Source: Rhizobiales bacterium 2SD (GTDB taxonomy: Bacteria > Pseudomonadota > Alphaproteobacteria > Rhizobiales > Beijerinckiaceae). Taken from it: a stretch of 64,000 nt of DNA. Each line of letters opens with the position of its first letter. Within the stretch, counting starts at the first letter, position 1. The translations under genes were made by a program, and so were the position numbers. The DNA is taken from the NCBI GenBank assembly GCA_005502805.1, contig SCMY01000003.1, positions 1-64,000 on the forward strand. Direction: 5' to 3'. The notes beneath the pieces were generated by a model that searched no databases, was not told where the DNA came from, and worked only from the letters and a program-made list of their open reading frames with translations. Below are positions 1 to 64,000 of the stretch, piece by piece.

Positions 1-113
1 CCCGACAACGAAAGCCGCCGTGGCATCGACCTGCACCGCGAAGCTACTCGCCACGCGATGGTCCCCGCCTCTCGGACCTGCACCCGATACGGGCCAAGCG
101 AGAATAAGGGCCA
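1..113. repeat. Direct repeat copy A (113 bp visible)
   Basis: Bases 1-113 are identical to 354-466, giving a period of 353 bp. The right boundary is sharp at 113/466. The left boundary lies outside the window. The repeat carries coding sequence of the minus-strand secreted-protein gene. Confidence 0.95.
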
Positions 114-186
114 GTGACAAAACGGCAGCCGCCCTAAGGCTCAAGGCCAAAGTAACCGACACCGATCCAGCTCCGCGTCCACTCAA
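1..186 (-). CDS. Putative secreted protein, 5' part only (runs off window)
   Basis: The frame is open from a TTG at 186 to base 1, giving 62 codons. A purine-rich GGGGGAGG at about 192-199 sits at good distance before the TTG; a GTG at 162 is an alternative start. The N-terminus has basic residues, then a hydrophobic stretch (AAAVLSLALILAWPVSGAG) typical of a Sec signal peptide. No family is recognised. The second half is repeated at 354-466, so this looks like the parental copy of a local duplication, with its native start and signal peptide. The 3' end cannot be seen. Confidence 0.5.
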   Translation of the reverse strand, partial: MSGRGAGSVSVTLALSLRAAAVLSLALILAWPVSGAGPRGGDHRVASSFAVQVDATAAFVVG

Positions 187-200
187 GATGACCTCCCCCT

Positions 201-482
201 TCAGCTTAGCAGCTTTTTGGGCGCGTCAAGTCCTTGCGCGGCTCCCCGCCCAGGCCGACACATAAATTCGGAGACTGATCGGCAGGCCGCCAGCGGCGGA
301 ACACCAGTCTCGCACATGTCAGCCGGGGTGTGCGGGCGTCCTTCAAGCGAAGCCCCGACAACGAAAGCCGCCGTGGCATCGACCTGCACCGCGAAGCTAC
401 TCGCCACGCGATGGTCCCCGCCTCTCGGACCTGCACCCGATACGGGCCAAGCGAGAATAAGGGCCAAGTCAGCTTCTGACAC
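201..482 (-). pseudogene. 5'-truncated duplicate of the secreted-protein gene
   Basis: This 93-codon frame shares the repeat-encoded segment (LALILAWPVSGAG onward) with the gene at 1-186. The first ~25 codons, which hold the charged part of the signal peptide, are replaced by unrelated sequence (GTG at 480-482, MSEAD). The C-terminal half has three cysteines (MCETG, ACRSV, FMCRP) and ends with TGA at 201. No convincing ribosome binding site precedes position 482. It is most simply a broken copy left by a tandem duplication, and it shows how the intact protein probably ends. Confidence 0.45.
354..466. repeat. Direct repeat copy B
   Basis: Identical over 113 bp to bases 1-113. Downstream of 466 the two copies diverge completely. 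Confidence 0.95.
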
Positions 483-549
483 TTACTCGATTAGAGATGA
501 GAAGAAAAGGTGAACATTGGGGTTTCCCCAGCGCGTTTGAAGCAGCCCG

Positions 550-3513
<2,964 letters not shown>

Positions 3514-3616
3514 GGTGGTGTCCGAATTGAGCTTAAGCCGTACAGATAGGGCAATCGCCGGGCCGTGCCAGTGCAGCCGGGCGAGAGGCGGGCATGAGTA
3601 GCACGCAGCCGCCGAT

Positions 3617-3631
3617 GTTGCTGCATTGTTC
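3617..3631. promoter_or_regulatory. Candidate degenerate LexA (SOS) box upstream of uvrA
   Basis: GTTG-CTGCATT-GTTC differs by one base from the alphaproteobacterial SOS consensus GTTC-N7-GTTC. It lies about 104 bp before the uvrA start. uvrA is a known member of alphaproteobacterial SOS regulons, which raises the prior; the mismatch keeps this tentative. Confidence 0.4.
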
Positions 3632-3656
3632 TTGTGGGGTGTGCTGACAGAGATTG

Positions 3657-4835
3657 TCAGGAGCGTGGCAGGCTGCGGAAACGCCGCCGGAGCAGGATCG
3701 CCGAGACCAGCATGGCGAGCGCCAGCGTGCCGGACAGGATCAGCGCCGCCGAGGCGCCATAGCGCTCGATCAGCAGGGCATAGGCGAGCGGTGAGGCGGC
3801 CGAGAGGAAGAAGCCCGGAGCCAGCAGTCGGCCGACATAGGCGCCATAGCTCTTCGGATCGAACAGCATCAGCGGCAGCGTGCCGCGCGTGATCGTCAGC
3901 ACGCCATTGCCGGCGCCGTAGCAGAAGGCGAAGGCCAGCGCGGCAAAGGCACTGGCGCCACCGGCGAGGCCGACGACGAAGCAGAGCGGCAGCACCAGGC
4001 AGGCGACGAGGTTGAGGTCGAACGGGCTGGTGCGCGCGCCGAACAAGACCTCGCCGAGCCGCGCCAGCGACTGGCCGATGCCGCGCGTCGCGCCGATCCA
4101 GACCGCGGCCGCTGCCGGTAGGCCGAGCCCGGCGAGGATGCCGATCATATGGGCCGACATGCCGGCATTGAGGACGCCGGCGAAGGTGACGATCAGCGCA
4201 TAGAGCAGGCCGGCGAAGCGGGTGTCGGCCGGGCTGAGCGTGACGGCCGGCTTTGCCGCGGCAGCGTCGGACAAGGGCCGCGCCGAGACGGCCGGCAGCG
4301 TCAGATGCAGCGGCAAGGTGAGCAGCGCGAAGCCGGCATAGGCGATGAGCGCCCCGCGCCAGCCGAACTGCTCGGCGAGCACATGGCCGAGCGGCCAGAA
4401 CACGGTCGAGGCGAGGCCGCCGAGCAGGGTGATCTGGGCGATCGGCCGGCGCGCGGCGCTGCCGCCGATCCGGGCGAGCGCCGCGAAGGCGGCGTCATAG
4501 AGGCTGAGCCGCATGGCGAGGCCGAGGCAGATCCAGGCAGCGTAGTAGGCGGCGATCGTATGGGCGAAAGCGAGGCCAAGGCAGCCGGCGGCGGTGAGCA
4601 GCGAGCCTAGGCACATCACGGTGCGGCCACCATGGCGGTCGATCAGGCGGCCGACTGCGCCCGAGGTCAGCCCCATCACCAGCAGGCCGGCCGAGAGCCC
4701 GCCATGGATGATCGCCTGCGACCAGCCGAGCTCCTTGCCGATCAGCTCGCCGAAGGCTCCGACCAGATAGTAGGAGACGCCCCAGGAGATCAGCTGCGCC
4801 AGCCCGAGGCAGAAGACGGTGCTGCGAGAGATCAT
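3657..4835 (-). CDS. MFS transporter
   Basis: Major facilitator superfamily permease of 392 aa with about 12 hydrophobic segments and the loop motif [16 protein letters not shown] after TM2, the classical G-x-x-x-D-R-x-G-R-R/K signature. The start is set at MISRST (4835). A longer frame reaches 4892, but its N-terminus is charged and lies over a palindromic repeat. The substrate cannot be read from sequence. The gene lies downstream of the acetyltransferase gene on the same strand, separated by the palindrome at 4896-4956, so co-transcription is uncertain. Confidence 0.88.
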
Positions 4836-4895
4836 CGACGAAGCTTCTCGACAGGTCTCGCCGCATCGATCCGAGTCGTCCCGGGCGACCAAAGG

Positions 4896-4956
4896 GAGAC
4901 CCGGGATCCATGCCTGAACGTGAGTCGGATAGGCTCAGGCATGGATCCCGGATCTC
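4896..4956. repeat. Palindromic intergenic repeat, GGATCC-core family
   Basis: The left arm 4896-4917 and right arm 4935-4956 are complementary over 22 bp with one mismatch (17 bp perfect: CCGGGATCCATGCCTGA), around a 17-nt loop. There is no T-tract, so it is not an obvious terminator. A shorter relative with the same GGGATCCAT core is at 10675-10705. It resembles REP-like mobile intergenic palindromes. Confidence 0.85.
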
Positions 4957-5002
4957 CGCTTCGCTCCGTCCGGGATGACACGCGTTTTGAGATGAAACGA
5001 CA

Positions 5003-5842
5003 TCACGTCGTTCCATCGGGCAATGTCTGATCCCCCGGGCCGAGGCTGCGCTGCATCAGGACGGTGTCGACCCAGCGGCCGAGCTTGAAGCCGGCCGAGC
5101 GCAAGGTGCCGACCGGCTCGAAGCCGAAGCGCCTATGCAGGCCGATCGAGCCGGCATTGCCGCTGTCGCCGATTACCGCCAGCATCTGCCGCCACGGGCC
5201 GGCCTCGCAGCGGCCGATCAGCCCCGAGAGCAGCGCCCCGCCAATCCCGCGGCCGGCCTGTCCTTCTGCGACGTAGACGGAGTCCTCGATCGTATGGCGA
5301 TAGGCCGGGCGGGGGCGGTAGCTGCTGGCATAGCTGTAGCCGACGACGTAGCCGTTCTGCTCGGCAGCGAGATAGGGCAGGCCGAGGCCGAGCACCGCCT
5401 GCCGGCGCGCCAGCATCTCCTCGATGCTCGGCGGCGTCTCCTCGAAGCTGGCGAGACCATACAGGACATGGTGGGTGTAGATCGCCTGGATCGCGGCCAT
5501 GTCCGCCTCCTCAGCATCGCGGATGAGGATCGGTGCGGCGCTGCCGGCGGTCTCGGAAGTCGTCATCACAATCGTTCCGGCCCGGCCGGGCCGCCTTTCC
5601 ATCCCGTCGGGGCGCCCGGTCAGCGCCTCCTGTCGCGTCACACCGATATCGGCGAGGCAATGCTCGTCGAGCTCGCGCAGGGCCTGCAATTGCTGATAGC
5701 GCGATTGCTGGGAGGCGCCGAGATAGTTTGCCGCTTCGCACAGCAGCTTTCGTCCCGCACACCAGATCCCGCTCATCGCTCGCGCCCTGCCACAGCCGGA
5801 TTCGTCCGAACCGCAGCGGCACCTTGCGCTTTGCCGCGCCAT
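5003..5842 (-). CDS. DUF1127 domain fused to GNAT N-acetyltransferase
   Basis: One uninterrupted frame encodes two recognisable parts. Residues ~40-75 (YQQLQALRELDEHCLADIGVTRQEA) match the short DUF1127 pattern. From residue 93 (MTTSETAG, internal ATG at 5566) begins a GNAT domain of the phosphinothricin acetyltransferase-like group, with the acetyl-CoA loop QAGRGIGGALL and the downstream GNAGSIGLHRRFGF. GNAT enzymes of this group acetylate small amines. No strong ribosome binding site precedes 5842, 5776 or 5566, so the start is uncertain. The protein may be a true fusion, or DUF1127 sequence read through. The divergent LysR gene starts 46 bp away and is a likely regulator. Confidence 0.7.
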   Translation of the reverse strand: MARQSARCRCGSDESGCGRARAMSGIWCAGRKLLCEAANYLGASQQSRYQQLQALRELDEHCLADIGVTRQEALTGRPDGMERRPGRAGTIVMTTSETAGSAAPILIRDAEEADMAAIQAIYTHHVLYGLASFEETPPSIEEMLARRQAVLGLGLPYLAAEQNGYVVGYSYASSYRPRPAYRHTIEDSVYVAEGQAGRGIGGALLSGLIGRCEAGPWRQMLAVIGDSGNAGSIGLHRRFGFEPVGTLRSAGFKLGRWVDTVLMQRSLGPGDQTLPDGTT

Positions 5843-5888
5843 AAATGAAGCTTCTCAAAGTTATGCAGAGCATGAGAAATTCTTTGAG

Positions 5889-6773
5889 ATGCGCGACCTT
5901 CGCCTCGATCAGCTCGACAGCTTCCGGCAGGTGATCGCGCTCGGCAGCTTCTCGGCGGCGGCCGAGAGGCTCGGCTTGAGCCAGCCGGCGGTCAGCCTGC
6001 AGATCCGCGAACTCGAGCGCCGACTCGGCGCGGTGCTGATCGAGCGCGTCGGACGCCGGGCTCAGCCGACGGCGGCCGGCATGGAACTGCTCGACCATGC
6101 CGGCCGGATCGCGGCGGCGGTGGCGGTGGCGCAAGAGGCGATGGCGCGGCATGCGACCGGGGCGATGGGCCGTGTCCGCATCGGCACTGGTGCCACGGCC
6201 TGCATCTTCCTGCTGCCACCGGTGCTGGGGGACTTGCGGCGGCGCCATCCGACGCTGGAGATCACCGTCAGCACCGGCAACACCTCGGACATCGTCAAGG
6301 CGATCGAGGACAACCAGATCGATATCGGCCTGGTCTCGCTGCCGGCCATTGGCCGTGCTCTGCAGGTGACGCCGCTACTAGAGGACGAATTCGCGGTGAT
6401 CGCGCCGCCGGGCATGGAACTGCCGGCGCGGTTGACGCCGGAGGCGCTGGCGCGCCTGCCGGTGCTGCTGTTCGAGCCGGGCGGCATCACCCGGCGCATC
6501 GCTGATGAATGGTTCGCCCGTGCCGGCGTAACGTTGAAGCCGGTGATGTCGCTCGGCAGCGTCGAGGCGATCAAGCGGCTGGTCGGCGCCGGCCTCGGTT
6601 GCGCCGTGCTGCCCGGCATGGCGGTGCGCGGCGAGAGCGATGGGCTGGTGGTGCGCTCTATGTCGCCGCGGGTGCATCGCACGCTCGGCCTCGTCCTGCG
6701 CAAGGACAAGCCGCTGCATCGCGGCTTGCGCGAGACGCTGAAGTCGCTGCGGGCGCTGGGAACGCTCGGTTGA
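5889..6773 (+). CDS. LysR-family transcriptional regulator
   Basis: The 294-aa product has the N-terminal winged helix-turn-helix typical of LysR (FRQVIALGSFSAAAERLGLS, then QPAVSLQIRELERRLG at residues ~12-48). A periplasmic-binding-protein-like effector domain follows. It is divergent from the DUF1127-GNAT gene with 46 bp between starts, the usual LysR arrangement, so it probably controls that gene and itself. The effector is unknown. Confidence 0.93.
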   Translation: MRDLRLDQLDSFRQVIALGSFSAAAERLGLSQPAVSLQIRELERRLGAVLIERVGRRAQPTAAGMELLDHAGRIAAAVAVAQEAMARHATGAMGRVRIGTGATACIFLLPPVLGDLRRRHPTLEITVSTGNTSDIVKAIEDNQIDIGLVSLPAIGRALQVTPLLEDEFAVIAPPGMELPARLTPEALARLPVLLFEPGGITRRIADEWFARAGVTLKPVMSLGSVEAIKRLVGAGLGCAVLPGMAVRGESDGLVVRSMSPRVHRTLGLVLRKDKPLHRGLRETLKSLRALGTLG

Positions 6774-6966
6774 GAGCTTTGCCTCCTGACAGGACCGGTC
6801 AGGCGTGCGGTCCATCTCATCCCTCGTTCGCGCAGTGCCTATGACCTGAAACCGGCGCTAAGGTTTTCGCCTGTTGGGCGGAACATTTCGCCCGCTTTCG
6901 CGCTTCGTGGAGATGCCGGAAAGTCAGGTGCCAGGATCGGGCACTCCAGCCAGCGGGGGGATCGTC

Positions 6967-7962
6967 ATGATGAAAGCCGTTCTGCGAGGAGCCGCATTGC
7001 TGCTCGGCCTCGGTCTCGCCGCTCCCGGTTTCGCCTGCGAGCTCGACCGCCCGCTGAAGATGGCCGGGCTCGACTATGATTCCGCCGCCTTCCACGGCGC
7101 CGTCGCCAGCGCCATCGCCGAGAAGGGTTTTGGCTGCAAGGTCGAGCGCGTGCCGGGCGTGATCGCGCCGCTGGTCAACGGTCTGGGCCGCGGCGATGTC
7201 GACATCGTCATGGAGATCTGGCTGGCCAATCCGGTCGAGGCCTGGCTCAAGGAGTCGGCGGCTGGCAAGGTCGAGCCGCTTGGCACGACCTTCCCCGACG
7301 CGACCGAAGGCTGGTTCGTGCCGCGCTATCTCGTTTCCGGCCCCGACGCCAAGGCGCCCGAGTTGAAATCGGTGCAGGACCTCAAGCGCTACAAGGAGCT
7401 GTTCACCGACCCGGACGAGCCCGGCAAGGGCCGCTTCTATAATTGCGTCGCCGGCTGGGTCTGTGAGGGCATCAACAGCAAGAAGCTTGTCGCCTACGGG
7501 CTCTCCGGCGATTTCACCAATCTGCGCGGCGGCTCCGGCGAGGCGATCGTCGCCGCCGTCGAATCCGCCCTGAAGCGCAAGCGGCCGGTCGTGTTCTATT
7601 ATTGGGGCCCGAGCTGGCTGCTCGGCGCCTATGACCTGGTCAAGCTCGCGGAGCCGGCCTTCGACCAGGCGATCTGGGACGAGCTCAAGGCGAGCGATGC
7701 GCCCAAGCGGGCGACCGCCTATCCGGTCAGCCGGGTCGTCATCGGCGCCAACGTCGAGTTGGCCAAGAAGGCGCCGCAGCTCGCCGGCTTCTTCAGGAAA
7801 TACACCACCACCGCCGAGCTGACCTCGAAAATGCTGGCCGAGGCGCGTGAGAAGGGCGTCTCGCCCGAGCAGCAGGCGCTCGTCTTCCTGAAGACGCAAC
7901 CGGACGTCTGGAAAGCGTGGCTGCCGGCCGAGATCGCCAGCAAGGTCGCGTCCGGCCTGTGA
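6967..7962 (+). CDS. Glycine betaine/choline-type ABC transporter substrate-binding protein
   Basis: Exported solute-binding protein of the OpuAC family, 331 aa. The start at 6967 is chosen because GCGGGGGGA lies just upstream and the product then opens with a signal peptide (MMKAVLRGAALLLGLGLAAPGFAC). Family-typical segments are GDVDIVMEIWLANPVEAW and VVFYYWGPSWLLGAYDLVKL, whose aromatic residues usually form the cage for quaternary amines. It overlaps the permease gene by 4 bp (GTGA), so the two are translationally coupled. No ATPase gene lies beside them. Confidence 0.9.
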   Translation: MMKAVLRGAALLLGLGLAAPGFACELDRPLKMAGLDYDSAAFHGAVASAIAEKGFGCKVERVPGVIAPLVNGLGRGDVDIVMEIWLANPVEAWLKESAAGKVEPLGTTFPDATEGWFVPRYLVSGPDAKAPELKSVQDLKRYKELFTDPDEPGKGRFYNCVAGWVCEGINSKKLVAYGLSGDFTNLRGGSGEAIVAAVESALKRKRPVVFYYWGPSWLLGAYDLVKLAEPAFDQAIWDELKASDAPKRATAYPVSRVVIGANVELAKKAPQLAGFFRKYTTTAELTSKMLAEAREKGVSPEQQALVFLKTQPDVWKAWLPAEIASKVASGL

Positions 7963-8816
7963 CACTCGATGGATTGCCGGATCTCGGCAAGGCGCTGCAG
8001 AAGCTGGTCAACCAGGCCGTTGACGCCGTCGTCACCGGCTATGGCAACGACCTCGACGGCTTCAGCAGGCTGCTGACGGCGCCTATTCGCGGCGTCGAAG
8101 CGGCTCTGCTGCTCGTTCCCGTGCCGGCCTTCGTCCTGGCTGTCGCTGCGAGCGCCTGGTTTGCGAGACGTAGTGTTCGCTTCGCGCTCGCCATGGCGGC
8201 CCTGCCACTGGTGCTAGCCGGCCTCGGCGTCTGGACCGAGGCGATGCAGACGCTTGCGCTCGTCATCGTCGCGGTGGTGCTGGTCGTGCTGCTGGGCTTG
8301 CCACTCGGCGTCGCCGCCGCGCGCCTGCCAAGGCTGGGGAAGGCTCTCGCGCCGGTCTACGACCTGATGCAGACGATTCCCAATTTCGTCTACCTGATCC
8401 CGGTGGCGATGCTGCTCGGGCTCGGTCGGGCGCCGGCTCTGCTCGCGACCCTGATCTACGCGCTGCCGCCGTTCGCGCGCCTGACCGAGCTCGGCCTGCG
8501 CGGCATCGATATCGGCATGATCCAGGCCGCCCAGGCGCTCGGCCTGCGCCCGCGCCAGACGCTCTGGCTGATCGAATTGCCGCTGGCGCGACCGGTGATC
8601 CTGCAGGGGCTGAACCAGGCGATCATGCTCTCGCTCGCCATGGTCGTGGTCGCCTCGATGATCGGCGCCAAGGGGTTGGGCGAAGTCGTGCTGCTTGGCC
8701 TGCAGCGCGCCGATCCCGGCCTCGGCTTCGTCGGCGGGCTCGCGGTCGTGGCGCTGGCGATCCTGCTCGACCGGATGGCGCAGGCGACCCTCCGGCAGCG
8801 CCGGCCGCCCGCGTGA
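7959..8816 (+). CDS. Betaine/proline-type ABC transporter permease
   Basis: Integral membrane subunit (ProW/OpuAB-like), 285 aa from the GTG at 7959, which overlaps the preceding TGA. The N-terminus (LQKLVNQAVDAVVTGYG) precedes several membrane segments. The binding-protein-dependent permease motif IDIGMIQAAQALGLRPRQTLWLIELPLA is the EAA loop that contacts the ATPase. An ATPase (ProV/OpuAA) is required for transport but is not encoded here, so it must be supplied from elsewhere or has been lost. Confidence 0.9.
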   Translation: MTLDGLPDLGKALQKLVNQAVDAVVTGYGNDLDGFSRLLTAPIRGVEAALLLVPVPAFVLAVAASAWFARRSVRFALAMAALPLVLAGLGVWTEAMQTLALVIVAVVLVVLLGLPLGVAAARLPRLGKALAPVYDLMQTIPNFVYLIPVAMLLGLGRAPALLATLIYALPPFARLTELGLRGIDIGMIQAAQALGLRPRQTLWLIELPLARPVILQGLNQAIMLSLAMVVVASMIGAKGLGEVVLLGLQRADPGLGFVGGLAVVALAILLDRMAQATLRQRRPPA

Positions 8817-8902
8817 GCTGCTGACGGATTCGGTCAGGACGAGCGGTTGCGCCGCATCCGGGGCTTGGGGCAGGGTGCCGCCCGCATTGGGAGAGCGCCG
8901 CC

Positions 8903-9202
8903 ATGTACGGATTGATCGGGAAGATGCGGGCCAAGCCCGGCGAGCGCGAGGCGCTGATCGGCTACATCCTCGAGAGCAGCGGCGAGATGCCGGGCTGCCT
9001 GAGCTACATCGTCGCCCGCGATCCGGACGATGCTGATGCGATCTGGGTGACCGAGGTCTGGGACAAGGAGGAGAGCCACAAGGCCTCGCTCGCTCTGCCG
9101 GCCGTGCAGGCGGCGATCGCCAAGGCCAAGCCGATCATCGCCGGCTTCGACAGCCATGTTGTCACGCAGCCGGTCGGCGGATTTGGGCTGGCGAAGGGCT
9201 GA
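8903..9202 (+). CDS. ABM-fold putative monooxygenase (YgiN-like)
   Basis: The 99-aa protein has the antibiotic-biosynthesis-monooxygenase/dimeric ferredoxin-like fold pattern: MYGLIGKMRAKPGEREAL, then PGCLSYIVARDPDDADAIWVTEVWDKEESHKASL. Members act on quinols or similar aromatics, often without cofactor, or are stress-related with unknown substrate. It stands alone after the betaine permease gene with an 86-bp gap. Confidence 0.85.
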   Translation: MYGLIGKMRAKPGEREALIGYILESSGEMPGCLSYIVARDPDDADAIWVTEVWDKEESHKASLALPAVQAAIAKAKPIIAGFDSHVVTQPVGGFGLAKG

Positions 9203-9210
9203 ACCATTGC

Positions 9211-9305
9211 CCGTCATGGTCGGGCTTGTCCCGACCAGCCACGTCTTCCCAGATGCAATGTGGCGTTCAAGACGTGGATGCTCGCCACAAGGGCGAGCAT
9301 GACGG
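9211..9305. repeat. Nested palindromic (cloverleaf-like) intergenic repeat
   Basis: Three stems nest within 95 bp. The outer arms are CCGTCATG (9211) and CATGACGG (9305). A hairpin at 9217-9237 is TGGTCGGG-CTTGT-CCCGACCA. An inner stem pairs CCACGTCTT (9239-9247) with AAGACGTGG (9269-9277). A last hairpin is ATGCTCGCC-ACAAG-GGCGAGCAT (9278-9300). The 21-mer at 9217-9237 recurs in exact reverse complement at 45516-45536. There is no coding potential. Confidence 0.9.
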
Positions 9306-9385
9306 TTTGCGTTCGCAATGACGGTATGCCTTTCGCTAGCGGGGCCTAGCGTCTAAGACCCTCGCGACCGAGCCGCGAGCCTGCC

Positions 9386-10657
9386 ATGACCCAATCCGCC
9401 CCGAGCAAACTTACCATCCTGCCGACGACGGCGGCGCTGACCGGCCGGGTGATGCCGCCCGGCTCAAAATCGATCACCAACCGGGCGCTTCTGGTTGCGG
9501 CGCTGGCGAAGGGCATCAGCCGGCTCAGCGGCGCGCTGAAGAGCGACGACACCCGCTATATGGCGCAGGCGCTGCGCGACATGGGCGTGACGATCGACGA
9601 GCCCGACGCGACCAGCTTCATCGTCACCAGCGACGGCCGGCTCAGGGCGCCGACGGCTCCGCTCTTCCTCGGCAATGCCGGCACTGCGACCCGCTTCCTG
9701 ACGGCGGCGGCGGCGCTGGTCGACGGCACGGTCGTGGTCGATGGCGACGAGCATATGCGCAAGCGGCCGATCCTGCCGCTGGTCGAGGCGCTGACGCGGC
9801 TCGGCGTCGCGATCAGCGCGCCGAGCGGCTGCCCCCCGGTCACTATCCAGGGGCAGGGCGGTTTCGCGGGCGGGCTGGTCGAGGTCGATGGCGGGCTCTC
9901 CAGCCAGTATGTCTCGGCGCTGCTGATGGCTGGCGCCTGCGCCCGCAATCCGGTCGATGTCGTGCTGACCGGCCAGGAGATCGGCGCACGCGGCTATGTC
10001 GACCTGACGCTGGCGACGATGCGCGCCTTTGGCGCCGAAGTCTCCGAGCCGGCGAGCGGCGGCTGGCGGATCGCGCCGACCGGCTATGTCGCCACCGACT
10101 ACCTGATCGAGCCGGATGCCTCGGCCGCGACCTATCTCTGGGCGGCGGAGGTGCTGACCGGCGGCGCGATCGATCTCGGCGTGCCGGCGTCTGCCTTCAC
10201 CCAGCCCGACGCCAAGGCGCATGAATTGATCGCCGCCTTCCCGAACCTGCCGGCCGAGATCGACGGTTCGCAGATGCAGGATGCGGTGCCGACGCTCGCC
10301 GTGCTCGCCGCCTTCAATCGGACGCCGGTGCGCTTCACCGGAATCGCCAATTTGCGCGTCAAGGAATGCGACCGCGTCGCGGCGCTGGCGCAGGGCCTGT
10401 CGCGGATCCGTCCCGGGCTCGGCGTCGAGGAGGGAGACGATCTCCTCGTCGCCTCCGATCCGGCGCTGGCCGGTCAGACGCTGCCGGCCCAGATCGACAC
10501 CTTCGCCGACCATCGCATCGCCATGAGCTTCGCGCTGGCGGGGCTGAAGATCGGCGGCGTCACCATTCTCGACCCTGCTTGCGTGGCGAAGACCTATCCG
10601 GACTACTGGCGCGCGCTCGGCTCGCTCGGCGTACGTTTCGAGGGTGAGCTGCCCTAG
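9386..10657 (+). CDS. aroA: 3-phosphoshikimate 1-carboxyvinyltransferase (EPSP synthase)
   Basis: Sixth step of the shikimate pathway: transfers enolpyruvate from PEP to shikimate-3-phosphate. The 423-aa product has PPGSKSITNRALLVAAL (residues 24-40), LGNAGTATRFL (95-105), the HMRKRPI segment, and the catalytic region RVKECDR near residue 330. These are class I-like motifs. The position usually filled by proline in the class I NAGTAMRP motif is Phe (residue 104), and the methionine two residues earlier is Thr. It is monocistronic here, ending at a palindrome shared with convergent ssb. Confidence 0.96.
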   Translation: MTQSAPSKLTILPTTAALTGRVMPPGSKSITNRALLVAALAKGISRLSGALKSDDTRYMAQALRDMGVTIDEPDATSFIVTSDGRLRAPTAPLFLGNAGTATRFLTAAAALVDGTVVVDGDEHMRKRPILPLVEALTRLGVAISAPSGCPPVTIQGQGGFAGGLVEVDGGLSSQYVSALLMAGACARNPVDVVLTGQEIGARGYVDLTLATMRAFGAEVSEPASGGWRIAPTGYVATDYLIEPDASAATYLWAAEVLTGGAIDLGVPASAFTQPDAKAHELIAAFPNLPAEIDGSQMQDAVPTLAVLAAFNRTPVRFTGIANLRVKECDRVAALAQGLSRIRPGLGVEEGDDLLVASDPALAGQTLPAQIDTFADHRIAMSFALAGLKIGGVTILDPACVAKTYPDYWRALGSLGVRFEGELP

Positions 10658-10674
10658 CACCCGACAAAACAGAA

Positions 10675-10705
10675 CGCCGGGATCCATCCATGATGGATCC
10701 CGGCG
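10675..10705. repeat. Palindrome between convergent aroA and ssb
   Basis: CGCCGGGATCCATC (10675-10688) and GATGGATCCCGGCG (10692-10705) form a perfect 14-bp stem with a 3-nt spacer. It lies between the ends of aroA and ssb. There is no T-tract on either strand, so it is either a weak bidirectional terminator or a short member of the GGGATCCAT repeat family seen at 4896-4956. Confidence 0.8.
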
Positions 10706-10767
10706 CAGCGCCACTCACGCGGCTTGTCCGGAGTTGAAACCCGATCCGATCCGTTCGGGCGAAAGTC

Positions 10768-11298
10768 CTAGAACGGGATGTCGTCGTCGAGATGGCTCGA
10801 CGAGCGCGGACCGCCACCGCTCGCCATCGCCGGCTGGCGCGAGCCGCCACCGACCGGGCTCGACCGGCCGAAGGAGCCGCCGCCCGACGAACCCTCGTCG
10901 CCATAGCCACCGCCGCTGCCACCGCCGAACTCGTCGCCGCCCTGGCCACGGCTGTCGAGGATGGTGAGTTCGCCGCGGAAGCGCTGCAGCACGATCTCGG
11001 TCGTGTACTTCTCGACGCCCTGCTGGTCCTGCCATTTGCGGGTCTGCAGCTGGCCCTCGATGTAAACCTTCGAGCCCTTCTTCAGATACTGCTCGGCGAC
11101 CTTGGCGAGGTTCTCATTGAAGATCACCACGGAGTGCCATTCGGTGCGCTCCTTGCGCTCGCCCGACTGCTTGTCGCGCCAGGTCTCCGAGGTGGCGATC
11201 CGCAGATTGACCACCGGCTCGCCGCTGCCGAGGCGCCGTACCTCGGGATCGCGCCCGAGATTGCCGACCAGAATGACCTTGTTGACGCTACCAGCCAT
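10768..11298 (-). CDS. ssb: Single-stranded DNA-binding protein
   Basis: Coats ssDNA during replication, recombination and repair. The 176-aa product has the OB-fold signature [20 protein letters not shown] at the N-terminus and [20 protein letters not shown] Gly/Ser-rich linker follows, ending in the acidic tip LDDDIPF that binds partner proteins. The start at 11298 is preferred over ATG 11310 because GGAG sits about 6 nt upstream of it. A perfect SOS box lies 91 bp upstream. Confidence 0.97.
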
Positions 11299-11388
11299 GA
11301 CAGGCTCCATTTCCTGCGCACTTCAGCACAAATCCGGCCGGATGACCGGAGCCGGACCCTAGCGGGCCATGTCGGCACTATCAATGAT

Positions 11389-11403
11389 GTTCATGTTTTG
11401 TTC
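11389..11403. promoter_or_regulatory. LexA (SOS) box upstream of ssb
   Basis: GTTC-ATGTTTT-GTTC matches the alphaproteobacterial LexA consensus GTTC-N7-GTTC exactly. It is 91 bp before the ssb start in the ssb-nadK intergenic region. The nadK gene ends rather than starts here, so ssb is the target. Confidence 0.8.
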
Positions 11404-11523
11404 AAGTCCTTTTCGAGGCTTGTCCCCGACAAAAGTGCGAGCCGGCCAGAGCAATTGAGGAAGCGGGCGGGCGGTAAGCGACGGGCCGGGCCAAGAGGCG
11501 TGCGGGAGGCCGAGCGAGCGCCT

Positions 11524-12297
11524 TCAATAGCCGAACTGCTCGCGCAGGATGCGCTCGTCCAGACTGTGGCCGGGATCGTGCAGCATGACGAGGTCGAGCG
11601 AGCGGTCGATCGCGATCTGCACCGAAATGACGTTGTCGATCTGGGTATGATCGGCGACCGCGCTGACGGGTCGCTTCTCCGCCTCCAGCACCGCGATCGT
11701 CACCCTGGCGTGGTCGGGCAGGAGCGCGCCGCGCCAGCGCCGCGGCCGGAACGGTGAGAGCGGAGTCAGCGCCAGCAGCGGCGCGTCGAGTGGCAGGATC
11801 GGGCCGTTGGCGGAGAGGTTGTAGGCGGTCGAGCCGGCTGGCGTCGCGAGCAGCACGCCGTCGGCGACGAGCTCCGACAGGCGCACCTGCCCGTCGACCG
11901 AGAGCCGCAGCTTGGCCGCCTGGTAGGAGCGGCGAAGCAGCGAGACCTCGTTGATCGCGCGCGCCTCGACGCGCTTGCCATTGCAATCGACCGCAGTCAT
12001 CGCCAGCGGGTGGACGACGCTGCGCTGCGCCGCTTCGAGCCGCTGGCGCAGGCCGCGCTCGCGGAACTCGTTCATCAGGAAGCCGACCGAGCCGCGGTTC
12101 ATGCCGTAGATCGGCTTGGCAGTGCCCATGAAACGATGCAGCGTCTGCAGCATCAGCCCGTCGCCGCCGAGCGCGACGATCACCTCGGCCTCAGCCGGAT
12201 CGGCATCGCCATAGCGTTCGACCAGCTTGACCCGCGCGGCCTGGGCCTCGGGCGTCTCGCTGGCGACGAAGGAGATGGCGGTGAAGCGCTCGGTCAT
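11524..12297 (-). CDS. nadK: NAD kinase
   Basis: Phosphorylates NAD to NADP in the cytoplasm. The 257-aa product has the GGDG motif ([18 protein letters not shown], residues ~39-57), [14 protein letters not shown], the NE motif in [11 protein letters not shown], and the conserved region [18 protein letters not shown]. Length is normal for alphaproteobacterial NadK. It is on the same strand as ssb but 226 bp upstream of it, with its own SOS box between, so separate transcription is likely. Confidence 0.95.
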
Positions 12298-12377
12298 CGC
12301 TGGTATCCGGTCGGCATAGTCCTAGCGGTCTAACACGGAGCCGGGCCGGATCGCGAGCCGGCCGGCGAATCCGCAGC

Positions 12378-12410
12378 AAAAAGAAAGGCCGGGGCGCATG
12401 CCCCGGCCTT
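12378..12410 (-). terminator. Rho-independent terminator downstream of the MBL-fold gene
   Basis: The stem is AAGGCCGGGGC/GCCCCGGCCTT (12385-12395 with 12400-12410) and the loop is 4 nt. On the minus strand it is followed by a T-rich tail (complement of CAAAAAGAAA). It serves the gene ending at 12434. Confidence 0.85.
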
Positions 12411-12433
12411 TCCCCAGCGGAGGCGCGAGGGTC

Positions 12434-13420
12434 TCAGATCGCGCTGCTCCACTGCACCGGTACGAGCTCGAAGCCATTGCCGGCCTTGGCGATATGGCCG
12501 GTGGCCGGGAAGGGGGCGTGATAGAAGCAGACCTGCATCTTGTCGGCCACGGCCATGTCGAGCAGCTTGCGGCGGGTGGAGGCGGCCTGCGGCCCGTCCA
12601 TGTCGAACACCGCCGACCAGTCGGGATTGCGCACGAACAGGGCAGGGTGGTTGGTGGTATCGGACAGCACCAGAAGCTTGCCGCTGCCGGAGGAGACGGC
12701 GAAGACGGTATGGCCGGGCGTATGGCCGGGGGCGGCGATCGCGGTCACGCCTGGGACGATCTCCTTGCCGGGCTCGTATTGTTTCACATCCTTGGCGACC
12801 GGACCGAAGACCCGGCGCACGCCGGCGAAGGCGCCCTTCATCGCGTCGGGAGCCGCGCTCATCTTGGCGTCGTCCATCCAGAAGCCCCATTCGGCGGCCG
12901 GCACCATTACCTCGGCGTTCGGGAACACGGCGGTGCCGTCCTTGAGCCTGAAGCCGTTGATGTGGTCGCCGTGGAAATGGCTGAAGACCACCGTCGAGAC
13001 GTTCTTGGGGTCGAGACCGGCGGCCTGGAAGTTCTTCATCCAGGCGCCGGAGGTCGGCGCGCCGGAATCGCCGTTGCCGGTGTCGATCAGGACGAGCTTG
13101 TCGCCGATCTGCAGCGCCAGCGTGGTGAAGGTGATCGAGAGCGCATCGCTCGGCAGATAGGCTTGCTCCATCGCCTTCTTGACGTCGGCGAGCTCGGCAT
13201 TGCGGACGAAGCCCTCAAGCGGGCGCTTGGCGAAGCCGTCGTTCAGGGCGGTGACGGTGATGTCGCCGACCTTGTAGCGGTAGAATCCCGGGTTCTGGTT
13301 CACGGACGTTCCTTGCGCATGGGCCCGCGCGAAGCCGAGGGGCAGATCGAGCGCGGCAGCGGCGGCGAGCGCGCCGGCGCCCGCCATTGCAGTACGGCGC
13401 GAGGGTTCGAAACGGGCCAT
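12434..13420 (-). CDS. Exported metallo-beta-lactamase-fold hydrolase
   Basis: The 328-aa product has an N-terminal export signal with paired arginines (SRRTAMAGAGALAAAAAL), consistent with Tat or Sec export. The MBL metal-binding motif is VVFSHFHGDHINGF (HxHxDH). Downstream metal-ligand candidates are the histidine in APGHTPGHT and the aspartate in LVLSDTTNHPAL. Relatives include lactonase- and hydrolase-type enzymes; the substrate cannot be told. It stands alone with its own terminator. Confidence 0.9.
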   Translation of the reverse strand: MARFEPSRRTAMAGAGALAAAAALDLPLGFARAHAQGTSVNQNPGFYRYKVGDITVTALNDGFAKRPLEGFVRNAELADVKKAMEQAYLPSDALSITFTTLALQIGDKLVLIDTGNGDSGAPTSGAWMKNFQAAGLDPKNVSTVVFSHFHGDHINGFRLKDGTAVFPNAEVMVPAAEWGFWMDDAKMSAAPDAMKGAFAGVRRVFGPVAKDVKQYEPGKEIVPGVTAIAAPGHTPGHTVFAVSSGSGKLLVLSDTTNHPALFVRNPDWSAVFDMDGPQAASTRRKLLDMAVADKMQVCFYHAPFPATGHIAKAGNGFELVPVQWSSAI

Positions 13421-13656
13421 TGGTCAGGCTCCAACAACGAGAGGGGCACGACCTCCCCCGGCTGGCGCCCGCCAACCGGCATCATGCTCCGGGCATCGGC
13501 CCGAGCGCCAAACTAGCTTGGGGAACAACGCCTTCAACCGCCGTGTGGTTGCCTGGGGTCAATTGTCCGTGAACTTGCCATCATTGCGAGGCTCGCGCTC
13601 AACGGTTGAAGCGATATGTCTGACGATGTCGGCTCGTCGTTGAATCGCGACCGTTC

Positions 13657-14082
13657 TTAAAGCTCGGTCTGTCCTTGGGGCTGATCCGCGCGGCTCCTCG
13701 CGAAAGCCTTGAGCAATGCGGCGCAGAGTGCCAGCGAGGCGAGCGCGCCATGACCGGAGCAGCCCGCGACCAGCGCCTCATAGGTCTGCTGCTCGGTCGC
13801 GACCGATTGCAAGCTCCAGTTCCACTCCGGCGCCTTCTCGCGAATGACGCTGACCGCGACGTCGATCTCGGCGCTGATCTTGCCGATCGCCTTCCACAGC
13901 GAACCTTGCTGATAGATGCCGCCGGGCGGAGTGCGTGGAGCGAGCAGGGTGGTGGGCTTGCGCCGGACGGTGAAGCCGAGCGCCTCGTAGATGTCGGCGT
14001 CGAGATTGCGATCGGGGCGGCCCGTGCGCTCGCAGCGTTGCGCGAGGGCGAGCAGTTGGTCGCGCTGGTCGGCAGAGGTCAT
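13657..14082 (-). CDS. Hypothetical protein
   Basis: 141 aa starting at MTSADQRDQL. The longer frame to 14211 is rejected because it runs through tRNA-Thr. The N-terminal part is charged (LLALAQRCERTGRPDRNLDADIYEALGFTVRRK). The C-terminal half contains KISAEIDVAVSVIREKAPEWNW and an alanine-rich helix. It resembles small proteins in Hyphomicrobiales and phage-related loci whose role I cannot name. It lies 74 bp downstream of tRNA-Thr on the same strand. Confidence 0.7.
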   Translation of the reverse strand: MTSADQRDQLLALAQRCERTGRPDRNLDADIYEALGFTVRRKPTTLLAPRTPPGGIYQQGSLWKAIGKISAEIDVAVSVIREKAPEWNWSLQSVATEQQTYEALVAGCSGHGALASLALCAALLKAFARSRADQPQGQTEL

Positions 14083-14156
14083 CGCTCGTTCGGCTCCGCT
14101 CGTCTCCGTCGTCGCGGTGGCATATCGAAGCAAGCAACAGGCCACAGGGATCAGGG

Positions 14157-14231
14157 TGGTGCCGGCGGAGAGGATCGAACTCCCGACCTTCGGTTTACAA
14201 AACCGCTGCACTACCGCTGTGCTACGCCGGC
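14157..14231 (-). tRNA. tRNA-Thr (UGU)
   Basis: On the minus strand, GCCGGCG at 14231-14225 pairs with CGCCGGC near the 3' end. The anticodon loop TTTGTAA reads TGT. The T arm GTCGGGAGTTCGATCCTCTC is normal, and CCA is encoded at 14159-14157. Confidence 0.96.
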
Positions 14232-14423
14232 CCTGTGCGCTGCGGTATCAGGCCGGGGGAGCGAGAGCAAGGCCGATGGCGATGGCTGCGGGTGCTCCGA
14301 CGGAGCGCGACGGCCGGGCCTTCCGTCTCGGTCATGTTCGCTCGCTTGAGGGAAATCCCTCATTGTCGTGCGGAGCTGGCGACTTAGGTTCAGGCTGACT
14401 GTCACCCAACGACGGAGGATGCG

Positions 14424-15302
14424 ATGGCCGATCCGAAATCCGACGACAAGCGCCCGACGCCCGACCCGGCAGAAGACAACGCGTTCTTTCCGTCACCTTA
14501 TTCACTCAGCCAGTTCACGGCGCCGAGATCGAATCTGAGCGGGGCCGACTACCCCAAACCCTACCAAGGTGGGCGCTGGAAGATCCTGATGATCGGCGCC
14601 GACGAACGCTATCTGCTGACCGACAACGGCACGATGTTCTCAACCGGAAACCATCCGGTCGAGACCCTGCTGCCGATGTATCATCTCGACAAGGCCGGCT
14701 TTTCCTTCGATGTCGCGACGCTGTCCGGCAATCCGGTCAAGTTCGAGTACTGGGCGATGCCGCGGGAGGACGCGGAGGTGAAAGGCCTGTTCGCCAGATA
14801 TCGCGACCAGTTCAAGCAGCCGCTGAAGCTAGCCGACGTGATCGAGACCGCCCTCGGCGACGATTCCGATTATATCGGCGTGTTCATTCCAGGCGGCCAT
14901 GGTGCGCTGATCGGCCTGCCCGAGAGCAGGGACGTGAAGGCGGTCCTCGAATGGGCGGCCACCCGCGACAAATTCATGATCTCGCTCTGCCACGGCCCGG
15001 CGGCGTTTCTGGCCGCTGGGATCGGCGAAGCGAAGGGCGCCAGCATCTACGACGGCTACAAGATCTGCGCCTTCCCCGACGCGCTCGATGCGAAAACACC
15101 CGATATCGGCTACATGCCCGGCCATCTGACCTGGGCCTTCGGCGAGAGGCTGAAGGAACTCGGGATCGAAATCCTGAACACCGATATCTCGGGCATGGTC
15201 CACCGTGACCGCAAGCTGCTGACGGGAGACAGTCCGCTCGCCGGCAATGCGCTCGGCAAGTTGGCTGCGACGGCCCTGCTCGAAGAGGTTGCGACGGGGT
15301 GA
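14424..15302 (+). CDS. hchA: DJ-1/PfpI family glyoxalase III / chaperone Hsp31
   Basis: The 292-aa protein aligns with Hsp31 throughout: [40 protein letters not shown], and the nucleophilic elbow [13 protein letters not shown] with catalytic Cys. The glutamate/histidine context is [17 protein letters not shown]. Hsp31 converts methylglyoxal to lactate without cofactor and acts as a holding chaperone; a deglycase role is debated. Its stop overlaps the next gene by 4 bp, so it is in an operon with a LuxR regulator and probably the SDR. Confidence 0.93.
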
Positions 15303-16018
15303 GCGGAATGCAGGCCGAGGCGGCGTTCCGTACCGCGCTGGCGATCGAAGGAAGCGCTGCGCTGCCTGCGATCGAGGAGGCGGTCCGCGCCTTCGCGCGG
15401 CCGCTCGGCTATGACCGCTTCGTGCTGTTCTCTGCGTCGGCGGCGCGGGATGACGAGGTCGAGCGCATCTACTGGGTCGAAGGCGAGTGGTTCGGCGCTG
15501 GCCAGGAGGTTGACGCCGAGACCTATGTCCGGCGCTGCCCGATGACCCGGCATGTCCTGCAGGCGAGCGAGCCGTTCTTCTGGACCAAGACCGAGAGCAG
15601 GGCGGGGGAGCTCTATCGCGTCGTCCGCATGCCACGTGGTCGCGGCCTTCATGGTCTGCAGGTGCCCGTCTTCGGCCCGCTCGGGCTCGAGGGTGCGATG
15701 AGCCTCGGCGGCGAACGCATCGACGCTTCATCGCCTGCCCGCCTGGCGGCCTCGGTCGTGGCCGCCGCCGCCTTCAGGGCTGCCCGCGGATTGCTCGAGG
15801 CTCCGGCTGGCGAGCTGACCGGCAGGCTCTCTGATCGCGAGCGCGAGGTCTTGGCGTGGACCGCGGCCGGCCGGCGGCAAGCCGAGATCGCCGCGACGCT
15901 CGGCCTGTCGGAGCGGACAGTCGAGAATCATCTGCGGCGGGCGCGCCGGCGCCTCGGTGTCGCGACGACGGCCCAGGCCGTCCGGGCCGCGATCCGCACC
16001 GGCGACATCGAGGGGTGA
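15299..16018 (+). CDS. LuxR-type transcriptional regulator
   Basis: The 239-aa product starts at a GTG overlapping the hchA stop (GTGA); an ATG at 15308 is an alternative. The C-terminal GerE/LuxR helix-turn-helix is clear: [44 protein letters not shown]. The N-terminal ~150 residues have the alpha/beta character of autoinducer-binding domains, with Trp/Tyr-rich segments ([13 protein letters not shown]). No luxI homologue is in the window, so it may be a LuxR solo. Position suggests control of hchA and the SDR. Confidence 0.88.
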
Positions 16019-16043
16019 CACTGAAACCGGAAGGGCGAACAGC

Positions 16044-16817
16044 ATGGGCAAAACGGTTCTCGTGACGGGAGCGGCCTCCGGCTTTGGCCGTGGCGTCGTC
16101 TTCGGGCTTGCCGCTCGCGGCCATGCCGTGATCGCCGGCTGCCAGATCTGGCCGCAGGTCTGGGAGCTGCGCAACGCGGCCAAGGCCGAAGGCCTCGACA
16201 TCCGCGTCATCAAGCTCGACGTGCTGAACGAGATCGACCGTGAGCATGCGCTCGGCATCGAGATCGACGTTCTTTTCAACAATGCCGGCATCATGGAATC
16301 GGGACCGATGGTCGAGATTCCGATGCCGGTGTTCCGCTCGGTCTTCGAAACGAACGTGTTCGCCGCCCTCGAACTCGCCCAGGGCGTCGCGCGCAGCATG
16401 GTGAAGCGCGGCTCGGGCCGGATCGTCTGGACCTCGTCGGTGGCCGGACTGGTCAAGGTTCCCTTCGATGGCGCCTATGCCGCCTCCAAGCACGCGGTCG
16501 AAGGCATCTGCTCGGCGATGCACGAGGAGCTCAGACCCTATGGGGTCGAGGTTGTGACGGTGAATCCGGGCGCCTTCCGCACCGGCTTCAACGATACCGG
16601 CATGGAGAGCATGGATCAGTGGTGGGGGCAGGGCGAGCGCGTCGTCGAGCACTGGCCGGTCCGCGAGCTCAACCGCCAGCATGATCCGGCGGAGATGATC
16701 GCGGCGATCATCGAGGTTATCGAGGCCGAGAAGCCGCGCTATCGCACCGTCAGGCCCGCCAGCGCCGAGGAGATGGTCCGGAGGGAGCAGCAGGAGACCT
16801 GGGAGCGGCAGGTCTGA
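16044..16817 (+). CDS. SDR-family oxidoreductase
   Basis: Short-chain dehydrogenase/reductase of 257 aa. The start at 16044 follows GGAAGGG. The NAD(P)-binding TGAASGFGRG is at residues 8-17, NNAGIMESG follows, and the catalytic pair is YAASK with WTSSVAG upstream. The C-terminal half carries VVTVNPGAFRTGFNDTG. The substrate is unknown. It lies 25 bp downstream of the LuxR gene and is likely co-transcribed with hchA. Confidence 0.92.
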   Translation: MGKTVLVTGAASGFGRGVVFGLAARGHAVIAGCQIWPQVWELRNAAKAEGLDIRVIKLDVLNEIDREHALGIEIDVLFNNAGIMESGPMVEIPMPVFRSVFETNVFAALELAQGVARSMVKRGSGRIVWTSSVAGLVKVPFDGAYAASKHAVEGICSAMHEELRPYGVEVVTVNPGAFRTGFNDTGMESMDQWWGQGERVVEHWPVRELNRQHDPAEMIAAIIEVIEAEKPRYRTVRPASAEEMVRREQQETWERQV

Positions 16818-16927
16818 GGGCGGGCATGCCTGATCGGGCGGGCCGGGCGAAGGACAAGCGATGGCATTCACCGGCCCGTAACCATCTAAGTCGATGCTTT
16901 TGCAAAAGCCTTGTCTGAGATGAGTCC

Positions 16928-17635
16928 ATGCTGAGCCGCCGATCCTTTACCATGTCGTCCGTTTCGCTCCTCGCCCCGGGCCTTGCCGGCTGTGGCGGCG
17001 GAGGCAGCATCGTCGCTTTGCCCGATGTCGCGGCGCCGGCTCCCCAAAGCCTGACGCGGACGCTGGCGAGGCCGAACTATGCACAGGTCTACATCGAGTA
17101 TCCGGGCGAGCGCTTTCCGGTCCCGGCGATCGACTATCAGAGCATCGAGCCGCGCTATCTGCGCCAGACGGTCGAATTCCGCGGCGCCGAGCCGCCGGGA
17201 TCCATCGTCGTCGATCCCGGCTCCTATCATCTCTATTTCGTCGAATCGCGGGGCGTGGCCACACGCTACGGCGTCGGCGTCGGTCGCGAAGGCTTCGGCT
17301 GGACCGGGTCGGCGAAGATCAACATGAAGCGCGATTGGCCCGACTGGGTGCCGCCGCAGGAGATGATCGAGCGCGACCCGCAGATCAGGGCCCAACTCGA
17401 GCCGACGCCGCGTGGCCCGGGCGTCCGCGGCGGGCCGAAGAGCCCGCTCGGCGCCCGCACCCTCTATCTCTTCGGCGAGGGGCGCGATCTCGGCTATCGC
17501 ATCCACGGCACCACCGAGCCCTACACTGTCGGCACCAACGTCTCCTCGGGCTGCATCCGGATGATCAACCAGGACATCATCCATCTCTATGCCCGCGTCG
17601 CGCTGGGCACGCCGGTGACGGTGCTGCCGGTGTGA
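16928..17635 (+). CDS. L,D-transpeptidase (YkuD family), exported
   Basis: The 235-aa product opens with RRSFTMSSVSLLAPGLAGCGGGG, an export signal with a lipobox-like LAGC. The catalytic YkuD motif HGTTEPYTVGTNVSSGCIRM is near residues 193-212, including the active Cys and conserved His. These enzymes make 3-3 crosslinks in peptidoglycan or attach outer-membrane proteins to it. It is convergent with the diguanylate cyclase gene. Confidence 0.94.
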   Translation: MLSRRSFTMSSVSLLAPGLAGCGGGGSIVALPDVAAPAPQSLTRTLARPNYAQVYIEYPGERFPVPAIDYQSIEPRYLRQTVEFRGAEPPGSIVVDPGSYHLYFVESRGVATRYGVGVGREGFGWTGSAKINMKRDWPDWVPPQEMIERDPQIRAQLEPTPRGPGVRGGPKSPLGARTLYLFGEGRDLGYRIHGTTEPYTVGTNVSSGCIRMINQDIIHLYARVALGTPVTVLPV

Positions 17636-17663
17636 TGCGGTCGCTGCGGCAGGCAGCGAAGGC

Positions 17664-18833
17664 TCAGGCCGCCTTGGCGACCGTCGGGGGCTCCGCGACC
17701 TCGATACGGTTGCGCCCGAGCAATTTCGCCTTGTAGAGGGCTCGGTCTGCGGCGGCCAGGAGCTCCGCCAGGTCGATCTCGCCGGCGCCAGCTTCCGCCA
17801 GGCCGACGCTGACGGTCGCCGCGATGGCGAGCCCGTCGCTGTGCGCCGCCGCCTCGGTGAAGCGCTGGGCGATCTCCACTGCGATCCGGCGCGCCTCTTC
17901 CTGGCCTGTGCCCGGCAGCAGGATCGCGAATTCCTCGCCGCCGAGACGGGCGCACACAGCGCCCCGTGGCGCGGTCTCGGAGGCCATCCCGGCGAAGAGC
18001 TGCAAGACCTGGTCGCCCGCTTCGTGCCCGTAGGTGTCGTTGATCGCCTTGAAATGGTCGAGGTCGAAGGCGAGCAGCACATGCGAGCAGCTTTCGCCGT
18101 TTTGGCGCAGGCGCTCGGGGCCGAGCTCGAAGAAGCCCTGGCGGTTGTGGAGGCCGGTCAGGAAATCGGTCCGCGCATTCGCCAGGAGCCTCGCTCGGTC
18201 CTCCTCGCGCACCAGGGCGATCAACGACATCGGCATCGCGACGGTGAACAGCACCGCCTCGTACATCGTCAGTTTGGCGACGATGGGCAGTACGCTCTCG
18301 CCATGGACCCCGACGACGATCGGCACGACGAATGTGCGGACGGCATAGGTCAAGCTGTGGCAGGCGAACACGATGATCGCGACAGGGCGCGAGCGCAAAC
18401 CTTTCGCAGCGCGGCTGTGGAACAGCGTGCGGGCGGTCAGGGCACAGATGACTGCGATGGGGAATGCGCTCGCATGGTTCCAGAGCAAGCTCGCCCAGCC
18501 GGTCCCCAGGATGAGCCAGATGGCGCCGATCGCGCCGAGGAAGCCAGCGACGAGAATGGGGCGCAGGGGGCGGCCGTCCAGCACCAGAGCCCCTTGCAGG
18601 ACCAGAGAGTAGCCGAGCAGCATGACGACATTGGTGAGGGCAGGGCCGGCAACGCCGGGGAGCAGGCTGCGATTCATCGCGAGAATGCAGCCCAGGGCGA
18701 ATACGCCATAGGCCGCCGCCCAGAGGCCGAGCTCCCTGGATCGCTGGGCTTGCGCCTGTCGCTCCCACAAGGTCATGGCCGCTGCGATGAGCAGCGTTCC
18801 GATCGTCAGATACCAGAGAGTTGCAAGGTCCAT
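17664..18833 (-). CDS. Membrane-bound diguanylate cyclase
   Basis: 389 aa. The N-terminal ~210 residues hold about six hydrophobic membrane segments without a recognisable sensor family. The C-terminal GGDEF domain is intact: DFLTGLHNRQGFFE, FDLDHFKAINDTYGHEAGD, and the active-site variant RLGGEEFAILL. It should make cyclic di-GMP. No RxxD inhibitory-site motif is evident just before GGEEF. The start at 18833 (MDLATLWY) is chosen because it places the first membrane helix at the N-terminus; the frame extends to 18869. Confidence 0.92.
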   Translation of the reverse strand: MDLATLWYLTIGTLLIAAAMTLWERQAQAQRSRELGLWAAAYGVFALGCILAMNRSLLPGVAGPALTNVVMLLGYSLVLQGALVLDGRPLRPILVAGFLGAIGAIWLILGTGWASLLWNHASAFPIAVICALTARTLFHSRAAKGLRSRPVAIIVFACHSLTYAVRTFVVPIVVGVHGESVLPIVAKLTMYEAVLFTVAMPMSLIALVREEDRARLLANARTDFLTGLHNRQGFFELGPERLRQNGESCSHVLLAFDLDHFKAINDTYGHEAGDQVLQLFAGMASETAPRGAVCARLGGEEFAILLPGTGQEEARRIAVEIAQRFTEAAAHSDGLAIAATVSVGLAEAGAGEIDLAELLAAADRALYKAKLLGRNRIEVAEPPTVAKAA

Positions 18834-19258
18834 CGCGATCGTGTCAGCGGCGGCTGCATTCGGCTGCATTCGGCTTCAGGCATGATCAAACGCTCCCAGC
18901 CTGCTCAGCTGCAGGAGAAACTGGCCTAAATGAGTTAATATCAGCTTGTGACGCTCTATCATCGCAAGAGCTGCTGGACCTGCGCTGTGCGTCATCAAAA
19001 TTCATGTGCTCAATATTGGCGAATTCGCTCTATCGGAGCTCCGGCTAAACGCTAAGAGCTCGGCTCCATTTCGCGAGTCGCCGTAGCGATATCGCTGTCC
19101 TCCAGTTGGGGCAGATGAAAGTATCCGGTCCTGAATTCGCCGATGCTCCGCTTGCGCCGAGCCAGGATGATGCCTGCGGCTCTCTCTGTTCGAAAAAAAA
19201 GCCCCGCCCGAAAGGGCGGGGCTTCTCGGGATTGGTCGAGCCAATCCAGCCTGAGGGA
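18834..19258. other. Intergenic region
   Basis: About 420 bp between the diguanylate cyclase start and the end of the symporter gene, both on the minus strand. Apart from the terminator at 19193-19222 and a short direct repeat (GGCTGCATTC twice near 18852-18871), I see no gene or known RNA motif. Confidence 0.6.
19193..19222 (-). terminator. Strong intrinsic terminator of the MHS symporter gene
   Basis: GCCCCGCCC (19201-19209) pairs with GGGCGGGGC (19214-19222) around GAAA. On the minus strand eight T residues follow the stem. It lies 37 bp past the stop codon. Confidence 0.95.
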
Positions 19259-20929
19259 TCAGGTGTTGTCGTGGGTCAGGATGTCGCGATCCTTGGTCTC
19301 GGGCACGAAGAGCATGCCGATGACGAAGGTCATCATCGCGATCACGATCGGGTACCAGAGGCCGTAGAAGATGTCGCCGGTGCCGGCCACCATGGCGAAC
19401 GAGGTCGCCGGCAGCAGGCCGCCGAACCAGCCGTTGCCGATATGATAGGGCAGCGACATGCCGGTGTAGCGGATGCGGGTCGGGAAGAGCTCGACCAGGG
19501 CCGCCGCGATCGGGCCGTAGACCATCGTCACATAGATGACGAGCACGGTCAGGATCGCGATGATCGTCAGCGACTGCGCATTGAACAGCGCACCGAGGAA
19601 ACCGGTCTTGACGATGCGGGCATCGCCTGCCGCCGGGTAGCCGGCCGCGACCGCTTCCTTGCCGATGTTCGCGGCGAACGAGCCGTCGATGGCGACGTCC
19701 TTGCCGTTGACCGTGACCTTGGCCGGCGTGCCGGCCGGGGCCGGGGCCTGGGTGTACTGGATCGCCTGCGCGGCCAGCGTGCGACGGGCGATGTCGCAAG
19801 GCTGGGTGAAGGTGCGCACGCCGACCGGATCGAAGACCGAGCCGCAGGTGGCGGGGTCGGCCACGACCTGGACCTTGACGTTCTCATGCGCTGCGGCGAG
19901 ACCGGGGTTCGCCGCCTTGGTGAGGGCGCCGAACAGCGGGAAATAGGTCAGCGCCGCGATCAGGCAGCCCGCCAGGATGATCGGCTTGCGGCCGATCTTG
20001 TCGGAGAGCGAGCCGAAGACGATGAAGCCGCCGGTGCCGAGGATGAGCGACCAGGCGATCAGCACGTTCGAGGTGTAGAGATCGACCTTGAGGATGCTCT
20101 GGATGAAGAACAGCGCGTAGAACTGGCCAGTGTACCAGACGACGGCCTGGCCGGCGGTGAGGCCGAACAGCGCCAGCAGCGCGATCTTGGCGTTCTTCCA
20201 CTGGCCGAACGCCTCCGAGAGCGGCGCCTTCGAGCCTGTGCCTTCGGCCTTCATCTTCTGGAAGGCGGGCGATTCCTGCATCTGCAGACGAATCCAGACC
20301 GAGATCGCCAGCAGGAAGATCGAAGCCAGGAACGGTATGCGCCAGCCCCAGGCAGCGAAGTCCGCTTCGCCCATGTTGACGCGAATGCCGAGGATGACGA
20401 TCAGCGAGAGCAGGAGGCCGAGCGTCGCCGTGGTCTGGATCCAGGAGGTGTAGAAGCCGCGCCGTCCGGGAGGGGCGTGCTCGGCGACATAGACCGCCGC
20501 GCCGCCGTACTCGCCGCCGAGCGCCAGGCCCTGCAGCATGCGCAGCGCGATCAGGACGACGGGCGCGATCCAGCCGATCGAAGCATAGCTGGGCAGCAGG
20601 CCGACCAGGAAGGTCGAGGCGCCCATGATCACGATGGTGACGAGGAAGGTGTATTTGCGGCCGATCAGGTCACCGAGGCGGCCGAAGAACAGCGCACCGA
20701 ACGGGCGCACGAGGAAGCCCGCGGCAAAGGCGAGCAGGGCGAAGATGGCGCGTGTGTTCGGGTCGAAGGCCGAGAAGAAATGCGCGCCGATCATCGTGGC
20801 CAGCGAGCCGTAAAGGTAGAAATCGTACCATTCGAAGACCGTACCCAGGGAGGAGGCCAGAATGACCTTCCTTTCCTCCCTGGTCATCGGGCGTGGCTGG
20901 GCCACCCCGGATGCTTGTGCCATGCTCAT
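19259..20929 (-). CDS. MHS-family MFS metabolite:proton symporter
   Basis: 556 aa from 20929 (MSMAQASG), with GGGAG 6-10 nt upstream. The frame continues to 20989, but that part overlaps a structured leader. Typical MHS features are SSLGTVFEWYDFYLYGSLA at the first helix, GALFFGRLGDLIGRKYTF after TM2, and RMLQGLALGGEYGGAAVYVAEH. A hydrophilic insert of ~100 residues (around AANPGLAAAHENVKVQVVAD to DARIVKTGF) interrupts the second half; it has two cysteines and is probably periplasmic. The family moves organic acids, betaine or similar. Confidence 0.92.
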   Translation of the reverse strand: MSMAQASGVAQPRPMTREERKVILASSLGTVFEWYDFYLYGSLATMIGAHFFSAFDPNTRAIFALLAFAAGFLVRPFGALFFGRLGDLIGRKYTFLVTIVIMGASTFLVGLLPSYASIGWIAPVVLIALRMLQGLALGGEYGGAAVYVAEHAPPGRRGFYTSWIQTTATLGLLLSLIVILGIRVNMGEADFAAWGWRIPFLASIFLLAISVWIRLQMQESPAFQKMKAEGTGSKAPLSEAFGQWKNAKIALLALFGLTAGQAVVWYTGQFYALFFIQSILKVDLYTSNVLIAWSLILGTGGFIVFGSLSDKIGRKPIILAGCLIAALTYFPLFGALTKAANPGLAAAHENVKVQVVADPATCGSVFDPVGVRTFTQPCDIARRTLAAQAIQYTQAPAPAGTPAKVTVNGKDVAIDGSFAANIGKEAVAAGYPAAGDARIVKTGFLGALFNAQSLTIIAILTVLVIYVTMVYGPIAAALVELFPTRIRYTGMSLPYHIGNGWFGGLLPATSFAMVAGTGDIFYGLWYPIVIAMMTFVIGMLFVPETKDRDILTHDNT

Positions 20930-20965
20930 GAAGCGCTCCCGTCTTAAGTCGTTCCCCCGGGCGCT

Positions 20966-21061
20966 GCGGACCATCCGCCGCACCCTCATGCCGCCTTTTC
21001 GGCGGTTCTTCGCTTGGAGTCGGGCGAACCGACTCAGGGCAAAGGCCTTGGAAAAGCCAAG
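20966..21061 (-). promoter_or_regulatory. Candidate structured mRNA leader: four stem-loops
   Basis: Four consecutive perfect hairpins lie in under 100 nt just upstream of the symporter start. The arms are GCGGA/TCCGC (20966-20978), CCGCC/GGCGG (20991-21005), GAGTCGG/CCGACTC (21017-21035) and CTTGG/CCAAG (21047-21061). The loops are 3-5 nt. It matches no riboswitch class I know, and the transcription start is unknown. Confidence 0.35.
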
Positions 21062-21274
21062 TTTGATGGGTTACGAATGCGTCTCCCCCCGGCAATCTTC
21101 AACCGAGCACTTGGTCTTGCACCGAAAGGCGTAAGACGAAGGATTGAGCGCGCGTCGGAGCCGAGCCGGCATCATTTCCCGGCGAGACTCGCCTTGCCGG
21201 CTCCGCGTCGTTAACCTCTCGCTAACCACGCCGGCTTCGGGCCGACTGGCTGCGCAAGGATGGGAGCTGGTTGC

Positions 21275-21697
21275 ATGAGAATTCTCTCTGGAGCGTCTCT
21301 GCTCGCCGCGTTCACCGGACTCTGCATCGCAGCGTCTCCGGCCGATGCGGCGTCGGGCTTCGGCGCCGGATCCAGGGCCGGATATGCCGGCCCGGCTCCG
21401 CGCTTTGCCCCGCTGCGGCCGGGCGCGCGCCCCGGCCATCTCCACCACGGCCGTGCCGGTCTCCATGCTCGCGGCTATTCCGGTTCGTTCGGCTGGCCGG
21501 GCGATCAGCGGGTCGTGGTCGTGCTGCCTGAGGCAAGCGAGCCTCCGCCGGCAAAGGAGCCCTCGATCCCGGTCGCGATCGGCATTCAGCGGCCGCCTGT
21601 GGCCGATCCGGTGCTGTACCGGATCGAGACCGAGCGCGGCCGTCCGGTGGTGCGGGTGATGCGCTTCAGCAGCGACGGCCGGGTCGCGCGGCGCTGA
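21275..21697 (+). CDS. Hypothetical secreted protein
   Basis: 140 aa. The start at 21275 has GGGAG 8 nt upstream. A signal peptide is clear (MRILSGASLLAAFTGLCIAA, likely cleavage after SPADA). The mature part is Gly/Pro/Arg/His-rich (GPAPRFAPLRPGARPGHLHHG), then a more ordered C-terminal region VLYRIETERGRPVVRVMRFS. No domain is recognised. Confidence 0.75.
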   Translation: MRILSGASLLAAFTGLCIAASPADAASGFGAGSRAGYAGPAPRFAPLRPGARPGHLHHGRAGLHARGYSGSFGWPGDQRVVVVLPEASEPPPAKEPSIPVAIGIQRPPVADPVLYRIETERGRPVVRVMRFSSDGRVARR

Positions 21698-21885
21698 GGC
21701 TCGGCCGAGCCTGCGCGGATCAGGAGGCCTTGAGCCTCCTGCAGCAATCAATAATCAGGGCTGGCTGCCGCCCGCCGCTGCTCCGGCGAGAGAACTCACG
21801 CGATTCAGGCGGTCGTCGGAAACGGGGATCGACCCGGTTCCGTCACAAAGCCGGGTGCGCTCGACATGTTGCTTTCCGCGACATG

Positions 21886-23292
21886 TCAAAAAAATTCAAC
21901 ATGCCAGGATTGTAGATCGGTCACGTTCTGCAACGTAATGGTATTGGCGCTGTCAAATGTGATGATTGCCGAGCCGTTGATGAACTGGGTATGCGCCATG
22001 ACATCAGCATAGCTGGTGAAAATGGATCTGTCGAAGCGAAGTATATCGTAGGTCCCATCTGGAGAGAATCCGGAATTCTGGAAGTCCGTGATCGTGTCTT
22101 TGCCGAAGCCTGATGAGAACTCGAAGCGATCGCCGTAGCGCCACGCGCCGATACCGCTGGTCATGACATCGTCGCCGGCGCCGCCGACGATCAAGTCTCC
22201 ACCCCGGCCGGCGACGATCCGGTCGTTTCCGTCGCCGCCGTAGAGGCGGTCGCCACCGGAGTCGTCCGTCCAGTTCTCCGTCTGGCGGCCGATCAGGACG
22301 TCGTCGCCACTGCCGCCGTCGAGCAGGTCGTTCCAGTCGCCGCCGATCAGCGTGTCATCGCCGTCGTCGCCGTAGAGCTGATGGCCGACCCGTTGAAATT
22401 CACCGGCGTCCGGCAGGGTGACGGAAAGGTAGTCGTTGCCGGCGCCGCCCTGGAGCTCGTTCGAGCCTTTTCCACCGAAGAGATGGTCGTTCCCGTCGCC
22501 GCCGAAGAGGCGGTCGTCGCCATCCTCGCCCTGGAGCTCGTCGTCGCCGTCTTGTCCGAACAGGATGTCGTTGCCGGCCCCACCGAACAGGCGGTCATTG
22601 CCCTGCTCGCCCTGGAGCTCGTCGTCACCGTCCTGCCCGAACAGCATGTCGTTGCCGAAGCCACCGAACAGGCGGTCGTTGCCCTGCTCGCCCTGGAGCT
22701 CGTCGTCGCCGTCCTGCCCGAACAGCAGGTCGGCGCCGAACCCGCCCCAGAGCCGATCATTGTCCTGCTCGCCCTGGAGCAGGTCGTCGCCGTCCTGTCC
22801 GAACAGCATGTCCGCGCCGAGGCCGCCCCAGAGCCGGTCGTCGCCGGCTTCGCCCTGCAACAGATCTGCGCCGTCGCCGCCATAGAGGTCGTCGTTGCCG
22901 GCCCCGCCCCAGAGCCGGTCGTTGCCGGCTTCGCCGATCAGGATATCGAGGCCGCCGCCGCCATAGATGTCGTCGTTGCCATCCTCACCCCAGGCGCGGT
23001 TGTTGCCCTCGCCGGTGATGATGATGTCGTTTCCCGCCCCGCCGAAGAGCAGGTCGTCGCCATCCTCGCCATAGAGCCAGTCGTCGCCCAGATTGCCGTA
23101 GAGGACGTCGTTTCCGGTGCTGGCATACAGGACGTCGCCGCCGCCGAGCCCTGTCAGCGCATCGTCGAGTGCCGTCCCGATGAGAGTATCGGCAAATTCA
23201 GTGCCGACGATCGTTGCACCAACAGCTATGACGGGCGCTCCAGTAGCCAGGTTCCACGTCAAAGTAGTAAGGAGTGCCCCTAAAATAGGCAA
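21886..23292 (-). CDS. RTX (hemolysin-type) calcium-binding repeat protein
   Basis: The 468-aa product is almost wholly nonapeptide repeats of the GGxGxDxLx type, which bind Ca2+ in a parallel beta-roll after secretion by a type I system. Residues 125-286 are six successive 27-aa units (three nonapeptides each) of the form DRLFGGFGNDMLFGQDGDD and on. The C-terminal ~80 residues (SGFGKDTITDFQ, then ILRFDRS) resemble the non-cleaved secretion-signal region. No enzymatic domain is present. It starts 21 bp downstream of rlmB on the same strand. No type I secretion genes are in the window. Confidence 0.93.
   Translation of the reverse strand: MPILGALLTTLTWNLATGAPVIAVGATIVGTEFADTLIGTALDDALTGLGGGDVLYASTGNDVLYGNLGDDWLYGEDGDDLLFGGAGNDIIITGEGNNRAWGEDGNDDIYGGGGLDILIGEAGNDRLWGGAGNDDLYGGDGADLLQGEAGDDRLWGGLGADMLFGQDGDDLLQGEQDNDRLWGGFGADLLFGQDGDDELQGEQGNDRLFGGFGNDMLFGQDGDDELQGEQGNDRLFGGAGNDILFGQDGDDELQGEDGDDRLFGGDGNDHLFGGKGSNELQGGAGNDYLSVTLPDAGEFQRVGHQLYGDDGDDTLIGGDWNDLLDGGSGDDVLIGRQTENWTDDSGGDRLYGGDGNDRIVAGRGGDLIVGGAGDDVMTSGIGAWRYGDRFEFSSGFGKDTITDFQNSGFSPDGTYDILRFDRSIFTSYADVMAHTQFINGSAIITFDSANTITLQNVTDLQSWHVEFF
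22435..22920 (-). repeat. Tandem 81-bp coding repeats in the RTX gene
   Basis: Six in-frame 81-bp units encode residues 125-286. The central ones are nearly identical at both DNA and protein level, which suggests recent unit duplication. Confidence 0.85.
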
Positions 23293-23313
23293 CCGCGTTG
23301 ACGACTACTTGCC

Positions 23314-24123
23314 TCAACGCAAGTGCTGGGAGGCGCCGACGCGCGTTGCAGCGTAGAGCGCGATCGCGGTCGCGTTCGAGACGTTGAGGCTCTTGATCGC
23401 GCCGGGCATGTCGAGCCGGGCGAGATGGTCGCAGAGTTCGCGTGAGCGCTGGCGCAGGCCCTTGCCCTCGGCGCCCATCACCAGTACCAGAGGGCGGCGC
23501 AGCGGGACCTCGTCGAGCGAGACATCCCCTTCCGAATCGAAGCCGAGCCGCAGGAAGCCGCGCTCGCCGAGCTTGTCGAGCGCATCCCCCAGGTTTTTCA
23601 CCGCGACCAGCGGCACGTGCTCGAGCGCGCCCGAGGCGGATTTCGCCAGCACGCCCGTCGCCGCCGGCGAATGCCGGATGGTGACGATCACAGCGGCCAC
23701 GGCGAAGGCCGCGGCCGAGCGCAGGATCGCCCCGACATTGTGCGGATCGGTGATCTGATCGAGCGCCAGCACGATCGCATCGTCCGGCAGGCTGTCGAGA
23801 TCGGGCGAGGGCAGGGGATCGCAGACGAGATAGAGCCCCTGATGCACCGCGTCCGGCGTCAGCAGCCGGTCGATCTGCGAGGGCCGCACCAGTTCCGGCA
23901 CCAGCGGCAATTCGCCGACCTCCTCGGCCAGCCGCTTCAGCGCGTTCTCGGTCGCGAGCAGCTTGCGGAAGTGCCGGCGCGGATTGCGCAACGCCTCGAT
24001 CACCGGATGGGCGCCGTAGAGGATCGCCTCGTCGATCTCGCCGGGCCGGTGCGGCGGCGGGCCGTCACGATCCGGACGGCCGCGGCGATTCTGGAAACGG
24101 GGGCGGGACGGGGCGGACATCAT
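23314..24123 (-). CDS. rlmB: TrmH-family RNA 2'-O-methyltransferase (RlmB)
   Basis: SpoU/TrmH knot methyltransferase, 269 aa, expected to methylate the 2'-O of a guanosine in 23S rRNA. Residues ~32-100 form the substrate-binding domain (ILYGAHPVIEALRNPRRHF). The SPOUT motifs are complete: DQITDPHNVGAILRSAAAF, VLVMGAEGKGLR, and SLNVSNATAIALY. The N-terminal 30 residues are Arg/Pro-rich. CGGAG precedes the ATG. Confidence 0.94.
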   Translation of the reverse strand: MMSAPSRPRFQNRRGRPDRDGPPPHRPGEIDEAILYGAHPVIEALRNPRRHFRKLLATENALKRLAEEVGELPLVPELVRPSQIDRLLTPDAVHQGLYLVCDPLPSPDLDSLPDDAIVLALDQITDPHNVGAILRSAAAFAVAAVIVTIRHSPAATGVLAKSASGALEHVPLVAVKNLGDALDKLGERGFLRLGFDSEGDVSLDEVPLRRPLVLVMGAEGKGLRQRSRELCDHLARLDMPGAIKSLNVSNATAIALYAATRVGASQHLR

Positions 24124-24223
24124 GGCTCCGGAAAGGTGACGCCATGCCCTGCCACGGCAGGGCCGGCTTGGCCAGCCCGAAGGTCGGTGAGGAGAGCTTC
24201 ACTCAATCACGGCAAGGAGAAAA

Positions 24224-24793
24224 ATGCAGATGACGAAGACAGATCAGCGCCTGTTCGTGGTGACCGGCGGGCCGGGAGCCGGCAAGACGACCCTGCTGGC
24301 CACGCTGGCGGCCGCGGGGCATGCCGTCGCGCCGGAGGCGGGGCGGGCGATCATCCGCGACCAGCTTGCGATCGACGGGCCGGCCTTGCCCTGGCGTGAC
24401 CGGGCGCTGTTTGCCGAGCTGATGCTGAATTTCGACCTGCGTTCCTATCGAGAGGCACAGGCGCGCGCCTCTCCGGTCTTCTTCGATCGCGGCGTTCCCG
24501 ACAGCATCGGCTATCTGCGGCTGTGTGGGCTGCCGGTGCCCGGGCATTTCGAACGAGCCGCCGGTGCCGTTCGCTATGCCCGGATCATCTTCGCCGCGCC
24601 GCCCTGGCGCGATATCTATGCGCAGGATGCCGAGCGCAAGCAGGATTTCGCCGAGGCCGAGCGCACCTATGAGGCGGTCACCTCGGCTTATCGCGAGCAT
24701 GGCTATAAGCTCGTCGAATTGCCGCGGATCGGCGTCGAGGCCCGCGCCGCTTTCGTGCTGGAGCGCGTGCGGGGCGTTGCTTCCGGCCGATGA
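24224..24793 (+). CDS. AAA-type ATPase/kinase-like protein
   Basis: 189 aa with P-loop VTGGPGAGKTTLLATL at residues 13-28. The second half has FFDRGVPDSIGYLRLCGLPVP and an R-rich region (YAQDAERKQDFAEAERTYEAV) typical of the AAA_28 group of small nucleoside-kinase-like ATPases. An excellent AAGGAG precedes the ATG. It is followed closely by the YkgJ gene. The substrate is unknown. Confidence 0.87.
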   Translation: MQMTKTDQRLFVVTGGPGAGKTTLLATLAAAGHAVAPEAGRAIIRDQLAIDGPALPWRDRALFAELMLNFDLRSYREAQARASPVFFDRGVPDSIGYLRLCGLPVPGHFERAAGAVRYARIIFAAPPWRDIYAQDAERKQDFAEAERTYEAVTSAYREHGYKLVELPRIGVEARAAFVLERVRGVASGR

Positions 24794-24840
24794 CGAACCG
24801 CGCTAGGCTGAGGCTTCGCCGCAGCCTCGGGAGGCGCGTC

Positions 24841-25419
24841 ATGGCGGAAAGCTCCGAGGCCGGCACGATGCACTCGGGCCGGACGCTCAACCATCTGGTT
24901 CCCGGACGCGATTGCGGCGACTGCGTCGCTTGCTGTCAGGTGCTGCGCATCGTCGATCCGCAGGTCGGCAAGCCCGCGGGAATCATGTGTCGCCATAACA
25001 CCGGCAGGGGCTGCGGCATCTACCAGACGCGGCCGGGCATCTGCCGTACGTGGTTCTGTCTCTGGCGGCGCATCGACGCCATGCCGGAGGAGACGCGGCC
25101 CGACCGTTGTGGCGTGATCTTCTGTCTGGAGGGCGAGGAAAGCCATCCGAATCCGTTCGCCCGCTTCTGCGTGGTGGCGCGGCCTGTCGCCGGCACGCGG
25201 GCGCTGCGTAGCGCCATGGTCAGGCAGGTCATCGCGATGTTCGTCCGGCAGGGCGAATTGCCGGTCTGGGTGCATCGCCATGGCGTACGCAGCCTGGTTT
25301 ACCCTCCGCCCGACCTCGCCGATGCGATCGAACGGCCGGAAAAGACGCCGTTCCAGGGCCTGGTCCCGGCCGCGCTGGGCTGGCGCAGCCGTCATCGCAT
25401 GAGCTGGCCAGAGGGTTGA
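24841..25419 (+). CDS. YkgJ-family cysteine cluster protein
   Basis: 192 aa from 24841 (GGGAGG just upstream); an ATG at 24790 overlapping the previous stop is an alternative. The cysteine pattern GRDCGDCVACCQVL, then CRHNTGRGCGIYQTRPGICRTWFCLW, matches the YkgJ/Fe-S or zinc cluster family, whose role is largely unknown. Probable operon with the ATPase gene. Confidence 0.85.
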   Translation: MAESSEAGTMHSGRTLNHLVPGRDCGDCVACCQVLRIVDPQVGKPAGIMCRHNTGRGCGIYQTRPGICRTWFCLWRRIDAMPEETRPDRCGVIFCLEGEESHPNPFARFCVVARPVAGTRALRSAMVRQVIAMFVRQGELPVWVHRHGVRSLVYPPPDLADAIERPEKTPFQGLVPAALGWRSRHRMSWPEG

Positions 25420-25571
25420 GCGCATCGCTCGGACGATCGCTTGTCGTTAGATGGCTTTTAGGCGTTGACAGGCGGCGGCCCTCTCATCATAAGTCCGCCC
25501 GCGCCTGCCGCCCTTCACAAAAGTGAAACAGGCGGTTGCGGCCAGCCCTTCGGGCCGGCTTGCGGCAAGGC

Positions 25572-25656
25572 GGGGGAATGTCCCGAGCGGCAAAGGGGGC
25601 GGACTGTAAATCCGCTGGCTATGCCTTCGCAGGTTCGAGTCCTGCTTCCCCCACCA
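25572..25656 (+). tRNA. tRNA-Tyr (GUA)
   Basis: 85 nt with a long variable arm as expected for Tyr. The acceptor is GGGGGAA/TTCCCCC, the anticodon stem-loop GCGGACTGTAAATCCGC contains GTA, the T loop is GGTTCGAGTCC, and CCA is encoded. A T7 run follows at about 25662. Confidence 0.97.
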
Positions 25657-25817
25657 CCTTGCTTTTTTTGAGCGCTGTTTTCCTCGGTTCTCCTGCTTGT
25701 CGGCCGTGCCCGGATTGTGCGGTGCGTGAACGGCGCAGGCTGCGAACAGCCAGCCTTCCCCGAATCCGAGCGAGCTGCTAGCCTCGCTGCAAAAGGCTAT
25801 TTGGGTATGACCGCGCA

Positions 25818-27053
25818 GTGACAGCAAAGACCCAGGGCGGTTCTGTCGCCGCGCTCGGCGCCATCGTCGCAGGCGCCCTGATCCTGCAGGTCGCCGGGAC
25901 GATCGTGAACACGGTCGTGCCGCTGCAGATGGCGATCGCGAACCAGCCGCCTCTGCTGATCGGCCTCGTCGCCTCGGCTTATTCGCTCGGCTTCCTGATC
26001 GGCTGTTTCGTCAATCCTTCTCTCGTCCGCCGGGTGGGCCATATCCGCGGCTTCGCCGTGTTCGCCGCGCTCCAGGCCGTATCGACACTGAGCTTTCCCT
26101 TGCTGCCGGAAGCATGGTGGGGGACGTCGCGGCTCGTCATGGGCCTGGCGGCGGCTGGCCACGGCATCTGCATCGAGAGCTGGATCAGCGGGCAGGCCAA
26201 CCGGGCCCAGCGCGGCCGCATCTTCGGCGTCTACCAGATCCTCAACCGCGTTGCGCTGATCGGCTCGCAGATCGGGGTCGGCTATGTCGCGATCCAGTCG
26301 CAGGATGTCTTCCTGTTCGCCAGCATGGCGTTCTCGATCGCGCTGATTCCGGTGGCGCTGACACGAGCCCGTGGGCCTGAGTCGAGCGAGATCGTCTCGG
26401 TTGGATTGCGGACGCTGTGGCAGCAGGCGCCGGCCGCCGTCGTGGGGTGCCTCTATGTCGGCATGGTCGGCGGCCCACTGACCAGCGTCGCTCCCGCCTA
26501 TGGCATCCTGTCCGGTCTCGACCAGCGCGCCACCATCCTGCTCACGGCCGGTATCCAGATCGGCGCACTCCTGCTGCAATGGCCGATGAGCCTGCTGGCG
26601 GACCGCGTCGCCAGCCGCCTGATCATGTTGATCGCGACCAGCATCGTCGCAGTCGTCGCCTCCGGGCTGATGATGCTCCTCGAGGTCGATGCTGCTCATG
26701 GCCGGATCTGGCTCTTCGGCCTGTTCGCCCTGATCGGCGGCTGCAGCATCCCGCTTTATACGGTCGCGGTGACGCACGCCTATTTCCGCATGGGGCGCGA
26801 TCATGCCGTGGGGCTCTCGGCCCAGTTGCTGTTCCTCTGGGGCACGGGCTCGGCGATCGGGCCGCTGGCGGCGACCTTGCTGATGCAGCTCAGGGGTCCG
26901 CAGGGCATGCTGATCTATCTTGTTGCGCTCTCGGTCGCCGTCGCGATCTACATTGCGCTGCGGATCTCGCGAAACCCATCGCCGCCGCTCGTCGAGGGGG
27001 AGCGTGGCGCCAGCGGCCCGACGATCCCGGATATCGAAATGGCTAAGCGATAG
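25818..27053 (+). CDS. MFS transporter (YcaD-like)
   Basis: 411 aa with about 12 membrane segments. Features include SAYSLGFLIGCFVNPSLVRRVGHIRGFAVF in the first half and WPMSLLADRVASRLIML in the second, plus a hydrophilic C-terminal tail. It resembles the YcaD group of putative transporters; the substrate is unknown. The start is a GTG; an ATG at 25807 terminates after four codons. It sits between tRNA-Tyr and tRNA-Gly. Confidence 0.88.
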   Translation: MTAKTQGGSVAALGAIVAGALILQVAGTIVNTVVPLQMAIANQPPLLIGLVASAYSLGFLIGCFVNPSLVRRVGHIRGFAVFAALQAVSTLSFPLLPEAWWGTSRLVMGLAAAGHGICIESWISGQANRAQRGRIFGVYQILNRVALIGSQIGVGYVAIQSQDVFLFASMAFSIALIPVALTRARGPESSEIVSVGLRTLWQQAPAAVVGCLYVGMVGGPLTSVAPAYGILSGLDQRATILLTAGIQIGALLLQWPMSLLADRVASRLIMLIATSIVAVVASGLMMLLEVDAAHGRIWLFGLFALIGGCSIPLYTVAVTHAYFRMGRDHAVGLSAQLLFLWGTGSAIGPLAATLLMQLRGPQGMLIYLVALSVAVAIYIALRISRNPSPPLVEGERGASGPTIPDIEMAKR

Positions 27054-27134
27054 CGTCCCTGGGGGCTGTGCGGACGGGCATGGTCAACCGGAGGTCCGCG
27101 CCAGTGAATTCGCCGTCGCGAAGGCGATGGGAGG

Positions 27135-27257
27135 TCAGGGCTCGAGGAAGAGCAGGGCCAGCATGCCGACGCCGTGGACCAGCAGAGCCAGCCGCAGCGG
27201 GACGGCGGCGATGACCCTGGCCCTGTATGGACAATAGAACTCACTGAACTCGAACAT
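27135..27257 (-). CDS. Small membrane protein (40 aa)
   Basis: The frame has a strong GGGGAGG 4 nt before ATG 27257 and encodes MFEFSEFYCPYRARVIAAVP followed by RLALLVHGVGMLALLFLEP. This gives a short hydrophilic head, a basic patch and one hydrophobic helix. It is divergent from a second small membrane-protein gene at 27414, and the two share an intergenic region with paired palindromes. No family is recognised. Confidence 0.55.
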   Translation of the reverse strand: MFEFSEFYCPYRARVIAAVPLRLALLVHGVGMLALLFLEP

Positions 27258-27303
27258 ATCGCCTCCCCAGCTGCACACTAGCAACGCCGGGAGGGTGTTT
27301 CGC

Positions 27304-27317
27304 CCCCCATTTGGGGG
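27304..27317. promoter_or_regulatory. Candidate operator, palindrome 1
   Basis: CCCCCATTTGGGGG is a 5+5 bp inverted repeat with an ATTT centre, about 50 bp upstream of the minus-strand small gene start. Its reverse complement recurs at 27352-27365 and 37887-37900. Confidence 0.5.
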
Positions 27318-27351
27318 ACATGGCGCGGCAGATGCGAATTTCTCTCTTTCT

Positions 27352-27365
27352 CCCCCAAATGGGGG
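27352..27365. promoter_or_regulatory. Candidate operator, palindrome 2
   Basis: CCCCCAAATGGGGG, the exact reverse complement of the site at 27304, 48 bp from it centre to centre and about 50 bp upstream of the plus-strand small gene start. Confidence 0.5.
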
Positions 27366-27413
27366 CAGCGGAACGGCACGGTCCCGCTAGGCTCGCGATT
27401 GGGGAGGGGGATT

Positions 27414-27551
27414 ATGGTGATCACGCTTTTCAGCGCGGCAGTGGCCGCCGCCGGCATTCTTGCTTTCGGCTCGATAGCCGGAGGCGCGGCGCTCGGTCTG
27501 TTGACCGGCGCTGCGATCTGGCTCGGCCAGCGCGCCTTGAGCGACACATGA
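27414..27551 (+). CDS. Small membrane protein (45 aa)
   Basis: ATG 27414 follows GGGGAGGGGG. The product MVITLFSAAVAAAGILAFGS then IAGGAALGLLTGAAIWLGQ is a Gly/Ala-rich hydrophobic helical hairpin with a short polar tail (RALSDT). The glycine zipper-like spacing (GSIAGGAALGLLTG) is typical of small membrane or pore-type proteins, but no family is claimed. It is divergent from the 40-aa gene at 27135. Confidence 0.6.
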   Translation: MVITLFSAAVAAAGILAFGSIAGGAALGLLTGAAIWLGQRALSDT

Positions 27552-27642
27552 GCGCGCCCACGCGCCTCTGGTGGATGAGGCCATCTTCTTTGCTGTGACG
27601 GGTTGACACCTGCTGGTCCGATGCTGAATTTGGCGGCCCGGC

Positions 27643-27716
27643 GCGGGTGTAGCTCAATGGTAGAGCAGCAGCCTTCCAAGCTGAATACGAGGGTTCGATT
27701 CCCTTCACCCGCTCCA
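27643..27716 (+). tRNA. tRNA-Gly (UCC)
   Basis: Acceptor GCGGGTG/CACCCGC, D arm TAGCTCAATGGTAGAGC, anticodon loop with TCC (AGCCTTCCAAGCT), T loop GGTTCGATTCC, and encoded CCA. Confidence 0.97.
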
Positions 27717-28133
27717 ACTGCCCCAAAAAAGGGAACGACAGGTTGTCCGCCGGCTCCTGAGGCGCCGGCGCCCGCGATGATCGGGCGATGGCTCACCGGG
27801 TGGCCCTGCAGGCCCGCAAGCCTGACTTCCTTAGAAGGGCCGGATCCCTGGCTCAGCTGAATGCCAGGACTCGATTCTTTTCGCCCGCGCTCGGTTGCCT
27901 TTGAGATCGTCGAGTGCGGCCAGCCTTCTAATCATGACCAGATTGCGGCACGATGTTGGGTGCCTCCGGCCGGCTATACTATTGTGGGTTCGGCCGGGAA
28001 TTGCCATGATCGCCGGCCGACGATGGCGCTCCCACTGGATAATCTCGCGGAAGCGAGCGAAAATCGGACTGATCACCCCAAAGCCCCGCACGCGGTGCTG
28101 GACATATTTCCGCCGCAAGACAGGAGAACTGCC
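27717..28133. other. Intergenic region with a degenerate tRNA-Gly 3' copy
   Basis: About 420 bp without a convincing gene. At 27857-27888 the sequence CTGAATGCCAGGACTCGATT and onward resembles the tRNA-Gly 3' half (CTGAATACGAGGGTTCGATT) with roughly two thirds identity. No integrase is nearby. The last bases hold AGGAG at 28122-28126, the ribosome binding site of the next gene. Confidence 0.45.
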
Positions 28134-28385
28134 ATGCTCAAGATAGCCATCGCCGCAGCGGGGTTTGCTGCTCTCAGCCTCGCCACGGCTCCGGCCTTCG
28201 CCCAAGGCGGCAAGAAGGGCAAGGATGAATTCCTTGGCGTCGATCTCGATACCGGCCGGACCTACTATGACGGCCGCAACGACGGCAAATACTGCCTCTA
28301 CAAGACCGTGCGGGTGTTCAACCGCTATACCGGTTACTACGAGCACCGGCGCGTGCGTCGCTGCGGCCGCGGCCTCTATATGTGA
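28134..28385 (+). CDS. Small secreted protein, two-cysteine family member 1
   Basis: 83 aa with AGGAG upstream and a signal peptide (MLKIAIAAAGFAALSLATAP, cleavage after AFA). The mature part is basic and contains C-L-Y-K-T-V-R-V-F-N-R-x2-G-Y, with the second Cys 23 residues after the first (RRVRRCGRG). The next gene encodes a paralogue with the same cysteine spacing. Function unknown; export to the periplasm or outside is likely. Confidence 0.75.
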   Translation: MLKIAIAAAGFAALSLATAPAFAQGGKKGKDEFLGVDLDTGRTYYDGRNDGKYCLYKTVRVFNRYTGYYEHRRVRRCGRGLYM

Positions 28386-28396
28386 GTGGGGCCGTC

Positions 28397-28621
28397 ATGA
28401 AGCATATCGCGAAGTTCGTCGCCGGCCTCGGCTTTGCCGCTGCGGCGGCGGCATGCACGCCGACCGTCGTCGCCGATCCCGACGGCCGTCTGATCAACAC
28501 CGGACTCGTGCAGGAGGGCGACTGCCTGACGCGCACCGTCATGGTCTACGACCGCGAGCTCGGCTACGAGCGCGCGGTCGAACAGCGTTTCTGCGGCGGG
28601 CGCGCTCGTATCGCACGTTGA
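28397..28621 (+). CDS. Small lipoprotein-like exported protein, two-cysteine family member 2
   Basis: 74 aa beginning MKHIAKFVAGLGFAAAAAAC, where the Cys after the hydrophobic run is a plausible lipidation site. The mature part contains C-L-T-R-T-V-M-V-Y-D-R-x2-G-Y and a Cys 23 residues later (EQRFCGG), matching its upstream neighbour. It lies 11 bp downstream of that gene, so the two form an operon. Confidence 0.72.
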   Translation: MKHIAKFVAGLGFAAAAAACTPTVVADPDGRLINTGLVQEGDCLTRTVMVYDRELGYERAVEQRFCGGRARIAR

Positions 28622-28715
28622 TCCTGCGCAGGCCTCGCCACGGCTGTGGCGGGGCCTGTAGCTTTGCTAGGGTGTCGTGACTGAATCGCTCGGACTCATT
28701 CCGGAGACATGTCAC

Positions 28716-28922
28716 ATGCCAAGGCTCTGCAAGTTCACGTCGCCCAACGACGGCAAGCCGGTCTATGTCAATCCCGATCAGGTTTGCGTCATCTATACCT
28801 TCAAAGGCCAGCCGCCTGACACGATCATAGGCTTCCGCAAGGACTTCCAGCTCGGTGTGAAGGAAAGCCTGGAAGAGGCTGTCAGGATTCTTGAAAGCGC
28901 CTCCGGGAAGAGCGAACGCTGA
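28716..28922 (+). CDS. Hypothetical protein
   Basis: 68 aa from ATG 28716 with GGAG at 28703-28706. The sequence (LCKFTSPNDGKPVYVNPDQV, later ESLEEAVRILESA) looks like a small soluble alpha/beta protein. It has no signal peptide and no recognised domain. The frame extends upstream to a GTG at 28677, which lacks a good binding site. Confidence 0.65.
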   Translation: MPRLCKFTSPNDGKPVYVNPDQVCVIYTFKGQPPDTIIGFRKDFQLGVKESLEEAVRILESASGKSER

Positions 28923-28980
28923 GCCGCGGGCGGCAGCGTCTGTCTTCTCATCGCTGCCGGATTACCGCCCCAAAGCGGCC

Positions 28981-29262
28981 ATGTGGCGCTTTCATCCTCA
29001 CCTCATGAGGATCATCGCTGCATCTGCTCTCACCCTGGCGCTCAGTGCCTGCGCGAGCACGCCGGACCCGATCGTCGAGGATCGCTCGCGCTGCGACGCC
29101 TATGGCTTCCAGCGCGGCACTGACGCTTACGCCAACTGCGTCATGACGCAGGATCGCGACCGTGAGCGGCGTTATGAGCGGCAGAGCGGACAGCGGCCTT
29201 ATCGCGCCGAGCGATCTTTCAGCTCCGAACCAGAGCGATCTTATCGATCTGAAGAGGAATAG
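28981..29262 (+). CDS. Putative lipoprotein
   Basis: 93 aa from 28981, or 85 aa from ATG 29005. The hydrophobic segment LMRIIAASALTLALSACAST has a typical lipobox LSAC. The mature part DRSRCDAYGFQRGTDAYANCVMTQDRDRE matches a small-lipoprotein pattern common in alphaproteobacteria (YGF-x-G-T-D-A-x2-C). The tail is Arg/Glu/Ser-rich. Role unknown; outer-membrane anchoring is likely. Confidence 0.72.
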   Translation: MWRFHPHLMRIIAASALTLALSACASTPDPIVEDRSRCDAYGFQRGTDAYANCVMTQDRDRERRYERQSGQRPYRAERSFSSEPERSYRSEEE

Positions 29263-29340
29263 CCGCTCGTCCTGGGCTTCCGGACGGAGATGGACCGCCG
29301 CTGCCAGATTCCGGCCGCATCGGCTGGTTCAGTCGGACGT

Positions 29341-29844
29341 ATGATTCAGGCTTCCCAGCTCGTGACCACGCGGCTCGTTGTGCGTCCCTTCGTGGCCGAC
29401 GATGCTCCGCTACTCGTCGCTCTCTTCGCCGATCCTGAGGTTCACCGCTTCGTCGATGACGGGCAGCCGCTCGCGCCCGATGTCGCGAAACTGTGGGTCG
29501 AACGTTCGGCCGCCAATCTCGAACGCTTCGGTTACGGCACCGGCGCGGTGGTGGAACGCGCCAGCTGTGAGCTGATCGGCTGGGCCGGCTTTGCCCGGCC
29601 GGGCGACGGCACCGAGGAGGTGATCTACGGCCTTCGACGCGCCGACTGGGGCAGGGGGCTCGGCAAGGAGTTGCTGGCCGGCCTCGTCGTCTTTGCCTGG
29701 GAGCGCGGCATCTCGCCGATCAGGGCGACGGTCGATCCGGCCAATAGCGCTTCGGTGCATCTGCTGCGACAGGCGGGATTCGTGCTGGCTGCGCCAAGCT
29801 ATCGCGGCGATGCCAAAGCTGATCTTTATCTGCATGGCGGCTGA
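29341..29844 (+). CDS. GNAT N-acetyltransferase (RimJ/RimL type)
   Basis: 167 aa. The N-terminal TTRLVVRPFVADDAPLLVALF and DPEVHRFVDDG are typical of the Acetyltransf_3 group. The acetyl-CoA loop is WGRGLGKELLAGLVVFA and the later segment is NSASVHLLRQAGF. The substrate may be a protein N-terminus or a small amine. Confidence 0.9.
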   Translation: MIQASQLVTTRLVVRPFVADDAPLLVALFADPEVHRFVDDGQPLAPDVAKLWVERSAANLERFGYGTGAVVERASCELIGWAGFARPGDGTEEVIYGLRRADWGRGLGKELLAGLVVFAWERGISPIRATVDPANSASVHLLRQAGFVLAAPSYRGDAKADLYLHGG

Positions 29845-30086
29845 GCGCCCCCGTCGCCCAAAAAAGCAAGATGCTGCTCCCGCCCGTGCGGATCGCGGAT
29901 CATTCTTCTCCGCGGGGCCGTTCCGGCGCGACTCCCTTCGCCGATGGCTGGCTGCCAGCCGAGAAAGACCGCCACCATCTGCCGATCGCAGGCTTGGCCG
30001 GCGCCGCGCCGGTTGGGCTTTGCCGTGAAGACGGCTACTGATCGCTCGCCGCAACGCGGCTTTGCGGTTTGCCATGAGGGATTGGG

Positions 30087-30401
30087 ATGATCCTCGACGA
30101 GCGCACCTACGCCATCAAGCCCGCGCATGTGCGCGACTATCTCGACCTTTATGTCGCCGAGGGGATGGAACTGCAGATTTCCCATCTCGGCCATCTGATC
30201 GGCTGGTTCACCACCGATAGCGGTGTCGTCAATGAGGTCGTTCATATGTGGCGCTTCGAGGATGCCGGCGATCGCGAGCGCCGGCGCGCCGCGATGGAGG
30301 CCGATCCGCGCTGGCAGGTCTTCCGCGCCAAGGCGGCTCCCTATGTGCTGGAGATGCGCAGCCGGATCCTGCGGCCGACGCATTTCTCGCCGCTGCGCTG
30401 A
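30087..30401 (+). CDS. NIPSNAP family protein
   Basis: 104 aa, with the NIPSNAP dimeric alpha/beta barrel pattern: MILDERTYAIKPAHVRDYLD, GHLIGWFTTDSGVVNEVVHMW, and DPRWQVFRAKAAPYV. The family's biochemical role is unclear. It is 19 bp upstream of the TRAP transporter gene and likely in the same operon. Confidence 0.9.
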   Translation: MILDERTYAIKPAHVRDYLDLYVAEGMELQISHLGHLIGWFTTDSGVVNEVVHMWRFEDAGDRERRRAAMEADPRWQVFRAKAAPYVLEMRSRILRPTHFSPLR

Positions 30402-30420
30402 GCTGGTGCAAGGCGCTGTC

Positions 30421-32283
30421 ATGACTGCTGCGCCGCCCCGACCGTCCGCCCGCCCGCTGGGTGATCGGGGGCTGGCAATGCTCGTGACGGCGCTCGAATG
30501 GCTGGGCGCTGCGGTCCTCGCCGTCCTCTTCCTCGTGGTGATGGCCGCGGTGACGCGCCGCTACCTCTTCGGCGACGGTCTCGTCTGGTCGGACGAGCTC
30601 GCGATCTGGCTCAATGTCGCGCTGGTCGCGGTCGGCGCCCCGCTTGCGGCGACGAGTGCGCTCGCCATGCGGCTCGACGTCGTCGTCAATCTGCTGCCGG
30701 CGCCGGGGCGGCGCCTTGCCGCCGTCCTCGCCGAAGCGGTCGCCGTTCATGGGGCGCTGGTCCTGGCGCTCGGCGGCGCCAGCGTCGCAACGCTGGTCGG
30801 CGGCACCTCGACCGTGCTCGGCCTGCCGGAGAGCCTGCGCTTCGCCGCCTTCGCCATCGGCGGCGGGCTGACTCTCGTGGTTGTGCTCTGGCGCGCGGCC
30901 CTCGCGCAATCCTGGCCGGCGGCGCTCACCGCGCTGCTGCTCGGCGCGGGCCTCTATGTGCTTGCAAACAGTGCGACCGGCTTCTTCGTCGCAACGCCGA
31001 GCCTGGTCGCCGGGCTCGCCGCCGGGACAGGCCTTCTGCTCGGCGCACCGTTGCCCTTCGCATTGCTCGCCGGCGTCTCGCTCTCGGGCGCTTTCGGAGG
31101 CCTCCTGCCGGAGCCGGCCATCGTCCAGAACACGGTGGCGGGCGTCTCGAAATTCCTGCTGCTGGCGATTCCGTTCTTCCTGCTCGCCGGTGAACTCCTG
31201 ACCGCAGGAGGCCTCGCCGAGCGGCTGGTGCGCTTCGCCGCCGCCTTGGTCGGGCATTTCCGGGCCGGGCTGGCGCAGACGGCGCTGGTCGCGAGCGTGC
31301 TGTTCTCCGGCGCCTCTGGCTCCTCGGTCGCCAACGCCGCCTTCGGCGCCAAGGTGATGGCGCCGGCGCTCGTCGCGCGCGGTTATCCTCCGGCGAACGC
31401 TGCGGCGATCGTCGCGGGCGTCTCGATGCTCGACAACATCATCCCGCCCTCGATTGCCTTCCTGATCCTGGCGGCGGCGACCAATCTCTCGGTCGGCTCG
31501 CTGCTCGTCGGCGGTTTCGTCGCGGGGACGGTGCTGACGACGGCGCTCGCCATCGGCATCCATCTCAGCGTACGCGGCGTCGTCGACTCTGCGCCGCGCG
31601 CCAGTAGCGCGGAGCGGGCGCGATCCTTTGTCGGCGCGCTGCCCGCGATCGGGCTCGGCATCGTCGTGGTGGTCGGCATCCGCTTCGGCGTGGTCACGGT
31701 GACCGAGGCCTCGGCACTCGCCGTCGCCTATGCGCTCGTCGCCTGCCTGCTCCTGCGCAGCCTCAATGGTGCGACCGTGCTGGCGTCTCTGCGCAAGGCA
31801 GCGGGGGAGGCGGCGGCGGTCGGGCTGCTGATCGGCGCGTCGGCGCCCTTAGCCTTCCTGCTGGCGGTCGACCGCGTTTCTGAGCAGATGGCCGGGCTGG
31901 TGACCGCGCTGGGCGGCCGCCCGCTCGCGGTGATGCTGCTCTCCAATCTCGTCCTGCTGATCGCCGGCCTCTTCCTCGACATCGGCGCGGCAATTCTCTT
32001 GCTGGCGCCGCTGCTGCTGCCGGCCGCCATCGCCGCCGGGCTCGACCCGATCCAGTTCGGCGTCGTGCTGGTGGTCAACCTGATGATCCATGGGCTGACG
32101 CCACCGCTCGGCATCCTCGTCTATGTCGTGAGCGGCATCATGCGGCTGTCGCCGGCTGCGGTCTTCCGCGCGGTGCTGCCTCTGCTGGCGAGCCTGCTGG
32201 TGGCGCTCTTCATCCTCTGCCTTGCGGTGGCGGCCTGGCCGTCGCTACCTCTGTCATTCAAGGAGTTGTTCCGATGGCTTTGA
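30421..32283 (+). CDS. TRAP transporter fused small and large membrane subunits (DctQM)
   Basis: 620 aa from ATG 30421. Residues ~20-170 form the four-helix DctQ part (RRYLFGDGLVWSDELAIWLN). The rest is the multi-helix DctM part with FFLLAGELLTAGGLAERLVRFA, SGSSVANAAFGAKVMAPAL and LDNIIPPSIAFLI. TRAP transporters import carboxylates and related acids using the Na+ gradient with a periplasmic binding protein. The stop overlaps the DctP gene by 10 bp. The frame extends to 30223, but that would run through the NIPSNAP gene. Confidence 0.94.
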   Translation: MTAAPPRPSARPLGDRGLAMLVTALEWLGAAVLAVLFLVVMAAVTRRYLFGDGLVWSDELAIWLNVALVAVGAPLAATSALAMRLDVVVNLLPAPGRRLAAVLAEAVAVHGALVLALGGASVATLVGGTSTVLGLPESLRFAAFAIGGGLTLVVVLWRAALAQSWPAALTALLLGAGLYVLANSATGFFVATPSLVAGLAAGTGLLLGAPLPFALLAGVSLSGAFGGLLPEPAIVQNTVAGVSKFLLLAIPFFLLAGELLTAGGLAERLVRFAAALVGHFRAGLAQTALVASVLFSGASGSSVANAAFGAKVMAPALVARGYPPANAAAIVAGVSMLDNIIPPSIAFLILAAATNLSVGSLLVGGFVAGTVLTTALAIGIHLSVRGVVDSAPRASSAERARSFVGALPAIGLGIVVVVGIRFGVVTVTEASALAVAYALVACLLLRSLNGATVLASLRKAAGEAAAVGLLIGASAPLAFLLAVDRVSEQMAGLVTALGGRPLAVMLLSNLVLLIAGLFLDIGAAILLLAPLLLPAAIAAGLDPIQFGVVLVVNLMIHGLTPPLGILVYVVSGIMRLSPAAVFRAVLPLLASLLVALFILCLAVAAWPSLPLSFKELFRWL

Positions 32284-33257
32284 CCCGCCGCGCCTTCGCT
32301 GCCGCCACGCTCGCCACCCCCGCCATTCTGTCGGGCCGCGCTTTCGCCGCCGGCCGGCCGGTCACGGTCGCCTCCCTGCTCGGCGAGGACAAGCCGGAAA
32401 CGAAGATCTGGCGCCGCGTCACCGAGAAGCTCAGCATCAGCGCGCCTGGCCGCTTCGACCTGCGCGTCGTGCCCAATGCCGCGCTCGGCGGCGAGAAAGA
32501 GGTCGCCGAGGGCCTGCGTCTCGGCTCGGTCCAGGCCTCGCTGTTCACGATCTCGGCGCTGTCGTCCTGGGTGCCGGATGGGCAGCTGCTCGATCTGCCC
32601 TTCCTCTTCCGCGACCGCGCCCATCTCAAGCGCGTGCTCGCCGGGCCGCTCGGTGAGGAGTTCAAGCGCAAATACGAGGCGCAAGGCTTCGTCGTGCTCG
32701 GCTTCATCAATTACGGCGCCCGCCATCTCCTCGCCAAGGAGCCGCTGACCACGCCGGCCAGCATCAAGGGCAAGCGCATCCGCGTCATCCAGAGCCCGCT
32801 GCACACCGAGCTCTGGTCCGGTTTTGGCGCCCATCCGACGCCGATCCCGATCCCCGAGACCTACAACGCGCTGAAGACCGGCGTGGTCGACTGCATGGAC
32901 CTGACCAAATCGGCCTATGTCGGCTTCAAGCTGCACGAGGTCGTGCCCTATCTGATCGAGACCGGCCATATCTGGGCCACCGGCGTCGTCGCCGTCTCGA
33001 CGTCCTTCTGGAAGAGCCTCTCGGCCGAGGACAAGACGGCCTTCGCTGCGGCGGCTGGTGAAGCGGCGGGCTATTTCGACGAGCTGATCATCGCCGACGA
33101 GGACGCCTCGATGGCCAAGGCGAAGGCGGAGGGCGGCAAGGTCGTGCAGCCGGAGGACCGCCCCGGCTGGGAGGCCGGCGCGCGCAAGGTCTGGGCCTCC
33201 TTCGCGCCCAAGCTCGGCGGGGTCGAGAAGATCGAGGCGATTGCCCGCAGCGCCTGA
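32274..33257 (+). CDS. TRAP transporter substrate-binding protein DctP
   Basis: 327 aa with an export signal (TRRAFAAATLATPAILSG, ending AFA). Family-typical parts are PNAALGGEKEVAEGLRLGS, LPFLFRDRAHLKRVLAGPLG, and the ligand-binding stretch KRIRVIQSPLHTELWSGFGA, whose arginine usually clamps the substrate carboxylate. It is translationally coupled with the DctQM gene. Confidence 0.94.
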   Translation: MALTRRAFAAATLATPAILSGRAFAAGRPVTVASLLGEDKPETKIWRRVTEKLSISAPGRFDLRVVPNAALGGEKEVAEGLRLGSVQASLFTISALSSWVPDGQLLDLPFLFRDRAHLKRVLAGPLGEEFKRKYEAQGFVVLGFINYGARHLLAKEPLTTPASIKGKRIRVIQSPLHTELWSGFGAHPTPIPIPETYNALKTGVVDCMDLTKSAYVGFKLHEVVPYLIETGHIWATGVVAVSTSFWKSLSAEDKTAFAAAAGEAAGYFDELIIADEDASMAKAKAEGGKVVQPEDRPGWEAGARKVWASFAPKLGGVEKIEAIARSA

Positions 33258-33307
33258 GACATGACTTCCATTCAACTCCGAATTGATCTCACAGGAGTTT
33301 CGTCCGC

Positions 33308-34063
33308 ATGTCAGACCGTCCCGTCCTTCTCGTCACCGGCGGCAGCCGTGGCATCGGTGCCGCGATCTGCCGCTTCGCCGCCGAGCGTGGCTATGACGTC
33401 GCCGTGAACTACCAGGGCAATGCGCAGGCGGCGGCCGATGTCGTCGCGGCTTGCGGGCGGGCTGGGGCCAAGGCGGTCGCGATCCAGGGCGACATGGCGA
33501 ACCTCGCCGACATCACCCGGGTCTTCGCCGAGGCCAAGGCAGCGCTCGGGCCGCTGACGGCGGTCGTCAACAACGCCGCCATCACCGGCAAGAGCAGCCC
33601 GCTCGCCAAATCCGACCCGCAGGTGATCCGCGCCTGCATCGACCTCAACGTCACCGGCGCCATCCTGGTGGCGCGCGAGGCGGCGCAGGCCCTGCTCGCC
33701 AACGACGGCGCGAAGAACCGCGCCATCGTCAATATCTCCTCGATCGCGGCTGGGCTTGGCTCGCCCAACGAGTATGTCTGGTATGCGGCCTCGAAGGCAG
33801 CGGTCGATTCCATGACGGTGGGCCTCGCGATCGAGCTCGCCCCGGCCGGCATCCGCGTCAACGCGGTCGCGCCGGGCATGACGCAGACCGATATCCACGC
33901 GCTCTCGACTGGCGATGCCGGCCGCGTCGACCGCATCGCGCCGACGATCCCGCTGAAGCGCGTCGCCGAGCCGGAGGAGATCGCCGAAGCGGTGCTGTTC
34001 GCGCTCTCCGAGGCGGCGTCCTACATGGTCGGCTCGATCATCCGGGTAGGTGGCGGCCGGTAG
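33308..34063 (+). CDS. SDR-family oxidoreductase
   Basis: 251 aa. The NAD(P) motif TGGSRGIGAAI is at residues 10-20. NNAAITGKSS, the catalytic Ser in NISSIAAGLGS, and YAASK follow, then the C-terminal VAPGMTQTDIHA. It resembles 3-oxoacyl-ACP reductase or sugar dehydrogenase homologues. It is 50 bp downstream of the TRAP genes and probably oxidises or reduces the imported substrate. Confidence 0.92.
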   Translation: MSDRPVLLVTGGSRGIGAAICRFAAERGYDVAVNYQGNAQAAADVVAACGRAGAKAVAIQGDMANLADITRVFAEAKAALGPLTAVVNNAAITGKSSPLAKSDPQVIRACIDLNVTGAILVAREAAQALLANDGAKNRAIVNISSIAAGLGSPNEYVWYAASKAAVDSMTVGLAIELAPAGIRVNAVAPGMTQTDIHALSTGDAGRVDRIAPTIPLKRVAEPEEIAEAVLFALSEAASYMVGSIIRVGGGR

Positions 34064-34167
34064 GTCCCTGCAAACGACAGAATCGGCTGCGGGAACAGCC
34101 ACAGACGGCTGGAGCCGCACGCCGTCCGTGCTAAATCGGCTGCCGCCCTGTTCAACCGGAAGCCGCC

Positions 34168-34446
34168 ATGCGCGTCCTGCTCGTCCTGATCGCCTTTGGC
34201 ATGGTCGCGGTGCCGGCGCTGCTTGCGCTGGCACGCAGCGACCTGCCGCGCGGTCGGCGGATCATCAACGCGCTGATCGTTTTCCTCGCTCCGGCCTTCG
34301 CGCTCGGCCTGATCCATGGCGTGCCGGAGCTCGACGGCAGGGCGCTGCAATACCCGACCGCCTGGACGACGCTGCGGCTGGTCCTGACCGGCCTCGCCCT
34401 GATCCTGCCCTGGTGCCTCTATGTCTGGCTCAACGGCCGGCGCTGA
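34168..34446 (+). CDS. Small integral membrane protein
   Basis: 92 aa with three hydrophobic helices (LLVLIAFGMVAVPALLALA, IINALIVFLAPAFALGLI, LRLVLTGLALILPWCLYVW). No family is recognised. It precedes the ureohydrolase gene by 19 bp, so co-transcription is likely. Confidence 0.75.
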   Translation: MRVLLVLIAFGMVAVPALLALARSDLPRGRRIINALIVFLAPAFALGLIHGVPELDGRALQYPTAWTTLRLVLTGLALILPWCLYVWLNGRR

Positions 34447-34465
34447 TTTGTTACGGATTTTCGAG

Positions 34466-35425
34466 ATGACCGAACCTGCCGAAACCCCGACGATCGACCA
34501 CGCCTTCACCGGAGACCGCAAGGGCCCGGCCCATGATCCGACCTATGCCGGCGCGCTCTCCTTCATGCGCCGCCGCTACAGCAAGGACGTCGCCGGCTGC
34601 GACGCCGTGGTCTGGGGCGTGCCCTTTGACCTCGCGGTCTCGAACCGGCCCGGTACCCGCTTCGGACCGCAGGCGATGCGCCGCGTTAGCGCGATCTTCG
34701 ACGGTGACGCACAATATCCCTCGCGCATCGACCCGTTCGAGACCCTCGCCGTGGTCGACTATGGCGATTGCCTGCTACCGCGCAGCGACCTGCAGGGCTG
34801 CGCCCGCGCGATCGAGCGCGAGGCGGCGGCGATCATCGCCAGCGGAGCCCAACTCGTCACCCTCGGCGGCGACCATTTCATCACCCTGCCGTTGCTGCGC
34901 GCCCATGTCGCCCGCCATGGCAAGCTCGCCATCGTCCAGTTCGACGCGCATCAGGACACCTGGGACGACGGCGTCGGCGCGATCAGCCACGGCACCTTCG
35001 TGCTCGAGGCGGTGCGCGAGGGCCTGATCGATACCGAGCGTTCGATCCAGGTCGGCATCCGCACGGTCGCGCCACGCGATTGCGGAATCCAGGTGCTCGA
35101 CGCCTACGAGGCGCATCGCCTTGGCGTAGACGGCGTCGCGGCGCGGATCAGGGAACGTGTGGGGCAGGGGCCAGCTTATCTCACCTTCGACATCGACGCG
35201 CTCGATCCGGCCTTTGCGCCGGGTACCGGCACGCCGGTCGCCGGCGGCTTCTCCTCGGCGCAGGCGCTGCAGCTGGTCTGGGCGATCCGCGACCTCGACT
35301 TCCGCGGCATGGACATCGTCGAGGTCTCGCCGCCCTACGACCATGCCGACGCGACCGCGATTGCCGGGGCAGCGGTGGCGCAGCACTATCTGCAGGCGCT
35401 GGCGCTGAAGAAGGCCGGAGCCTGA
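34466..35425 (+). CDS. speB: Agmatinase-type ureohydrolase
   Basis: 319 aa from ATG 34466. It carries the binuclear Mn2+ motifs of the arginase/agmatinase family: LGGDH (LVTLGGDHFITLPLL), FDAHQDTW, and FDIDALDPAFAPGTGTP. The family hydrolyses guanidino groups to urea. Agmatinase is the closest pattern, but other guanidino acids are possible given the TRAP transporter upstream. The start is chosen at MTEPAETP because the earlier frame overlaps the small membrane-protein gene. Confidence 0.9.
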   Translation: MTEPAETPTIDHAFTGDRKGPAHDPTYAGALSFMRRRYSKDVAGCDAVVWGVPFDLAVSNRPGTRFGPQAMRRVSAIFDGDAQYPSRIDPFETLAVVDYGDCLLPRSDLQGCARAIEREAAAIIASGAQLVTLGGDHFITLPLLRAHVARHGKLAIVQFDAHQDTWDDGVGAISHGTFVLEAVREGLIDTERSIQVGIRTVAPRDCGIQVLDAYEAHRLGVDGVAARIRERVGQGPAYLTFDIDALDPAFAPGTGTPVAGGFSSAQALQLVWAIRDLDFRGMDIVEVSPPYDHADATAIAGAAVAQHYLQALALKKAGA

Positions 35426-35548
35426 ATCGCGATCTGAAGCGCTGGAATCGAGCTGCGAAGCGGAGCGGCCAATGGCTTCTGAACATCGGCGGATTGGAGT
35501 TGCGGCGCCCCACCTTGTCACCGCGGCGATTGCTGGCGGGAGCGGTCG

Positions 35549-35998
35549 GTGACTACGCTGTCGCCGCGCCTGCTGGCTCTGCTCGACTGCCTGCCACTGC
35601 ACGACGGTATGCGGGTTCTGGAGATCGGCTGCGGGCCTGGAGCCGCGGCGCGCGAAATCGTGCGCCGGATCGGCAACGGCCATGTCCTGGCGGTCGATCG
35701 GTCCGAGAAGGCGATTGCGCTGGCTCGCAAGGCTTCCGCGGTGGAAATCGCCTCCGGACGGCTCGAACTGCGGCAGGTCGCGGCCGAGGAGCTTGAGCTT
35801 GCTCCGGGGGAAACTCGCTATGACCTGGCGTTCGCGATCCGCGTCGGTGCGCTGGATGGGCGCTATCCCGAGGCGGGAGTGCTCGCCCGTCGCCGGATCG
35901 CCGCGGCGCTCGTTCCGGGCGGACTGCTCTATGTCGATAGAGGCACGGAATTGCGAGCGGCGACGCCGGGGGAGGGCTTGCCCGAACGAATGCAGTGA
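35549..35998 (+). CDS. Class I SAM-dependent methyltransferase
   Basis: 149 aa from GTG 35549 with GGGAG upstream. Motif I is MRVLEIGCGPGAAAREI and the motif II region is HVLAVDRSEKAIALARKAS. The C-terminal half is short, ending after ALVPGGLLYVDRG, so it is a minimal Rossmann methyltransferase or a shortened one. The substrate is unknown. Confidence 0.85.
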   Translation: MTTLSPRLLALLDCLPLHDGMRVLEIGCGPGAAAREIVRRIGNGHVLAVDRSEKAIALARKASAVEIASGRLELRQVAAEELELAPGETRYDLAFAIRVGALDGRYPEAGVLARRRIAAALVPGGLLYVDRGTELRAATPGEGLPERMQ

Positions 35999-36079
35999 CC
36001 GCGCTCCCGCGGGGCCTTGCCGGTTCCTGTCGGGTCGATTGTCCGGACCTGTTTCGATTTCCGGCCTGATCGCGTCAAG

Positions 36080-36655
36080 ATGCCGGCGATGCGAAGTCTC
36101 ATGCGGATGCGCCTGTCGGAAGCCCTCAGTCGCCGGCTGTTCGTTGGGGAATTGATGCTGCTCGCGCTGCCGAGCGCTGCAGTCCTCTTCGCCTACGGCA
36201 TCTTCTTCGCAGCCGGCATGCCGGTGGTCGCTGTCATGGCGATCGCCATCTCGGCGGGACGTGGTCTTCCCGGCAGCTGGTCCGAGGTCCTCAATGGACT
36301 GCAATTGGCTGGGCTGTTCGCAGGCTTTGGTGCTGTCGCCGGTCTCGGCGTCTTCGCCCTGTGGCGGTTCGTGAGGATTGCGCACAGCTTCGTCCGAAAC
36401 GGCCGGGCGAGCTTGCTGAAACTGCGCGGCATGTTCCTCTCCGGGGCGCTTTGCGCGATTTTGCCCGGGGTCGCCTGGGGATATTATGTCTTTCTCGGCG
36501 CCAGCGCCAGACGAGACCCTTTGCTCCTACCGATCGTGATGAGCGGCTTGCCGCTGCTCATCCCGGTCCTGCACCTGGCGCTGGAGCTGTGGTCCGTTCC
36601 CGAGCAGGCCAGGGCTGTCCATGGTGACGCGCCGGATTGCGCGCCGGGCAATTGA
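36080..36655 (+). CDS. Hypothetical membrane protein
   Basis: 191 aa if started at ATG 36080 (MPAMRSLMRMRL); ATGs at 36089 and later are possible. About four to five hydrophobic segments include ELMLLALPSAAVLFAYGIFF, LAGLFAGFGAVAGLGVFALW and LPIVMSGLPLLIPVLHLALE. No family is recognised. The preceding methyltransferase gene is 81 bp away. Confidence 0.65.
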   Translation: MPAMRSLMRMRLSEALSRRLFVGELMLLALPSAAVLFAYGIFFAAGMPVVAVMAIAISAGRGLPGSWSEVLNGLQLAGLFAGFGAVAGLGVFALWRFVRIAHSFVRNGRASLLKLRGMFLSGALCAILPGVAWGYYVFLGASARRDPLLLPIVMSGLPLLIPVLHLALELWSVPEQARAVHGDAPDCAPGN

Positions 36656-36687
36656 CAGGGCCGGCCGCCTCCATCATATCCGCTGGC

Positions 36688-36747
36688 ATGACCATGAACC
36701 CGACCCGACGTCGCACCGAACAGGCCGCCCCGGCGCGCCCGCGATGA
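36688..36747 (+). CDS. Candidate Arg-rich leader peptide of argC (19 aa)
   Basis: ATG 36688 opens MTMNPTRRRTEQAAPARPR and stops with TGA at 36745-36747. Five of 19 residues are arginine, including three in a row (CGA CGT CGC). A terminator hairpin with T7 follows 30 nt later and argC is the next gene. No strong Shine-Dalgarno precedes the ATG. The arrangement is that of a ribosome-mediated attenuator; this function is inferred. Confidence 0.45.
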   Translation: MTMNPTRRRTEQAAPARPR

Positions 36748-36800
36748 CGCTCGGCTTCTAGCCCGAACGCCCGCGACCGCGCCCCGAGCGCGGTTTTTTT
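36748..36800 (+). terminator. Candidate attenuator: terminator with competing antiterminator before argC
   Basis: Terminator: CCGCGC (36777-36782) pairs with GCGCGG (36788-36793), followed by T7 (36794-36800). Competing pair: CGCTCGG (36748-36754), directly after the leader-peptide stop, is complementary to CCGAGCG (36784-36790), which overlaps the terminator loop and 3' arm. A third hairpin (36751-36756 with 36760-36766) also uses the first strand. A ribosome at the leader stop would cover 36748-36754 and favour termination. Confidence 0.6.
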
Positions 36801-36899
36801 ATGCCCGTCGCAAAAATGATGTCCGGTTTTGCGAAGGTCATAGTCAGAAGCCAGCCAACGAATTTCGTCCGCTTCCACCAGACGCCTTGCGAGGGTCCG

Positions 36900-37832
36900 A
36901 TGAGCCAGAACCTGAAATCCATCTTCATCGACGGCGAAGCCGGCACGACCGGGCTCGGCATCCGCGAGAGGCTCGCCGACGTGCCGGAGGTCGTGGTCAA
37001 GAGCATCGATCCGGACAAGCGCAAGGATCCCGGCGCCCGCAAGGCGATGATGGCGGGCGTCGATCTCGTCGTGCTCTGTCTGCCGGACGATGCCGCCAAG
37101 GAATCTGTCGCGCTCGCCGACGAACTTGGCACCAAGGCGCCCAAGATCGTCGATGCCTCGACCGCCCATCGCGTCGCGCCGGGCTGGATCTATGGCTTCG
37201 CCGAGCTGGAGCCCGGCTTCGCGCTAAAGGTCGCCAACGCCAATCGCGTCGCCAACCCCGGCTGCTATCCGACCGGCGGCATCGCATTGTTGCGCCCGCT
37301 CGTCGATGCCGGCCTGCTGCCGAAGGACCATCCTGTCACGGTCAACGCGGTCTCCGGCTATTCCGGCGGCGGCAAGAGCATGATCGAGGCCTATGAGGCC
37401 GGCACTGCGCCGGATTTCGAGCTCTATGGCCTCGGTCTCAAGCACAAGCACCTGCCCGAGCTGCAGGTCTACTCGCGGCTGGAGCGGCGGCCGATCTTCG
37501 TGCCCTCGGTCGGCAATTTCCGGCAGGGCATGCTGGTCTCGGTGCCGCTGCATCTCGACACGCTGCCGGGCAAGCCCAAGCCGGCCGATCTGGAAGCGGC
37601 GCTCACCGAGCGCTATGCCGGCTCGACCTATGTCAGCGTCCTGCCGGCGGATGCGAGCGGCAAGCTCGAGCCGCAGGCGCTGAACGACACCAACAAGCTC
37701 GAACTGCGCGTCTTCGGCAATGCCGATCTCGGCCAGGCCGTGTTGATCGCCCGGCTCGACAATCTCGGCAAGGGCGCCTCCGGCGCCGCTGTCCAGAACA
37801 TCCGTCTGATGCTCGGCCTGCCCGAGGGCTGA
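36900..37832 (+). CDS. argC: N-acetyl-gamma-glutamyl-phosphate reductase
   Basis: Third step of arginine synthesis: NADPH-dependent reduction of N-acetylglutamyl phosphate. The 310-aa type 2 ArgC begins MSQNLKSIFIDGEAGTTGLG. The catalytic Cys lies in ANPGCYPTGGIALL and the conserved SGYSGGGKSMIEAY follows. ATG 36900 gives the usual N-terminus; an in-frame ATG at 36801 sits directly after the terminator T-tract. The gene is not next to rplM/rpsI in this window. Confidence 0.95.
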   Translation: MSQNLKSIFIDGEAGTTGLGIRERLADVPEVVVKSIDPDKRKDPGARKAMMAGVDLVVLCLPDDAAKESVALADELGTKAPKIVDASTAHRVAPGWIYGFAELEPGFALKVANANRVANPGCYPTGGIALLRPLVDAGLLPKDHPVTVNAVSGYSGGGKSMIEAYEAGTAPDFELYGLGLKHKHLPELQVYSRLERRPIFVPSVGNFRQGMLVSVPLHLDTLPGKPKPADLEAALTERYAGSTYVSVLPADASGKLEPQALNDTNKLELRVFGNADLGQAVLIARLDNLGKGASGAAVQNIRLMLGLPEG

Positions 37833-37879
37833 AGCGGCCTCCGCACGCCCGCGCTCACCTTCTCGGCATCGAAACTGCG

Positions 37880-37907
37880 GCAGCACCCCCCAAATGGGGG
37901 ATGCTGC
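37880..37907. repeat. Extended CCCCC-AAAT-GGGGG palindrome downstream of argC
   Basis: GCAGCA-CCCCC and GGGGG-(A)-TGCTGC flank an AAAT centre. The 14-bp core is identical to the site at 27352-27365. It lies 48 bp past argC and 54 bp before the next small gene. There is no T-tract, so an operator is as likely as a terminator. Confidence 0.6.
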
Positions 37908-37960
37908 CGGTCGCGCGTCGGACCATAGCTGAAGGCGGCGGCTGAAGTAGGGGCGATTCG

Positions 37961-38161
37961 ATGCCGGGGTTTGATACGTTGGGTGCGCGCCTGGCGCGTA
38001 GCAGGCGCAGGCTTGAGCGCGAGCGCGCCGCGGTGAAAGTTGAACGGCTGGGCCGGGATGAGCTCGATGTCGCCGTTCACGATGACGATGCGAGCATCGC
38101 TGTGGCGACGTCGGCTCAGGTGATCATGTTTCCGCGCCAGGGCGCGCGTGTCCGGAACTGA
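37961..38161 (+). CDS. Hypothetical small protein
   Basis: 66 aa, rich in Arg and Ala at the start (LGARLARSRRRLERERAAVKVERLG) and acidic in the middle (DELDVAVHDDDAS). AGGGG lies about 12 nt upstream and an intrinsic terminator follows at 38189, which supports a real transcription unit. No family recognised. Confidence 0.5.
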   Translation: MPGFDTLGARLARSRRRLERERAAVKVERLGRDELDVAVHDDDASIAVATSAQVIMFPRQGARVRN

Positions 38162-38188
38162 AGCGGCTGTGCCGAGGCGCAGCCGCCA

Positions 38189-38233
38189 GCGCTGCCGGGG
38201 GTGAGGTCGAACGGCCCCGGCAGCGCCCTTTTT
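38189..38233 (+). terminator. Intrinsic terminator after the small gene at 37961
   Basis: GCGCTGCCGGGG (38189-38200) pairs with CCCCGGCAGCGC (38215-38226), followed by CCTTTTTCT. It also separates this unit from the convergent FAH-family gene. Confidence 0.9.
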
Positions 38234-38234
38234 C

Positions 38235-39083
38235 TTAGCCCGCGTAGGGCTTGAACAGCTGCTTCTGGGTGCCGAGACCCTCGATGCCGAGCGTCACCGT
38301 CTCGCCGCCCTTGAGGAAGCGCGGCGGCTTGAAGCCGAGGCCGACGCCCGGCGGCGTTCCGGTGGTGATGACGTCGCCCGGATCGAGCTGCATGAACTGG
38401 CTGATATAGTGGACGAGATAGGCGGCTCCGAAGATCATCGTCTTGGTCGAGCCGTTCTGGACACGCTCGCCGTCGACCTCGAGCCACATCGCAAGGCTCT
38501 GCACGTCGGCGATCTCGTCCGGCGTCACCAGCCAGGGGCCGAGCGGACCGAAGGTCGGGCAGCCCTTGCCCTTGGCCCATTGTCCGCCGCGCTCGGTCTG
38601 GAACTCGCGCTCGGAGACGTCGTTGCAGACGCAGAAGCCGGCGATCGCCGCCATCGCATCCTTTTCTGCGATATAGGAGCCGCCGTCGCCGATCACGATG
38701 GCGAGTTCGACCTCCCAGTCGGTCTTCTTCGAGCCCTTCGGGATGATCACGTCGTCATTGGGGCCGACGATGCAGTTCGGCGCCTTGTTGAACAGGATCG
38801 GCTCGGCCGGGATCGCGGCACCGGTCTCGGCCGCGTGGTCGGCGAAGTTGAGTCCAACGGCGATGAAGTTGCGGACATCGCCGACGCAGGCGCCGATGCG
38901 TGGCGAGCCTTCGACCAGCGGGAGTGATTCGGGGGAAAGCGTCTTCAGCTTGGCGAGCGAAGCCGATTTCAGCGTCGCCCCGGCGATGTCCGGGACATGC
39001 GCCGAGAGGTCGCGGAGCTTGCCGGCGGCATCGACGAGGCCGGGCTTCTCCTGGCCGAACGCGCCATAACGAACCAATTTCAC
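38235..39083 (-). CDS. Fumarylacetoacetate hydrolase family protein
   Basis: 282 aa from a GTG at 39083 preceded by AGGGGGA. The FAH fold is shown by GLNFADHAAETGAAIPAEPILFNK, the metal-ligand region KTDWEVELAIVIG, and ITTGTPPGVGLGFKPPRFLKGG. Family members include ureidoglycolate lyase, 2,4-diketo-3-deoxy-L-fuconate hydrolase and acylpyruvases; which one cannot be told. Confidence 0.92.
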   Translation of the reverse strand: MKLVRYGAFGQEKPGLVDAAGKLRDLSAHVPDIAGATLKSASLAKLKTLSPESLPLVEGSPRIGACVGDVRNFIAVGLNFADHAAETGAAIPAEPILFNKAPNCIVGPNDDVIIPKGSKKTDWEVELAIVIGDGGSYIAEKDAMAAIAGFCVCNDVSEREFQTERGGQWAKGKGCPTFGPLGPWLVTPDEIADVQSLAMWLEVDGERVQNGSTKTMIFGAAYLVHYISQFMQLDPGDVITTGTPPGVGLGFKPPRFLKGGETVTLGIEGLGTQKQLFKPYAG

Positions 39084-39545
39084 GTCGTTTCCCCCTTTTC
39101 AATCGTTTCAAACAGGGTGTGTAAACCAAGACCCGAGGTCGCAGCGATCCTGTGCGGACTGCAGCTCCGATGCAAGCCCGCCGACGCATGCCATGCCTGC
39201 GGGCATGCCGGGGATTGTGGCGCTTGTGCAACGGTTCACGGTAAACCGCGTAATCGTTTCGCGAGGATGAGGAAGGGCATGCTGCACCGCACAATGGCAA
39301 AATCCGCGATAGTTCGTATGTAAACCATCTTTTCTGTTGCCAGCTTTCAGGCAAGGCGCGCGAAACGCGTCGTTTTTGCACGTTTTTGGCCAAGGAGCGG
39401 CCGCCGAGCGGCTCAGCATGGCAATTTGAAGGCGATCTGGGCGGGATTGCGGCGGAAACGAGCAGGCGGCATGGTGGTCATAGAGATTCCGCGGCGCTTC
39501 GCTGCGGCCCGACAACAAGAACCTCAGCTTGGGGAAGACGCCGCG
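39084..39545. other. Divergent promoter region of the FAH and FadL-type genes
   Basis: About 460 bp with no convincing gene. The motif GTAAACC appears three times (about 39120, 39240, 39321), and GCATGCC-type half repeats occur at 39186-39212. No known operator or RNA motif is recognised. Confidence 0.55.
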
Positions 39546-40898
39546 ATGAAGAGCCTTCTGAAGTTCACCGCCGCCGCCACCGTTTCGCTTGCGGCGCTGC
39601 TGGCGGCCAGTGCGGCATCGGCGAGCTCTTTCGCGATCCGCTCGGGCCAGAGCGCCGAGGGGCTCGGCATGGCCTATGCCGGCGCTGCCGCGGGCGGCAT
39701 CGGCATGGGTTCGATGGCCTGGAACCCGGCGACGATCACCATGTTCCCGGGCCGCAACAGCCAGTGGAACTTCACCTATCTCTACGCCAACGGCGACTAC
39801 AAGCCGACCTCGCCGACGACGGTCCAGACGCCGTTCGGGCGGGCGCCGATCCAGGCCGTGGGCGGCAGCCCGCTCGGCACCGGCAATATCGGCGGCGACG
39901 GCGCTTTCATTCCGGCCTCCTATTCCGCCTGGCAGCTGACCGACCGGTTCTGGATCGGCCTCACCACCGGCGCGCCGTTCGGCCTGCGCTCCAAGCCGGA
40001 GAACCAGGCTCACGCCGCGCAGGTCTTCGGCCGCTCGGCCAAGGTCCAGACGATCAACGTCGCCCCGACCGTCGGTTACAAGGTCAATGACTGGCTCTCG
40101 ATCGGTGCGGCGCTGCAGGTGCAGTGGTTCAACGCCGCCCTGAAGCAGGCCTCGGGCGTTCCGGTCAACGCGGCTCCGGTCATCATCGAGGGCGATACGA
40201 TCGATTTCGGCTACCGCCTCGGTGTCACGCTGACGCCGTTCGACGGGACCACGATCGGCTTGGCCTATCGCTCCTCGGTTCGGCAGACGCTGGAAGGCAC
40301 ACTGCGGACGCCGGCTTCGGTCCTCCCGGTCAAGGCCAACCTGAACCTGCCCGACTCGGTCGTGTTCGGTGTCTCGCAGGTCATCAACGATCAATGGCAG
40401 GCTCATCTCGGCGTCGAGTGGACCAACTGGAGCCGCTTCCGCAATATCCCCGTGGTGGTTCGCGGCCTCGGTGTTCCCGCGACCAGCCTGAACTTCCAGT
40501 ATGACGACAGCTGGTACTTCTCGGCCGGTCTCGAATACAAGTACAACCGCGACCTGACGCTGCGCGCCGGTGTGGCTTATGAGCTGTCGGCGGTGAACGA
40601 CTACAACCGCCAGATCTTCATCTCGGACAATGACCGCCTCTGGCTCAGTGCCGGTGCGAGCTACCAGGTCAACGAGAAGCTGAAGCTCGATCTCGGCTAC
40701 ACCTATATCCACGTCAACAAGGCCAGCGTGAACTATACTGGCGCCCATCCGCAGCAGGTCGTGAATCCGGCGCTGCAGGCGATCTCCTACACGGCCAAGG
40801 CCGAGCCTTATATCCACATCGTTTCCGCCGCGCTGACCTATCGCTGGGATACGCCGACGGAGACGATCCCGGTTCGTCCGGTGGTTCGGAAGAACTGA
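39546..40898 (+). CDS. OmpP1/FadL-type outer-membrane transport protein
   Basis: 450 aa from ATG 39546 with a signal peptide ending at ASA. The mature start SSFAIRSGQSAEGLGMAYAG, then GMGSMAWNPATITMFPG, is the FadL N-terminal hatch pattern (NPA motif). The C-terminus alternates in beta-strand style (LKLDLGYTYIHVNKASVNYT) and ends AALTYRW plus a short tail. FadL channels bring hydrophobic molecules such as long-chain fatty acids across the outer membrane. Confidence 0.93.
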   Translation: MKSLLKFTAAATVSLAALLAASAASASSFAIRSGQSAEGLGMAYAGAAAGGIGMGSMAWNPATITMFPGRNSQWNFTYLYANGDYKPTSPTTVQTPFGRAPIQAVGGSPLGTGNIGGDGAFIPASYSAWQLTDRFWIGLTTGAPFGLRSKPENQAHAAQVFGRSAKVQTINVAPTVGYKVNDWLSIGAALQVQWFNAALKQASGVPVNAAPVIIEGDTIDFGYRLGVTLTPFDGTTIGLAYRSSVRQTLEGTLRTPASVLPVKANLNLPDSVVFGVSQVINDQWQAHLGVEWTNWSRFRNIPVVVRGLGVPATSLNFQYDDSWYFSAGLEYKYNRDLTLRAGVAYELSAVNDYNRQIFISDNDRLWLSAGASYQVNEKLKLDLGYTYIHVNKASVNYTGAHPQQVVNPALQAISYTAKAEPYIHIVSAALTYRWDTPTETIPVRPVVRKN

Positions 40899-40916
40899 CG
40901 GGCGCAATTGACGATG

Positions 40917-40945
40917 AAAAAGCCGGCCTTCGGGCCGGCTTTTTT
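40917..40945 (+). terminator. Bidirectional intrinsic terminator between fadL-type gene and phaC
   Basis: AGCCGGCC (40921-40928) pairs with GGCCGGCT (40933-40940). It is flanked by A5 on the left and T6 on the right, so it can work on both strands. Confidence 0.92.
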
Positions 40946-41094
40946 GTTGGCTTCGGTTCGGGCGCTGCGTTTGGGGGATGTGGCTTTGAGACGCTGGCAT
41001 CGCAGAGGCTCACTGGGCACAGGCGCCTATCCCCGAGCCCAGGCCTCCGCGTTTCCCGATGTGATGGCGAAGCGCGACCTGCCCCGGCGGCGCT

Positions 41095-42936
41095 CTACGC
41101 CTTGATCTTCACATAGCTTCCCGGAGCATCCTCCAGCGCAGGGAGCGGCCCATCGCCCGGCACACGCGGCTTGACGCGCTTGGGCGCCTGTTTCTCCAGC
41201 CAGCCGAGCCAGTGCGGCCACCAGGAGCCGGGATGCTCCTCGGTCGTCTTGACCCAATCCTCGAAGGCGCCTTCCGGCTTTGGCCCAGTCCAGTACTGGT
41301 ACTTCACCTTGTTCGGCGGATTGACCACTCCGGCGATATGGCCGGAGCCGGCCATGACGTAGTCGACCGGGCCGCCGAAGGTCTGCGACCCCACGAACAC
41401 CGATTTGGCCGGGGCGATATGATCCTCGCGCGTCGCGAGGTTGTAGATCGGAATCGTCACCTTCTTCAGGTCGAGCCGCTTGCCGCCGAGGCGCATCTCG
41501 CCCTTGCTCAGCTTGTTCTCGAGATAGCAGTTGCGCAGGTAGAAGGAGTGGTTGGCTGCTGGCATCCGGGTCGAATCCGAATTCCAGTAGAGCAGGTCGA
41601 ACGGGGTTGGCGCCTTGCCCTTCAGGTAGTTGTTGACGGCGTAGGACCAGATCAGGTCATTCGGCCGCAGCATGTTGAAGGCGCCTGCCATGCGCGCGCC
41701 GTCGAGATAGCCGCGCTCGGCCATCTGCTCCTCGACGGCGCGGATCTGTTCCTCGTCGACGAAGACCGAGAGTTCGCCGGCATGGGCGAAGTCGACCTGT
41801 GTGGTGAAGAAGGTGGCGCTGGCGATGCGCTTGTCCCTCACCGCCGCCATATAGGCGAGGGTGACGCCGAGCAAGGTGCCACCCACGCAATAGCCGATCG
41901 CGGACACCTGCTTCTCGCCGGTTATCGCTTCGATCGCCTCCAGCGCCGCGAAAATGCCCTCGCGCATATAGCTCTCGAAATCCTTGAGCGCGTGGCGGTG
42001 GTCGGGGTTGACCCAGGAGATGCAGAAGACGGTCAGCCCCTGCGCGACGCACCAGCGGATGAAGCTCTTATCGGCGTTGAGGTCGAGGATATAGAACTTG
42101 TTGATCCAGGGCGGCACGATCAGCAGCGGCCGCTTCAGCACGGTCTCGGTCGCCGGGGCGTACTGGATCAGCTCGATGATGTCATTGCGGTAGATGACCT
42201 TGCCGGGCGTGGTCGCGATGTTGACGCCGATCTCGAACGCGCCGGCGTCGGATTGCCGGATCTTGAGTTCACCGCCGCCGGCTTCGACATCCTCGGCCAG
42301 CATCTTCATGCCGCGCACCAAGTTCTCGCCGTTCTGCGCCATGGTCTCGCGCAGCAGCTCGGGATTGGTCGCAACGAAATTGGACGGGGAGAGCGCCCCT
42401 GCGATCTGCTTGACGTAGAAGCGGGCCTTGTCACGCGTATGCGGGTCGAGCTCGTCGGCCTGCTCGACCATGCCCTCGGCCCAGCGCGTCGTCAGGAGAT
42501 AAGCCTGTTTGACGAAATCGAAGACTGGATGCGTGTTCCACTCGGGATCGGCGAAGCGGGCATCCCGCTTCTCCGGTGCGATCACGGGCTCGACCTGTTC
42601 ACCGCCGAGGCGCTTCAGCGTCGAGCTCCACAGGTTGAGAAAATCGCTGGTGATCGCCCCCTGGGCCTCGATGATCTTCTGGGGATCGCTGACCCAGCGT
42701 TCGGCGACGCGGCCGAGTACCTTGACCATCTCGCTCGCTTCGTCCGCCTGGCCGGTCTTGGCCTCGCCGCGCTCGATCGGCTTCAGATAGGCTGCCGTCA
42801 CCTTGCCGGCCTGTTCGACCAGCTTGCCCATGTTCTGCGCCACCGCCTCGAAATCGGGGACTGCCGGTATATCCGCGAACGGCTCCTCCGCCGGTTTCCG
42901 GCCGGTCTTGCCCTTCTCGTCGGCAGGCGGACACAT
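41095..42936 (-). CDS. phaC: Class I polyhydroxyalkanoate synthase
   Basis: Polymerises (R)-3-hydroxyacyl-CoA into PHA storage granules. 613 aa from MCPPADEKG at 42936 with GGGAG upstream. The N-terminal PhaC domain includes DPEWNTHPVFDFVKQAYLLT. The lipase-box-like catalytic motif is SAIGYCVGGTLLG (nucleophilic Cys). The catalytic His region is MAGSGHIAGVVNPP and the Asp region is NLATREDHIAPAKS. Length is normal for class I. No phaA, phaB or phasin gene is adjacent. Confidence 0.97.
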   Translation of the reverse strand: MCPPADEKGKTGRKPAEEPFADIPAVPDFEAVAQNMGKLVEQAGKVTAAYLKPIERGEAKTGQADEASEMVKVLGRVAERWVSDPQKIIEAQGAITSDFLNLWSSTLKRLGGEQVEPVIAPEKRDARFADPEWNTHPVFDFVKQAYLLTTRWAEGMVEQADELDPHTRDKARFYVKQIAGALSPSNFVATNPELLRETMAQNGENLVRGMKMLAEDVEAGGGELKIRQSDAGAFEIGVNIATTPGKVIYRNDIIELIQYAPATETVLKRPLLIVPPWINKFYILDLNADKSFIRWCVAQGLTVFCISWVNPDHRHALKDFESYMREGIFAALEAIEAITGEKQVSAIGYCVGGTLLGVTLAYMAAVRDKRIASATFFTTQVDFAHAGELSVFVDEEQIRAVEEQMAERGYLDGARMAGAFNMLRPNDLIWSYAVNNYLKGKAPTPFDLLYWNSDSTRMPAANHSFYLRNCYLENKLSKGEMRLGGKRLDLKKVTIPIYNLATREDHIAPAKSVFVGSQTFGGPVDYVMAGSGHIAGVVNPPNKVKYQYWTGPKPEGAFEDWVKTTEEHPGSWWPHWLGWLEKQAPKRVKPRVPGDGPLPALEDAPGSYVKIKA

Positions 42937-43039
42937 GATGACGCTCCCTCTCAACCCATCGGGAGTTGCGCTCCCCATTTTCGACCTATTAAGGACCTAA
43001 CCGACATGAGTGACAAAGAAAATTTGCGGAAGCAGGGCA

Positions 43040-43390
43040 ATGGCTGACGGACGCGCTTCATCCTCGTGGACAGTTAGCGGCTTCGCTTGCCTTGCGGCCG
43101 TGGCATTGGGCGGCTGCGGTGTGGTTCGCGGTGCGGCCGAGCTGACCGATCTCGCGACCAAGCCGGGTGAACCGAAGCCGTTCGTGACCGAGACGCGGCC
43201 GCAGGATCCGAAATACATTCCGATCGGGACGACGGTCTCGCGTGATGCCAGACGCAAGACCGTCGAGGAATTCAAGGGACTTGAAGCCGATCTCGACGCC
43301 CGGCGGATATCGAACGAGGCGGCTGGCACGCAGGCGAAGGAGCTCGGCAGCACGCCGCCGCCGGCCCCGGCGACCTTGCCGAAGGACTAG
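43040..43390 (+). CDS. Hypothetical lipoprotein
   Basis: 116 aa. The N-terminal FACLAAVALGGCGVVRGA has a lipobox (LGGC). The rest is hydrophilic (TKPGEPKPFVTETRPQDPKY, RRKTVEEFKGLEADLDARR) with a Pro-rich end. No known domain. It is divergent from phaC, with about 100 bp between starts. Confidence 0.75.
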   Translation: MADGRASSSWTVSGFACLAAVALGGCGVVRGAAELTDLATKPGEPKPFVTETRPQDPKYIPIGTTVSRDARRKTVEEFKGLEADLDARRISNEAAGTQAKELGSTPPPAPATLPKD

Positions 43391-43473
43391 TTGTCCGTGC
43401 CGCCGGCGGGCTGTCGGCTTGCCTGATGCGGCTTGGGTCATTCCAATGGCGCTCCGACTAGGGAGCGCCAGTG

Positions 43474-44100
43474 ATGATCCTGATCGGCCAGTATGATTCG
43501 CCGTTCGTGCGCCGCGTCGGCGTAGCGCTGATGCTCTACGATCTGCCCTTCGAGCATCGACCCTGGTCGGTCTTCCGCGATGGCGAGAAGATCGCTCCAC
43601 TCAACCCGCTGGTTCGCGTGCCGACATTCGAGCTCGACGACGGGCTGGTGCTGGTCGAGAGCCATGCGATCCTCGACTATCTCGATAGCCTCGTTCCCCC
43701 CGGGCTTGCCCTGCTCCCGCGTTCCGAGCCGGAGCGCCACCGGGCCTTGCGCGTTGCGGCGCTGGCGATGGGGCTCGCCGAGAAGGCGGTGAGCCTGTTC
43801 TACGAGGTGAGGTTGCACGACCAGGTCTCCGATGCCTGGGCCAGGCGCTGTGGCGCTCAGATCTTGGGTGCCCTGGCCGTGCTGGAACGAGAGCGGGCCG
43901 AGCGCTTCGGCGACTGGTGGTTCGAGGATCGGATCGGCCATGCCGACATCGCACTCGCCTGTGCCCTGCGCTTCGTCAGCGAGGCGCATCCCGATCTCGT
44001 CATCCTCAGCGACTATCCAGCTCTGGAAGCGCATTCAGCCCGTTGCGAAGCGCTCGACGTGTTCAAGACGGTCAGCCAGCCCTTCATTCCGCCGGCTTGA
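43474..44100 (+). CDS. Glutathione S-transferase family protein
   Basis: 208 aa from ATG 43474. The N-terminal thioredoxin-like domain reads MILIGQYDSPFVRRVGVALM and has the conserved VPTFELDDGLVLVESHAILDYLD with its cis-Pro and ES motif. The helical C-terminal domain includes DRIGHADIALACALRFV. Exact substrate unknown. Confidence 0.92.
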   Translation: MILIGQYDSPFVRRVGVALMLYDLPFEHRPWSVFRDGEKIAPLNPLVRVPTFELDDGLVLVESHAILDYLDSLVPPGLALLPRSEPERHRALRVAALAMGLAEKAVSLFYEVRLHDQVSDAWARRCGAQILGALAVLERERAERFGDWWFEDRIGHADIALACALRFVSEAHPDLVILSDYPALEAHSARCEALDVFKTVSQPFIPPA

Positions 44101-44250
44101 ACCGTTGCCGCAATGCGGCATGCGCTGCGTTTCGCTGAATCTTGCGTTTTTTGCGCTGTCTAGGCGAAAGCTGCGGTGGTAAGGCACCGCAACGCAAGAA
44201 TGTGATTTGCCGTGCCGAGCCATGGCGATCCGCAAGGACCCGTTGTCGAG

Positions 44251-45471
44251 ATGACTGATTTCCACCGCATCAAGCGCCTGCCGCCCTATGTTTTCGAACA
44301 GGTCAACAAGATCAAGGCCGCCGAGCGCGCCAAGGGCGTCGACATCATCGATCTCGGCATGGGTAACCCCGATCTGCCGGCGCCCAAGCACGTGATCGAG
44401 AAGCTGGTCGAGACCGCCGGCAAGCCGCGCACCGACCGCTACTCCGCCTCCAAGGGCATCGCCGGCCTGCGTCGCGCCCAGGCGCATTACTATCAGCGCC
44501 GCTTTGGCGTGACGCTCAACCCCGACACGCAGGTGGTCGCCACGCTCGGCTCGAAGGAAGGCTTCGCCAACATGGCGCAGGCCATCACCGGCCCCGGCGA
44601 CGTCGTGCTGGTGCCCAATCCGAGCTATCCGATCCATGCCTTCGGCTTCCTGATGGCAGGCGGCGTGATCCGCTCGGTCCCGGCCGAGCCGACGCCGGCC
44701 TTCTTCCCGGCGGTGGAGCGGGCGATGGCGCATTCGGTGCCGAAGCCGATCGCGCTCGTCACCTGCTATCCGGCGAACCCGACCGCCTATACCGCCTCGC
44801 TCGACTTCTATCGCGATCTCGTCGCCTTCGCGAAGCGGCACGAGCTGATCCTGCTCTCCGATCTCGCCTATGCCGAGGTCTATTTCGACGAGAACGACCC
44901 GCCGCCCTCGATGCTGCAGGTGCCCGGCGCGATCGACGTCGCAGTCGAGTTCACCTCGATGTCGAAGACCTTCTCCATGGCCGGCTGGCGCATGGGCTTC
45001 GCCGTCGGCAACGAGAAGCTCTTGGCGGCGCTGGCGCGGGTGAAGTCCTATCTCGACTACGGCGCCTATACGCCGATCCAGGTCGCGGCCGCAGCAGCGC
45101 TGAACGGCCCGGACGACTGCATTCGCGAGATGCGCGACGTCTATCGCAAGCGCCGTGACGCGCTGGTCGAGAGCTTCAGCAAGGCCGGCTGGGAGTTCCC
45201 CGCGCCGCAGGCCTCGATGTTCGCCTGGGTGCCGATCCCGGAAAAATTCCGGCATCTCGGCTCGCTCGAGTTCTCCAAGCTGCTGATCGAGAAGGCCGAG
45301 GTCGCGGTCGCCCCCGGCATCGGCTTTGGCGAGCATGGCGACGACTATGTCCGTATAGCGATCGTCGAGAACGAGCAGCGCATCCGCCAGGCGGCCCGCA
45401 ATGTCGGCCGCTTCCTGAAAAGCGCCGACCAGACCCTGCATAACGTCATCCAGATGCCGAAGGCAGGGTAG
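44251..45471 (+). CDS. Class I/II PLP aminotransferase (LL-DAP aminotransferase/AlaC-like)
   Basis: 406 aa from ATG 44251 (MTDFHRIKRLPPYVFEQVN, the family N-terminus). PLP-binding features are DLGMGNPDLPAPKHV, the Lys motif SMSKTFSMAGWRMGF, and YPANPTAY. The gene lies before hom and glpX, an order common in Hyphomicrobiales. It may supply alanine, aspartate-family or lysine-pathway amino groups; sequence alone does not settle this. Confidence 0.92.
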   Translation: MTDFHRIKRLPPYVFEQVNKIKAAERAKGVDIIDLGMGNPDLPAPKHVIEKLVETAGKPRTDRYSASKGIAGLRRAQAHYYQRRFGVTLNPDTQVVATLGSKEGFANMAQAITGPGDVVLVPNPSYPIHAFGFLMAGGVIRSVPAEPTPAFFPAVERAMAHSVPKPIALVTCYPANPTAYTASLDFYRDLVAFAKRHELILLSDLAYAEVYFDENDPPPSMLQVPGAIDVAVEFTSMSKTFSMAGWRMGFAVGNEKLLAALARVKSYLDYGAYTPIQVAAAAALNGPDDCIREMRDVYRKRRDALVESFSKAGWEFPAPQASMFAWVPIPEKFRHLGSLEFSKLLIEKAEVAVAPGIGFGEHGDDYVRIAIVENEQRIRQAARNVGRFLKSADQTLHNVIQMPKAG

Positions 45472-45510
45472 GGCGGGCGTCCGTTCGACAACCGTCACGC
45501 TGTTCCAGCT

Positions 45511-45536
45511 CGTCATGGTCGGGACAAGCCCGACCA
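45511..45536. repeat. Palindromic intergenic repeat (second copy of the 9.2-kb hairpin)
   Basis: CGTCATGGTCGGGACAAGCC then CGACCA. The 21-mer TGGTCGGG-ACAAG-CCCGACCA (45516-45536) is the exact reverse complement of 9217-9237. Confidence 0.9.
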
Positions 45537-45676
45537 CGGCGAGGACGGCGTCGCTTGGGGGGCGTGGGCGGTGGCTCCGGAAAGACCGCAGCGGTGTTGC
45601 GCGCCGGCACTGGACCGGGCCGCTGAAACATGGGAACCCAAGCGCCGGGGCGGATAGCAGGGACGAAGAGCGCGTC

Positions 45677-46108
45677 ATGGTCTCGAAGGGCCGGTTGATC
45701 GGGATCGTTTTCGGCCTGTTCGCGCTGGTCTGCCTGTTCGCGACTTATGACTTCTCGCGCGGCCGCACCACCGACACCGACTCGCCATTGATCGCCGAGG
45801 TCCTGACCGCCTCGCGCGCCAAGGAATGCGGCCGCGACGCCACCGAGATCGCCAGCAAGTATTTTCCGACCGGCATGGGCCGGGCCGAGGCCGAGCAACT
45901 ACTGGCGCAGACTCTGATCCGAGCGCCAAAACCCTGGTTCTGGAAGCCGATCGACGAAAACGCGACCCAGGTGGACGGCGACAGCATCGAAGCGCTGCGC
46001 ACCATCAAGATCACCGCCTTCGGCAACCAGCTGCTACGGCTCTATCTCGGCTTCGAGGGCAGCAAGCTCAACAAGCTCGCCGCCGAGGTGGTCTGCCGCT
46101 TCGAGTGA
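45677..46108 (+). CDS. Hypothetical membrane-anchored protein
   Basis: 143 aa. An N-terminal signal anchor (RLIGIVFGLFALVCLFATYD) is followed by a soluble domain with KECGRDATEIASKYFPTGMG and FEGSKLNKLAAEVVCRFE. Two cysteines sit at its ends. No family recognised; periplasmic location is likely. Confidence 0.72.
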   Translation: MVSKGRLIGIVFGLFALVCLFATYDFSRGRTTDTDSPLIAEVLTASRAKECGRDATEIASKYFPTGMGRAEAEQLLAQTLIRAPKPWFWKPIDENATQVDGDSIEALRTIKITAFGNQLLRLYLGFEGSKLNKLAAEVVCRFE

Positions 46109-46117
46109 GCGCGGGCG

Positions 46118-46465
46118 TCATTTCTCGATGACGCAGAAGCGGTTTCCGTCCGGGTCTTCCAACACGATGTAGTCGGCGCCCTCTGGGTAGCGCCACTCCG
46201 CTCGCCTCGCGCCGATGCGCAGCAGGCGCTCGACTTCGGCCTCGCCATCGCTGGCATAGAGGTCGAGATGGTGGCGTTGATGATCGCGGGCGTCCGAAGA
46301 GACCTGGGTGATCGCGAGCTGCACGCCAGGGCCATCCCGTGGCACCAGGATCGCCCAGTCTGGCGAGGGTGGTCGCAGCGGTTCATAAGCGAGCGCTTCG
46401 CTCCAGAAGGCGATGGCGCGCGGCACGTCGCGCACGCCCCAGACGATCGAGCCGACCTTCAGCAT
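46118..46465 (-). CDS. Glyoxalase/VOC-superfamily protein
   Basis: 115 aa from 46465 with GGAGAG upstream. The pattern MLKVGSIVWGVRDVPRAIAFWSEALAYEPL then HHLDLYASDGEAEVERLLRIGAR and YIVLEDPDGNRFCVIE is typical of single-domain VOC proteins (lactoylglutathione lyase/bleomycin-resistance fold). Substrate unknown. Confidence 0.9.
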   Translation of the reverse strand: MLKVGSIVWGVRDVPRAIAFWSEALAYEPLRPPSPDWAILVPRDGPGVQLAITQVSSDARDHQRHHLDLYASDGEAEVERLLRIGARRAEWRYPEGADYIVLEDPDGNRFCVIEK

Positions 46466-46567
46466 TGCGATCTCTCCGTAATGCCTACTTAATCCGGCGT
46501 TTCCGAAGTGGTTCCTTCCACCCCTCCGCCGTTGACTCCCCGCGCGCCTCATGCGACCCCGCCGCTC

Positions 46568-47914
46568 ATGACCATGCACGCTGCTCCCTCCGAGATCAGG
46601 CCCCTGCGCGTCGGCATTGCCGGCCTGGGAACAGTCGGCGCGGCGGTCGCCGGCATTCTGAAGCGCCAGGAGAACGCGCTCGCCGCCCGCTGTGGCCGGC
46701 CGGTACGGGTGACGGCGGTCTCGGCGCGCGACCGCAACCGCGATCGCGGCATCGACATCTCCGGCTTCGCCTGGTTCGACGATCCCGTCGCGCTTGCTGC
46801 TTCGCCTGAGATCGATTGCCTGATCGAACTGATCGGCGGTTCGGACGGGCCGGCCAAGAAGGCGGTCGAGACGGCGCTTTCAGCCGGTAAGCATGTCGTC
46901 ACCGCCAACAAGGCGCTGCTCGCCGCCCATGGTGTCGCGCTCGCCGAGCTGGCCGAGAGCAAGGGCGCGGCGCTCGCCTTCGAGGCCTCCTCGGCCGGCG
47001 GCATCCCGGTGGTCAAGACGCTGCGTGAGGCGCTCTCGGGCAATAATGTCAGCCGGCTCTACGGCATTCTCAACGGTACCTGCAATTACATCCTCTCGCG
47101 CATGGAACTGGAAGGACTGACCTTCGAGGCTTGCCTCAAGGACGCGCAGCGTCTGGGCTACGCCGAAGCGGACCCGACCTTCGACGTCGAGGGCTTCGAC
47201 ACCGCCCACAAGCTCGCCATCCTGACCAGCCTCGCCTTCGGTACGAAGATCGACGCCGAAGCGATTCATGTCGAAGGCATTTCCTCCATCACGCCGCTCG
47301 ACCTGAAGATGGCCGACGAGCTCGGTTATCGGATCAAGCTGCTCGGCGTCGCCGAGCGCACCAAGACCGGGATTGAGCAGCGCGTGCACCCGACCATGGT
47401 GCCGAAGTCGTCCGCGATCGCGCAGGTGATGGGCGTCACCAACGCCGTCACCATCGACGCCGACGCGGTGCGCGAGATCACTTTGGTCGGCCCCGGCGCC
47501 GGCGGCGGCCCGACCGCCTCGGCCGTGATCGCCGACATCGCCGACGTCGCCCGTGGCACCGCCGGCCAGCCCTTCGGCATGCCGGTCGCGCGGCTGGAGC
47601 AGCCGACGCGTGCACCGATGCAGCGTCATGAGGGTGGCTACTATATCCGCCTCGCCGTTGCCGACCGCCCCGGCGCGGCGGCCGCGATCGCGACCCGCAT
47701 GGCCGAGGCCGACATTTCGCTGGAGAGCATCGTCCAGCGCCGCTCCGAGGTCGCCGCCCAGCGCGATCCGGGCGGTCGTTCCGGCGCGCCGGTTCCGGTC
47801 GTGCTGATCACCTATGCCACCAGCGAGCATGCGATCCGTGATGCGCTGGAGAAGGTCAGTGCCGACGGCCACATCGCCGAAGCGCCGCAAGTCATTCGCA
47901 TCGAGCGGGAATGA
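46568..47914 (+). CDS. hom: Homoserine dehydrogenase
   Basis: NAD(P)H-dependent reduction of aspartate semialdehyde to homoserine, on the route to Thr and Met. 448 aa from ATG 46568 (46574 possible). The Rossmann motif is VGIAGLGTVGAAVAG. The catalytic domain has ILNGTCNYILSRMELEGLTF and YAEADPTFDVEGFDTAHKLAIL. The C-terminal ACT domain (YYIRLAVADRPGAAAAIATR) is the usual site of Thr feedback. Confidence 0.97.
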   Translation: MTMHAAPSEIRPLRVGIAGLGTVGAAVAGILKRQENALAARCGRPVRVTAVSARDRNRDRGIDISGFAWFDDPVALAASPEIDCLIELIGGSDGPAKKAVETALSAGKHVVTANKALLAAHGVALAELAESKGAALAFEASSAGGIPVVKTLREALSGNNVSRLYGILNGTCNYILSRMELEGLTFEACLKDAQRLGYAEADPTFDVEGFDTAHKLAILTSLAFGTKIDAEAIHVEGISSITPLDLKMADELGYRIKLLGVAERTKTGIEQRVHPTMVPKSSAIAQVMGVTNAVTIDADAVREITLVGPGAGGGPTASAVIADIADVARGTAGQPFGMPVARLEQPTRAPMQRHEGGYYIRLAVADRPGAAAAIATRMAEADISLESIVQRRSEVAAQRDPGGRSGAPVPVVLITYATSEHAIRDALEKVSADGHIAEAPQVIRIERE

Positions 47915-48009
47915 GCATGATTGGCGCGGTCGTCCGAGGCTTCGCCACATCCTTGCCAATCCGCTCGCTATTTACCTCCGCCATCCGCTCATCGCGCTAG
48001 GGAGTCCCC

Positions 48010-49008
48010 ATGTCCGTCGATCTCCGTATCTCACCCGACCAGATCATCGAGCGCTATCTCTCGATGGAGCTGGTGCGTGTCACCGAGCGCGCCGCGGTCG
48101 CTGCCGCCCGCCTGCGTGGTCATGGCGACGAGAAGGCGGCCGACCAGGCCGCGGTCGATGCGATGCGGCGCGAGCTCAATCGTCTGCCGATCGATGGCGA
48201 GATCGTCATCGGCGAGGGCGAGCGTGACGAGGCGCCGATGCTCTTCATCGGCGAGAAGGTCGGCAACAAGCAGGGCCCCAAGGTCCACATCGCCGTCGAC
48301 CCGCTCGAGGGCACGACGCTTTGCGCCAAGGACATGCCGGGCTCGATCGCGGTGATGGCGATGGCCGGCGCCGGCCAGCTGCTCTACGCCCCTGACGTGT
48401 ACATGAACAAGATCGCGATCGGCCCCGGCTACCCGCAAGGGATCGTCGATCTCGACGCTTCGGCTGCCGACAACATCAACGCGCTGGCCCGTGCCAAGGG
48501 CGTCAAGCCGCACGAGATCAACACGCTGATCATGGACCGGCCGCGCCACGAGAAGCTGATCGCCGAAGTCCGCAAGACCGGTGCCTCGATCCGTCTGATC
48601 ACCGATGGCGATGTTGCCGGCGTGATCTTCTGCACCGAGCCGGAGAAGACCGGCATCGACCTCTATCTCGGCATCGGCGGTGCGCCCGAGGGCGTTCTCG
48701 CTGCGGCGGCGCTGCGCTGCGTCGGTGGCCAGATGCAGGGCCGCCTCATCCTCGACACCGAGGAGAAGCGCAAGCGTGCCGCGACCATGGGCGTCAAGGA
48801 CCCGAACAAGAAGTACGACATGGCCGAGATGGCTTCGGGCGACGTGATCGTCTGCGCCACCGGCGTCACCGATGGCGGCATGCTCTCGGGCGTGCGCTTC
48901 GGGCCCGAGGTGATCGAGACCGAGACGATCGTCTACCGCTCGATCACCGGCACGGTCCGCCGCATCTATGGCGAGCACCGCGAGCTCTCGAAGTTCAAGC
49001 TCGACTGA
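48010..49008 (+). CDS. glpX: Class II fructose-1,6-bisphosphatase
   Basis: Gluconeogenic/Calvin-type FBPase, 332 aa. It has the GlpX motifs GEIVIGEGERDEAPMLFIGE, the metal site VDPLEGTTLCAKDMPGS, and LGIGGAPEGVLAAAALRCVGG. It lies 95 bp downstream of hom. Confidence 0.97.
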   Translation: MSVDLRISPDQIIERYLSMELVRVTERAAVAAARLRGHGDEKAADQAAVDAMRRELNRLPIDGEIVIGEGERDEAPMLFIGEKVGNKQGPKVHIAVDPLEGTTLCAKDMPGSIAVMAMAGAGQLLYAPDVYMNKIAIGPGYPQGIVDLDASAADNINALARAKGVKPHEINTLIMDRPRHEKLIAEVRKTGASIRLITDGDVAGVIFCTEPEKTGIDLYLGIGGAPEGVLAAAALRCVGGQMQGRLILDTEEKRKRAATMGVKDPNKKYDMAEMASGDVIVCATGVTDGGMLSGVRFGPEVIETETIVYRSITGTVRRIYGEHRELSKFKLD

Positions 49009-49035
49009 TCCGGCCTTTGGCCGCGGACGGCGCGC

Positions 49036-49725
49036 TCAGCGCGCCGTCATCACCGCGCGGGTGAAGCCGGGCTCGACGATGGTCAGGCTCCCGTCCGGTA
49101 GTCCGAGGATGCGGTCCATCACGATGCCCTGGAACTGGAAGCGCTGATCCAGCGCTTCGATCGCAGCCTCTTCCTCTGACGTTCCCATCGCCTCGATCGT
49201 GCGTGCGACGGCGTCGTGCGTGCTGGCGTTGAGGTGCAGCAGGATTTCCGCCGCGGCCTCCGGATCGGGCACGGTGAAGACACCCTCGGCTTTGCCCTGA
49301 GCAATGATCCTCGTCAGCACCGGCCGCATCACCGCGATCGAGGCGGCGTTGATCCGGTGGTAGAGCACGAGATTCTCCGGCCGGAATACCACGTCGAAGG
49401 CAGCCCTGAATTTCGGCGCATCCGCCAGCTTCATGCTGCGTGAGCGCGCCATGAAGCCGTTCAGTCGCTCCAGGGCGCTGAGTGCTGGGTCGTCCAGGAT
49501 ATCGCGGACGCGCACGACGGCATCCTGCGCCAGCCGGGCGGTGATCGCCTCCAGCAGATCCTCCTTGGCGGTGAAGTGGTGGTAGAAGCCGCCCTTGGAG
49601 ATGCCGACTTTGGCGATCACGTCATTGACCGTGGTGCGCTCGTAGCCGCGCTCGAAGAACAGCGCCTGGGCGCCATCGAGAATCTCGTTCCTGCGATCAT
49701 CTGCGGACTTCACGACGCGGGGCAT
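49036..49725 (-). CDS. TetR-family repressor
   Basis: 229 aa. The N-terminal helix-turn-helix is RRNEILDGAQALFFERGYERTTVNDVIAKVGISKGGFYHHF (residues ~11-51), followed by a variable ligand-binding domain. The start is taken at MPRVVKSADD (49725). It is divergent from the exporter operon with two near-identical 15-bp palindromes between them, so it very likely represses the operon and itself. Confidence 0.94.
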   Translation of the reverse strand: MPRVVKSADDRRNEILDGAQALFFERGYERTTVNDVIAKVGISKGGFYHHFTAKEDLLEAITARLAQDAVVRVRDILDDPALSALERLNGFMARSRSMKLADAPKFRAAFDVVFRPENLVLYHRINAASIAVMRPVLTRIIAQGKAEGVFTVPDPEAAAEILLHLNASTHDAVARTIEAMGTSEEEAAIEALDQRFQFQGIVMDRILGLPDGSLTIVEPGFTRAVMTAR

Positions 49726-49740
49726 ACGACTCGCTCTTGT

Positions 49741-49783
49741 TTGACGACCGACCGTCGGTCTGTATAATGACCGACGGTCGGTC
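49741..49783 (+). promoter_or_regulatory. Promoter with two TetR operators
   Basis: TTGACG (-35, 49741-49746) and TATAAT (-10, 49763-49768) are 16 bp apart. Operator 1, GACCGACCGTCGGTC (49746-49760), fills the spacer. Operator 2, GACCGACGGTCGGTC (49769-49783), starts right after the -10. The two differ only at the centre. Binding at either would block RNA polymerase. Confidence 0.88.
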
Positions 49784-49884
49784 TTTCGCGATTGTGCGCG
49801 CAAGACGCCGCCGGTGCAACGTTCCCGGATCGTGGTGATAGCGAAGGGGGAAGGGCCGGTGCTACGCCTCCTGCGGAGGGTGCC

Positions 49885-50883
49885 GTGAAGTTCGCTCGCA
49901 GTGTTCTCGTCGTCGCGGCTATCGCCGCCGCTGGTGGCAGCTATTGGTTCCTGACCAAACCGGCTTCGGTCGCGACCGTCGCGCCCAAGCGTGGCGATGC
50001 GGCTGAGATCGTCTACGCCACAGGCACGGTCGAGCCGCGCAACTGGGCCAAGGTCACGGCGCTGGTGCGCGAGCGCATCGTCGAGCGCTGCGACTGCGAG
50101 GGCCAGCGGGTCGAGCAGGGGCATGTCCTCGCCCGCCTCGACAGCGTCCAGGCCGAGGCGTCCCTGGCCGAGCTCAAGGCCCGCCAGAAGCTCGCCACCG
50201 CCGAGCATGATCGGCTCGCTGTGCTGGTCGAGCGCAATGTGGGGAGCCAGCAGGCGCTCGATCGCGCCCGCAGCGAGATGGGACAGGCCTCGGCGCTGAT
50301 CGCCGGCCAGACGGCGCGCCTTGAGAACTATGTGCTGCGTGCCCCGATGCGCGGCACCGTGCTGCGCCGCGACGGCGAAGTCGGCGAGATCGCCGAGCCT
50401 GGCACCGTGCTGTTCTGGATCGGCGAAGCCAAGCCGCTGCGCGTCGTCGCCGAGGTCAACGAGGAGGACATCCCGCAGGTCAAGGCCGGCCAGCGCGCCC
50501 TGATCCGCGCCGACGCCTTTCCAGGGAAGACGCTGGAAGCCACCGTCGACAGCATCACGCCCAAGGGCGATCCGGTCGCCAAGACCTATCGCGTCTATCT
50601 TACTCTGCCGGACGACACGCCGCTTCTGATCGGCATGACGGTCGAGCTCAACATCATCGCGCGGGTGTCGAAGGAGGCGCTGTTGCTGCCGGTCGCCGCC
50701 GTGCAGGGCAATGCGATCTTCGTCCTCGACGGCGATCGCGCCCGCCGCCACGAGCTGTCCATCGGCATTCGCGGCACCGGCGATGTCGAGGTGCTCTCAG
50801 GGCTGCCTGAGCAGGCCCGCGTCATCACGCCCTTTCCGGACAAGCTTGCGGACGGCGCTCGCGTCGCGTCGCAAGGCGGCTGA
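49885..50883 (+). CDS. HlyD-family membrane-fusion subunit of an ABC exporter
   Basis: 332 aa from GTG 49885 with GGAGGG upstream. An N-terminal anchor (VLVVAAIAAAGGSYWFL) precedes the biotinyl-lipoyl-like half (RIVERCDCEGQRVEQGHVLARLDS), a helical hairpin (LAELKARQKLATAEHDRLAV), and the beta-barrel part (VVAEVNEEDIPQVKAGQRAL). It bridges the inner-membrane ABC unit to the periplasm. First gene of the TetR-controlled operon. Confidence 0.93.
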   Translation: MKFARSVLVVAAIAAAGGSYWFLTKPASVATVAPKRGDAAEIVYATGTVEPRNWAKVTALVRERIVERCDCEGQRVEQGHVLARLDSVQAEASLAELKARQKLATAEHDRLAVLVERNVGSQQALDRARSEMGQASALIAGQTARLENYVLRAPMRGTVLRRDGEVGEIAEPGTVLFWIGEAKPLRVVAEVNEEDIPQVKAGQRALIRADAFPGKTLEATVDSITPKGDPVAKTYRVYLTLPDDTPLLIGMTVELNIIARVSKEALLLPVAAVQGNAIFVLDGDRARRHELSIGIRGTGDVEVLSGLPEQARVITPFPDKLADGARVASQGG

Positions 50884-50886
50884 ACC

Positions 50887-52134
50887 ATGCGGCTGATTCT
50901 GGCCCTGGCGCTGACGCATATCCGCGGTCGCGGCCGGCAGACCCTGGTCGCGATCATCGGCGTTGCGCTCGGCGTCGGCTTCTCGATTGCGATGGCGGCG
51001 CTGATGCAGGGCGGCGAGGACGATTTCGTCGCGCGCCTCGTCGACACCATGCCGCATGTCGACATTACCGACGAGTACCGCAACGCCCGCCGCCAGCCGG
51101 CGCAGGACGCCTTTACCGCGGCCCAGATCGCCGGGCTGCGGCCGAAGGACGATCGGCGCGGCATCCTCAACCCGACCGAGGCGGTCGCCATGCTGCGGGC
51201 CTGGGTGCCGGGGCGGCTGGCGCTCAGCCTGAAGACGCAAGGGGTGGTGCGCTATTCCGGCCGCGATGTCGGCATCGCCATCATCGGCATCGAGCCGCAG
51301 GCGGAGATGAAGGTCTCCTCGCTCGCCAAGGATTTCCGCCAGGGAAGCTTCACCTCGCTGATCGCCGGCGGCAACAACATCGTCGTCGGCGACAGGCTGG
51401 CGCAGCGCCTCGGCGCCGAGCTCGGCACCACCGTGACGGTCGTCTCCTCGACCGGCCAGAGCCGCGCCTTCAAGATCGTCGGCCTGTTCCACACCGGCAC
51501 CACCGCCCGGGACGAGGGCGAGGGCTACGTCCTGCTCAAGAACGCCCAGATCCTGAGCGAGCGCCCGAACGCGATCAACGAAATCAGGTTGAAGCTCGAC
51601 GATCCCAATGCCGCCCCGCAGGTGGCGCGCCGGGCCGAGGCGCAGCTCGGCTACAAGGCGATGGCCTGGCAGGAGGCGAACGAGTCGCTGCTGCAGGCGC
51701 TCGTGATCCGCAATGTCATCATGTACACGGTCGTCGGCGCGATCCTGCTGGTGGCCGGCTTCGGCATCTTCAACATCATCTCGACCATCACCCATGAGAA
51801 GGCGCGCGACATCGCCATCCTGAAGTCGCTCGGCTTCACCGAAACCGATATGCGCCGCCTCTTCCTGCTCGAAGGCGTGGCGCTCGGCGCCGGGGGCTCG
51901 TTGGTCGGCTGGGCGGTCGGCTTCTCGCTCTGCTTTGCGCTGTCGCTGGTGCGCTTCGAATTGTCGGGTGCCGCCGTGACGCAGGAGATCACGCACCTGC
52001 CGCTGGCCTGGAGCATCTGGCATTATCTGATCGCCGCCGGCTTTGCGCTGGTCTCGGCGGGTGTCGCCGGCTACCTGCCGGCGCGGCAGGCGGCGCGGCT
52101 CAACCCGGTCGACATCATCCGGGGCGCGACATGA
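50887..52134 (+). CDS. MacB/FtsX-type ABC transporter permease
   Basis: 415 aa. One N-terminal membrane helix (LVAIIGVALGVGFSIAMAAL), a large periplasmic domain, then the FtsX domain with three helices (VVGAILLVAGFGIFNIISTI; ending LVSAGVAGYLPARQAARLNPVDIIRG). The contact motif MTHEKARDIAILKSLGFTETDMRRLF-like segment is present. It overlaps the ATPase gene by 4 bp. Confidence 0.93.
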   Translation: MRLILALALTHIRGRGRQTLVAIIGVALGVGFSIAMAALMQGGEDDFVARLVDTMPHVDITDEYRNARRQPAQDAFTAAQIAGLRPKDDRRGILNPTEAVAMLRAWVPGRLALSLKTQGVVRYSGRDVGIAIIGIEPQAEMKVSSLAKDFRQGSFTSLIAGGNNIVVGDRLAQRLGAELGTTVTVVSSTGQSRAFKIVGLFHTGTTARDEGEGYVLLKNAQILSERPNAINEIRLKLDDPNAAPQVARRAEAQLGYKAMAWQEANESLLQALVIRNVIMYTVVGAILLVAGFGIFNIISTITHEKARDIAILKSLGFTETDMRRLFLLEGVALGAGGSLVGWAVGFSLCFALSLVRFELSGAAVTQEITHLPLAWSIWHYLIAAGFALVSAGVAGYLPARQAARLNPVDIIRGAT

Positions 52135-52808
52135 GCGCGCTGATCGAAACGAAAGGGCTGACCCGCGTCCTGCCCGCCGCCGTGCCGGTGACGCTGGTTG
52201 AGGGCATCACCCTGGCGATCGGTGCGGGCGAGTTCGTCGCCATCACCGGTCCCTCAGGCTCGGGCAAGTCCTCGCTGCTCTATCTGCTCGGGTTGCTCGA
52301 CAAGCCGACCGGGGGCTCACTCGCCATTGAGGGCAGGGACATCGAAGGGCTAAGCGAGCGCGAACGCGCGGGAATCCGGCTGGCTACGCTCGGCTTCGTC
52401 TTCCAGTTCCACTTCCTGCTGCCGGAGTTCACGGTGCGCGAGAATGTCGAGATCCCGATGCGTCGGCTCGGCCACCTCGGTGCGGCCGCCATGCGGGAGC
52501 GTTCGACCGAGCTGCTCAGCGCGCTTGGCCTCGCCGATCATCTCGACAAGCGGCCCGACCAGCTCTCGGGTGGCCAGCGCCAGCGCGTCGCCGTCGCCCG
52601 CTCCCTCGCCAATGATCCGCCGCTCATCCTTGCCGACGAGCCGACCGGCAGCCTCGACAGCAAAAATTCCGATCAGGTCTTCGCCATTCTCGATGCGCTG
52701 GTGCGCGAGCGCGGCAAGACCGTGATCGCCGTGACCCACGACACCGAGATGGCCGCCAAGGCGAGCCGGCGCATCCATCTGGTCGACGGCCGGCTAGCGG
52801 AAAGCTGA
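52131..52808 (+). CDS. ABC transporter ATP-binding protein (LolD/MacB-like)
   Basis: 225 aa. Walker [21 protein letters not shown], signature [19 protein letters not shown], Walker [17 protein letters not shown], and H-loop [11 protein letters not shown] are complete. It forms a mechanotransmission-type exporter with the FtsX-like permease and HlyD-like protein. The load is unknown (a toxic compound or lipid-like substrate are options). Confidence 0.95.
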
Positions 52809-52813
52809 GGCGT

Positions 52814-53530
52814 TCAGTCTTCCGCGTCCGGCTCGGCCTTGCGGCGGAAGCCTGTCGCCAGCACGTAGAGCTCGGAGGAATCGGCCCGGCTCGCTGCCGG
52901 CTTGATGTTGCGCACCAATGTGAAGTCGCGCTTGAGCTGCGTCAGCAGATTGGCGGAATCGCCGCCCTGGAACAGCTTCGCCAGAAAGAAGCCGCCCGGC
53001 GCCAGCACGTCGTTGGCGAACTCGATCGCCGCTTCGGCGAGGCCGATGATCCTGAGGTGGTCGGTCTTCTTGTGGCCGGTGGTGTTGGCGGCCATGTCTG
53101 ACATCACGCCGTCGGCCTTGCCGCCGAGCTTCTCCATCAGCAGGGCAGGGGCTTCCTCCGCCATGAAGTCGAGCTGGATCAGCTCGACATGCGGGATCGG
53201 GTCGACCGGCAGGAGATCGATGCCGATGATCTTGCCCTTGCCCTTCTCCAGCCCGACCTTGGCGCCCGCAACCTGACACCAGCCGCCCGGCGCGCAGCCG
53301 AGATCGACCAGCTTCTGGCCGGGTTTGAGGAATTTGTAGCGCTCGTCCATCTCCGCGAGCTTGAAGGCCGCGCGCGAGCGATAGCCCATCTCGCGCGCCC
53401 GCTTCACATAGGGGTCGTTGAGCTGGCGCTCGAGCCAGAGCTGCGAGGAATGGCTGCGCTTGGCGGGCTTCTTGACCTTGATGCGCAGGTCGCGCGCGCC
53501 GCCACCGCTGCCGGATTTCGTCGTCGTCAT
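52814..53530 (-). CDS. rlmE: 23S rRNA (uridine-2'-O-)-methyltransferase
   Basis: RrmJ/FtsJ methylates U2552 in the A loop. 238 aa from ATG 53530, which overlaps the ppx stop. An N-terminal basic extension precedes the core: SRAAFKLAEMDERYKFLKPG, SAM site VDLGCAPGGWCQV, and MSDMAANTTGHKKTDH. The catalytic K-D-K-E residues fit the family. Confidence 0.95.
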   Translation of the reverse strand: MTTTKSGSGGGARDLRIKVKKPAKRSHSSQLWLERQLNDPYVKRAREMGYRSRAAFKLAEMDERYKFLKPGQKLVDLGCAPGGWCQVAGAKVGLEKGKGKIIGIDLLPVDPIPHVELIQLDFMAEEAPALLMEKLGGKADGVMSDMAANTTGHKKTDHLRIIGLAEAAIEFANDVLAPGGFFLAKLFQGGDSANLLTQLKRDFTLVRNIKPAASRADSSELYVLATGFRRKAEPDAED

Positions 53531-54627
53531 TGCCTTCGGCGCCACCAGGCGCGGTCCTCATGCATCATCCTGAGCAGGATGCCCTCGCGCAGGCCGCGAT
53601 CGGCGATGCGCACCTTCGGGCTCGGAAAGGCGCGCCGGATCGCCTCGAAGATGGCGCAGCCGGCGAGCACCAGATCGGCCCGCTCGCGGCCGATGCAGGC
53701 ATTGGCCTGGCGCTGGGCATAGTCCATCGCGACGAGCTCGTCGATGACGCTGCAGATGTCCCGATCCTGCATCCACAAGCCGTCGACCTGACGACGGTCA
53801 TAGCGCGGCAGCCGCAGATGGATGCCGGCGACGGTCGTGACGGTGCCGGACGTGCCGAGCAGATGGAAATTTGGTGCGTTCCGGGCCGCCGCCGCCTTCG
53901 CCGCGAACGGCGCAAGCGCCTCGCTGCAATCGGCGACCATGCGCTCGAATTTCTCGCGCCCGACCTCGACGCCGCCATAGCGCTCGGCCACCGAGACGAC
54001 ACCGATCGGCAGCGAGGCCCATTCGCGGATGCGCTGGGCCGGATCGCGCCCGGCCTCGCGCCCGCCGAGCCAGACGATCTCGGTCGAACCGCCGCCGATA
54101 TCGAAGACGATGACCGCCCCGGCCTCCGGCGCCGCCAGCGCGGCGCAGCCGGTGACGGCGAGAGAGGCTTCCGTGCGCTGGTCGACGATCTCGAGGTTGA
54201 GCCGCGCCTCCTCGCCGACGCGGCGGACGAACTCGACGCCGTTGGTCGCCGCGCGGCAGGCCTCGGTGGTGATCAGGCGGGCGCGGGTGACGCCGCGGTG
54301 GTCCATCTTGCTCTTGCAGACCTTGAGCGCCTCGACGGCGCGGTCCATCGCATCGTCGCAGAGCCGGCCGCTGGCGGTGAGGCCTTCGCCGAGCCGCACG
54401 ATCCGCGAGAAGGCGTCGACGACGCGAAAGCCGTGCTGGGCCGGCCGCGCGATCAGGAGGCGGCAATTATTGGTGCCGAGGTCGAGCGCGGCATAGGTGG
54501 CGGGGTGAGGGCGCTGGAGCGGGGCCGGGGCGAACCGAACCGCGTCCGGCGGCGCGGGCCGCTCGCCCGGTAAGGGGACCGCCGCCACGAGGGGGCGGTC
54601 GGAGTCCTGGCGGTCTTCGACCGTCAC
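53527..54627 (-). CDS. ppx: Ppx/GppA family exopolyphosphatase
   Basis: 366 aa. The actin-like phosphate motifs are AALDLGTNNCRLLIARP near residue 45 and IVFDIGGGSTEIVWLGG around residue 170. TTEACRAATNG and LLGTSGTVTTVAGIHL are conserved. It hydrolyses polyphosphate and/or pppGpp. Translationally coupled to rlmE, the normal alphaproteobacterial pairing. The C-terminal HD-type extension of long Ppx proteins is absent. Confidence 0.94.
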   Translation of the reverse strand: MTVEDRQDSDRPLVAAVPLPGERPAPPDAVRFAPAPLQRPHPATYAALDLGTNNCRLLIARPAQHGFRVVDAFSRIVRLGEGLTASGRLCDDAMDRAVEALKVCKSKMDHRGVTRARLITTEACRAATNGVEFVRRVGEEARLNLEIVDQRTEASLAVTGCAALAAPEAGAVIVFDIGGGSTEIVWLGGREAGRDPAQRIREWASLPIGVVSVAERYGGVEVGREKFERMVADCSEALAPFAAKAAAARNAPNFHLLGTSGTVTTVAGIHLRLPRYDRRQVDGLWMQDRDICSVIDELVAMDYAQRQANACIGRERADLVLAGCAIFEAIRRAFPSPKVRIADRGLREGILLRMMHEDRAWWRRRQ

Positions 54628-54861
54628 TTGCCAACCCTTCGCCGGCCAGGACCGTCATGGTGGCCTGCCGACAGTCCAGCACGAGGCTGGAACGTTTCCA
54701 TTCGGAAGGCAGCGTAACAACAGCACGCGGCCCCTGCCAAGCGGAACCTGTGGCGAAACTGCGGCAGGCTTCTGCCGTGCTTGCGCGAGCCCAGTCTTCA
54801 CGGCAAAGCTCGGCCCGGGCCGGCCCTTTGAACTCGGCGGCGACAGATCGGGAGAAACGGC

Positions 54862-56364
<1,503 letters not shown>

Positions 56365-56532
56365 GACGCTTTCAGGCGTGGACCCTTTATCCACGGCGTT
56401 GGCGATCGCTCCGGGTCGCTGCGCAAGGCGCCGTGACGAGCTTGCATGTCGAAATCGTCACAGAAGGCTTGCAACCGGGCGCGAGGTTGTTTAGATCGCG
56501 CCCATCCGACGCGTCGCAGACAACGCGCCCGT

Positions 56533-56606
56533 TGGGGGATCGTCTAACGGTAGGACCCCAGACTCTGACTCTGGTTGTCTAGGTTCGAATCCTAGTCCCC
56601 CAGCCA
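56533..56606 (+). tRNA. tRNA-Gln (CUG)
   Basis: Acceptor TGGGGGA/TCCCCCA, anticodon stem-loop CCAGACTCTGACTCTGG with anticodon CTG, T loop GGTTCGAATCC, and encoded CCA. The accessory genes begin just 3' of it. Confidence 0.97.
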
Positions 56607-56739
56607 CTCCTCTAAGTGGTTGATTTTAAAGCAAAAATAAAATGAGTGGTAACACCTTGTGGTAACAGCCCGAGGTGACGCGACATTCTGCGCATTCCCA
56701 GTCGATCTCACCAATCTCGAGAGCGCGGCCCGGTCCCGT

Positions 56740-56832
56740 GTGCAGCATTCTGCACTTCGTCAATTCTCCTGGCTGAAGTGCAGAATGCTGCACATGGCGG
56801 TTGACGCAGAAGTTATGTGCAATATTCTGCAC
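56740..56832 (+). promoter_or_regulatory. hipBA promoter with three operators
   Basis: Three 16-bp palindromes: GTGCAGCATTCTGCAC (56740-56755), GTGCAGAATGCTGCAC (56778-56793), and GTGCAATATTCTGCAC (56817-56832). Spacings are 38 and 39 bp start to start, close to whole helical turns. TTGACG (56801-56806) and TATTCT (56823-56828) form a promoter whose -10 lies inside the third site. A half-site (CATTCTGCGC) is near 56684. HipB is the expected binder. Confidence 0.82.
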
Positions 56833-56862
56833 ATTCATGTGGGTGTGCACGCCGGGAGCGCT

Positions 56863-57132
56863 ATGATCCGCACTACCGAGGAGTTCGGACGCCTGATCCG
56901 CAAGCACAGGCAGCTCAAGGGAATGACCCAGGACGAGCTAGCGGCTCGTTGCGGCGTGACCAGGCGCACCGTCATCGATCTTGAGGCTGGGAAATCCGGC
57001 ACGCGACTGACGCACGCTTTGACTGCGGCTGTTGAGGTTGGCCTGTGCCTCGACCTGCCTTCGTCCGAAGTGTCACCACCCATTCATCCAGATGAGCCGG
57101 ATGATCCACTCGCTGCCCTCCCGCGCTTCTAG
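56863..57132 (+). CDS. hipB: HipB-like antitoxin (XRE helix-turn-helix)
   Basis: 89 aa from ATG 56863 with CGGGAG upstream. The helix-turn-helix MTQDELAARCGVTRRTVIDLEAG (residues ~21-43) is typical of Xre/HipB. A Pro/Asp-rich C-terminal tail follows. It should bind HipA and the operator array upstream. The frame extends further upstream through the operators, which is not a credible start. Confidence 0.9.
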   Translation: MIRTTEEFGRLIRKHRQLKGMTQDELAARCGVTRRTVIDLEAGKSGTRLTHALTAAVEVGLCLDLPSSEVSPPIHPDEPDDPLAALPRF

Positions 57133-57140
57133 GTTGATCG

Positions 57141-58436
57141 ATGATCGACCTCTTTTTCGAGCGGCTGCGCGTCGCGGGTATCAAAGAGAACGCAACCGGC
57201 GTCTGGCTGAGCTACGATCCTGTGTGGCTTAGTCGCAAGTCCGCCTTCCCCATCTCCGTGACGATGCCGTTGCGCTCCGAACCCTACGAGGCGCGTCTCA
57301 TCCTGCCCTGGTTGGCTAACCTGCTGCCGGAGACGCACCTGCAAGAGATCGGGCAGATCCTCCAGGTCGCACCTCAGAACATATTGGGCCTCCTTGCCCG
57401 GATCGGACGTGACACAGCTGGTGCCCTGGCGTTCGGAGAGCCACGCGAAGCGGATGAACGCTTCCACGTCGTGGAGTCGGATGATGAACTCGAGAAGATC
57501 ATCGCAGATCTACCGATGAAGCCAATGCTCGCCGGTGAGGCCGGCGTCTCGATGTCATTGGCTGGAACTCAGGAGAAGCTGGGTGTCGCGGTGGTCGACG
57601 GAAGGATCGCGATCCCACTCGATGGAACCCCCTCAACACATATTTTGAAGCCCGACGTGGAGCGCCTAAAGGCCAGCGTCCAAAATGAAGCGTTTTGCCT
57701 GATGCTGGCGAAACTAGTCGGCCTTCGTGCAGCAGCGGCTACAACGGGACTTGCCGGTCGGCGCGCGTATCTGTTGGTCGAGCGATACGACCGGACGCAG
57801 ACCCGTGCCGGCATTCGGCGAGTTCACCAGGAGGACTTGGCCCAAGCCTTGGGCATCTACCCCAAGGACAAATATGAATTTGCACCGACTGGACGAGGCG
57901 GCGAGATTCGTAGTGGGCCTAGCCTTGTTGATCTGTTCGGCGCGGTCGAGCGGCACGTCTCGCCGGGTGCGCGCCTCGATCTCTTGGACGCCGTCATCTT
58001 CAACGTGCTCTGCGGCAATACGGACGCGCACGCCAAGAACTATGCCCTCCAGATCGGCGCATCGGGTTCCACTCGCCTGGCTCCGCTCTACGATGTGCTC
58101 TGTGCAAAGATATACCCGCAGATCACCGCTAACCTGGCTCAGAGCCTTGGCGGGCGCCGCGTCGCCGCGGAGATCCAGGGATCTGACTGGCAAATGCTCG
58201 CACGTGAAGTCGGCTTGAACCCCACCCACACCCTTCAGCGCGTCGCCGGACTGTGCGGGCTCTTGATTGAGCGCGCGCAAGATGCGCGTGATCGGGTCGC
58301 TGCCATGCCCGCTGGAGGACATGAGCTTCTAGACCGAGTGCAGGCGGAGGTAATAAGATCGGCTCAGATTATCGAAAGGCAGCTCGCCAATCGACGCGAC
58401 GGGCCGAGGCGCGACCCGAGAGGGAAGCGCGCTTGA
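57141..58436 (+). CDS. hipA: HipA-like serine/threonine kinase toxin
   Basis: 431 aa, 8 bp after hipB. HipA N-terminal region: FPISVTMPLRSEPYEARLILPWLANLLPE. Kinase core: the P-loop-like MSLAGTQEKLGVAVVDG, HILKPD, ERYDR, HQEDLAQALG, the catalytic NVLCGNTDAHAKNYAL (Asp in HAKN context) and metal-binding LAPLYDVL. All key motifs are intact, so it should be an active kinase. E. coli HipA phosphorylates GltX; the target here is not known. Confidence 0.93.
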   Translation: MIDLFFERLRVAGIKENATGVWLSYDPVWLSRKSAFPISVTMPLRSEPYEARLILPWLANLLPETHLQEIGQILQVAPQNILGLLARIGRDTAGALAFGEPREADERFHVVESDDELEKIIADLPMKPMLAGEAGVSMSLAGTQEKLGVAVVDGRIAIPLDGTPSTHILKPDVERLKASVQNEAFCLMLAKLVGLRAAAATTGLAGRRAYLLVERYDRTQTRAGIRRVHQEDLAQALGIYPKDKYEFAPTGRGGEIRSGPSLVDLFGAVERHVSPGARLDLLDAVIFNVLCGNTDAHAKNYALQIGASGSTRLAPLYDVLCAKIYPQITANLAQSLGGRRVAAEIQGSDWQMLAREVGLNPTHTLQRVAGLCGLLIERAQDARDRVAAMPAGGHELLDRVQAEVIRSAQIIERQLANRRDGPRRDPRGKRA

Positions 58437-58869
58437 GACGAAGGAGAGAGGAGGCTCGTCCGACTCCTTCATAAAGGCCGACCGCTTCATGGTTCGGATC
58501 CCGCCCCGGGGAACGGCTGAGTCGGTGGATCCCGATGCAGTTCGATTTCGGTCAGGTCGGTGGCTGACGCGGCTTCCATAACCTGACCGACTCGACACTC
58601 GTCGATGGCCAGGAGCTCCTTCTAGGTCAAGGCTGTTGCTTGACGCGGGATCTAGCCGTGCCCGGTGACTGTGGCTTCGGAACTGCATCAAGCATTTATA
58701 TAAGATGGCTGTTGCGAGAGCGCAGCTTTGATCTTGCTGTGTCGCCGCTAGCCTGCGCAATCTATGCGTGTCGCTGCTCGCGTCTCCGCATGTTCAGACA
58801 CGCCCAAGGCTCAATAAATGCCGGGCTTGTGGTCATGCCGCCGGACGATCTTGGCAGTCGGGGGACTGG
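58437..58869. other. Intergenic region between hipA and zorA
   Basis: About 430 bp. Frames in it do not resemble any protein I know. TCGGTCAGGT (58548-58557) and ACCTGACCGA (58581-58590) form a perfect 10-bp inverted repeat with a 23-nt loop. An AT-rich patch ATTTATATAAGAT near 58694 could belong to the zor promoter. Confidence 0.5.
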
Positions 58870-60987
58870 ATGACTTTGTCGAAGTTCGCTTGGAACGCAT
58901 GGACACGCTTCTTCGTGTTCTGGGTGCTGGTCTGCGTGGTGGTATGGGGCGTCGCACAGATGGCTCCCTGGTTCGACCTGGCCGTGATGTCGAAGGTCGT
59001 ATCGCAGGGGATGAAAGGCGATCTCCACGACCTGAGCAGCAAGGCCTTTGCCTTTGCCGTAGCGAGCGGTATCGGTGCCGTTGCTCTGGGCTTTCTGGTT
59101 GCCTTCGGCGTCCTGCACGCGCTCGGGATCTGCTTCCCGCTCTGGCGGCTACGTCGGAGGGTGACGCGGTCGACCGACATGGCCGGCTTCGCTGAGACCT
59201 ATGACGAAACCCGAGAATTGTTCGAGGCTCATCCTCTCATTGGACATGCTTGGAAAGAGTTCGACGAGACGCTGGTGCGAAGGCGAGACGAGAACGTCAT
59301 CCGCAATACCATTCGGCCGCAGACCTTTATCAACCTCGCAACTGCGCGCGAGAAACTGTTCGGCCTCAAGATGATGGGAGCAATTCCCGGCTACTTCGTC
59401 GGGGTCGGGTTGCTGCTAACCTTCCTTGGGCTCGTGCTGGCTCTCAATGAGGCCGCAGCCGCAGTGAGTGGCTCGGACGCGAACGCCATGCAGGGCGCGA
59501 CTCGGAATCTCCTCCAGGTGGCGACGTTCAAGTTTGCGACCTCGATAGCCGGCCTCGGCGCGTCGATCGTTTTGTCCTTCGCCTTCCGCGCCTACACGAT
59601 CTGGATCGAAGCGGCGTTTGACAGTTTCTGCCACGCAGTCGAGGCCCGGCTTCGCTATCAGGCACCGCAGTCGATCGCGTCGGAGACAAAGGATTTGATG
59701 GAAGAGCAGGTCGCCGAGTTGAAGGCGATAAACAGCGCCGATTTCTTTACTCGCATGGGCGAGGAAATCACACCGCGGCTCCATGGCGCGCTGACGCTGG
59801 CGATGGAGCCAGTCACCGAAAAGATCGGGACAGCAGTCGAGCGGCTGGCCGACCACAGCCAGGCCGGCATGTCGGATATGCTCGAGCGCTTCTCCGACAG
59901 CGTGCAGAACGGTGCGGGCACGGAGCTGCGCGAACTGGCGACGACCCTGAAGGACATGCAGGGCGCGATGCTCCAGGCGCAACAGGGCATCAGCGGCTCG
60001 GGCGAGGATTTCGGCCGTCGCATGTCTGAGGCCGCCGAGAATCTCAACCGCCTGATCGCGGACGCTGGCGACAAGCTCGGCGACAGCTCCGAAAAGAGCA
60101 GGACCGCCTTGCTGGAATCCGTGGCCGCCATGCGCGAGACCTTCGCTCAGGTAGGCGCGCAGGTCGAGGAGCGGATGGGCGCTGCCGCAGGCGGTGCTTC
60201 CTCGAAGATGGAGGAGGCCATGGGCCGCGTGCTCGAAAGGTTGGAAGCTCAAGCTGATGGCTTCCGGTCTAGCCTCAGTGGCTTTCAGGACGGTATGGCG
60301 AGCCAGATGGACGAAACCCGAGCGAAGGTCTCCGCGGCACAGTCGGAAGCTGCTGAAGCCGTTGGTCGCGCCTCGGCAGAGGCCGCAAAGGCACTGCAGT
60401 CCGGTCTTTCGCAGGCCATGGAGCGCATCAATGGCGAGTTCGACCGCTTCGTCGCCGCCATGAAAAGCAGCGATGCCTCCCTGGCGGCACAGGCGAACGC
60501 TGTTCGTGCCGCAGCGGAGCAGTCACGACATGTCGCGGATGCATTCCAAAAGACAGCGCAGGACGTCCGGGCGGCGTCCGCTCCTTTGGCGCAGTCCGGA
60601 GAACGTATCGCCAGCGTGACAGAACGCTTCGGCGAGACGATCGGCCGGTCGATTGAGACGCTCGAGGCCAGCCAGGTCTCTTCCCGGCAGCTCGCGGAGG
60701 CTCTGACCGGGCACGTCACCCAGATGGGAGAGACGTGGCGAGACTATGCCGCTCGATTCGAAACGGTCGACGAGCATCTCGCACGCGCGGTCAAAGAGCT
60801 CGGCGAGGCGACGGAGCGGCAGGCACAGCAACTGGTCGACTATGCGTCAAAGGTCGACCAGGGCTTCGCGTCTGCCATCGACAAGCTCAATCCATTGCTT
60901 TCGGCCATCGAGGAGAACACGGGCGAATTTGGCGAGGCAGTTCAAGAGCTCCGAGCAGCGCTGCCGCTGCCGCAGGCGGCTGAGTAA
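58870..60987 (+). CDS. zorA: Zorya anti-phage system protein ZorA (MotA/TolQ/ExbB-like)
   Basis: 705 aa from ATG 58870 (GGGGA upstream). Four membrane helices are visible at about residues 13-31, 60-92, 172-194 and 219-245. The last two form the MotA/ExbB-type core (MMGAIPGYFVGVGLLLTFLG; FKFATSIAGLGASIVLSFAF). Residues ~255-705 are a long helical, Ala/Glu/Gln-rich tail, matching the cytoplasmic tail of ZorA. With ZorB it forms a proton-driven inner-membrane motor that senses phage entry. It starts the operon; zorB follows after 14 bp. Confidence 0.93.
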   Translation: MTLSKFAWNAWTRFFVFWVLVCVVVWGVAQMAPWFDLAVMSKVVSQGMKGDLHDLSSKAFAFAVASGIGAVALGFLVAFGVLHALGICFPLWRLRRRVTRSTDMAGFAETYDETRELFEAHPLIGHAWKEFDETLVRRRDENVIRNTIRPQTFINLATAREKLFGLKMMGAIPGYFVGVGLLLTFLGLVLALNEAAAAVSGSDANAMQGATRNLLQVATFKFATSIAGLGASIVLSFAFRAYTIWIEAAFDSFCHAVEARLRYQAPQSIASETKDLMEEQVAELKAINSADFFTRMGEEITPRLHGALTLAMEPVTEKIGTAVERLADHSQAGMSDMLERFSDSVQNGAGTELRELATTLKDMQGAMLQAQQGISGSGEDFGRRMSEAAENLNRLIADAGDKLGDSSEKSRTALLESVAAMRETFAQVGAQVEERMGAAAGGASSKMEEAMGRVLERLEAQADGFRSSLSGFQDGMASQMDETRAKVSAAQSEAAEAVGRASAEAAKALQSGLSQAMERINGEFDRFVAAMKSSDASLAAQANAVRAAAEQSRHVADAFQKTAQDVRAASAPLAQSGERIASVTERFGETIGRSIETLEASQVSSRQLAEALTGHVTQMGETWRDYAARFETVDEHLARAVKELGEATERQAQQLVDYASKVDQGFASAIDKLNPLLSAIEENTGEFGEAVQELRAALPLPQAAE

Positions 60988-61001
60988 GCGAGGTTTCGCG
61001 T

Positions 61002-61865
61002 ATGGCCATTGCTGAAGACGCCGGTCCTGGCAGCTCCGACGAAGGCGAGAACTATTTCGTCTCCATGACCGACATGATGGTCGGCGTGCTGTTCATCTTC
61101 ATCATCATGCTCATGGTCTTTGCGCTCGATTTCCGCACGAAAACCGATGTCCAGGAAAATGCGATCGATGTCGCCCGCGAGGTGGCACGCAAGCTCGAGG
61201 AGCTGCGCAGCCAGGTCCGCGGCGAGATCACGTCATTGAACGAAGCACAGCGGGTTCGACGGGACATGCTCAAGGACATCGAGAGCCAATTGCAGGCCGA
61301 AGGGCTGAATGTCCGGGTAGACGAAGCCAATGGTGTGCTGCGCCTCACCGAGGACGCGGTCAGGTTCAAAGAGAATCAGTCGGTCCTGGAGGGCGATGCG
61401 AAGACGAACGTGAGCAAGATCGCCCGCGTGCTAGACCGCGTTCTGCCACGCTATAGCGCTTGTGGTGCGGAGGGCATATCGTCATGCCGCTCGAATGGTT
61501 CACCATCTATCGAGACGGTCTTCATCGAGGGGCATACCGACTCGACAGGCATCGAGGCACGGAACTGGCTGCTCTCGGCCGAGCGCGCCGTAAACACCTA
61601 TCGAGCGATCGTTGGCGAGGCACCTGCTTTGCGCGCTCTCCGAAACCAGCGGCGAGAAGAGATTGTATCCGTCTCAGGCTACGCGGCTACGCGCCCCATC
61701 GACGACGGCAACAATCGCGAGGCATGGGCGAGAAACCGCCGCATCGACCTGCGCTTCGTTATGGAAGTAGATAGCCGTCAGAGGCTGGGCGAGATCCTCA
61801 AGCTTACCGACGAAATGAAGGAGCAGATCGATCGCCTGACGCGAGCGAGCGGAGGCGGCGGTTGA
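61002..61865 (+). CDS. zorB: Zorya protein ZorB (MotB/OmpA-like)
   Basis: 287 aa. One membrane helix (residues ~24-42) carries the motor Asp in SMTDMMVGVLFIFIIMLM (D24), the MotB-like ion-binding position. A coiled region follows, then an OmpA-like peptidoglycan-binding domain: VFIEGHTDSTGIEARNWLLS and AWARNRRIDLRFVM. It should be the stator partner of ZorA anchored to the cell wall. The stop overlaps the zorC start by 4 bp. Confidence 0.94.
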   Translation: MAIAEDAGPGSSDEGENYFVSMTDMMVGVLFIFIIMLMVFALDFRTKTDVQENAIDVAREVARKLEELRSQVRGEITSLNEAQRVRRDMLKDIESQLQAEGLNVRVDEANGVLRLTEDAVRFKENQSVLEGDAKTNVSKIARVLDRVLPRYSACGAEGISSCRSNGSPSIETVFIEGHTDSTGIEARNWLLSAERAVNTYRAIVGEAPALRALRNQRREEIVSVSGYAATRPIDDGNNREAWARNRRIDLRFVMEVDSRQRLGEILKLTDEMKEQIDRLTRASGGGG

Positions 61866-63268
61866 ACGACCAGAGCTCTTCGTTGCGGGATGCGATCCGC
61901 GACTTGCTGCACGGGCTCCGCAGCCAGCCACACCTGCCGCCCCGAGCCGCAGTGGCCGAATCGGCTGAGCGAATCGCGCCCGGTTCCTCTGGTATTTCCC
62001 AACGACACGCAGGCAGAGACTACGACCAGATCGCGCACGAGATCCTGGCATTCTGCTCCGAGGGCAACGCGCTTGACTGGCGGCAGGCTCGAGATGGTGC
62101 GTGGTGTCTCTGGGCCACTTCGCCTTCGCTGTCAGACGAGCAGGCTTGTATCGCCGCCATCCTCAGTGTCGTTCGTGGTAGCGGGCGCAGGAAGCCTTAC
62201 CGAGCTCTGGCTTCTTCATGGCTTACAAGTTTTGATCCTGGTCGTAGCGGTATTCGAGAGGCCGCTACTGTCCTGAGAGCGAAGGCGCTGGTGATGGGTG
62301 CGCCCTGGGACACCCTCCATGCGAGCTACGATGTGTTCGATGTCGACGCCGGCCCACGTAACGTCGCACGCGCGGCGGTCTCGGAGCGGCTTTCGCCGAC
62401 AGCCTTGCTCGCGCGCAACGGTCTCGGCGCATTCGATGCAAGAACTGGCTATGTGCGCTCCTGCCTAGGCGCCTGTCTCGAGAGCTTGGCCGGCGATGGC
62501 GAGCCCGAACCTATGGCTCGGCTTGCGATGGTGCGCTCGCTCGCCTTAAAGTCTGATGGTAAGCTTCTATTCGAAGAGCTTGGCCCGCTAGTCGTTCGCG
62601 CTCTCCTGACGCCGTTCGGCAAGAGCACTCCGTCAAAGAGCGTCCGTGACTCTTACTTGGGTCTTTTGCTCGATCTCTTCGGAGACCCGCGCCTGCATCC
62701 TGGCCGCTGGACGCGTATGCGCGACGCAGAGCCGATCGTCAAAAAATGGCTGACGGAGCAGTCGCTAAGGCAGTTCCTGGACCTCGCCGATAGAGCGGCA
62801 GCGGCAGCCGATCCAGACGTGAAGCACATGTGGCCCGAGCGACGGAAGTTCTGGGAAGCGGTCTACAACGCGGAGTTGATCTCCGAGGCATGGGTCGTGT
62901 TCGGTCCTGAAGGTGCGCGGCTGGCGCGGCGCACGTTCGGCGATGGCGCGTCTTTCGGCCGCTTCAATCGAGATGGCCGGAAGCAAGTTGATAGTGGCCA
63001 CACCGTCCTTCTGCTCCGTATCGGTCGAGGTGTAGTCGCAGACTGGAGCTTCAACGGGAAGTGCAACATTTGGCCAGATGCGGAGGATGGGGGCGCGCCA
63101 CAGCTCTACCGCAGCGTTTACTCATCGGACGATGTCCGTATGCCTCACAACGTCAGGTCCGAGGTCAAGTCAGGCCCGTTCAGCAAGTCTCATCTCGGGT
63201 CCTGGCAGCGTCGCGTCGCTGAGAAGTTGCACCGTATGACCGGGGTGCGTGTTCCTGGGTATCTCTAA
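61862..63268 (+). CDS. zorC: Zorya protein ZorC (EH-signature domain)
   Basis: 468 aa from a TTG overlapping the zorB stop (TTGA). The C-terminal part fits the EH_Signature domain: RRKFWEAVYNAELISEAWVV, then DGRKQVDSGHTVLLLRIGRG and VVADWSFNGKCNIW, including the Glu and His that name it. ZorC is a cytoplasmic DNA-binding effector component of type I Zorya. Its presence points to type I rather than type II. Confidence 0.9.
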   Translation: MNDQSSSLRDAIRDLLHGLRSQPHLPPRAAVAESAERIAPGSSGISQRHAGRDYDQIAHEILAFCSEGNALDWRQARDGAWCLWATSPSLSDEQACIAAILSVVRGSGRRKPYRALASSWLTSFDPGRSGIREAATVLRAKALVMGAPWDTLHASYDVFDVDAGPRNVARAAVSERLSPTALLARNGLGAFDARTGYVRSCLGACLESLAGDGEPEPMARLAMVRSLALKSDGKLLFEELGPLVVRALLTPFGKSTPSKSVRDSYLGLLLDLFGDPRLHPGRWTRMRDAEPIVKKWLTEQSLRQFLDLADRAAAAADPDVKHMWPERRKFWEAVYNAELISEAWVVFGPEGARLARRTFGDGASFGRFNRDGRKQVDSGHTVLLLRIGRGVVADWSFNGKCNIWPDAEDGGAPQLYRSVYSSDDVRMPHNVRSEVKSGPFSKSHLGSWQRRVAEKLHRMTGVRVPGYL

Positions 63269-63279
63269 GCCGAGCGCAA

Positions 63280-64000
63280 ATGGCCATCATCTTCACCGCA
63301 ACCACCCAGGGAGCCGAGCTTCGCATTCATGCCGAGGAGAGGAAGTTCCTTTCGCAAAAGGCACTGCCCCCGTCTCTCTGGACGGTATTGTCGGGCCCGC
63401 AGCAAGTGGCTGGACGTTTTGCGCTCGCAGAGGTCGAGGTTAATCGAGCGCGTCTCGACGGCGACGATCTGCTTCTCGGGGCCGACGCAGTGGCTTCCGC
63501 GACCAGCTCTATCGCCGAGACTCTCGGCCTTCCGCCGCTCGCCCGGCTCTCGGTCAATCTCTCACTCGATAGCCGTATCGAGACCTCGGAAGGGCGCATC
63601 CGGCTGAAGTGGCGAGATCGATCCTATCGCGACATCACGCCGACACGCTTTGGGGCGGTCCTGCAGTGGGGCAACGAGCGAGGTCGGCTCGGCCCGGAAC
63701 TGTTAGCGCTCGTTCAGGCGGTGGACGACTACAACGCCTCGCAGGGGGCCGAGCCTCCGGTGCGGATCGCCGCCTGGGCGCCGGTTCAGGTGGCGCTCCG
63801 GCACGCCGCAGGGCCGGAGATCCAGGCGGACTCGGTTCTAGGCAGCCTGACCATCTTCCAAGCCGGGGCCTTCGCACTCGATGTGCGCGAGCGCTCTCCC
63901 ATAGAAGGCCCGGATTTCGTTCCTGTGCTGATGGCTCGTGAGAAGGCGACATCGCTGGAAGATGAAGCGCCGACGGATCTATTCGACAGCGACGATGAAC
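63280..64000 (+). CDS. zorD: Probable ZorD helicase, N-terminal part (runs off window)
   Basis: The frame is open from ATG 63280, 11 bp after zorC, to the window end: 240 codons without a stop. It begins MAIIFTATTQGAELRIHAEE. The visible part is a soluble N-terminal domain (later LRLSVNLSLDSRIE-like and AVQAVDDYNASQGAEPP segments) and an acidic stretch (EDEAPTDLFDSDDE). The helicase motifs expected of ZorD lie beyond the edge, so the assignment rests on gene order. Confidence 0.75.
   Translation, partial: MAIIFTATTQGAELRIHAEERKFLSQKALPPSLWTVLSGPQQVAGRFALAEVEVNRARLDGDDLLLGADAVASATSSIAETLGLPPLARLSVNLSLDSRIETSEGRIRLKWRDRSYRDITPTRFGAVLQWGNERGRLGPELLALVQAVDDYNASQGAEPPVRIAAWAPVQVALRHAAGPEIQADSVLGSLTIFQAGAFALDVRERSPIEGPDFVPVLMAREKATSLEDEAPTDLFDSDDE

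Follow-up and report, generated by a model that had tools for sequence, protein, structure and literature searches.

Sequence evidence for a probably leaderless arginine attenuator in front of an alphaproteobacterial argC gene

A short leader frame, an intrinsic terminator and the argC gene follow one another on the forward strand of the window, by which we mean the whole stretch of 64,000 nucleotides that was analysed (Table 1). The argC protein begins MSQNLK and falls in family TIGR01851 (argC_other, here called type 2). A preliminary description of this DNA had pointed to a 19-codon frame with five Arg codons, three of them consecutive, followed by an intrinsic terminator and then argC, and all of these are present: arginine occupies codons 7, 8, 9, 17 and 19 of the frame, and a terminator scan calls an 8-pair terminator-like site, with T after it, at 36775-36795. 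A strict sigma-70 promoter scan called no promoter at the leader -35 and -10 hexamers. The search of Rfam families (T-box, riboswitches, leaders) gave only four tRNAs above gathering score in the window; the best Rfam match at the attenuator site itself was isrK, at 14.6 bits against a cut-off of 50.

Table 1. Coordinates of features in and around the argC leader (window positions)
Feature	Position	Strand	Remarks
-35 hexamer TTGACA	36652..36657	+	TTGACA or TTGACG in 60/60 same-genus loci
-10 hexamer CATATC (putative)	36675..36680	+	Read from sequence; 17 nt past -35 hexamer, 7 nt before leader ATG
Leader peptide ORF, 19 codons, MTMNPTRRRTEQAAPARPR then stop	36688..36747	+	ATG 36688, TGA 36745-36747
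Regulatory Arg run CGA CGT CGC, codons 7-9	36706..36714	+	Arg there in 53/53 nineteen-codon leaders
Antiterminator 5′ strand (predicted)	36732..36754	+	Overlaps the leader's last codons, stop and post-stop bases
Antiterminator 3′ strand (predicted)	36763..36783	+	Overlaps 5′ arm of terminator
Intrinsic terminator	36776..36800	+	ACCGCGC 36776-36782 x GCGCGGT 36788-36794, T tract 36794-36800
GAGGG, likely argC ribosome-binding site	36891..36895	+	Read from sequence
argC, N-acetyl-gamma-glutamyl-phosphate reductase, 310 aa	36900..37832	+	TIGR01851, 397.9 bits

Chance could produce such an arrangement if any frame of a GC-rich spacer held Arg codons and the hairpin were no more than the terminator of the upstream gene. 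Many CGN codons are expected from GC-rich DNA, and the window holds terminator-like sites at close to the shuffle expectation (2 in 36300-37200 versus 0.8 +/- 1.1), the hairpin by itself not being significant. Comparison with other genomes, however, makes this explanation scarcely credible. A strict scan (a TTGACA-like hexamer, an ATG leader of 8-36 codons with Arg-Arg, and a terminator) of the best 80 of 571 confirmed, named argC loci found leader frame, promoter position and terminator together upstream of 48 of the 80 genes. Among the controls, a single dinucleotide shuffle out of 2000 passed, and none of the 80 reverse complements or of the 160 windows inside argC did. The sequence 5′ of the promoter differs from locus to locus while the leader is retained. 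The positives comprise all 22 of the closest loci (82-95% ArgC identity; several of them duplicate records of G-handle loci, L106 and L006 being an example, and are not additional evidence) and 26 of the 58 others (L143 being doubtful and L145 duplicating the record of L056). Microvirga, Chelatococcus, Alsobacter, one Bradyrhizobium, Hyphomicrobiaceae metagenome-assembled genomes (MAGs) and others are represented among these distant positives, so that the layout is shared by further genera and families, though the strict scan did not find it in the remaining 32 of the 58 more distant named loci.

The labels on the 22 closest ArgC loci (17 Bosea, 1 Boseaceae, 3 Rhizobiales, 1 Beijerinckiaceae) are the reason for which the genus of the window is taken as Bosea. 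Within this genus, 61 genomes were searched, out of a larger group; 60 carry a type-2 argC, and the last, G030, has a distant paralogue only. Conservation of the leader is complete in this sample: in each of the 60 upstream regions TTGACA (58) or TTGACG (2) is followed 35-37 nt further on by an ATG, which opens an Arg-Arg leader in the same place, and in most a CATAT-type hexamer stands at the -10 position. The preliminary description would have given up the idea had relatives lacked the leader frame and hairpin; on this comparison the idea stands. Fifty-three of the 60 leaders have 19 codons, with arginine at codons 7, 8, 9, 17 and 19 in 53/53. Codons 2-6 and 10-12 of these 53 are highly variable, and the tail A-A-x-A-R-x-R-stop is as conserved within the genus as the Arg run. 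One same-genus locus (L056) keeps its Arg-Arg leader and has a degenerate terminator T tract. The lack of a clear Shine-Dalgarno sequence, which the preliminary description had counted as a weak point, turns out to be general, with an SD-like motif before the leader in only 3 of 60 loci. Because the -35 hexamer lies 35-37 nt before the ATG, the transcript probably starts at or next to that ATG and the leader is probably leaderless, which would also be the reason, as in S. meliloti trpL, for the missing Shine-Dalgarno.

Structures were compared on alignment A1, which holds 57 of the 60 same-genus leaders (56 distinct; the longer leaders L059, L061 and L062 were left out). The terminator pairs in 99.5% of cells over the 56 distinct rows, with A-U to G-C exchange in 4. 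As antiterminator, the preliminary description had proposed a 7-nt pairing of 36748-36754 with 36784-36790. This pairing exists in the window but is poorly conserved in relatives: 3 of its 7 pairs fail, in 15, 25 and 13 of the 56 distinct relatives, no change occurs on both sides, and 85.6% of cells are paired versus at most 58.4% when the arms are slid. A longer hairpin, 36732-36754 x 36763-36783, is paired in 93.3% of cells versus at most 47.3% slid, with changes on both sides in only 3 pairs (6 cells) of this unfitted alignment. Across genera, a MAFFT alignment (A2) misplaced the antiterminator arm and was replaced by the model-fitted A3, comprising 38 model-aligned leaders from 45 loci given; the other 7 were loci in which the scan had found no leader, and they did not match the model. 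On A3 the long hairpin is paired in 88.2% of cells and 9 of its 16 pairs have changes on both sides. Double-changed cells number 40 versus 16.5 +/- 3.1 in shuffles (0/500 reach this value) and at most 11 slid, figures that somewhat overstate covariation since A3 was fitted to the structure and the shuffles ignore relatedness. A compensatory example is CGCG:CGCG in Bosea, which becomes UGCG:CGCA in Microvirga.

Folds were also modelled with a ribosome in place, which was assumed to cover the RNA up to 12-14 nt beyond the A-site codon's first base. When the window sequence is folded up to the terminator 3′ arm with the ribosome on the Arg run, the model predicts the long hairpin; with the ribosome on the stop codon, the terminator remains. 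The same constraint folds were made for 55 leaders (14 of the 60 same-genus ones, 26 named and 15 unnamed others), in one of which, L082, the wrong hairpin was picked. With the ribosome stalled at Arg-Arg, the antiterminator is predicted to pair with the terminator 5′ arm in 52 of 55, and with the ribosome at the stop the terminator is predicted to form in 52 of 55. These models agree with the preliminary idea that a ribosome finishing the peptide masks the antiterminator strand and that stalling at Arg codons frees it. The accompanying idea of mutually exclusive structures also survives in modelled form, with one amendment: the antiterminator would be the longer hairpin, which captures the terminator 5′ arm and is better supported by the alignments than the 7-bp pairing. 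Antiterminator folding energy relative to shuffles has a mean z of -1.3 over the 55 leaders, with p <= 0.05 in 21; the window's own value is no better than shuffles (z -0.1). In 20 of 55 leaders the terminator is still present when the whole stalled leader is folded to equilibrium, and exclusivity in these would therefore have to be kinetic. A protector (1:2) hairpin, in which the Arg run would pair with the region of the stop codon, was also considered. It pairs in 98.2% within the genus, and in a synonymous-codon test on 53 leaders the mean fraction of synonymous sets that pair as well was 0.58; the run codons do not in general look selected for this pairing, and a protector hairpin, though possible in the genus, has no general support.

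The reading we prefer, with a probability of about 0.88, is that this leader is a ribosome-mediated transcription attenuator that would adjust argC to how much charged arginine tRNA is available. The sequences speak strongly for an arginine attenuator of the classical kind, probably a leaderless one. From the anatomy, conservation and covariation of the leader and the modelled exclusivity of its structures we infer a leaderless start, translation, termination and an arginine response, in the following way. Transcription from the promoter would begin at the leader ATG or no more than a few bases from it, and a ribosome would load on the leaderless mRNA. With ample Arg-tRNA it would reach the UGA at 36745, where its usual footprint would cover 36732-36754; with that strand covered no antiterminator could form, the terminator (36776-36794 and the U tract) would fold, and RNA polymerase would stop before argC. 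With scarce Arg-tRNA the ribosome would stall at CGA-CGT-CGC (36706-36714), its front edge short of 36732, and the hairpin 36732-36754 x 36763-36783 would take the terminator 5′ arm, allowing argC to be transcribed.

Searches with two models, R1 and R2, extend the distribution; their genome counts are lower bounds because the filters were strict. In the genome of the window, model R1 scores 131.6 bits at a single strong site and 21.5 at the next. Among 397 order genomes, 32 have an R1 match at E <= 0.1; many of these are weak and not leaders. R2 matches 32 of the 397 order genomes at E <= 0.01, 23 with a match whose layout was read (matches in G124 and G357 and the second in G371 were left out of this reading), and 9 of 385 class genomes. 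R1 matches with the layout precede type-2 argC in families f2, f50 and f52, and also TIGR01850 argC (f20), argD (G334) and a gene read as RidA-like (G284). Both R1 and R2 matches in f20 stand before TIGR01850 argC, the family being confirmed for L078 and L276. Outside the order, R2 matches lie before argC in G545, G547 and G574 and before argD in G464, where the argD is truncated by the end of the stretch and scores below curated cut-offs. A minority of genomes thus have the element, which stands before argC of two families and before argD. Weak matches of either model in which the layout proved absent on reading were dropped (L064-L070, L085, L087, L090, L092-L099, four in L100-L103, L281-L286 and L291-L293).

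Several single loci deserve mention. Arg leaders of the same layout stand before argD at L080 and L287; these two loci come from different families, of which one lies outside the order. At L076 a full R1 match (promoter, Arg leader, terminator) precedes a non-arg gene, read as RidA-like, which had no NCBIfam model match at 1e-20. In Microvirga flocculans (L181, 1120-1290), one of the 32 distant loci negative in the strict scan, the leader peptide is kept and the terminator 3′ arm and T tract are lost, which from its sequence we read as a natural loss of attenuation. At L139, L146, L152, L169, L174, L177, L182 and L183 (several Microvirga and one Hyphomicrobiaceae MAG) the leader follows an rpsI-like C-terminus and precedes argC, which suggests that argC acquired its own control inside an old ribosomal-protein neighbourhood.

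None of the 150 order genomes searched, G000 among them, had the ArgR N-terminal domain (PF01316) over cut-off, and one (G194) had a sub-threshold match; 8 of 14 control genomes had it over cut-off. Among relatives, no such leader was found before argD (0/30) or before argG (0/23 testable, 6 of 29 loci being too short). Nor was one found before TIGR01850 argC in the best-scoring order loci (0/25, 5 of 30 being too short), a set of 30 from which the f20 loci and the leader-bearing paralogues of the genus were absent. The attenuator is not a pathway-wide control, because by the strict scan 32 of 58 distant argC loci are without it, and in the relatives covered so are argD and argG. Genome G000 also has two TIGR01850 argC paralogues, L002 (contig C26) and L003 (contig C11), each behind a second type of leader, with peptides beginning MLRNQALCDRRRRRFTQ and MFRNRTICDRRRRRFTQ, TTGACG 37 nt upstream and a terminator. 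This second type, with TTGACG, an ATG that looks leaderless, 3-5 Arg codons in a run and a terminator, occurs at both own copies and at 20 of 20 relatives examined (L294-L313), a sample that excludes secondary matches in six more genomes. In four examples folded, the terminator was kept in all modelled states, and these models gave no switch like that of the first type.

The codons of the Arg run are restricted. In 96 distinct leaders of the first type (284 run codons) there are 108 CGA, 97 CGC and 79 CGT, with no CGG or AGR. The tally includes related, non-independent leaders, and the third base may be limited by RNA pairing as well; outside the run, the same leaders have 18 CGG and 5 AGG. 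CGA is present in every run (101/101 sequences, duplicates and L143 counted) and is the codon before the stop in 92 of 101 leaders. In the argC genes of the closest relatives (21 genes) CGG makes up 37.9% of usage and CGA 0.3%; the figures are 42% and 0.7% in Microvirga argC (13 genes), and 39.5% CGG with no CGA in Chelatococcus argC (4 genes). The 44 long ORFs of the window (chosen by length and perhaps not all genes) have 24.6% CGG and 12.9% CGA. Arg runs of the second leader type hold only CGA (43), CGC (54) and CGT (4). As a general rule, a single inosine-bearing tRNA decodes CGU, CGC and CGA, and a different tRNA decodes CGG.

This pattern bears on whether arginine is what the leader senses. 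A leader attenuator of the same layout might respond to some other cue at an Arg-rich nascent peptide, such as a drug, a polyamine or a general slowing of ribosomes. The conserved tail would agree with this, as would the recurrence of an A-A-x-A-R-like tail in Microvirga and Chelatococcus, since the nascent peptide itself could then matter; the leader orf34 of Salmonella speF, in the available part of its description, also has Arg codons that serve polyamine control (PMC6386406). We nevertheless think such a cue quite unlikely. The N-terminal part of the peptide varies freely, the tail is missing from family f20 and L140, and, with the one exception of L076, the controlled gene belongs to the arginine pathway, being argC (TIGR01851 or TIGR01850) or argD. 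Overlap with the antiterminator strand can account for the conservation of the tail, and the use of CGA, CGC and CGT without CGG points to the tRNA and not to the peptide. A bolder version of the arginine reading, which we offer tentatively and find rather doubtful as a whole, is that the attenuator senses the charging of one isoacceptor (the inosine tRNA for CGU, CGC and CGA) with slow CGA as a timer, and that this device, found before two argC families and argD in Alphaproteobacteria lacking ArgR, arose there more than once and does the job of the repressor.

In the classical proteobacterial trp, his, leu, thr and phe attenuators, stalling at regulatory codons frees an antiterminator. The logic proposed for the argC leader is the same, but without a generally supported protector hairpin. 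Arginine is, to our knowledge, not among the amino acids of known biosynthetic attenuators. The closest parallel is the S. meliloti trpL-trpE(G) system, which, in the portions of the papers available, is likewise alphaproteobacterial, with a leaderless short ORF (as is probable for the argC leader), a run of the pathway amino acid, a terminator before the first structural gene and mutually exclusive structures, as modelled for argC (PMC7298713, PMC10117765); unlike the argC leader, it senses Trp, with an unrelated peptide and a different gene. That attenuator also releases a trans-acting small RNA and a peptide, peTrpL (PMC7298713, same limits), and the terminated argC leader might in the same way mainly yield such products, argC control being secondary. 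This is more improbable still than a different cue: the leader stays with argC or argD across different families, and its peptide is not conserved whole between genera. Two other leaders resemble the argC leader in part. Salmonella orf34, as far as the available text goes, senses arginine through consecutive Arg codons, as is proposed for the argC leader; it differs in controlling putrescine synthesis via Rho and RNase G with no intrinsic terminator, and its conserved core HIRRT is, by reading, missing from the window's leader peptide (PMC6386406). In Rhodobacterales, uORFC-8-2 upstream of cysS is described, in what was available of the source, as another alphaproteobacterial candidate for ribosome-mediated attenuation with tandem regulatory codons, differing in its Cys codons and tRNA synthetase gene (PMC8632094). 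An arginine leader peptide for argC was not found among the literature matches listed, which were available in part, and Vitreschak 2004 may contain an arginine case; argC is not named in the main text, as available, of a terminator survey or of a Bradyrhizobium start-site paper.

The mechanism is already known, and the amino acid sensed and the codon restriction appear to be new. For Alphaproteobacteria that lack ArgR, we know of no established answer to how arginine synthesis is adjusted; in the lineages that carry it, the conserved Arg leader of argC would be a direct and testable one, and arginine would join the amino acids sensed by biosynthetic attenuators. The leader would also be a natural case in which synonymous codon choice in a regulatory run appears constrained.

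Two further elements lie close to argC in the window. Between the terminator and argC is an inverted repeat, TCGCAAAA...TTTTGCGA (36808-36834), which has a single copy in the window, is present in some relatives (e.g. L004, L010, L012) and missing in others (L007, L013), and looks like a small inserted element. Directly 3′ of argC is a palindrome around CCCCCAAATGGGGG (37880-37907), which also follows argC in several relatives and is perhaps the argC terminator or another conserved element.
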